32,855 nucleotides of DNA. Source: Candidatus Poseidoniales archaeon. Lineage in GTDB: Archaea; Thermoplasmatota; Poseidoniia; Poseidoniales; Poseidoniaceae. The stretch covers positions 1 to 32,855 of the forward strand of contig QQRW01000015.1 in assembly GCA_003602605.1 (NCBI GenBank), given 5' to 3'. How positions within the stretch are numbered: position 1 is the stretch's first letter; each line of letters begins with the position of its first letter. The notes beneath the pieces were generated by a model. It searched no databases. It worked only from the letters and a program-made list of their open reading frames with translations, and was not told the origin of the DNA. The translations under genes and the position numbers were made by a program. Below are positions 1-32,855 of this stretch, one piece after another.

Positions 1-125
1 AGTCCGGCCTGACCCACCTCAACACATACTGCGCTAGCCTTGTGCAGGTGTCTCGAAGATTTCAACAAAGTATCTCAGATGTTTTCCATCGTTGGGTTCA
101 TTTGGTAGGTCCCTTTGCTCTGCTC

Positions 126-2243
126 ATGGGCGAAGGTCGCGGCGATTCTAAAGATGAGTCCGAGCAAGTCGACCACGAAACCAAAGCCCGTAACAAAATC
201 AGCAAAGAACTGACGGAAATCCGCAACCGCAGGAGCGGAGATTCCAAACACAGTTTCCTCTCAAAAAAAGAAAACTTCGTCTTGGCTGCTGGAATTATCT
301 ACACCATCCTCTACACCCTGCTCATTTTCGGAATGACCTCGGGAACACTTGGAAACTCAACGACGATTGACCACTCAGCATCGAAAACATTCCTTGACAT
401 CGGCGGTGAATGTGAAGAGATAACGGATGAGCCATGGATTCTCATATTCCCGAATGAAGATGAAAAGGTGTTCTCAATGTACGGCTATAATTTCCCTTCA
501 GGTCATGGCGTTGGGACATACACGATTCATCACCTGGAAGACGGAGGCCATGAAATTGAATCGTGGACGGATTCAAGAGTATGGCCGATCCCGGCAGAAG
601 GAGAGGCTGAGGCCGATTATCTCTACTTCTCAGCCCCATTTGAAGAATTGGATGAAGGCCATTACGACCTCAACTATTCAATTACAATTTACAATCAATC
701 GAATATCTCGACCGCAAGCGTGGTCGAAGGTGGAGAAGAAACTTCCAAGATTGTAGAATTTGAACTCGATATTTCGAAGCAAACCTTCGCTTTCCTTCCA
801 TTTGTTGATTCGGAAAAGAAACATCAAGTTCGCTTGACTGAAACGGGCGCTCGCTCATGCTGGGGTATTCAAGACCTCGGTAACTGGGGATATATTCTCA
901 TTGGCGCTGAATTAGGCGGCGGCCGTGAAACAGCTATGCTAACCGGTGGTGCCGCAGGCATTCCAGCATGGTGGATGGCGTTTTCCTCGCTTTCTCTATC
1001 CGCTATTTCACTGCTCATCATTTATCCACTCATGTACAAAGTCTACCACCAAGACAGCGACGACATCCTCTCAAGGACTCACATCTCTCAACTGGTTGAA
1101 GATTCAATCATCAAGACTGCGAAACGGTTGAACATTGACATCGATTGGGAATTGTATAAAATTGAGCCACGCGACCTTTCGATTGACATCATGGTTCCGT
1201 ACAAAAATACGGAATCAACGCTCTCAGACAGTAAGGATGTACGGGCTGAGGTACTTCGTGAAGTGCTTGAGGAGTTTGCAATATTCCGAGTTTTCAAGCC
1301 AGTTCAACTCACGGTTCGAACCATTGGTGTGAATCAAGCGATAGACTTTGAATCGGGAGTTGGAATTGGAACCTCTGCCGAAGGTGAAGACGAAGAGGGA
1401 GAACAAAACTACACTGATTTCTTCTCCGAACTGCACACCCTCTCAAGAGTCGAAGACGAAGTTCGTGAGAGTCTTGAATTGTTCTTTGCACGCCGACCGG
1501 ACCTCAAAATGGAAGCAGCCGTGGTGACCAGCGATGATCGAGTCATCTTTGTGTCCGTCATCTACCGTCCAACACAGAGATTTGCTTTCTTCAGATTTAA
1601 GAAAACTCGAGATGAAGTACAGACTGAACTCCATCGTTTCATCTCTAAGCGAAATGCTGACCTGCTGGGCTCACAAGAACTGATTGTCAAAGGACGAAAT
1701 CAAATCTCGACGCTCTCCGAACGCGCTGGGGCCGGGCGTGTTGAACGTGACATCAAGAACGATCAGCGTATCGTTGCTGTTGCAAAGCAAGATGGCTTTG
1801 GTGGCAAGATGTTGCAAACCAAATTACTTGGTAACACGCTTTCAACAGTCGAATATATGGCCAATGAAAAGCGCGAGATGATTAACAAATGGGGATTCTG
1901 GGGCTTAATCGTCTTCGTCTGGATTCCGTTCATGGCATCCGGCGTATTGGTTGGAGCCATGCTTGGATTGTTATCTCGAATGAACTTCACCCGGGTGCTT
2001 TCGGCGACCATCATCGGAGGTTCAATCGCTTCAGTCACTTGGGCGTACACCGCTGAAGGCATTGTGAAATTTATGCACCAATACAAACTTGAGGCGGTTA
2101 TTCCTTTGATTATCGTCGTCTTTGTTGGCGCTGCTTTCCTACACATCCGCTCGACCAAAATGCGTCGGCAAACTGAATTGTTTGAAGATACGCTCCTCGA
2201 TAATTTCCATGCGAACATCCAAGCCAAATACGGCGATCAATAA
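126..2243 (+). CDS. Multi-pass membrane protein with large ectodomain and Sm_multidrug_ex-like C-terminus
   Basis: Unrecognised as a whole. Numbering from the ATG at 126 gives 705 residues. The N-terminus is highly charged, followed by a membrane segment at about 51-70. A region of about 200 residues rich in Asp, Glu and Ser, with several N-x-S/T sequons, is probably outside the cell. A second membrane segment lies near 280-305. A soluble region of about 280 residues follows (about 310-585). The last 120 residues hold three hydrophobic helices (about 588-616, 620-640, 656-675). Their pattern, GLIVFVWIPFMASGVLVGAM then a basic turn, resembles the COG2426/Sm_multidrug_ex small membrane family; this is a resemblance by eye, not a proven match. 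A GTG at 42 would add 28 residues, but the ATG at 126 follows a GGTAGGT and begins a typical charged leader, so I prefer it. The gene stops 11 nt before the MogA-like gene, which suggests one transcript. Function is unknown. Confidence 0.8.
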   Translation: MGEGRGDSKDESEQVDHETKARNKISKELTEIRNRRSGDSKHSFLSKKENFVLAAGIIYTILYTLLIFGMTSGTLGNSTTIDHSASKTFLDIGGECEEITDEPWILIFPNEDEKVFSMYGYNFPSGHGVGTYTIHHLEDGGHEIESWTDSRVWPIPAEGEAEADYLYFSAPFEELDEGHYDLNYSITIYNQSNISTASVVEGGEETSKIVEFELDISKQTFAFLPFVDSEKKHQVRLTETGARSCWGIQDLGNWGYILIGAELGGGRETAMLTGGAAGIPAWWMAFSSLSLSAISLLIIYPLMYKVYHQDSDDILSRTHISQLVEDSIIKTAKRLNIDIDWELYKIEPRDLSIDIMVPYKNTESTLSDSKDVRAEVLREVLEEFAIFRVFKPVQLTVRTIGVNQAIDFESGVGIGTSAEGEDEEGEQNYTDFFSELHTLSRVEDEVRESLELFFARRPDLKMEAAVVTSDDRVIFVSVIYRPTQRFAFFRFKKTRDEVQTELHRFISKRNADLLGSQELIVKGRNQISTLSERAGAGRVERDIKNDQRIVAVAKQDGFGGKMLQTKLLGNTLSTVEYMANEKREMINKWGFWGLIVFVWIPFMASGVLVGAMLGLLSRMNFTRVLSATIIGGSIASVTWAYTAEGIVKFMHQYKLEAVIPLIIVVFVGAAFLHIRSTKMRRQTELFEDTLLDNFHANIQAKYGDQ

Positions 2244-2254
2244 GGGGTGTTAAC

Positions 2255-2839
2255 TTGGATTCCGTCCACCAACTTGAGGGGCATTCCGGACATGTTGGAG
2301 AACCCGCAATCATCGGCATTGTTACCATCAGTGATCGCGCGAGTGCTGGCAAGTACGAAGATGAAGGCGGTCCTGCAGTTCTCTCTTTCCTACGAGAGGG
2401 GATTGCCAGTCCCTTGACAGTCCACTACCGATGCGTTCCTGATGACAGAGCACAGATTGAATCAACGCTCGTTGAAATGAGTGACCAAATAGGCTGTCAT
2501 GTGGTTGTTACGACCGGAGGTACTGGGCCCGCTCAAAGAGACGTTACACCTGAAGCAACAGAAAGTGTGTGTGAGAAAATACTTCCCGGCTTTGGAGAAC
2601 AAATGAGAGCCATCTCACTCCAGTATGTCCCAACTGCCATTCTCTCGAGACAAATCGGAGGTATCCGAGGCAAGTGCCTACTGTTCAATCTCCCTGGTCG
2701 TCCGAAATCAATTCGAGAAACGATCGACGAGATTTGGAAGGCGGTTCCATACTGTGTTGACCTTCTTGGGGGTCCTTACATTGATTCGGTGGATAGTGTA
2801 TGCAATGCTTTCCGGCCAAAATCCGCCCGTCGTAGATAA
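2255..2839 (+). CDS. mogA: Molybdopterin adenylyltransferase / MoaB-MogA family protein
   Basis: This is a MogA/MoaB-fold protein of 194 residues, a usual length for the family. The family activates molybdopterin by adenylation before molybdenum (or tungsten) is inserted, in the cytosol. Seen in the sequence are the N-terminal strand with VTISDRAS (residues 23-30), the nucleotide-binding TTGGTG (86-91) followed by Asp96 in QRDVTPEAT, and the LPGRPKSIRE loop (147-156), all family hallmarks. The start is a TTG preceded by AGGGGTG, which fits a Shine-Dalgarno site; no good ATG exists upstream of the conserved core. It lies 11 nt after the membrane-protein gene and 45 nt before dihydroorotase. 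MogA and MoaB cannot be separated reliably by eye, so the gene symbol is the less certain part. Confidence 0.9.
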   Translation: MDSVHQLEGHSGHVGEPAIIGIVTISDRASAGKYEDEGGPAVLSFLREGIASPLTVHYRCVPDDRAQIESTLVEMSDQIGCHVVVTTGGTGPAQRDVTPEATESVCEKILPGFGEQMRAISLQYVPTAILSRQIGGIRGKCLLFNLPGRPKSIRETIDEIWKAVPYCVDLLGGPYIDSVDSVCNAFRPKSARRR

Positions 2840-2884
2840 ATTCCCATCGTATAGTTCAAGGAGTGGATTCACTCATTCGTAAAT

Positions 2885-4306
2885 ATGGACGGTACAGAAA
2901 CCCGTGGAAACCTGCTAATTGTCGGAGCAATAGTCGTTTTACCAAACGAAACGAAACATGCAGATGTTCGAACTGTTGACGGCATAATTACGGAGATTTC
3001 TGAACCCCAACTTCTTGAACACCACGACGGCGAACTTCTCATTGATGGTTCAAACCTTCACCTCTTGCCTGGAGCGATTGACCCGCAAGTCCACTTTCGT
3101 GATCCTGGACAACCCGAAAAGGAAGATTTAGGCAGTGGCTCTGCTGCCGCAGTAAGTGGCGGAGTGACATCATTTCTTGACATGCCAAATAACAAACCAT
3201 CCATCGTCGACTTACCTGGAATGCAAATGAAGTTGGATACTGCTGCCGCTAAATGCGTCAACAACTATGGATTCTTCATTGGAGCAACTCCGGATAACGT
3301 CGAAAAACTTCAGGAAGCTGTCGGTACACCTGATGCACCTCTTGCCATTCCCGGAATATGTGGGATCAAAATCTTCATGGGTTCTTCTACAGGCACACTT
3401 CTGGTCAATGAACGTGAAGCCTTGGAAACTATTTTCTCTCAAACTGCAGGACTCATCGCAGTTCATGCTGAAGACGAGAAGAGATTGAATGAACGCTTTC
3501 CAGAGTATGAATCTCGTACCGATATCGCAGCACATGCTGAATGGAGAGATGATGTAACTGCATTGCTGGCAACCCAACTTGCCGTTGAACTCGCTCAAGC
3601 CCATGGGCACAGACTCCATATTTTGCATCTCACTTCTGGTATTGAAGCGGATTGGTTGAACGGAATTACTTCACTGCCCTCGCAGCAAAAAGAAGGTGCT
3701 GTAATCACCACTGAGACTTTACCTCAGCACCTCACATTCACTGATGTGGACGTAAAGGAACATGGGACACGGTTGCAGATGAACCCTCCAATACGTTATC
3801 AAACGGACAAGGACACGCTTTGGAAGCGTCTTTTAGATGGAACTGTACAATGCATGGCTACCGACCATGCACCTCACACTACTGAGGCAAAACAATTGGG
3901 ATTCCCGAAAGCACCGAGTGGAATGCCAGGAGTGGAAACCTCACTTGCAGTCATGCTGACTCACGCAAAATCGGGAAAATGCACCATTGAACAGGTAGTC
4001 CAGTGGATGTCGACCAATGTAGCCGATTGCTACAACATGATCGGTAAGGGCCGAATCGAAGTTGGTGCAGATGCTGATTTAGTACTGGTTGACATGGAAA
4101 ATGAGCACGAAGTCAAGGACGAAAACAGTTGGACACGCGTTGGTTGGAACCCGTTCAAAGGTCGGATGTTAACTGGCTGGTCAAAAATGACAATTGTTGC
4201 CGGGATTCCTGTGTTTGAACGAACTCTGCAAACGGGCCAAAAAGGCCAACTTCTCGTTGAACCAGGATCTGTTGGGACTCCAATCTTGATGGCACCATGG
4301 AACTAA
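2885..4306 (+). CDS. pyrC: Dihydroorotase (amidohydrolase superfamily, class I-like)
   Basis: Predicted to interconvert N-carbamoyl-aspartate and dihydroorotate, the third step of pyrimidine synthesis, in the cytosol. The protein has 473 residues, long for the class but normal for the variant seen in some Bacteroidetes. Amidohydrolase signatures are present: DPQVHFRDPG (66-75) with His70 and substrate-binding Arg72, DMPNNKP (99-105), Lys162 in GIKIFMGSSTG as the probable carboxylated lysine, His194 in AVHAEDE, His248 in LHILHLTSG, and Asp327 in ATDHAPHT. The first metal-ligand His of the usual HxH is Gln68 here, reported separately. The ATG at 2885 is the only start after an in-frame stop at about 2850; an AAGGAG lies rather far upstream. 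Allantoinase or hydantoinase is possible but the RDPG and DMPN motifs favour dihydroorotase. Confidence 0.9.
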   Translation: MDGTETRGNLLIVGAIVVLPNETKHADVRTVDGIITEISEPQLLEHHDGELLIDGSNLHLLPGAIDPQVHFRDPGQPEKEDLGSGSAAAVSGGVTSFLDMPNNKPSIVDLPGMQMKLDTAAAKCVNNYGFFIGATPDNVEKLQEAVGTPDAPLAIPGICGIKIFMGSSTGTLLVNEREALETIFSQTAGLIAVHAEDEKRLNERFPEYESRTDIAAHAEWRDDVTALLATQLAVELAQAHGHRLHILHLTSGIEADWLNGITSLPSQQKEGAVITTETLPQHLTFTDVDVKEHGTRLQMNPPIRYQTDKDTLWKRLLDGTVQCMATDHAPHTTEAKQLGFPKAPSGMPGVETSLAVMLTHAKSGKCTIEQVVQWMSTNVADCYNMIGKGRIEVGADADLVLVDMENEHEVKDENSWTRVGWNPFKGRMLTGWSKMTIVAGIPVFERTLQTGQKGQLLVEPGSVGTPILMAPWN

Positions 4307-4335
4307 TGCCGTTTTTCGACGAAATTTCGAGGATT

Positions 4336-4352
4336 TTGGGGTAGTATTATAC
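4336..4352 (+). promoter_or_regulatory. Probable archaeal promoter (BRE/TATA) for the small membrane protein
   Basis: The sequence TTGGGGTAGTATTATAC places a TATA-like TATTATAC after a purine-rich BRE-like stretch, about 35 nt before the ATG at 4386. A start site about 25 nt downstream would leave a leader of roughly 10 nt that carries TTAGGGAT as a ribosome site. Pattern recognition only. Confidence 0.4.
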
Positions 4353-4385
4353 GCTCAACCGATTATTTCACCTTAGGGATACAAC

Positions 4386-4673
4386 ATGAGTTGGCTCGAA
4401 GAAAATATTGGGGAAGGATATCAGCAAGTTGTCATTGGATTTAGTGTGTTCATAATCGGCGCACTGCTCGGATGGATGGAAGCAGCAGACAGCGTAATGT
4501 CAGCATCGGACGTTTACATGCCAGCAGTCATCATGCTTTCAGGAGCAATGGTGACAATGCTTGGGCTGTCCTTCGGAACCGAAAACGAAGAAGACCGAAC
4601 AGACGATTTGATGAACGCAATCAACGAGCTCACTGCACGAATGAACTCCATTCTTGGCGTCGAAGAAGAGTGA
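4386..4673 (+). CDS. Small two-helix membrane protein, hypothetical
   Basis: Not recognised. The 95-residue protein has two hydrophobic helices, about 14-33 (VVIGFSVFIIGALLGWM) and about 45-63 (MPAVIMLSGAMVTMLGLSF). The connecting loop is short and acidic. The C-terminal 30 residues are acidic and probably form an amphipathic helix with the pattern DDLMNAINELTARMNSIL, which could be a small oligomerisation segment. The start ATG follows TTAGGGAT and a good TATA-like box. It sits alone between dihydroorotase and the convergent M32 peptidase, whose stop codon lies 2 nt away. It is real by promoter, start context and clean membrane topology, but nothing indicates its role. Confidence 0.75.
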   Translation: MSWLEENIGEGYQQVVIGFSVFIIGALLGWMEAADSVMSASDVYMPAVIMLSGAMVTMLGLSFGTENEEDRTDDLMNAINELTARMNSILGVEEE

Positions 4674-4675
4674 AA

Positions 4676-6172
4676 TCACAGTCCATACAGTGAGCCGTAT
4701 TTTGCTTCGACGTATCGAAGAAACGGTTCAGGGGATGGCGGCGAGCCGGTTGCGTACTCGATGAGTTCTGCTGGGGACATCTTGCTTCCTTGCTCGTGAA
4801 TTCTCGGCCGCAACCATTGCAATAAGCTTGACCAGTCACCTGATGACACCAAAGAGTCAATATCACCGAGATCGCTTTGCATTGATTCGAGTAACTGAGC
4901 TGCATAGAGATTACCTAGCGTGTATGTGGGGAAGTAACCAAACGCACCCATGGACCAATGAATGTCCTGCAGACATCCCATTGTATCGTTCGGAACTTGA
5001 ACATCGAACCACTCTTCAAACATGGCATTCCAAGTTGCAGGTAATTCCGAAACTGGAAGGTTTTCGTTGAAAATTTTCTTTTCTATTTCATACCGCAGCA
5101 TCACGTGCAAATTGTAAGTGACCTCATCCGCTTCTACCCGAATGAAACCTTTAGAAACTGTATTAGCGATTCTGTTGAGTTCTTCTGGCTTCCAATCAGG
5201 AGCATCAGGGAATTGTTCCCGGAACCACGGAAGTGCAGTCTCCCAAAAGGCCGTGGTTCGGCCAATCTGGTTCTCCCAGAAACGACTTTGCGATTCATGA
5301 ACACCTAGTGAAACAGCATCACCGCGTGGCGTGAGTGAATGTGCTCGAGCTAAACCTTGTTCGTAAAGGGCGTGGCCAGTTTCGTGCATGACTGCATATA
5401 AACAGGAAAAGGGATCTTTTTCATCGAACCTCGTGGTGAAACGCGTATCTCCCGGCCACAGTCCTGCTGAGAATGGATGTGTAGAGGCATCCATACGACC
5501 TGCTGAGAAATCAAAGCCCATCGCTTCTGAAACTTTGAGACAAAACTCAGTCTGTGCTTCGATGGAAAAGCGCATTCCTTCAGGGAGTGTTGGGTCCGGG
5601 TGAGTCTTTTGTGCTTCGGTGATGTTCTTTAGAAGCGGTACGAGGCGAGAACGGAGGCCATCAAAGAGAGGATCATAATCAGTGACCTTCATTCCAACCT
5701 CATATTCATCAAGCAAGACATCGTAAGGGTTTTTTTCACCTCCATAATATGCAATTTTTTTCTTGGTCATGTCAATGAGTGACTCAAGTTGAGGCAAGAA
5801 GGATTGGAAGTCTGATTCAGCACGTGCTTTTTGCCATGAAAGTAAAGCCTCCGACTTTGCTTTGGCAAATGCTGCTACAAATTCTGCTGGAAGTAGAATG
5901 GCCTTATCGTAAGCTCGACGTATCTCACGTACATTCGCTTGCTGGTCATCATCCAGATCGGATGATTGTTCAAGTTGAGTCAAAAGCTGACCCATTTCCT
6001 CATCTACCAGCCGAGTGTGGCGTTCTGCAGCAAGCCACGACAGAATATCTGAGCGAGCTTCTGATCCTTTCGCAGGCATGATGGTTTCTTGATCCCAACC
6101 GAGATGACCTTGTAAAGCCCCCAAACGATGAATGTCTTTTACGCGTTCAATGAACGCCGAATATTCCTGCAT
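4676..6172 (-). CDS. Carboxypeptidase Taq-type metallopeptidase (family M32)
   Basis: A zinc (or cobalt) metallocarboxypeptidase that removes C-terminal residues from peptides in the cytosol. From the ATG at 6172 the product has 498 residues, the standard M32 length, and begins with the typical leader MQEYSAFIERVKDIH followed by LGWDQETIMP. Diagnostic M32 motifs are in order: GDTRFTTRF (the DxRxT motif), the zinc site HETGH inside VMHETGHALYEQGL, then HESQSRFWE, and IRVEADEVTYNLH. An upstream in-frame start at 6331 would add 53 residues without family resemblance and would run into the divergent aminopeptidase gene, so I reject it. Its stop is 2 nt from the stop of the small membrane protein, and its start is divergent from the M29-like aminopeptidase, so two peptidases share one intergenic region. 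Confidence 0.95.
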   Translation of the reverse strand: MQEYSAFIERVKDIHRLGALQGHLGWDQETIMPAKGSEARSDILSWLAAERHTRLVDEEMGQLLTQLEQSSDLDDDQQANVREIRRAYDKAILLPAEFVAAFAKAKSEALLSWQKARAESDFQSFLPQLESLIDMTKKKIAYYGGEKNPYDVLLDEYEVGMKVTDYDPLFDGLRSRLVPLLKNITEAQKTHPDPTLPEGMRFSIEAQTEFCLKVSEAMGFDFSAGRMDASTHPFSAGLWPGDTRFTTRFDEKDPFSCLYAVMHETGHALYEQGLARAHSLTPRGDAVSLGVHESQSRFWENQIGRTTAFWETALPWFREQFPDAPDWKPEELNRIANTVSKGFIRVEADEVTYNLHVMLRYEIEKKIFNENLPVSELPATWNAMFEEWFDVQVPNDTMGCLQDIHWSMGAFGYFPTYTLGNLYAAQLLESMQSDLGDIDSLVSSGDWSSLLQWLRPRIHEQGSKMSPAELIEYATGSPPSPEPFLRYVEAKYGSLYGL

Positions 6173-6244
6173 ACTTACTCCATACGTCCATCCATCATGA
6201 ACGCTCGTATGAAATTCCTTGTGGAGATGAGCAGATATTGTAAC

Positions 6245-6252
6245 GCATATAT
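6245..6252 (+). promoter_or_regulatory. Possible TATA box for the M29-like aminopeptidase
   Basis: CATATATT lies about 40 nt before the ATG at 6292 in the region between the divergent peptidase genes. The spacing fits an archaeal TATA box with a short leader carrying GGTGTGG as the ribosome site. No experimental or comparative support. Confidence 0.35.
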
Positions 6253-6291
6253 TGCCACACATTGAAGTCGTTGAACCATGTCGGTGTGGAT

Positions 6292-7464
6292 ATGGTGCGA
6301 CCTTTCTCTCGCAAGGGAAAAAAAACTGCACCTGCTCCTGTCGAAGATGACGAATTAGAAGAGGTCATCGACGAGGTTGAAGAGGCCAAAGAGGTCATCG
6401 TCGACACACCAGATTCTGAATCCTCTGAAGTAATTGAGAAGCAAATACCATTCGATGAACTTTCTATAGAAGAAGTGGCAGAAGGTCTTAAAATCAGTGC
6501 CCAAACTGTAATCAAGACATGTATGGATATCCGTCGAGGAGAAAACGTGCTTATTGTCTGTGACCCAACGACCGGTGACATTGGCCAAGCACTCCATGAA
6601 GCTGCAAATGAACGCTCTGACCGTGTCTTGCTTATTGTCATGCCAAAAGCACGCCACCATGGAGAAGAACCACCTTCGCCGGTTGCAAACTTAATGCGTC
6701 AACAACAGGTTGTCATTGCTCCAACGCGATATTCCCTCACGCACACACGCGCCATTCGTCAATCTGTCCGTGGTGGAGCAAGGGTTGCGACTATGCCCGG
6801 CATGACCAACGAGATGTTTAGCAGAGGGGGAATGTCAGCAGATTTCAATGAAATCAAACAAAAAATAAGCGATCTTACTCCTTATTTCCGCCGAAGAAGA
6901 ATAGTCAATGTCAAGTCTGAACAAGGAACTGATGTGTCTTTTGAAGTCAACTGGCGAGAGTGGAAACTCGACGATAACGGCATCTGCAATCGCCCAAAGA
7001 TGCTCACGAACTTGCCCGCAGGAAAAGCGTTCATCATGCCTCGAGAAGGTACAATGAACGGTAAAGTCGTTATTGATGGCTCATGGGAATCAAATCTTGT
7101 TGACGAACCAATAACCTTGGTTATTGAAGAAGGAATGGTCATGGATGTCAAAGGCGGAACTACTGCAGCCACTATTCGACAAGAGTTCGGTGAAGCAGCT
7201 AAGCGTTTGCGAACGAAAGATCGTGAAAATGTTTGGACTGTAGCCGAATTCGGATTCGGGATGAACCCACAAGCACGCCTCTCAGGAAATGTATTGGAGG
7301 ATGAAAAACGTCTCGGGACATGTTATTTCTCCGTGGGAGATAACACCGCTTTGGGTGGGAACTCTGCGGTTGGAATACACATTCCCGGAGTTTTGAAGAA
7401 CGCCAGCGTTTGGCTGGACGATACTCAACTCATTACCAACGGCGAATTTACGCTGTGGGAATGA
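6292..7464 (+). CDS. M29-like aminopeptidase (AmpS/aminopeptidase T family, COG2309)
   Basis: Predicted metal-dependent aminopeptidase acting on short peptides in the cytosol. The product has 390 residues from the ATG at 6292. A charged N-terminal tail of about 50 residues, rich in Glu and Val, precedes the family body. Family-like features are the LPAGKAFIMPREGTMNGKV segment (about 241-259), the AEFGFGMNPQARLSGNVLED segment (about 313-332) and the GTCYFSVGDNTALGGN segment, which carry the Glu, His and Asp positions used for metal binding in M29. The His in GIHIPGV is a further candidate ligand. A TTG at 6262 would add ten residues; the ATG follows GGTGTGG and is preferred. Related folds include dihydroxypyridine dioxygenases (NicX), so the exact activity is less sure than the fold. 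It is convergent with the EF-hand protein, with no base between the stop codons. Confidence 0.8.
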   Translation: MVRPFSRKGKKTAPAPVEDDELEEVIDEVEEAKEVIVDTPDSESSEVIEKQIPFDELSIEEVAEGLKISAQTVIKTCMDIRRGENVLIVCDPTTGDIGQALHEAANERSDRVLLIVMPKARHHGEEPPSPVANLMRQQQVVIAPTRYSLTHTRAIRQSVRGGARVATMPGMTNEMFSRGGMSADFNEIKQKISDLTPYFRRRRIVNVKSEQGTDVSFEVNWREWKLDDNGICNRPKMLTNLPAGKAFIMPREGTMNGKVVIDGSWESNLVDEPITLVIEEGMVMDVKGGTTAATIRQEFGEAAKRLRTKDRENVWTVAEFGFGMNPQARLSGNVLEDEKRLGTCYFSVGDNTALGGNSAVGIHIPGVLKNASVWLDDTQLITNGEFTLWE

Positions 7465-9015
7465 TCAGCGAACACTGCTCTGAGTGCCACATATTGGGCA
7501 GAATCTCCAGTATGGGTCAAGCCCAATACCGCAACCTCGGCAGTGTATTCCAGAACGGATGGTTGGTTGAATCTGTTGTTGAGGTTGATTCCAGCCTTGC
7601 TGAGGTTGTTGGTTCCAACCCTGTTGCGGTTGTTGAAGTGGCTGTTGGTTCCATCCCTGTTGCTGCTGTTGAGGAGGCTGGCGGTTCCATGCCTGTTGTT
7701 GCTGTTGTACCGGTTGTTGGTTCCAGCCTTGTTGTTGAGGCGGTTGCTGGACGGGTTGTTGTTGAACAGGCTGAGGTTGTTGTGCAAGTGGTTTACGAAC
7801 CGGTGCAACCGGGCGGGGAAGCGACTGAGTTTTCTCAGCTGCAGGGGATGATATGAATTCCGAAAGAGAAACTGTTCCGTCTCCATCGGTATCAGCTTGC
7901 TCGTGCAGTTCTTTGGCTTCTTCAAGAGAGGTACCAGTAGCCACAGCGAGTTCTTCAACGGAAAGTTCTCTGCTTCCGTCTGTATCTGCGGCCAAGAAAT
8001 GCTCAGCAGCACTGACAAACTCTTCCTCTTCAGCAGGCTCAGGAACTTCTTCCACAGGCTCAGGTGCAGGCTCTAATTGAGACTCTTGAATTGTCTCTTC
8101 GACCGGCTTTGGTGCCGGTTCAGGAACAATAACTTCTGGCTCTTCCTTGCCTAGGCCGAGGTCGAATGCACCAGAAAATGCATCTTCTTCAGCTCGAGCC
8201 ACCATTCGCTCGTTGTTCGTATCGAGTACAGGTTCGGCAACAGCAACAGGTTCCACCGACGGCAATTCTACAGCGCTGGAAACCTCTGAAGGAAGAGGTA
8301 GGTTGGGTAAATCGACTTCTTTCTCAATTTGAGGGGCTGGCGGAAGAGGTACTTCTTCCACAGGCTCAGGTTTTGGTGTTGGCTTTGGAAGCGAAACCGG
8401 AGCAGATGCGATAGGCGCTGCTGCTGCTTTGCCGCTGGCAAGAGAAGGTACAGGCAGTGCGTGGCCAGCAACATCCAACGAAGCATCAAGTTCGTCAGCA
8501 ACCGCGAGAAGAGTGGCTGTGTGAGATTCAGGATCGGCAAACAATTGCTTGAGTGTATTGAGATAGCGTGTAACCTCACCCTCAGAACCAGTTGTTGAAG
8601 CGATGGCAAGCAATTTCAAAATACGCATTGGGTCGGCTAATTTCGCTAATTTACTCTGATCTTCTTCGCTTAAGGAAGGGGATTGTCCACTGGATTCTCC
8701 TGATGAATCCGGCAGACCAAGGTACTGTGACAGTGGGTCTGGTAGACTCATGAGTCCAAGATGACCTGCGACCAGATAGTAAATCTCGCCACCTTCACAT
8801 TGGATACGCTCACTTGCTGCCTCAAAATCAAAATCACCAGGAAGAAGAACAACATCGGATAGAATGGAGAAAAATTGTTCCATGGCCTTCTCTTGTTCCA
8901 TGGCCATCAAAGTATGAACCATGTCTGAAGACTCTATGACGCCGAAATATGCTGCCGCATCATCGACTTCTATGCCAGTTGGCAAAGATGCTCCTTCAAG
9001 TTCCTTGTCGGCCAT
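7465..9015 (-). CDS. Cytosolic EF-hand / Gln-rich WN-repeat / zinc-ribbon protein
   Basis: No known family as a whole. The 516-residue protein has no signal peptide or membrane segment. Residues 1-185 form an unrecognised, probably helical domain. Residues 190-335 are a Pro/Glu/Val-rich linker. A canonical EF-hand pair follows: loop one is DTDGSRELSVEE (344-355), loop two is DTDGDGTVSLSE (375-386), both with acidic or oxygen ligands at positions 1, 3, 5, 9 and 12. Residues 410-485 are a Gln/Pro tract with five Trp-Asn repeats of the form GWNQQP. The C-terminus is a zinc ribbon, Cys492, Cys495, Cys506 and Cys509. The start ATG is preceded by GAGGGGGAT, a clear ribosome site. Calcium binding inside the cell is inferred from the loops. 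Its position just downstream of a giant TSP3 surface protein on the same strand may mean co-expression. Confidence 0.85.
   Translation of the reverse strand: MADKELEGASLPTGIEVDDAAAYFGVIESSDMVHTLMAMEQEKAMEQFFSILSDVVLLPGDFDFEAASERIQCEGGEIYYLVAGHLGLMSLPDPLSQYLGLPDSSGESSGQSPSLSEEDQSKLAKLADPMRILKLLAIASTTGSEGEVTRYLNTLKQLFADPESHTATLLAVADELDASLDVAGHALPVPSLASGKAAAAPIASAPVSLPKPTPKPEPVEEVPLPPAPQIEKEVDLPNLPLPSEVSSAVELPSVEPVAVAEPVLDTNNERMVARAEEDAFSGAFDLGLGKEEPEVIVPEPAPKPVEETIQESQLEPAPEPVEEVPEPAEEEEFVSAAEHFLAADTDGSRELSVEELAVATGTSLEEAKELHEQADTDGDGTVSLSEFISSPAAEKTQSLPRPVAPVRKPLAQQPQPVQQQPVQQPPQQQGWNQQPVQQQQQAWNRQPPQQQQQGWNQQPLQQPQQGWNQQPQQGWNQPQQQIQPTIRSGIHCRGCGIGLDPYWRFCPICGTQSSVR
7560..7800 (-). repeat. 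Low-complexity Gln/Pro/Trp-Asn coding repeat
   Basis: On the plus strand this is a run of GTT, TTG and GGTTCCA units that encode the Gln-rich WNQQP tract of the EF-hand/zinc-ribbon protein. Five Trp-Asn copies are separated by 4-10 residues of Gln and Pro. Long open frames on the other strand and in other frames here are by-products of this composition. Confidence 0.8.
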
Positions 9016-9104
9016 ATTCTATCCCCCTCTAACTCGTCCAATTGAATCCTGTTCTTGAGTATGATGTTTCAAACTCATGCCTAAGGAATCGCAGCGACTC
9101 CATT

Positions 9105-12100
9105 TCAACGACTCCTACCAATATTGAATATCGCTCTCGACTGAGGTGCTGACCATCCAGTTTCTTGCAACTGCATGAGAATATTACGTTCATTTTCACC
9201 TTCTGCTAGCGAAGAATGAACCCAATCTGCCGCGGATTCCCTGTCTTCAACTTGCCATTCTTCAAAAATCGACAAATCGATGTTCAACTTAGCTTTGCGA
9301 ACTTTGGCTGAAGGTTCTGCATCAGGTTGAGGTTCATCAGCAAATGTAGTCACCTTCTTTGCAGCGGTTTTCACTGAGCGATCGCCACGTGGCGGACCGC
9401 TTGGAGGTTTGCTCGTTCCACCCTTTGGAGGTCCTCCTGGTCCACGTCCCGGTGGTCCGCTAGTAGGCCCTCCCGATGAAGGCGGTTTCGCATTGCTCTT
9501 CGGAGGGCTACCTGGTCCACGACCTGCTGGGAGAGCCGTTGGACCTCCTCGAGCAGGAGCTGCGCGCTGCTGAGGTTTCTGGGCAGTTCGACTGTTCCGG
9601 AAAGGAAGAGGTTCATCCTCTTCGTCATCATCATCCCAATCGTCTTCATCATCATCCCAATCATAGTCGTCACCGCGCCGACGCAAGATGAGGATACCAA
9701 CGAGAAGCACGACCAAAAGACCGATGCCGCCTGCAATAAGGGTGGTTGAACCCAACAAGGAGGAAGTCTCATCCCCGGTGCTCGAATCCTTCTTTGGACA
9801 GCCATCAGAGAAACCATCTGGTCCTGCAGGTTCGTTCGGACAATTATCGATCAAATCAGAGATTCCGTCGTTGTCTGAATCAAGTTGACTCAATACACAA
9901 CCGTTCTCGTCGATGCTGTCTTTCTGTGAATAAGGTGTGTCCGGACATAAGTCTGGAGAGGTGCCGTTCGGATTATCGCCGAGTCCGTCGTAATCTGAAT
10001 CCTCCCATTGAGTTGGGTTCCCTGCAAGGCCTGCAGGTTCAAACTCATCTCGATAGCCATCGCCATCGTCAAAGCAACCGAGGAAGTCAACGAACGATGT
10101 TCCAAACTCAAGCGGGCACTCATCAGCATTATCACCGGCAGGGTTGTCCCCGTAACCATCTCCGTCTTGGTCAAACCATTGCGTTCCATCGGAAGGGAAC
10201 GCATCACCAGATTGGTTTTCACGTAGTCCTGAAGTTTCGTTCAGTGTGTAGATGTAGGTTCCAAAATATCCGTCGCCGTCTGGGTCAGCAGATTCGTCAA
10301 TACAACCATCGGTAAGGACCGGTGTTCCTGAAGGTGTGTTGGGGCACTGATCATCAGCGTCTTTGACACCATCAGAATCCGAATCTCGCTCAGAGGCAGA
10401 ACAACCGTTCTCATCGACACTCTCGCGTTCGCTTTCAATGGTGTTTGGGCACAAGTCAGCAGGACCTGCGACATTATCCATGTCGTCGTCCGACAACAAT
10501 TGCGCCTCGCTGCAACCGTCAGCATCGACTGTTTCGCCGAACGGTGTCAAAGGGCAGAGATCGATATGATTGAAGACAGAATCATCATCGTCATCCAACT
10601 GATTATCCGCACAACCAACTGAATTAACAGAGAGGCCGGAATCTGTGTCAGGGCAAATATCCTCCACATTTGGAATGAAGTCGCCATCATCATCAGTACC
10701 GTCAATGAAACGGCATCCGATACCCGTACCATCAACAAACGGACTCGTTCCTTCCAGAATACCGGGGATTGTAGGACATTCATCGGCTTGGTAACCGTTT
10801 GGATTATCGCCAAAACCATCGCTATCGAAATCAAGCCATTGGCTCGGCTCAGTTGGGAATTCATCTTGAGAATCCATCCAGCCGTCCCCATCCGTGTCCG
10901 GACATCCGGGATAAGGACTGGTTGAGTTGCCAAATACTCCAGGGCAACCGTCGAGCATCAACCCGTTACCGTCGTTCTCAGTAGAATTGTCAGTAATGTT
11001 GTACGAGTCGGTCCAGCGGTCTGGATGTCCGTCAGAATCATTGTCTTCAGCGGCAGCGATGTTATCCGGGAAACGGTCAGGGTTTGTGGCTCCTTCAGAA
11101 TCATTATCTCCGTAGCCATCGCCATCACTGTCAGCCCACTGAGTCGGGTCAAGTGGCCATGCATCTGCGCCAAGTGAGGCATTCCATTCAAATCCACCAA
11201 CGGTCGATGGGTCCGAAGAACCATCAGAATCGGAGTCTGGGCAACCTTTTCTATCACGGAATGAGACTCCATAATCCCACTTGCAGGCATCTCCTTGGAT
11301 TGGATCTGAAGAGTTATCGCCCCAACCGTCGCCATCTGTATCTTTGTATTGTGAGGGATTGAATGGGAATACATCACCAACGGGCTGTCCGGAATCGTAT
11401 TCTGTGATACAGCAATCCGGCCCCGAATTATCGCCGTATCCGTCACCGTCTGTATCCGAAGCAAGTTTCCAATTGAAAATGAATACATCGCCATCGAAAT
11501 ACATGAAATTATTGTTGGACCAACCGTCTTGGTCGTAATCATCGCAACCCATTCGGTCAATCCAAGATTCACCAGAATCATCGTTACAAGCATCGTCAAC
11601 GTCAGCATACCCATCGTTATCAAAGTCAAGACAGCCGTAAGTGAAGTACATCGAAGGAGCATCGCTTGACGGACATGAATCGGTCATAGGACCAAACGCA
11701 TTATCTCCAAAACCATCGCCGTCGTTGTCCGACCATTGATCACCCAAGTGCGGTAATTCATCGACCAAATCGAAAACAAGATCTCTATCGGTGTCAACAT
11801 AGAGTCTGAGAACTTTGTAAACTTGAGCTGTATCGTCTTTGAACGCCATGTGCAATGTTTCGTTGGAATCTCTAAACAAGCCAACGCTGCCAATCGTGGA
11901 TATATCTCCAAACGAGATTGAATTCCAGTGGTACGACGGTTCCTCAGCGTTCAAAGTGTTCCATGTAAGAAGGTTCGATTGGCCAGCACTGGTCATGAGA
12001 ATGTATGTATTGTTCTCGACAGCCAAATCCCAAGTGCTGTCGGAATTCGATTCGGGTTGAGTTCCAAAGGACGACCAAATGCCGTTGGAATCGCGTACAT

Positions 12101-15100
12101 AGAGCACATCGGAATTGGAATCGCCACGAACTGCCATTGCAGGCGAATCTCCTCCTACAAGGTCGATATTGAATGTACCAATAGAGCCTGAGGGTTGAGC
12201 AAGGTTGGATACGGTGACCCAAGAAGAGTCATTGTCCCATGATGAACCGTTTAACTGCCGTTCATGGACGCTAAGTACGCCGGTCGAGGTTATGCTCGAG
12301 ACAATGAGTACACCAGTGTCGGTGACTTCCATTGAAAGGTTACTGGATAAGTCGGTTAATCCTGTGATGGAATTTTCGCTCACATTCGAACCGTTGAAAA
12401 TCCAAACTGACAGATTATGATTTGTACCATCGTCATGAATCAAAGCAACGGCGAGATTTCCGTTTGACAGAATCAAAGGTGCAAAATCACCTGATGCAGC
12501 AGCTCCTTGAGCCCCCAACTCGGTGTTGACCCAATTTCCGCTGACCTCATGTAAGAAGATGAGTTGTTCATTGACAGCATCACGATAAACAGCGGCAGCA
12601 GTGTCGTTCACATCGATGATCACTTGGATAGGATCAGCAAGGTCAACGCCGGTTGAGACGGGAGAATGGGTCCACCCAGAGTCGTCTTCCTGAGACACAT
12701 AAATCACGTACCCACCAACATCTTCTGCAGCTCGCATGAGGTGCTGGTGACCGCTTGAATCGAGTGCTGAACCAAGGAAGGCGCCGTTGGTTTGAGTTGT
12801 GAGAATACCTTGCTCAACTGCAGTGTAACTCGAAGTTGTGTGGAGTTTCAGAGCATTGCTTCCTTCAGTAGCAAGAATGATTGGGCGTCCTGAACTTGTG
12901 CCAGCAAAAGCAAAGTTGGTCTGGCCAGATGGGTCAGTTGGCAGCGTTTTATCAGCCCAAACTCCAGTTGCTGTTCCGTCATCAACGTGTTCCAAGAAGT
13001 GGAGGGATTGAGATGGTTCGAACGAAAGAAGCATACTTGCTTCGCCACGCGTTGAAGTTGACAGGTCAAGGAATCCAATTTCTTCATCAAAAGTGAACGT
13101 TGTCGATTCCCAATCCCGCTCTGAATACAGTTCATGGACAACCTCAAACGATGCTCCAACTGTCTTTCGAACGCTCAAACTAATTTCACTTAGGCCATCG
13201 CCATCTACGTCGCCCATCGAAGACATTGACAAGCCCTTGTAGGATTGAGCTGTACCTGTTGCAAGAAGTTCGTAATCCGCAGTCAGTCCAATGGACGATC
13301 CGAGATGAAGTTCAACTTTACCACTTCGAGTTGCTCCTTGTTGCATTAACAAAATATCGTCATAGCCGTCTTCGTTGACGTCACCGGCTTCGATGAACAT
13401 TCGTCCTAGCATAGCATTGGCGTCATCTCCTAAACGAGACCAATTCGGTGACGAAGAAAAGATGCCAGTGGAAGAACCGTGATACAACCAAACCTTACCT
13501 GCTTGGTACGCGTTGGTACCGTTGAAAAGTTCTGAAAACATCATGTCGTCATATCCGTCTCCGTTAACATCACCTATGTAATCGACTGTGAATCCAAACA
13601 TCTTCCCTTGAACGCTCGATCTGATAGTATCATCTGGTGCAGCGTTTACTCCAAACTCGGAACCGAGGTAGAGTTCTACTTGCGGGAAACCCGAGAATGA
13701 GTCAAAATTGGCTGCGTTGGAGACAAGAAGATCATCGTAACCATCGCCGTTGAGGTCTCCGGAACCGGTGAGCGATTGACCAAGAAGAGTATTTTCTTGG
13801 GTTTGTGAGATGTTACGCAGATGTTCCATGCCGCTCAAATTACCTTTAAAGATCGAAATCTTACCCTTGTAAACAATTTCGAATGGGGTTGTGGCAACAA
13901 CCTCCGAATAATTACCCGAAACAATCGCCAAATCAGCATATGAGTCCCCATTCATAGCCGGAATCTCCTCAATCTTCCAGCCAAAGCCGTCTCCTTCGTT
14001 CCCGGTATGATTCCACCATGAATGGGCTTCAAGGCCAGTTGAGTTACCAAGATAAATTTCGACCAAGCCGTTATCACCAAAACCGTTTGGTTGTGAAGTA
14101 TTCCAGCCCGAAGAACCGATGGCAACATCAGCAAAACCATCGCCATTGAAGTCAGCCACAGAAATGTCTGAACCGAGTCGTTGACCTGCTTGTGTCCCGA
14201 GAATCGAGTGAACCGTGTTCGAAAGACCATTTGATGAGCCGAGCCGAACCGAAACTTGTCCGATTTCAGAATCCGTTGAAGAAAAATCTGGTTCAGCGTA
14301 AATGAAATCATCAAAGCCGTCTGCATTTACATCAGCAAATACAGATGCACCTTCTTTTGACGACAACGTCATTGAAACTTCAGTATTTGGAACAGGGTCA
14401 ATTCGACCTTCGTTTTGTCCTGAGAGACTGCGAAGGAGTTGCAGACTTGTTACGCCTCCAGACTCAGAGGTTGTTGCAATCTGTTCGAGTGCATTGGTGT
14501 CGAGCCCCATGCCGATGTGGTCTACTAAATTGGAGTCGCGCAGTAAGACTCGACGGTCGTAAGTGGTTCCATCGTATCGTATCAAACGCACTTCTTCACC
14601 AGCAGTGTAGAGAAGGTGTGCTACACCTTCCGCATCCATTTCCAATTCCATTGAATGGCCGACTGGGCCTGCATCAAGCAACTGGCTGTACCAAATGTTG
14701 CCGCTGTAATTCATCTCCCACAGAGAGCCATTTACATCTCTGAAGACTGCGTATTCAAGTTGTTTTTCAGGCAAAACGACCATTTCCAATTCTGTTGGGT
14801 GAACGTCATACAGAACGGTTATTTTCTGCCAGGTTTGTTCCGAATAGACCGAGTTTTGGAACGCAATATGTGCTGACTTAATGTTAGCGCCATCGGCATA
14901 GAGCACATACTGGCGTCCGTTCTCATTGACTGCCAATGCACAGTCGACGAGAGTTGATACACTCGAAGCTGCGACAGAATCTACCAGATAAGTCGTCCAT
15001 ACAGATGCTGTAGGGTCTTGAGAAGAAACATCCACATTGTGTGAACCGACAAAAACATCTCCTTCAATGGTGGTCCAACAAGCATCAAATCCTTCATCGT

Positions 15101-15419
15101 GACTCATTTTCAAATCTGGAGTACCCATGGTATGGTTTGGAAAGGATGCAAACGTTTCAGACATCCAGTAATCCAGTGCTGAGTCTTCACGAACTGTTGC
15201 GCTTGGCAATCCATCGAAAGCCAACTCGGTTCCCGCAAAATCGTGCCCATATGCGTCATTAAGGCCAACATAAGGGCTACTGGATTGAACCGAATCGCCC
15301 TCCAAATCGGCTTCGACCTCTGTCAATGGTTGAACCATTGGTGAGAGAAGATGCATCAAAAACAACAAAGAAAGCAGCAACGAAACCGTGGGAAAAGTTC
15401 TGCTCGCTGACGCCGCCAT
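9105..15419 (-). CDS. Giant FG-GAP / TSP3 cell-surface protein with C-terminal membrane anchor
   Basis: A 2104-residue predicted surface protein. From the ATG at 15419 it begins with a signal peptide (hydrophobic run SLLLSLLFLMHLLSP). Residues about 30-355 are an unrecognised beta-rich region, possibly a propeller. Residues about 360-750 carry seven FG-GAP-type repeats with calcium loops such as DFNGDGFAD, DLNGDGYDD and DVNGDGYDD. A second beta-rich region spans about 750-1200. Residues about 1210-1875 are TSP3 repeats with loops such as DNDGDGFGDN and paired Cys. A membrane helix (LIAGGIGLLVVLLVGILIL, about 1890-1908) is followed by a very acidic run of Asp and Trp, a Pro/Gly/Lys tail, and a short helical end domain with WVHSSLAEG and ETGW. 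The longer frame from 15572 adds 51 residues before the signal peptide and is rejected. Adhesion or sensing is only inferred from the domains. Confidence 0.93.
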   Translation of the reverse strand: MAASASRTFPTVSLLLSLLFLMHLLSPMVQPLTEVEADLEGDSVQSSSPYVGLNDAYGHDFAGTELAFDGLPSATVREDSALDYWMSETFASFPNHTMGTPDLKMSHDEGFDACWTTIEGDVFVGSHNVDVSSQDPTASVWTTYLVDSVAASSVSTLVDCALAVNENGRQYVLYADGANIKSAHIAFQNSVYSEQTWQKITVLYDVHPTELEMVVLPEKQLEYAVFRDVNGSLWEMNYSGNIWYSQLLDAGPVGHSMELEMDAEGVAHLLYTAGEEVRLIRYDGTTYDRRVLLRDSNLVDHIGMGLDTNALEQIATTSESGGVTSLQLLRSLSGQNEGRIDPVPNTEVSMTLSSKEGASVFADVNADGFDDFIYAEPDFSSTDSEIGQVSVRLGSSNGLSNTVHSILGTQAGQRLGSDISVADFNGDGFADVAIGSSGWNTSQPNGFGDNGLVEIYLGNSTGLEAHSWWNHTGNEGDGFGWKIEEIPAMNGDSYADLAIVSGNYSEVVATTPFEIVYKGKISIFKGNLSGMEHLRNISQTQENTLLGQSLTGSGDLNGDGYDDLLVSNAANFDSFSGFPQVELYLGSEFGVNAAPDDTIRSSVQGKMFGFTVDYIGDVNGDGYDDMMFSELFNGTNAYQAGKVWLYHGSSTGIFSSSPNWSRLGDDANAMLGRMFIEAGDVNEDGYDDILLMQQGATRSGKVELHLGSSIGLTADYELLATGTAQSYKGLSMSSMGDVDGDGLSEISLSVRKTVGASFEVVHELYSERDWESTTFTFDEEIGFLDLSTSTRGEASMLLSFEPSQSLHFLEHVDDGTATGVWADKTLPTDPSGQTNFAFAGTSSGRPIILATEGSNALKLHTTSSYTAVEQGILTTQTNGAFLGSALDSSGHQHLMRAAEDVGGYVIYVSQEDDSGWTHSPVSTGVDLADPIQVIIDVNDTAAAVYRDAVNEQLIFLHEVSGNWVNTELGAQGAAASGDFAPLILSNGNLAVALIHDDGTNHNLSVWIFNGSNVSENSITGLTDLSSNLSMEVTDTGVLIVSSITSTGVLSVHERQLNGSSWDNDSSWVTVSNLAQPSGSIGTFNIDLVGGDSPAMAVRGDSNSDVLYVRDSNGIWSSFGTQPESNSDSTWDLAVENNTYILMTSAGQSNLLTWNTLNAEEPSYHWNSISFGDISTIGSVGLFRDSNETLHMAFKDDTAQVYKVLRLYVDTDRDLVFDLVDELPHLGDQWSDNDGDGFGDNAFGPMTDSCPSSDAPSMYFTYGCLDFDNDGYADVDDACNDDSGESWIDRMGCDDYDQDGWSNNNFMYFDGDVFIFNWKLASDTDGDGYGDNSGPDCCITEYDSGQPVGDVFPFNPSQYKDTDGDGWGDNSSDPIQGDACKWDYGVSFRDRKGCPDSDSDGSSDPSTVGGFEWNASLGADAWPLDPTQWADSDGDGYGDNDSEGATNPDRFPDNIAAAEDNDSDGHPDRWTDSYNITDNSTENDGNGLMLDGCPGVFGNSTSPYPGCPDTDGDGWMDSQDEFPTEPSQWLDFDSDGFGDNPNGYQADECPTIPGILEGTSPFVDGTGIGCRFIDGTDDDGDFIPNVEDICPDTDSGLSVNSVGCADNQLDDDDDSVFNHIDLCPLTPFGETVDADGCSEAQLLSDDDMDNVAGPADLCPNTIESERESVDENGCSASERDSDSDGVKDADDQCPNTPSGTPVLTDGCIDESADPDGDGYFGTYIYTLNETSGLRENQSGDAFPSDGTQWFDQDGDGYGDNPAGDNADECPLEFGTSFVDFLGCFDDGDGYRDEFEPAGLAGNPTQWEDSDYDGLGDNPNGTSPDLCPDTPYSQKDSIDENGCVLSQLDSDNDGISDLIDNCPNEPAGPDGFSDGCPKKDSSTGDETSSLLGSTTLIAGGIGLLVVLLVGILILRRRGDDYDWDDDEDDWDDDDEEDEPLPFRNSRTAQKPQQRAAPARGGPTALPAGRGPGSPPKSNAKPPSSGGPTSGPPGRGPGGPPKGGTSKPPSGPPRGDRSVKTAAKKVTTFADEPQPDAEPSAKVRKAKLNIDLSIFEEWQVEDRESAADWVHSSLAEGENERNILMQLQETGWSAPQSRAIFNIGRSR
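9800..11800 (-). repeat. TSP3 Asp-rich coding repeat array (stalk of the giant surface protein)
   Basis: Imperfect repeats with loops of the type DxDxDGxGDN, often preceded by QW and followed by CP and GC. On the plus strand they appear as recurring CCATCGCC, CCGTCTCC and ATTATC units. Repeat spacing varies, so this is a protein-level repeat rather than a satellite. Confidence 0.85.
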
Positions 15420-15470
15420 GCTGTCATGACGCCCGCCTTCCTTGAAAACGCTTCTTGACAATTGTGATGA

Positions 15471-15489
15471 TGACCCCCGTAGGGGGTCA
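15471..15489. promoter_or_regulatory. Hairpin/operator-like palindrome upstream of the giant surface-protein gene
   Basis: TGACCCCC-GTA-GGGGGTCA is a perfect 8-bp inverted repeat with a 3-nt centre. It lies 52 nt upstream of the ATG at 15419 and 72 nt upstream of the divergent thiamine pyrophosphokinase ATG at 15561. A closely similar element stands before the second TSP3 gene. It cannot be a terminator of a flanking gene, since both neighbours point away from it. It may be a protein-binding site or a leader hairpin. Confidence 0.5.
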
Positions 15490-15560
15490 GTTATCTCGCC
15501 GGTCAAAACCTCATCGAAAAGCGACGGTTGTTTTGTCAATGCGGAGCGATTGGGAGTGGT

Positions 15561-16193
15561 ATGTACGGCCAAGCATTTCTCATCATTGCCAATGGTGAAT
15601 GGCCGCCTGAAAGGATTTGGTCGCCACTAACAAAGCAATCGACATGTATCATTGCATGCGATGGTGCAGCTGCTCAATGTGTTGAAAACGACGTGAAAAT
15701 AGACGTCATTATCGGAGATATGGACAGTTTATCTGAACACGATGAAATTCGACTCCGGAATGATTCAAATGCTGTTTTCGTCCGCCAAACCGGCCAAGAA
15801 GAAAATGACCTCGCAAAAGCCATGAAATGGTCGATCGAACAAGGTGCGGAGAGCATCGAAGTATTTGGTATCGAAGGAGGGGACTTTGACCACCAATTTG
15901 CAGCCATATTGTCGTTGAGTGAGGTTCCTTTCAACACCCGTATTCATACCTCCCAATCGATCATCCAACGCGTAGGAAAATCGCAACTAACGATACCTTC
16001 TATAGAAAAAAATACTTCCTTTTCTCTGTTTGCAGTCGGACCGGCAGAAGGGGTAAATCTTGCTGGAGCCGAATGGCCCCTCGCCAACCAAACGCTGTCA
16101 CCCGGAACCAGAGGTATTCACAACAAATCAACCGGAGAAGAATTGCAAATCCAGTGCTTGTCTGGAGAACTACTCCTCTTTTTGGACAGGTGA
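15561..16193 (+). CDS. Thiamine pyrophosphokinase family protein
   Basis: Predicted to transfer pyrophosphate from ATP to thiamine to make thiamine diphosphate, in the cytosol. From the ATG at 15561 the product has 210 residues, matching the family. Motifs seen are LIIANGEWPP near the start, ACDGAAAQC (the ADGG-like nucleotide loop), IIGDMDSLSE (the conserved GDxDS), then QEENDLAKAMKWS, which corresponds to the family's D-x-TD-x-xKA segment, and FGIEGGDFDHQFAAI, matching the GxxGxRxDH motif with Arg replaced by Phe. The ATG follows GGGAGTGGT; an upstream start at 15528 lacks support. It is divergent from the giant surface protein and its last 24 nt overlap the 3' end of the convergent DUF4105 gene. 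Confidence 0.85.
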   Translation: MYGQAFLIIANGEWPPERIWSPLTKQSTCIIACDGAAAQCVENDVKIDVIIGDMDSLSEHDEIRLRNDSNAVFVRQTGQEENDLAKAMKWSIEQGAESIEVFGIEGGDFDHQFAAILSLSEVPFNTRIHTSQSIIQRVGKSQLTIPSIEKNTSFSLFAVGPAEGVNLAGAEWPLANQTLSPGTRGIHNKSTGEELQIQCLSGELLLFLDR

Positions 16194-17036
16194 AGCAGGA
16201 AGATGCCGCCGCAGCATCTCAGAATAACTACCCTCGCCATTCCATTGTTGGGCGACGAGGTCAATTCTTGCCTTTTCAAGAGTCGTCTCCAATCCACCCC
16301 AATCCTCGATTAAGCCGAGTTTCAGCGCTGCTCGAGGCGTGTAGCCTGGGAGAAAATTACGCCAGAGAAACGGAACTCTTCCCGGAGTAACTCGGTTCAC
16401 CATGCGTACGATCGAAGTATTGCAAGTGGTAAGGAGTGAATGGTACCATTCTGGTTCTTGGGACAATTGATTTGCTTTCTGCGCCATTCGAATCAACATG
16501 TGTTTATCTTTCTCCGGGGGAGTAATGGCACGAAACATGTAGTCTTTATTCCCACGAGCGTTCGTTCGCAATCCGGTCATATCACTCTCAAGAGCGACTA
16601 AGAGATACAATTCATAATTCCTCCACAACCCGTCCCAAGGATGGTATCGATGCTTGACTCTTCGACGAGCCTCAAAAGAAAACGAAAGACAAGTTCCATC
16701 GTTGAATTCGAACGTCAGATAGGTGTGTGCGAGCCCATGCAGGGAATGAAAGTGATCAACAATGAACCATATATCCTTGATTTCCTCAGTATCGACGGTG
16801 AGTTCATCAATCCAAGATTCATCTCTATCTTTGGTGGTTCGCCATAAAAAATTGCGAACATTACGAAAGGTGATTTTGGAATCAACAATTTCTGTTGTCG
16901 TAATGAATTCACAATCTGAGTTCCAGTTTGCGGTAAGTTGGGGTTGGCGTGGTCGAACGCGAATAAACCAAATCATGAGCGGCAAAAAAACAACAACCAG
17001 CAATACGCCCAGAGATACCTCGATCAATGTACTCAT
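16170..17036 (-). CDS. DUF4105 (Lnb-like) membrane-anchored enzyme
   Basis: A 288-residue protein with one N-terminal membrane helix (about 8-25) and a DUF4105 domain (about 60-215). In bacteria this domain occurs in Lnb, which moves an acyl chain within the lipoprotein N-terminal lipid. Family features seen are NFLWRTT, LAHTYLTFEFNDG with His104, SFSFEARR with Glu122, RNYELYLLVALESD, and EWYHSLLTTCNTSIV with Cys205; His104 and Cys205 are the natural catalytic candidates, by inference. The ATG at 17036 starts 5 nt after the stop of the upstream gene; a GTG at 17048 would overlap it by 7 nt. Basic residues just after the helix leave the topology uncertain. It is the last gene of the TSP3 operon and overlaps the end of the convergent kinase gene. 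The true substrate in an archaeon is unknown. Confidence 0.75.
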   Translation of the reverse strand: MSTLIEVSLGVLLVVVFLPLMIWFIRVRPRQPQLTANWNSDCEFITTTEIVDSKITFRNVRNFLWRTTKDRDESWIDELTVDTEEIKDIWFIVDHFHSLHGLAHTYLTFEFNDGTCLSFSFEARRRVKHRYHPWDGLWRNYELYLLVALESDMTGLRTNARGNKDYMFRAITPPEKDKHMLIRMAQKANQLSQEPEWYHSLLTTCNTSIVRMVNRVTPGRVPFLWRNFLPGYTPRAALKLGLIEDWGGLETTLEKARIDLVAQQWNGEGSYSEMLRRHLPASPVQKEE

Positions 17037-17041
17037 CGATA

Positions 17042-18364
17042 TCACCACTTATGCCAGACTCGCAACTGTGTGTCCCACCAGTCGGTCGTGCCGTCGGGAT
17101 GTTGGCGCCAAAGAACGCCTTCATCATCCGTGATAGTTGGTAGGCCTCCAGTATCAGGAGATCCATCTGCAAGAATCATAGGTGTTGGGCCAAGGTCACG
17201 CAGTTGGCCTACTGTACCTTCGTCCTTGACTCGCACGAGCAGCACGAAGACAACGATACATACAACAAGCCCCAGAATGCCGATTGAGAACCAACCTACT
17301 GACTCTGTTTGAGTGTCCTCGCCGAATGAACGGCTTGGAAGCGATGCTGCTTCTTCTTCAGTGAGATCGAGCCCCGGAAGTCGAACGAGATTTACCCCAT
17401 GTACAGTACGGATCTGTTCATTGTTGATGACTTCAAGCGTGATGAGGTGTACGCCTGCAGGAAGTATCTTGCAATCATAACTCGTGCTGCTGTTACCGGG
17501 GAGGGTAGAGCCTTGAACGGTCCAAATTTTCTCAAAGGTAGAAAAATCGACTTCACCCATGTTCGGAACCATAGTAATTTGGCAAGGCTCGTCGGTCATG
17601 TTTTGATTGCCAACAACGTCGAGTGAAAACGCTGGAGCTGGACGGTTGTGAATGGTGAGATTCAACCAATACTCTGCGGTTTGGCCCAAGTCATTTCTGT
17701 ATGCTTCCTTGAGTTGATATTCACCCGCTGGCCAGTGTGAACAATCCAATGTCGTTTGATTGTCGAGCACGGTAAAGGGTGCACCGGAGAAAGTTCGAAC
17801 CCCTGATGCCCCATAACGAGGTCCAGTCTCATCTGCAAAAACGCGATGAATAGAACACTCATCACCCGTTTCTATCCTGTCCGGAGCGTCGAGTTCCAAC
17901 ATCAATTGAGGAACTTGAAGTGCTGGTTTGAGAACATAAGTCGGCAGTTGGATACTTGTGATTTTATCTCCTGCCTGATTAATGAAGTCGAGTCGAAGAG
18001 CGTGTTCACCGGATGACCAAGCATCGTAGACAAGGCTGGCATTGGATTGGCCTGACAAAGCGAGGTACTGGTCTTCTTGAACTTCCTTATCCTTGTGTGT
18101 GCCAAACAATCGTAACTCGATTTCAGTAAGTTCTGAAGTGGTATTGAGAATCACGACAACACGTATTGCATCGGGTTCACCGTCTTGGTTCATGTCCATA
18201 GTGTCGTTTCGTAATGCGACTAAAGTCAATCCTTCTTCAGCCAAAGCTTCGTCAGTTGACGGGTTCTCTGCAACAGCCACATCAACAATTCCAAGAGGTG
18301 TGACCAAGCATCCAAGAAGGAGGAGAGCAAGGAAGAATGGGAGCGTTCTGTGTGAATTATTCAA
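17042..18364 (-). CDS. Secreted single-pass membrane protein with Trp-rich cytosolic tail
   Basis: Not recognised by family. The product has 440 residues. It starts with a clean signal peptide (SHRTLPFFLALLLLGCLV). The ectodomain (about 35-345) looks like three or more Ig-like beta domains, with four to six Cys in short pairs and many N-x-S/T sequons; an Asp-rich DMNQDGEPD occurs near residue 57. A membrane helix at about 351-376 (IGILGLVVCIVVFVLLVRV) is followed by a 64-residue tail ending in WRQHPDGTTDWWDTQLRVW, a WW/DUF2510-like pattern. I choose a TTG start at 18364 because a perfect AAGGAGGTG lies just upstream; the next in-frame ATG upstream (18407-18409) is inside the preceding gene. 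The start overlaps the stop of the TSP3 gene by 8 nt, so translation is probably coupled. The DUF4105 gene follows directly. Confidence 0.85.
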   Translation of the reverse strand: MNNSHRTLPFFLALLLLGCLVTPLGIVDVAVAENPSTDEALAEEGLTLVALRNDTMDMNQDGEPDAIRVVVILNTTSELTEIELRLFGTHKDKEVQEDQYLALSGQSNASLVYDAWSSGEHALRLDFINQAGDKITSIQLPTYVLKPALQVPQLMLELDAPDRIETGDECSIHRVFADETGPRYGASGVRTFSGAPFTVLDNQTTLDCSHWPAGEYQLKEAYRNDLGQTAEYWLNLTIHNRPAPAFSLDVVGNQNMTDEPCQITMVPNMGEVDFSTFEKIWTVQGSTLPGNSSTSYDCKILPAGVHLITLEVINNEQIRTVHGVNLVRLPGLDLTEEEAASLPSRSFGEDTQTESVGWFSIGILGLVVCIVVFVLLVRVKDEGTVGQLRDLGPTPMILADGSPDTGGLPTITDDEGVLWRQHPDGTTDWWDTQLRVWHKW

Positions 18365-20933
18365 CCGTTTCACCTCCTTGAAGTGGGGCAGGTTGGAGTT
18401 CTGAAGCATTCATTCCCTCCGGTATTGGGAGCGGCGGCAAATCCTCCAAAGGAATCATTGAACCTTGGACTGCTTCCATGGTGAGAGCGTCTAAGTTGGC
18501 AGATTCTTTGGATTCAAATAAATCATCTTCGAGCGTATCCTCGTCGCGACCCATTCGAACAATCAGTGCAAGAGATGCTCCGAGAATGAAGCCAAACCCG
18601 ATAACCAAATAGGTGAGCCACGAGGCTGCTGGGTCTTCACCTAGAATAGCAACCGCCGCAGAGAACTCGCCGTATGAGTCAGACCAGCCATCGCCGTTGG
18701 AATCAACACAACCCTGCGTATCACGCATTGAATAGCCTGAAGTATTTGGACAATCATCACGCAATGCACCCAGTGGAACATCACCAAAGCCGTCACTGTC
18801 AGAATCCCGCCACTGCAATGATTCTGTAGGGAAAGAGTCTGCAGTGCCAAAGGGATGTGCTTGCCAACTTTCGGTTGGGTCAGACCATCCGTCTCCGTCA
18901 GTATCTCTACACCCTAATCGATCGAGAAGAGAAGTGCCGCGTACTTCAGGACAAGCGTCTCCTTGATTGCCGTTTACATCATCGCCGAAACCGTCCCCAT
19001 CTGTGTCTCTCCATTGGGTTGGCTCGTGAATGAATGCATCTCCGAGGTCTGACCATCCGTCACCATCGGTATCTGGGCAACCCCAGCGGTCACCGCCTGA
19101 CGATGGACCAACCGATGTACCTGCTTGGCTGGGGCAAACATCTGCAGTTGTCCCGAGTGGGTTGTCGCCTCGGCCATCACCGTCAACATCGTGCCATTGC
19201 GTATGGTCCATAGGCCAAGCATCACCGTTGCCACCTGGGCTCGCTAGCCACGTACTGGTTGGGTTAGACCAACCGTCCTCGTCACTGTCAGGACAGCCCC
19301 ATCGGTCGAACGTCGAGGTGCCGAGAGTTGTTCTGCAACCATCACCACGGTAAGCAACACGAAGCGTTTGCCCGTCGAAATATTCAAGATTGTCACCGTA
19401 GCCGTCATTATCTGTATCGAACCATTGGCTTTCGTCCATTGGGAATGCATCTGCAAATCCATCCGGATGAGCAATCCAATCATCGGTAGGGTCGGAAAAA
19501 CCATCTTGGTCTACATCCCTGCATCCGAGTCTGTCGGCATAGGAAATCCATCCGGACTCCACTTCTTCAGCGGAGGAAAAGACACACACATCTCCCTCAA
19601 ATCCTTCAAGAATATCTCCATAGCCATCACCATCCGTGTCCCTGTATTGGGACGGAACGAATGGGAAATCGTCAACTTGTGTTGCCCCGTATGTTTGGTT
19701 ATCCCCCCAACCGTCCTCATCAGAATCGGACCACTGCGTAGGATTATCAGGGAAGTCATCCACCAATACAGCGCCTTCAGATTGATTGTCACCCCATCCG
19801 TCAAAGTCGCGGTCTTGCCACTGAGAGGGTTCATCTGGGAAAGCATCTGAACCATCCGTTTTCGTCCAGTTCAAATCACCGTCTGAATATCCGTCGCCGT
19901 CTGAATCGGTACACCCGAATCGATCACCAGTCGATGAACCGGTAATGAATGGACATGCATCGGGAGTTGAAGCTGCATCAAGCCAAGAACCAATCCCCCA
20001 AGCAATTCGGGATTGATTCCACGTCACATCCTCCCAATTGTCCCCGAATCCATCAGCATCAGTGTCGTTCCACTGCGTGGCATCGAGGGGGAAGGCATCG
20101 CCGAATCCAACAGGATGGGCGTACCATGCCGTCACACCATCAAGTGCTCCTGGATCTTCATCAGAGTAGCCATCGCCATCGCTGTCTAAGCATCCGAATC
20201 GGTCTTGTTGAGAATAACCTCGACGGAAAGGACAGTGATCGCCTTGGAATCCGTCCAGATTATCGCCATACCCATCGTTATCGCTGTCGAGCCATTGAGT
20301 TGAATCGGTCACAAAAGCATCGGCTCCGTTTTGAGGACCCCACGATGAATCTGGGTCAGACCAGCCGTCGCCATCGACATCTGTACACCCTTTACGGTCG
20401 TTTGTCGAAGTACCTACAAGGTCATCGCAGTCATCTTCGTTGTCGATAAAACCGTCTTCGTCTGTATCTCGATTGGATTTGTCGATTGATGGTGTAAGTG
20501 TGTAATCAAAGCCATCGTTGCACCAAGAATCCTCAGATTTAATTTTCACAAAGATATATCCTGCCGTATTTATCGAAGTGGAAAGGACCTTTGATGCAGC
20601 ATTGTCGTCCGCCGAGGTATCTGTGATGGTCGCACCTTGAGAGTTCAATATCGAGAAGCGACCTGTCCATCCATCACCGGGACACCACCATGCCGGACCG
20701 TTCATCGTGCCTGAAAAGGCAATTTGGACAATGTCTCCCTTGCGGGCCTCAATCTTCCAAAAATCAGCTTGGTCTCTTCCGGCATCACAGTCAGGATCGC
20801 AGACATAACCGTTCGATGTAACGCCATCTGTCAACGGGCTTGCACTCTGAATATTATCGTCTGCAGACACTGGTGGGAGCATCGAAAGCATCATCGCGGC
20901 CAGCGAGATGGCCAACATCCGCTTCGCGAGCAT
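18357..20933 (-). CDS. TSP3-repeat cell-surface protein with C-terminal membrane anchor
   Basis: An 858-residue predicted surface protein. The signal peptide is MLAKRMLAISLAAMMLSMLP, cut near VSA-DD. Residues about 26-155 resemble a pre-peptidase C-terminal (PPC) beta domain, with ADFWKIEARKGDIVQIAFSG and several Cys. Residues about 155-760 are TSP3 repeats arranged in seven larger units, each with a DSDGDGWSD loop, a QWxDxDxDGxGDN loop, a CP and a DRxGC. A membrane helix (about 769-791, WLTYLVIGFGFILGASLALIV) and a 65-residue acidic tail complete it. The domains suggest a calcium-stiffened stalk on the cell surface; the ligand is unknown. The ATG at 20933 follows GGGTAATC and a leader with two hairpins. 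Its stop overlaps the next gene's start by 8 nt, so it heads a three-gene operon with the Trp-tail protein and the DUF4105 enzyme. Confidence 0.92.
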   Translation of the reverse strand: MLAKRMLAISLAAMMLSMLPPVSADDNIQSASPLTDGVTSNGYVCDPDCDAGRDQADFWKIEARKGDIVQIAFSGTMNGPAWWCPGDGWTGRFSILNSQGATITDTSADDNAASKVLSTSINTAGYIFVKIKSEDSWCNDGFDYTLTPSIDKSNRDTDEDGFIDNEDDCDDLVGTSTNDRKGCTDVDGDGWSDPDSSWGPQNGADAFVTDSTQWLDSDNDGYGDNLDGFQGDHCPFRRGYSQQDRFGCLDSDGDGYSDEDPGALDGVTAWYAHPVGFGDAFPLDATQWNDTDADGFGDNWEDVTWNQSRIAWGIGSWLDAASTPDACPFITGSSTGDRFGCTDSDGDGYSDGDLNWTKTDGSDAFPDEPSQWQDRDFDGWGDNQSEGAVLVDDFPDNPTQWSDSDEDGWGDNQTYGATQVDDFPFVPSQYRDTDGDGYGDILEGFEGDVCVFSSAEEVESGWISYADRLGCRDVDQDGFSDPTDDWIAHPDGFADAFPMDESQWFDTDNDGYGDNLEYFDGQTLRVAYRGDGCRTTLGTSTFDRWGCPDSDEDGWSNPTSTWLASPGGNGDAWPMDHTQWHDVDGDGRGDNPLGTTADVCPSQAGTSVGPSSGGDRWGCPDTDGDGWSDLGDAFIHEPTQWRDTDGDGFGDDVNGNQGDACPEVRGTSLLDRLGCRDTDGDGWSDPTESWQAHPFGTADSFPTESLQWRDSDSDGFGDVPLGALRDDCPNTSGYSMRDTQGCVDSNGDGWSDSYGEFSAAVAILGEDPAASWLTYLVIGFGFILGASLALIVRMGRDEDTLEDDLFESKESANLDALTMEAVQGSMIPLEDLPPLPIPEGMNASELQPAPLQGGETVE
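18371..18379 (-). promoter_or_regulatory. Strong Shine-Dalgarno site deciding a TTG start
   Basis: Reading the minus strand, AAGGAGGTG lies 6 nt before the TTG at 18364 and inside the end of the upstream TSP3 gene. It is the strongest ribosome site in the window and moves the start 45 nt downstream of the first in-frame ATG. Confidence 0.75.
18660..20470 (-). repeat. TSP3 Asp-rich coding repeat array (second surface protein)
   Basis: About seven super-repeats of 55-120 residues, each with two or more Asp-rich loops and a Cys pair; the first loop is DxDGDGWSD-like and the second QWxDxDxDGxGDN. The same super-repeat occurs in less regular form in the giant protein at 9105-15419, so the two genes share ancestry for this segment. 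Confidence 0.85.
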
Positions 20934-20946
20934 GATTACCCAAGAG

Positions 20947-20968
20947 GCGGTGTGCCTATGAACACCGC
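20947..20968. promoter_or_regulatory. Second hairpin in the leader of the TSP3 operon
   Basis: GCGGTGT, an 8-nt loop, then ACACCGC form a 7-bp stem 14-35 nt upstream of the ATG at 20933. It follows the CCCGTAGGG hairpin and together they would make a structured leader if transcription starts above both. No matching second hairpin was seen before the gene at 15419. Confidence 0.35.
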
Positions 20969-20977
20969 GCCCTGCAC

Positions 20978-20994
20978 AACACCCGTAGGGTGTT
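20978..20994. promoter_or_regulatory. Hairpin/operator-like palindrome upstream of the TSP3 operon
   Basis: AACACCC-GTA-GGGTGTT is a perfect 7-bp inverted repeat with a 3-nt centre, 45 nt upstream of the ATG at 20933. The centre CCCGTAGGG is identical to the element before the giant TSP3 gene. It also lies after the stop of the glycosyltransferase gene, so a terminator role is possible here, but no T-run follows it on the minus strand. Confidence 0.5.
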
Positions 20995-21050
20995 AGCTAC
21001 AAGTGACCAAAATGGGTTCATTCACTCCGAATTTACTTGTAGGAGTGTGC

Positions 21051-22349
21051 TTAGGAGGTCGCACTCTGTGATTCTACGCTTTTCCACGACTTGGTGGCAT
21101 TGAGATATATGCCTTCATAGGCTTCGGCATTGTGTTCGTAAGTGTAGTGGTCCAAGACTCGCTCTCGGCCCCGGCCAGCCTGAGCAGTACGACCTTCGGG
21201 GTCTTCAAGAGAACGGCATACTGCTTTCGCTAAGTCGCTCGGATTTCCAGTTTCAAACAATTCTCCAACGGTTGAGTCAATCATCTCAGTGAGTGGCGCC
21301 TGATTCACGGTAACGACTGGCGTTCCACTGGCTAAGGATTCGAGTGGAATTAGGCCTTGACCTTCGTAGTACGAAGGGTAGACAACGAGATCAGCAGAAC
21401 GGAAGTGCTGTGCTAAATCATCAAAAGACATGCTACTGCGAATAAATAATGCATGTTCGACTCCTAATTTCCGAGCATTCTTTAGCAGTCTTTTCTTCAT
21501 ATGCCCTCTGCCAACTATGACCAGTCTTGCACCAGGGTGCTTTTCTAAAATAGCGGGGAGTGCTCGAATCAAGGTCATGTATCCTTTCCTCGCTACAAGT
21601 CTTCCGACTGCTAAAATCATTGGAGTTTTGGTTTCTGCCATATAGGTCAAAGCAAGCTCGTCTCCACAGTCGTAAGATGAACGAATTTTCTCGTGAGTTA
21701 ATTGCTCCTCCTCATCATCTTGGTTCGGAGGTCGAAACACCTGATGATCGCAACCCCATAATACAACTTCACAGTTGAAATTTTCAGATGGCTCATACCA
21801 ATTTTCGAATTCTGAAAGTGTCGATTTTGAATTAGAAACACAAACTGTCGACTCTAGAATTCCTGCTCTCTCGTATTTTGAATAATACTTACCAGTTAAC
21901 CTTATTGCCAGATCATTTGGATTCCTCCAAGTCGCTGATTCCTTCGCCTTTGCTGCTCTGATCACTCCTTGCTTCTCACCTAACCAAGAGCCGTGCAAAG
22001 ATGAGCAAACTGGAGCGATATTCTCTTCCATGAATCTGAATTCTTTCCTCGAAAAAGATGCTAAAGGCAAATGGATATGTATCACATCTACGGCTTCTAA
22101 ACGATGGAGATGCTTCAGGGCTTTTAATGAATTTTTGGCATATGAACGAGTAAAAGCCATCGGGGCCTTCAACCAGGGCACCTCTATGACTGAAACACCC
22201 GATTGTACAGGTGCTTTACCCTTGTGAGAACGCGTGATTACACTAACTTGATGACCACGTGCTGCTAAATGACCTGCAAGATGGAACACTACGGAACCAA
22301 TACCGCCCCATCTTGGAGGATATTCTCCAGCAATCATAGCGATGTGCAT
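21051..22349 (-). CDS. Glycosyltransferase family 4 protein
   Basis: Predicted GT-B glycosyltransferase that uses a nucleotide sugar, at the inner face of the membrane. The product has 432 residues. The N-terminal half opens with MIAGEYPPRWGGIGSVVFHL, the usual GT4 glycine loop, then HLAARGHQVSVITRS. The C-terminal donor-binding half has AVGRLVARKGYMTLIRALP, RLVIVGRGHMKKRL, then the E-x7-E motif in EGQGLIPLESLASGTPVV and a GELFETGNPSDLAKAV tail. Acceptor and sugar cannot be read from sequence. It is divergent from a GT2 enzyme and upstream of the TSP3 operon on the same strand, separated by a 117-nt gap containing the two hairpins. A role in glycosylating surface proteins (the ectodomains are rich in N-x-S/T) or lipids is inferred from neighbours only. 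Confidence 0.92.
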   Translation of the reverse strand: MHIAMIAGEYPPRWGGIGSVVFHLAGHLAARGHQVSVITRSHKGKAPVQSGVSVIEVPWLKAPMAFTRSYAKNSLKALKHLHRLEAVDVIHIHLPLASFSRKEFRFMEENIAPVCSSLHGSWLGEKQGVIRAAKAKESATWRNPNDLAIRLTGKYYSKYERAGILESTVCVSNSKSTLSEFENWYEPSENFNCEVVLWGCDHQVFRPPNQDDEEEQLTHEKIRSSYDCGDELALTYMAETKTPMILAVGRLVARKGYMTLIRALPAILEKHPGARLVIVGRGHMKKRLLKNARKLGVEHALFIRSSMSFDDLAQHFRSADLVVYPSYYEGQGLIPLESLASGTPVVTVNQAPLTEMIDSTVGELFETGNPSDLAKAVCRSLEDPEGRTAQAGRGRERVLDHYTYEHNAEAYEGIYLNATKSWKSVESQSATS

Positions 22350-22456
22350 TATGTTCCCCCACGAGAGGCTTGGGTTTCAATGTCTCCATAAGAGGAGTAT
22401 GAATAAATGAGTTCTTTAGCCAATGCTTTCAATACTGTTCGTTATTTGGCATTGGT

Positions 22457-23233
22457 ATGGCCGATTCACTGCCAGTTACAGTCACAGTTATCCTTCCGAC
22501 TCGAAACGAAGAAGAAGCACTCGGCCCTACGATTGATGCAATACCTCGCGGATGGTGCAAAGACCTCGAAATCATGATTGTCGATGGCAACTCAAGTGAC
22601 AGAACTCGTGAAATCGCTCTTGAAAAGAACATTCGAGTCCACCTCGAACCCCGAAAAGGATACGGCCGTGCATACCGCACCGGATTCGATGTAGCCAAGA
22701 ACGACATCATCGTCACTATGGATGCAGATTGTACTTACCCTGCGGAATTGGTCCCATCACTGGTTAAGCGATTGCTTGATGACGACCTCGATTTCATAAC
22801 CTGCGACCGACTTTCGCTCGCTGAAGAAGGCTCGATGCCAGGCATTCATGGATTTGGCAATTGGGCTCTTTCATTCACTGCGAGATTGCTCTTCGGCTAC
22901 GGCATCAAGGACTCACAATCAGGAATGTGGGTCTTCCGTAAGTCTATTTTCAACAACGATGCTATGCGCCCAACCAACGATGGTATGCCCCTGTCCGAAG
23001 AAATGAAGATTCTTGCTCGAAGAGTCTTAGGCAAAAAGAAGGCTGTTGAAATCTCTGTCCCTTACCGGCCTCGAGTTGGAGAAGCAGAAATTCACACATG
23101 GGGAGATGGTTGGAAGAATTTCAAGTTCCTTTTTGCACGGCGTGTAGGTCTCCATCGAACATTGACACCATGGGGTGGACTGGATACGAACCCGGATTCG
23201 TTGAACAAGGACTTGCCCGAACAATCAAAGTAA
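22457..23233 (+). CDS. Glycosyltransferase family 2, dolichyl-phosphate mannose synthase-like
   Basis: Predicted GT-A glycosyltransferase of 258 residues, of the DPM1/DPG synthase type that loads a sugar on a polyprenyl phosphate. Seen are VTVILPTRNEEEALGPTIDA near the start, IMIVDGNSSDRTREIA, RKGYGRAYRTGFDVA, and the metal-binding DxD in VTMDADCTYP. A later segment, GIKDSQSGMWVFRKSIF, is the acceptor-site region typical of this subgroup. There is no C-terminal membrane helix pair, so it may be a soluble or peripheral form. The ATG at 22457 is followed at once by the catalytic domain. It is divergent from the GT4 gene, sharing a 107-nt control region, and convergent with PPK2, with one base between the stops. 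Supply of a lipid-linked sugar for surface-protein glycosylation is a reasonable but unproven role. Confidence 0.9.
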   Translation: MADSLPVTVTVILPTRNEEEALGPTIDAIPRGWCKDLEIMIVDGNSSDRTREIALEKNIRVHLEPRKGYGRAYRTGFDVAKNDIIVTMDADCTYPAELVPSLVKRLLDDDLDFITCDRLSLAEEGSMPGIHGFGNWALSFTARLLFGYGIKDSQSGMWVFRKSIFNNDAMRPTNDGMPLSEEMKILARRVLGKKKAVEISVPYRPRVGEAEIHTWGDGWKNFKFLFARRVGLHRTLTPWGGLDTNPDSLNKDLPEQSK

Positions 23234-23234
23234 A

Positions 23235-24044
23235 TCATTCCACTTTGATTCCTTCCAGCCCTTCTTCGGGTGCTGGCCATTGCATATCCAATTCTTCAAG
23301 AGTCTCGACGATAAGCGTTGAGATGATTTCATTACGATATTTTTTGTTGTTTGCTGGAACAACATACCACGGCGATGAATCTGTCGAGGTTTCGCGAATC
23401 ATTGTTTCAAATGCTTCTTGATATTGATCCCAATGGGCTCGTTCCTTTAGATCACCAATCTGAAATTTCCAGTTCTTCTCGGGAACATTCAATCGACTTT
23501 CAAGTCGTTCCTTCTGTTCATCTTTCGTAATGTGAAGGAGAATTTTGATGATGGTAGTTCCTTCATCGACAAGCATTTGTTCGAAATTCCGGATGTGTTC
23601 ATACCTTTTCTCGACGACCTCTTTCGGAGCATAACCGTGAACTTTGACCACAAGAACATCTTCGTAGTGACTGCGATTAAAAATTCCAATTTCTCCATTT
23701 GCTGGAACACAAGGATGGACGCGCCAGAGGTAGTCGTGTGCCAATTCACGCTCTGTTGGTTTCTTGAACGAGTGAACCTTGACGCCTTGAGGGTTAATCT
23801 TGCCAAAAACTGAACGAATCGTACCGTCTTTACCACCGGTATCAATAGACTGCAGTACCACCAGCAAACGCTGCTTACGTTCAGCCCACATCAGTCTTTG
23901 GAGTGATTGTAAACGCTTTGTGAGACGCTTGACGGTTGCTTTCGATTCATCACGGTCGAAACCATCAGGTGAATCTGTGACAGCATCAGAAATCGAAAAA
24001 CTCTGAGCGTCTGAGATTCGAAACTGGGAGGTATCCATGAACAT
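23235..24044 (-). CDS. ppk2: Polyphosphate kinase 2 family (polyP:nucleotide phosphotransferase)
   Basis: Predicted to move phosphate between polyphosphate and a nucleotide, in the cytosol. The protein has 269 residues, as for single-domain PPK2. Walker A is QSIDTGGKDGTIR (65-77), Walker B and following residues are IGIFNRSHYEDVLVVKVH (119-136), and the lid region holds ESRLNVPEKNWKF. HSFKKPTERELAHDYLWR (91-108) is a further strong family segment. Whether it acts on AMP, ADP or GDP cannot be told by eye. Starts at 24044 and 24038 are both ATG, two codons apart, with no clear ribosome site. The gene lies 41 nt after the stop of the beta-helix surface protein on the same strand and is probably co-transcribed. 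It gives the cell a route between polyphosphate stores and nucleotides. Confidence 0.93.
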   Translation of the reverse strand: MFMDTSQFRISDAQSFSISDAVTDSPDGFDRDESKATVKRLTKRLQSLQRLMWAERKQRLLVVLQSIDTGGKDGTIRSVFGKINPQGVKVHSFKKPTERELAHDYLWRVHPCVPANGEIGIFNRSHYEDVLVVKVHGYAPKEVVEKRYEHIRNFEQMLVDEGTTIIKILLHITKDEQKERLESRLNVPEKNWKFQIGDLKERAHWDQYQEAFETMIRETSTDSSPWYVVPANNKKYRNEIISTLIVETLEELDMQWPAPEEGLEGIKVE

Positions 24045-24085
24045 CGGTCGTCTGCTCAGATTAAAGAAGTTCTGTGATTGCTTGA

Positions 24086-27000
24086 CTACACGTTATCCCA
24101 ATCGAGGTCTGTTCCAACAACTGGTTCTTGAACTTCAGAACCAGCTTCATTGGTAATCTCAGCATCTGGGAGAGAAGTGTCGTTGTCTGCAAGGACTTCT
24201 ATTGCTCCTTCAATTGCCCCACCTTCAAGGCTCACCAGTGTCTTTCCAGAATCGGACTTTGCAGAAAAACCACCAAAAGAATCCCAAGAGTCAATCATCG
24301 CTAATTCTGCCTTCTTCTGACGGCGTAGGGCGACGAAAGCAATGAAGGAAAGAAGACCGACAAAGCCGATGGTACCTGCAACAAACAGAGCAGCCCTGCT
24401 GTCCTGCTCTGCTTCCTCAACGGACAAAGTAATGCTAAGAATATCGACCATCGCGTCGTCTCCTGTGCCGTCGGTAGCGATGACCTTGAGATTGGGCCGT
24501 CCGGCCGACGCAGGGTTCAATTGAACGGCACCCTCCCAGTAACCGTCACCGTCATCATCGGTCAAATTGAACGACCAAGTTTGAACATTGAAAACGATTG
24601 TACCTTGGACACTTTCAGTGGTTCCATCTGGGTCATCCATCATGACTCGTACGCTGAATGTGTTCATCTGTTGAGCAACCAAAACATCGGGCATGAATGT
24701 GAGGTTTGAGAGACTGGGCAGGCTTGATTGCACCGTGATGTTGACATGAGCTTCAGAAGAGGCACCTCTGCTGTCTTCGACATACAACGAAAGGTGATAT
24801 TGGCCTGGTGGCAATGTGATTGAATCACTGCTCAAGGTTGAAAGAATCTGATAATTGCCGGTTACCAGCCAGTTTCGCCATTCTCGCTTCTGCATGTCTC
24901 CATCTGCATCTGTCGACTGCTCTTCAAGCAAAATGGGTTGCCCGGGCGAGAAGGAGAAGAGGTTCTCCGGTTGGACGAGTACTGCAACTGGGTCCGATTG
25001 AATAATGACAATGGTCAAGGAAGTAATCTGTTCTTTACCGGTTGAATCAACCAGCGAAATTTGAATGGTATGTTCTCCTGCTGGAAGAGCCGATTGATGA
25101 ACATCGGATGGCGATACTTCGCTGAAAAGTGGTTCGTCGAGTAGGTTACTACGAACGGTCATGGTGAAATTATCCTCATCGTAGTCAACGGATTGTCGAG
25201 CATCCCAATCGATGATATGGTTGGACGAGAAGACATCGCCGTCGACGGGTGAAGTCATCTCAAGAACCGGCGCTGAAGTCAGCACTTCGATTGTCTGAGA
25301 TGCAATCACTGGATCGTGAATACCATCATCAACACTCAATGTAAGGTTATGAGTTCCTGCACTTAAGCGTCCTTCAAAAATCAGCCAATCCTCTCCTTCA
25401 GGCGTAAGCCTGCCATCCAAATCACTTTGCCAATCGACCACCAAATATTCCGACCCGCTGCTGGGTTCAAATGTTGAACAGTGCCAATTTCCATCGAGAG
25501 GGAACGTCGAACATGCGGAGTCATAGTCACCGGAAAGATTCGCAGAGAACCATATGAGTTCAGAAGAAAGATATGTTTGAGTTTCGAGAGGTTCTGAAAT
25601 AACAGAACGAGGAAGTGAGTTCTCTACTGTAACTTGGAGGGTAGTCGTACGAGTCGCATTGATGTGTTCTGGGCGTACATCAACGACTCGCATCTCTAGG
25701 TTGTGAACGCCGCGAGAAAGATAACCGCTCCAAACTTTTCCTTCTTCAGTATCGTTCCAAGACAGTTGACCATCAAGGTTTGACCAGAATTCAACCTCCA
25801 ATACATCGCCCTCAGGGTCAACGGTAGCGGTACCGTCCAAGGTCACCAAGTCTTCGCTGGCGTTACCTGTGCGAGTAAGAGTAAACTCTGGAACTGGAAC
25901 TTCATTGAATAACTCGACAGGAATAGTGTAACTCGATGGCGCGTTGACACCGTCGGATGCATATACAGTCAAGGTGAATATTGAAGGAACTGTCTCGGCC
26001 ATGGTTAGGTTCATCCATATTTCCGATGGACAACCGACAACTGTGCTTTCGTCTGTCGAAGCAAGGTATGAGCGGTCTATCCAACACTTGAGTGGGTCGT
26101 TCTCCGGGTCGAATGTTCCCGAAATATCAAATCGAACATGTTCTGTTCGAGGGATTTCAAGTTCGGACCACGGTGTGAGTTCCGGAGTGACATCCAACAC
26201 AATGGTTGGTGCTTGGTTCACCAGTTCAATCGAACGCGATTCGCTTACACAGTGACCTGCGTCATCGCAGACTTCCAAAGTGATGACATGTATGCCATCG
26301 GATAATTGACATCCCATATTCAGATAATTTGTATTTACTGTGAATGGGGCGCCGTTGGTCATATCTTGTTGAGTAATCCCTTGCCCGTTGCCCACCCCCT
26401 GCCCGGTACATGACGCAATAATATCCCCATCAAGGTCACTTGTCCATGAGAAGGTGAGTTCATCATCATCAAGGTCCCAAGAATCGGAGGCATTGAATTC
26501 TACAGGCCCTTGCGAAATAAACACGCCGAGATCAACAGGTGTCGCCCACATCAAAAACGGTGGTTGATTATCGAGTGGGAGAACACAGTTGACAAAACGG
26601 TCTTGGTCAATGGCTACGGTTGTTGAGTTCGAAACACTGTCATATCCACATGAAATTGTGGCGTCTGTCGAAGGTGATGAACCGGCGTTCGTCCATCGTT
26701 CACCGATAAAATCAGTGAGAGTGAGGTATCCCATTTCATTCGTTGAATCCTGAACAGTGGGTTCAAATTGAGAAAATGTGACATCAACATTTGCAGAAGG
26801 AATTCCGTTGCTGTTGTTGTTCACGACCCAAACAGTGAGGTCGTAAGCGACATCAATCGTGGCACCGGAAGCCATGGAAGGGTAGGAGAGATTGAGGTCA
26901 AGATTCACTGGTTGATGCAAATGTAGATCAGAGTTGGAATCCAATTGAATTGTTTTACTGGAAGGCGTAGAGTCTGTAAAACCGGACCAGTTGACCTGGC

Positions 27001-28972
27001 TGTTGACAAGTTGTATGGTTCCAGAACAATCTGAGGAAATTGAATTTCCAACCCCAGACAAAGCATGATGGTTCGAAAGAACAACACACCCGCTGCCACT
27101 GAACACGCTGTTGCTGATTTCTGAAGGATAATTGTTGTGGTTTTGGCCATCCCATTCAATCCCGGAATGATTGCCTGTTATGGTCAAGCCATGAATACTG
27201 GCTGCGGCCTGATTGATTCGAACTGCAGGATTGACTACTGCTCCACTTTGTTCAGTATCGATATTGAGGCCATCGATGTTGATAATGCCACCTTGTTGAC
27301 CAAGTGTAAGACCGGAGTTGTCAGCGTCCAAAGGGGCATAATCTGGATGGTTGTCCGACAATTCAACAGTGTTCAACCACAGGTCAGCCGAGTCGCGAAT
27401 AAGGATGCCAGAACCAGTTGAATTGGACACCGTACAATCGTAGCACCCGACATCAAGTAAGGGGTGAGAGACCGTTTTAGAACGATCAAAGAAAAGACCG
27501 GCCTTTTGCTCATCGGTAACCCCAGAAAGGCCGTTGTTGTGAGCAGTGACATTTCGTAGCGCAGTGTCAAGGTTGTCAGATAGGTGAGCACCGGATTCAC
27601 CGTTGTTTTCAACGATTAAGCCGTCGAGATCGACTGAAGAATAATCCAAATAAAGGCCATCTCTGGAGTTGTTGTGGAGATAGAAATCATTTCCAATCCA
27701 TTCGGCCTTGTAAGAATGGATCCCAGGGCCCACTGAACCAGATACTTCAAGACCATCAAAAGTTGGAGCGGATGAGAATATCCATGTTATTGCAATTCCC
27801 GCTTCATGAGGACCTTGCCCAGGGTCACCAGAATCCTTTACTGTCAGGTTTCGAAACGTTGTCGATGAATCTGCATAATACATCCGAACTCCGGTCGATG
27901 TCGAGTTTTCTATCAGCGTGTTTTCAAACCAGGCACCGGTTGCGTTGATATCGATTGCAGCATAGGCGAGATTAGCAGTCGTAGCGCCTGCAGTACCCGT
28001 GCCTCGAACAGTCAAATTGGTAAAATCAGCTGTCTCATAATTGGTATAATTAGAATGGTTCTCCTTATCGACATATACCCCTCTGTACATCGAATTAGAA
28101 ACGGTACAATCTCTAAAAACAGCACGGGTGTAACCGCTGTCATCGATATGCCGAACGACAATTCCGTGATCTGCTCGGTCAATGCTCAGGTTGGTCAACA
28201 AAGGTTGGCTGTCTTCGACCCATGCTCCGGCTGAAATAACCCAACTGGAGCCGCTGATATTACTCATGACGAGGTTTCGGAACACGCCTCCTGAGCCACC
28301 CCAGATGTTGATGGCACGAGTCAAATGGTCCGTGAAAGTTGCACCATCAACAAACGGCGTGGAACCAGAACCGACAGATAATCCTAAGCCATACCTCCAA
28401 TCGTTTTGAAACGGTAAGAAACGGCCTGCTTGGTCAATCACTAAATCATAAATCTGAGGCGATGACGAGCTGAATAAATCAATTCCGACGCGGTCGGGGT
28501 TGAGAATTGTGAGATTATGAATAACTGGATTACTGCCGTACATGGTAATGCCATAAATCGAACTTTCAATTGTAAGGTTGTCCAATTTTGAGCCGCGGTT
28601 GTTGGAACTGCTATTGAACTGGATGCCCTCATGGTCGGAGCCTGTGAGCGAGGTAAGAACCACCGGGCACGTTTCTGTGCCTTCAACCGTCAAACGACCT
28701 TCGACGAATATACGCGCACTTGAGCCCATTTCAACTTCGGTGCAAGCCGTGATAATTAGTTCATCAAAAACTGAAACAGTGTATGAATTTGTGACGGTAA
28801 CCGATCCTGTCCAGGTTGTCTGTGAGCGAGCCTCAATCGACAAACGGGATTCTGGCTCCGACGACGCTAAGGAGTCACCTTCGAGGGCTGGAACAAGGCC
28901 TGCCATCGATGTACCCAACATCAAGAACAGGATGAACCATCCCGTAATTGGGGGCAGTTGCTTTGTTTCCAT
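24086..28972 (-). CDS. Beta-helix / PKD-like cell-surface protein with C-terminal membrane anchor
   Basis: A 1628-residue predicted surface protein from the ATG at 28972; a GTG at 28996 would add eight residues. The signal segment is GWFILFLMLGTSMAGLVPA. Residues about 45-640 form a right-handed parallel beta-helix, seen as successive short turns with N-L-x-I, N-N and GI patterns (PbH1-like, as in NosD or pectate lyases). Residues about 800-1420 are about six PKD/cadherin-like domains with recurring W-x-SDLDG and DPExD motifs and ends like AGTHNLTLSVDDG. One more beta domain (about 1420-1510) contains DDDGDGYWEG. A membrane helix (about 1520-1545, FVAGTIGFVGLLSFIAFVAL) precedes a tail of about 80 residues ending LDWDNV. 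Carbohydrate binding or adhesion is inferred from fold only. PPK2 follows closely on the same strand. Confidence 0.92.
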   Translation of the reverse strand: METKQLPPITGWFILFLMLGTSMAGLVPALEGDSLASSEPESRLSIEARSQTTWTGSVTVTNSYTVSVFDELIITACTEVEMGSSARIFVEGRLTVEGTETCPVVLTSLTGSDHEGIQFNSSSNNRGSKLDNLTIESSIYGITMYGSNPVIHNLTILNPDRVGIDLFSSSSPQIYDLVIDQAGRFLPFQNDWRYGLGLSVGSGSTPFVDGATFTDHLTRAINIWGGSGGVFRNLVMSNISGSSWVISAGAWVEDSQPLLTNLSIDRADHGIVVRHIDDSGYTRAVFRDCTVSNSMYRGVYVDKENHSNYTNYETADFTNLTVRGTGTAGATTANLAYAAIDINATGAWFENTLIENSTSTGVRMYYADSSTTFRNLTVKDSGDPGQGPHEAGIAITWIFSSAPTFDGLEVSGSVGPGIHSYKAEWIGNDFYLHNNSRDGLYLDYSSVDLDGLIVENNGESGAHLSDNLDTALRNVTAHNNGLSGVTDEQKAGLFFDRSKTVSHPLLDVGCYDCTVSNSTGSGILIRDSADLWLNTVELSDNHPDYAPLDADNSGLTLGQQGGIINIDGLNIDTEQSGAVVNPAVRINQAAASIHGLTITGNHSGIEWDGQNHNNYPSEISNSVFSGSGCVVLSNHHALSGVGNSISSDCSGTIQLVNSQVNWSGFTDSTPSSKTIQLDSNSDLHLHQPVNLDLNLSYPSMASGATIDVAYDLTVWVVNNNSNGIPSANVDVTFSQFEPTVQDSTNEMGYLTLTDFIGERWTNAGSSPSTDATISCGYDSVSNSTTVAIDQDRFVNCVLPLDNQPPFLMWATPVDLGVFISQGPVEFNASDSWDLDDDELTFSWTSDLDGDIIASCTGQGVGNGQGITQQDMTNGAPFTVNTNYLNMGCQLSDGIHVITLEVCDDAGHCVSESRSIELVNQAPTIVLDVTPELTPWSELEIPRTEHVRFDISGTFDPENDPLKCWIDRSYLASTDESTVVGCPSEIWMNLTMAETVPSIFTLTVYASDGVNAPSSYTIPVELFNEVPVPEFTLTRTGNASEDLVTLDGTATVDPEGDVLEVEFWSNLDGQLSWNDTEEGKVWSGYLSRGVHNLEMRVVDVRPEHINATRTTTLQVTVENSLPRSVISEPLETQTYLSSELIWFSANLSGDYDSACSTFPLDGNWHCSTFEPSSGSEYLVVDWQSDLDGRLTPEGEDWLIFEGRLSAGTHNLTLSVDDGIHDPVIASQTIEVLTSAPVLEMTSPVDGDVFSSNHIIDWDARQSVDYDEDNFTMTVRSNLLDEPLFSEVSPSDVHQSALPAGEHTIQISLVDSTGKEQITSLTIVIIQSDPVAVLVQPENLFSFSPGQPILLEEQSTDADGDMQKREWRNWLVTGNYQILSTLSSDSITLPPGQYHLSLYVEDSRGASSEAHVNITVQSSLPSLSNLTFMPDVLVAQQMNTFSVRVMMDDPDGTTESVQGTIVFNVQTWSFNLTDDDGDGYWEGAVQLNPASAGRPNLKVIATDGTGDDAMVDILSITLSVEEAEQDSRAALFVAGTIGFVGLLSFIAFVALRRQKKAELAMIDSWDSFGGFSAKSDSGKTLVSLEGGAIEGAIEVLADNDTSLPDAEITNEAGSEVQEPVVGTDLDWDNV

Positions 28973-29081
28973 GACTCGGGGTCGGAGCAAAAGCACTTGA
29001 AAGGTTCTATTGGATGTGAGTGGGATGCTCGTAGTGTCAATCGAAAACCTTCGATATCAATAAGACCGAACTTCATTTGGG

Positions 29082-29321
29082 ATGTTTATGCCCGAAGCAT
29101 TCGTGTTGTTCAAGACGCAGCCTGCACACGAACGCGATGTTTATCTCTCGCTCATGAATCATGAATCCGTTGTGGAAGTTCATGCTCTGTACGGAGAATT
29201 CGACTTGTTAGCACGATTATCTGCGGACGATTCCTCCACATTGACGAAAATGCTGATGACTCAGTTCCGTCAAATCACGGGTGTAAAAGACACTCAAACG
29301 CTGATTGCAGTGGAATATTAA
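29082..29321 (+). CDS. Stand-alone Lrp/AsnC RAM-domain protein (first of tandem pair)
   Basis: A 79-residue protein equal to the effector-binding RAM domain of Lrp/AsnC regulators, without the DNA-binding helix-turn-helix. It has FVLFKTQPAHERDVYLSL, then VVEVHALYGEFDLLARLSAD, and the closing ITGVKDTQTLIAVE, the expected beta-alpha-beta-beta-alpha-beta order. Such stand-alone domains bind amino acids and form dimers or higher rings, and can pair with full-length Lrp proteins. ATGs at 29082 and 29088 are both possible. The second copy starts 10 nt downstream. The pair is divergent from the beta-helix surface protein gene; no full-length Lrp is visible in the window. Confidence 0.85.
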   Translation: MFMPEAFVLFKTQPAHERDVYLSLMNHESVVEVHALYGEFDLLARLSADDSSTLTKMLMTQFRQITGVKDTQTLIAVEY

Positions 29322-29331
29322 GGTGAGAAAT

Positions 29332-29565
29332 ATGGCGATTGGATTTGTATTAATCACAACCAAACCTGGACGTGAGAGCAGTGTTCGCAAGGCATTGGAC
29401 AACATCGAATACGTCACAGACCGATGGATGTTATTCGGCGAGTACGACCTCATTGCACGTGTACAAGCAGAGGATGAATTTGTTCTAACCAGATGCATTG
29501 TTGAAGAAATCCGTGTGCTTGAGGGAATCGATGATACAAAGACGCTCATCGGTGCTGAGTTGTAA
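29332..29565 (+). CDS. Stand-alone Lrp/AsnC RAM-domain protein (second of tandem pair)
   Basis: A 77-residue paralogue of the preceding gene and also a bare RAM domain: GFVLITTKPGRESSVRKAL, WMLFGEYDLIARVQAED and LEGIDDTKTLIGAE match the first copy in order and spacing. The ATG at 29332 follows AAGGTGAG, a good ribosome site, 10 nt after the first copy's stop; an upstream start at 29305 would overlap the first copy and is rejected. The sequences have diverged well beyond a recent duplication, so the two may form a heteromer (inference). The gene ends directly against the stop of the STAND ATPase on the other strand. Confidence 0.87.
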   Translation: MAIGFVLITTKPGRESSVRKALDNIEYVTDRWMLFGEYDLIARVQAEDEFVLTRCIVEEIRVLEGIDDTKTLIGAEL

Positions 29566-31782
29566 TCACAACAAACTGTGCAATCTCGCCTCAAGTTCTT
29601 TCGCCGCTCGTGGGCAACCTGCTGCTCGATGTTGGGTTATTGCTTCTTTGAGTGCGACCCGCTTCAGTGAAGGCATGAGGTGCGATTTGCAAACCCACCA
29701 TCGAGCATGAAGTCGATGAAGCATTATGCTCCCAGGAGATGAATTCGGTTTGGTGACTTTCATAAAATGCTCATGTGCCAAATCGATATCGATTTCCAGC
29801 AACGCCTCAACAAGAGACAATCGCAGAGCATCTTGATGGGTTGTGCTGGGTTGGGAGTCAATTGCCCGAAGGGTAGATTCAACAAAGGTTGAGACTTGTG
29901 TTGGATTTTCTTTCATTTTAACTAGTCCTGATTTGGCTTCAAGACCCATGATTAGCCCATTGGTCAAACTGGAAATTGAAGAGAGGTTTGAGCGTAACAT
30001 CTCAGCTTTCTTGAAGTCACGCTCGGCCAAAGCAAGGGCATGTTGAACCATCGTTAGCGCTACGAGTGTCACGGCGCGTTCTTCAGGGATTTCAGGTAAG
30101 ACGATGTTTGAAAGATAGTGTTTGATATCTTTGACAGCCTCTTTACTGAGGGATGGCGAAACACGATCGTCGAGGCGCCGGGATGCTGCAGAGAGTGCCA
30201 ACTGATTTTTTTGATGTTGAGTACCAATTTTGAACCCGTTCTCTATACTCCGTTCAGCGTCTTGAACCCGTCCTTCTAGGAAAGCCAGACCAATACTAAT
30301 TTCATTGTTTGAACTTTCATCTTCGATGTGTGACACATGCCGATGAGCGTGTTTTGGTTCGCATCGTTCAAGTGCAACTTTAGCGGCAAGGTAATGGAGG
30401 TGCGAAGGTGTTTTAGAAGTTTCAATTGCCTGCTCTAAAAGGACTGAAAGTGCGTTGCTGCGAGTGGGCGATAAGCGGTCATAGGCGGTTGTACAGTGTG
30501 TATCTAGATGTTCTGATTGAGCGCAGATACGATGGAAAAGAAGAACGACATAGTCATCAGGAGTTTCAGCGCATGCCTCCCAGTGTTCTACTGCCAAACG
30601 GTGTAATTCTTGCTTTTCATCGTTCGACATTGAAGTACGACGTACATTTCGAACAAGATGCTGAATCTCCATCTTTTCCATATTTGCAGTCCAGCGCAAG
30701 AATGCATAGTCGTCAAGTGTCCCTACGATTTCTCCGTCGTGGGCTTTCTCAGCTTCAACCGGCTGTGGAAGTAACACCAAATGATCCATTCCTGAACGAG
30801 TAGACTGATCTAGTGAAGAAAGAACGACATCATTGACATAGGATTGAATATCGGCGTTTTCTTCTGGTAATGCTGTATCTTTTTGATACAATTGTAAAGC
30901 GAGTGGATGGCCTCCAAGCCGCTCGGCAATGTGAACAGATTCCTTACTTGGCAACGCCGAACCGAGTAATTTCACGGCATCACCGGTTTCAAGCGGAGGG
31001 ATTGAAACACGATTCATGGCTTCGAATTCGGGGAGTGCTTCTCTACCAATGAACAACATCTTCGGACCATTGAGGCCTTCCATGCGCCGGCAGATGGACA
31101 CAAATGTGCCTAAATGTCTCGAGGAAATCATGTGTACGTCATCGAAGACCAAAACTTCGTCTTTGTATTGCTGAGCCAAATGCTCTGCCAATGCATCCGC
31201 ATCGCTGGGAAGTTCACTGGAGATTGACATGGAGCGGCATAGCGTTTCAAAATCTGAAAACTCATTCGCCGTAGTCCATCGTACGTTTGACCCGTTGGAA
31301 ACCATTTTTTCAGCAGCCGCAAGTCCAACGGTGGTTTTGCCAATGCCGGGTAGACCACTGATGAAAACACAGTGCTGTTGATTGATTTCATCAAAAACTG
31401 TCTCGACCAATGATGAGCGACCGTATACTGTGCCGAGCGAAGGAGCATCACCAAACATTCTGCCTTCAGAACTGCTCTTGCGAGGTTTCGATGTATCTTC
31501 GCCCATCGTGGAAAGATGATTTCGACCCTTCTCGGTAAGGTGGTACACATTTCTTCGTCGTGAGCCTCCCCCAATCACATGCGCCATTCTTTTGAAAACG
31601 AGTTCTTGCTTTTCCAATTTTGTAAGAGGGACATTCAGCGCTGAACGAACAACACCGAGTGATTCACTTATCCCTGGCAGGGAAATTTCTCGAGTCACAT
31701 CCCATGCTTTTTCAAGACTAGGAGAGTAATTCCCAAGCCACCTCAAGAGACGCTCCTCTGGCATGGAGAGTTTCTCTGACAT
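29566..31782 (-). CDS. Winged-helix STAND/NB-ARC-like ATPase with helical repeats (MalT-like architecture)
   Basis: A 738-residue putative signal-responsive switch. Residues 1-95 look like a winged helix-turn-helix (LTKLEKQELVFKRM, then the wing SRRRNVYHLTEKGRNHL). After a linker comes a STAND-type NTPase: YGRSSLV entry motif (120-126), Walker A GLPGIGKTT (143-151), Walker B VLVFDDVH (210-217), sensor-like KMLFIGREALP (241-251), and GGHPLALQL (290-298), the GxP motif of the winged part. Residues about 400-738 are helices, probably TPR-like. The layout is that of nucleotide-gated regulators (MalT/AfsR-like) with the DNA-binding domain moved to the N-terminus. The ATG at 31782 follows TTAGGAT. 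No membrane segment. Target and trigger are unknown; autoregulation or control of the nearby surface genes is possible but not shown. Confidence 0.88.
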   Translation of the reverse strand: MSEKLSMPEERLLRWLGNYSPSLEKAWDVTREISLPGISESLGVVRSALNVPLTKLEKQELVFKRMAHVIGGGSRRRNVYHLTEKGRNHLSTMGEDTSKPRKSSSEGRMFGDAPSLGTVYGRSSLVETVFDEINQQHCVFISGLPGIGKTTVGLAAAEKMVSNGSNVRWTTANEFSDFETLCRSMSISSELPSDADALAEHLAQQYKDEVLVFDDVHMISSRHLGTFVSICRRMEGLNGPKMLFIGREALPEFEAMNRVSIPPLETGDAVKLLGSALPSKESVHIAERLGGHPLALQLYQKDTALPEENADIQSYVNDVVLSSLDQSTRSGMDHLVLLPQPVEAEKAHDGEIVGTLDDYAFLRWTANMEKMEIQHLVRNVRRTSMSNDEKQELHRLAVEHWEACAETPDDYVVLLFHRICAQSEHLDTHCTTAYDRLSPTRSNALSVLLEQAIETSKTPSHLHYLAAKVALERCEPKHAHRHVSHIEDESSNNEISIGLAFLEGRVQDAERSIENGFKIGTQHQKNQLALSAASRRLDDRVSPSLSKEAVKDIKHYLSNIVLPEIPEERAVTLVALTMVQHALALAERDFKKAEMLRSNLSSISSLTNGLIMGLEAKSGLVKMKENPTQVSTFVESTLRAIDSQPSTTHQDALRLSLVEALLEIDIDLAHEHFMKVTKPNSSPGSIMLHRLHARWWVCKSHLMPSLKRVALKEAITQHRAAGCPRAAKELEARLHSLL

Positions 31783-32040
31783 ATCCTAACCCAAGACGAC
31801 TTTACCTTCTAAGGCCATCCCTTTCTGCATCACAAATCCAAACGACCCGGTACGGTTCAATATGGCCCACTGCAAACCCTCTGATTGAGTCAAAACGAAT
31901 CAACGGGTTTGTGCATAGACCCTTTGCTTGAAACTTAAAAATAGTAAATCAAGGATTGAATCAACATAGTTTATCAATAAATCGCCTGGGCTTTTTTGAT
32001 ATTTCAGCGTTGGAAAATTAATTTATAGATTTGATGGAGG
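31783..32040. other. AT-rich intergenic region, no gene seen
   Basis: The longest gap in the window (258 nt). It holds the upstream region of the STAND ATPase and the 3' flank of the zinc-finger membrane gene. The part from 31930 to 32040 is AT-rich with A and T runs. I see no tRNA cloverleaf, no coding frame and no convincing repeat. Confidence 0.7.
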
Positions 32041-32820
32041 TTAGTATATTTTCTTTGTTCGTGAACTGTATATTTTGAAAAATGAAAAAGCTCCCATAAC
32101 CACAATCCATCCAGGTACGGCAAAGTGCATTCCCATGCCATCCCAATGAAAGCGCACTTCTCCGGGAGATTGCCACCCGCCGTAGTAACAATCGGCACCC
32201 AGAGGCCCTTCGTCCAGCAAACTATCTCTTCGATAATCCCCCGAACCTTCAAATTCTCCATTCTCATAGTCATATTTCTCCTCACAAAAATTTTGCATCC
32301 AAATTACCATGATTGTAGACCATAATAACCAAAAAATCCCAATGGCGATAGCTACAGCACTCACTTTCAGGTAGAATTTTTCTTGAAGGATCTTTTTTTC
32401 CTGTTCAGCAGTAAGTTGTTCATAGCGCATTTTATTCATATTATCAGTATCGATTTTTCTTTTTTCAAGTTCCACTAACTCGCATCTTGGACATAACCTC
32501 ATTTGTTTTCTTATGTTGCTGATATCATTGATGCAAATATTACAATGGGACATAATTTTGCATACGGAACATGTAATGTGAGTATCACAAATTGAACCGC
32601 AAGCAACGCACTCTGATGCTGACTTTATGGCCTCTGTAATTGAATTTGCATCGTTTACTGTTACATTTGATTGGATGCTTGTGCTTTGAACAACATCTCC
32701 TGCAATTACAGAATCTTGCATTGATATCGTATGAGGGACATTGGAGAGGTTTGTTGAACAATGGGGGCAAACAATCCAGTCTTCTTGAACTTCCTTTCCA
32801 CATTCTCGACAAAAGGGCAT
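32041..32820 (-). CDS. Zinc-finger membrane protein, hypothetical
   Basis: Not recognised by family. The 259-residue product opens with a zinc ribbon (Cys4, Cys7, Cys18, Cys21). A polar link (about 30-65) contains ISMQDSVIAGDVVQSTSIQS. A second Cys-rich module follows: pairs 71/74, 84/87, 93/96 and 110/113, with His81 and His92, enough for two zinc ions. A charged helix, probably coiled coil (about 115-150), leads to a membrane helix at about 152-176 (VSAVAIAIGIFWLLWSTIMVIW). A loop of about 55 residues with Cys179 and Cys211 is probably outside, and a second helix (about 233-250) brings the end back in. Both zinc modules would be cytosolic. The gene is richer in A+T and in ATA, AAT and TTT codons than the rest of the window, a possible sign of recent acquisition. 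Start ATG at 32820; only 35 nt of upstream sequence is visible. Confidence 0.82.
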   Translation of the reverse strand: MPFCRECGKEVQEDWIVCPHCSTNLSNVPHTISMQDSVIAGDVVQSTSIQSNVTVNDANSITEAIKSASECVACGSICDTHITCSVCKIMSHCNICINDISNIRKQMRLCPRCELVELEKRKIDTDNMNKMRYEQLTAEQEKKILQEKFYLKVSAVAIAIGIFWLLWSTIMVIWMQNFCEEKYDYENGEFEGSGDYRRDSLLDEGPLGADCYYGGWQSPGEVRFHWDGMGMHFAVPGWIVVMGAFSFFKIYSSRTKKIY

Positions 32821-32855
32821 GGTAATCCGATTGCGTGTTGATATTTCAAAGGGGG

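Follow-up and report, generated by a model that had tools for sequence, protein, structure and literature searches.

Two genes for large secreted proteins in a contig of a Candidatus Poseidoniales archaeon are each preceded by a perfect inverted repeat with the same centre, CCCGTAGGG, and the locus raises the question of what these dyads do and which genes they serve. A sequence-only reading of the 32,855-nt stretch that we analyzed (the window) had proposed a control element shared by TSP3 surface-protein genes, working either as a leader hairpin or as a dyad operator. Site 1, TGACCCCC-GTA-GGGGGTCA (15471..15489; 8-bp stem, 3-nt loop), and site 2, AACACCC-GTA-GGGTGTT (20978..20994; 7-bp stem, 3-nt loop), neither of which is assigned to a strand, were both confirmed where that reading had placed them. 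It was also correct that CCCGTAGGG occurs at these two places only within the 33 kb; in 100 dinucleotide shuffles the mean was 0.07 copies, and two copies never occurred. The dyads do precede the chosen starts, but the gaps between the stems and the minus-strand ATGs at 15419 and 20933 are 51 and 44 nt rather than the 52 and 45 nt given.

Site 1 lies between divergent genes, as had been recognized. On one side is a minus-strand gene (9108..15419) for a secreted protein of 2104 aa with a signal-peptide-like N-terminus, FG-GAP repeats and 17 DxDxDG motifs, and on the other is the gene for thiamin pyrophosphokinase (TPK; 15561..16190, plus strand). Site 2 is flanked by two minus-strand genes, with a secreted DxDxDG-rich protein of 858 aa (18360..20933), likewise with 17 DxDxDG motifs, encoded downstream and a group 1 glycosyltransferase (21054..22349) encoded upstream. 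Folded as single-stranded DNA, sites 1 and 2 gave -8.0 and -5.5 kcal/mol, respectively; because the folding program assigns the same energy to GTA and TAC loops, any special stability of the loop would lie beyond what these values show.

The proposed link to TSP3 genes did not hold. Pfam gave no TSP3 match in either of the large window genes (9108-15419 and 18360-20933), so the label reflects the DxDxDG motif alone, and only 2 of 13 DxDxDG-rich genes carry a dyad, both of them in the window; nine other secreted DxDxDG-rich genes are without one. Dyads also stand before unrelated genes, which speaks against a TSP3-specific element: in this genome they precede the genes for threonyl-tRNA synthetase (ThrRS), PurL and a zinc carboxypeptidase, and in the genus g11 many precede housekeeping genes (S3Ae, EF-2, Rpb6, a pyruvate:ferredoxin oxidoreductase subunit and phytoene synthase). 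When dyads with any loop and a stem of at least 5 bp were tallied in the sampled half of the genome, they preceded 12 of 63 large secreted genes (at least 600 aa) versus 9 of 713 others (Fisher P 5e-9), numbers that are approximate because simple rules were used, hydropathy for signal peptides and ORFs for genes. Several of the nine other genes are divergent neighbours.

The two window sites belong to a family of mini-palindromes placed just before genes; in some marine Poseidoniales a genome has about 10 to 45 of them. The 2.02-Mb assembly contains 14 copies of CCCGTAGGG: 13 form perfect dyads, their stems 5 to 8 bp long, and the remaining one, inside an open reading frame, is without arms. 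Across the ~1.09 of 2.02 Mb sampled in stretches for genome-wide statistics, CCCGTAGGG reached a stem of at least 6 bp in 11 of 13 cases, versus 414 of 17909 (2.3%) for other triloop 9-mers with a 3-bp stem (P ~1e-16), and among 1905 types of such 9-mer it alone extended to at least 6 bp. When the inner CCC/GGG was kept constant, long arms were found around GTA/TAC (12), GAA/TTC (3), TAA and ATA (one each) and a few other loops, while GCA and GGA, which were expected to be equally stable, were absent among the long-armed sites. Since loops such as GAA, ATA and TAA occur, the CCCGTAGGG pattern alone undercounts the family. Fifteen of 60 intergenic triloop hairpins were of the CCC-N3-GGG type, and the remaining ones had no common pattern. 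Dyads of the same build with GAA, ATA or TAA loops were seen before further large secreted or membrane protein genes of this genome (L044 near 4988, L067 near 6951, L045 near 1318 and L042 near 6912).

CCCGTAGGG clearly exceeded its reversed control in several genera of both Poseidoniales families examined, an excess generally missing elsewhere in the phylum. The site 1 pattern had, among the matches listed, orthologues in contigs named Poseidonia and Candidatus Poseidoniaceae; the bacterial matches in that listing seem to be unrelated. We regard the family as real, order-specific, promoter-associated and apparently undescribed; open papers on promoters, start sites and regulons of Poseidoniales or marine group II yielded nothing on such dyads. 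A repeat or mobile element was considered and rejected, as the only sequence common to the sites is the 9-bp core and their orthologous positions are conserved. Separately, and again among the matches listed, TGACCCCCNNNGGGGGTCA recurs several times in Calothrix genomes (L358, L386, L420, L377 and L407) and is repeated in one Armatimonadetes bin (L403 and L417); these copies are probably unrelated repeats.

What the arms preserve is pairing rather than primary sequence, as had been suggested from the two window sites. At 104 unselected sites from five genomes in two genera, which include mutual orthologues and so are not all independent, pairs 4, 5 and 6 (outside CCC/GGG) were Watson-Crick in 92, 94 and 86 cases, where independent arms with the same letter frequencies would give 37.5, 27.9 and 28.2; the 13 dyads of this genome alone gave the same pattern. 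Pair 7 was Watson-Crick in 52 of the 104, and pairing from pair 8 outward was at or below chance, a sharp stop after 6-7 bp. The arms themselves vary widely from locus to locus, with all four letters used and 27 distinct 6-nt arms in 81 sites; this genome has 10 such arms in 12 sites, and genome G033 has 17 in 25. Stem length was 6-8 bp in 46 of 47 assigned sites, with a 3-nt loop and a closing C-G pair that follows from the definition of the core. Single-defect sites comprised one G-T, three A-C and seven other mismatches, and thus gave no sign on either strand that wobble is tolerated.

Within the genus the arms are nearly fixed at each locus (site 1, the ThrRS gene and a gene for a 1376-aa protein). 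Site 1 was present in 33 of 36 same-genus genomes, as a single copy except in one genome with two, and its arms were identical in 30 of the 30 best TPK-locus orthologues of the genus, among which TPK identity falls to ~41%. Site 2 is less conserved, with copies at 5 of 30 syntenic loci, some of them reading TGACACCC-TAC-GGGTGTCA. Between genera, arms are replaced symmetrically at similar positions: before a gene for a 1144-aa protein TGACCCC becomes TGTCCCC, CGGCCCC or CTGCCC, and before the ThrRS gene CAACCCC becomes CGACCCC or CGCCCCC, again with compensatory change. Loops swap at orthologous loci while the arms stay unchanged. Read in the TPK sense, the site 1 loops were GTA (24), ATA (13), TAC (7), TAA (3), TAT (3), AAA (2) and GAA (1); in some species orthologous sites have ATA, TAA or TTA, loops outside the GNA type, in place of GTA. 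A 2-nt spacer occurs at site 1 in one same-genus species (G128:C1:404700-405500, L464), where the dyad reads TTGACCCCC-TT-GGGGGTCAA (TTGACCCCCTTGGGGGTCAA) with the arms kept.

These replacements bear on whether the arms are under selection at all. A 9-bp protein site could have had its flanks made palindromic by template switching during replication, leaving the arms as an unselected mutational by-product, and inversion of GTA to TAC between fixed arms is indeed what template switching within a hairpin should produce. We consider this account very improbable, because selection is implied by the sharp limit at 6-7 bp, by arms that do not vary within the genus and by arms that are exchanged symmetrically from genus to genus while the distance to the start stays near-fixed. 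The dyads look functional.

Spacing identifies the gene to which a dyad belongs. The distance from site 1 to the ATG of the secreted gene was 47-52 nt in 41 of 52 genomes, while that to TPK varied, mostly between 49 and 89 nt, so we assign site 1 to the secreted gene; this near-constancy on one side only agrees with the earlier suggestion that the dyads are tied to the surface-protein genes and not to their neighbours. The dyad of the 1376-aa gene lies exactly at -53 in every genome that keeps it, that of the 1144-aa gene at about -65 in most genomes and that of ThrRS at about -27. In an alignment of 30 site 1 orthologues, a AAGCGTTTTCAAGG block was conserved between the dyad and the ATG of the secreted gene and a GGTGGGTTTGACAA block between the dyad and TPK; little else was conserved besides the arms, for which the information content is inflated by the selection of part of the set by the exact arm pattern. 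In the window, the promoter-like block on the secreted-gene side is AAGCGTTTTCAAGGAA (15438..15453, minus strand), which both the 30-sequence alignment and a set of 40 unique sequences show to be conserved; its TTTTCAA part lies ~25-28 nt before the ATG. A GGCCATCTCTATATGC block is likewise conserved before the 1144-aa gene, between its dyad and its start codon, and upstream of the dyad there is little conservation at either this gene or site 1. At the ThrRS gene the dyad falls between a conserved GTGATGGTTTGATGA block and the AGGAG ribosome-binding site, directly before the latter, and would overlap the start region.

A weak genome-wide A+T peak ~28 nt before starts suggests short or no leaders. 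The pooled A+T profile around dyads had no visible TATA peak, for which the orthologue alignment was needed, and we found no mapped start sites for Poseidoniales in the open literature. Judged from conservation, then, the dyads would lie upstream of the core promoter, and the conserved promoter-like blocks between dyad and start codon indicate that the dyad is probably untranscribed. Conserved blocks GGTTTGATGA (L001, upstream of ThrRS) and GGTTTGACAA (L075, upstream of TPK) may be the local equivalents of a TATA box.

This placement weighs on the leader hairpin of the sequence-only reading, in which the dyad would fold in the 5' leader of the downstream mRNA as an attenuator, a stability element or a protein-binding hairpin. 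Leader RNA hairpins bound by CsrA-type proteins have a conserved apical loop on a covarying stem, and the Poseidoniales dyads resemble them in both respects, a variable stem with a conserved cap being typical of protein-bound RNA hairpins; the ThrRS dyad, immediately before its ribosome-binding site, would also suit such a role. Unlike those hairpins, however, the dyads have a loop of free orientation (in gene sense, GTA at 24 sites and TAC at 23, with swaps at one and the same locus), lack G-U pairs and apparently lie outside the transcript, given the promoter-like blocks that separate dyad from start to either side of site 1 and likewise before the 1144-aa gene. The lack of a G-T preference argues against RNA, and Rfam returned no match in the window. 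An RNA leader element is thus improbable. Still less credible, to the point that we give it hardly any weight, is an intrinsic terminator or 3' processing hairpin of the upstream gene. Some dyads in tandem arrangements do lie 5-25 nt after the upstream stop codon, but many sites are between divergent genes, no T-run follows the dyad and the fixed distance is to the downstream start; none was found between convergent genes, although these account for 39 of the 384 gaps of at least 40 bp (~10%). The argument from the divergent genes at site 1 had already been made against a terminator, and gene arrangement across the genome bears it out.

A near-fixed position upstream of a conserved promoter-like block, arms that stay unchanged across the genus for site 1 and for the dyads of ThrRS and the 1376-aa gene, free orientation and a 3-nt spacer fixed in nearly all sites are all compatible with an ordinary palindromic operator, where a dimeric factor would bind CCC-N3-GGG half-sites in double-stranded DNA and activate from upstream of the core promoter or repress from downstream of it. 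Dimeric archaeal regulators such as TrmBL1 and MsvR use palindromic operators of fixed half-site sequence, located upstream of BRE/TATA or between TATA and the start. The dyads are like these operators in their near-fixed place relative to the core promoter, as judged from conservation, and in having targets scattered over the genome. They differ in sharing only CCC/GGG, the outer half of the arm being free but self-complementary. A dimer of fixed specificity cannot make outer positions that use all four letters covary (92, 94 and 86 of 104 against 37, 28 and 28), and the covariation is therefore incompatible with a plain factor site whose half-sites are independent; one paralogous factor would be needed for each arm sequence. 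Moreover, the commonest centre, GTA, is not symmetric. The dyad operator of the earlier reading, taken in its ordinary sense, leaves the covariation unexplained. A factor that binds the double strand is the strongest rival to a DNA hairpin, yet we think it unlikely.

We instead tentatively favour, at a little short of an even chance, the possibility that the dyads are genome-wide promoter elements that work as folded DNA. In combination, a free stem, a fixed cap, strict pairing, a fixed short length, independence of orientation and a position upstream of the promoter suit a DNA hairpin that is recognized through its cap. Each dyad, placed just upstream of a core promoter or, for some genes, within it, would combine a fixed cap, CCC-[GTA; less often GAA, ATA or TAA]-GGG, with three to four further perfectly Watson-Crick pairs whose sequence is free between loci. 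Negative supercoils, for example from gyrase or transcription, could extrude the small hairpin, which the C-G-closed triloop would stabilize, and a protein or the transcription machinery may then read the cap and raise or lower promoter activity. Such reading would link a set of genes, in this genus many of them for cell-surface or secreted proteins, with DNA topology or with a single hairpin-binding factor. A GyrA-type protein is among those encoded in the genome. Some observations count against this DNA-hairpin model: the identity of the site 1 arms in 30 of 30 orthologues is more sequence constraint than a free stem needs, and the near-invariance of arms within the genus suggests extra sequence reading; the ATA, TAA and TTA loops and the 2-nt spacer fall outside the GNA type and do not fit the loop rule of the N4 hairpins described next; and the GCA and GGA loops, for which equal stability was expected, are missing from the long-armed sites.

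The promoter of the bacteriophage N4 virion RNA polymerase is the closest studied case. It is a short hairpin extruded by gyrase-made supercoils, which requires a closing C-G pair and a loop with 5'G and 3'A, its other stem bases being free provided they pair (PMC4496689). The Poseidoniales dyads share with it the short stem, the three-base C-G-closed loop and the promoter-proximal position, as well as variable stem bases that need only pair (at the 104 sites and at loci compared between genera). In this genome the dominant loops, GTA and GAA, have the 5'G and 3'A, whereas ATA, TAA and TTA at orthologous sites differ. Unlike the N4 hairpins, the dyads occur at many loci of a cellular archaeon, presumably with a normal archaeal core promoter downstream, have a CCC/GGG core and are free in orientation to the gene; no single-subunit RNA polymerase is implicated, and extrusion is what we infer here. 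By analogy, and more speculatively than the folded-DNA reading itself, the dyads could be cellular, chromosome-wide promoter mini-hairpins, an archaeal counterpart of those of N4, that are recognized by their capped fold and switch genes for surface proteins (in some genera also for translation and metabolism) by supercoiling.

To our knowledge, no cellular organism has been described with genome-wide covariation of promoter stems in DNA, as opposed to RNA. If the DNA-hairpin reading is true, an abundant marine archaeon would allow a direct test of the long-standing question whether genes are regulated by small cruciforms in vivo. Were a protein to read the duplex instead, the dyads would still amount to a regulon-like signal, large and conserved, for proteins of the surface and for secreted ones, in archaea about whose gene regulation hardly anything is known.

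Another inverted repeat, GCGGTGT-N8-ACACCGC, occupies 20947-20968 of the window, downstream of site 2 and before the ATG of the 858-aa gene. Viral contigs contained one exact match to TGACCCCGTAGGGGTCA. Finally, the 738-aa protein encoded at 29569-31782 of the window has an AAA/nSTAND-like ATPase domain preceded by a weak PadR-like winged helix, and is possibly a large STAND-type regulator.
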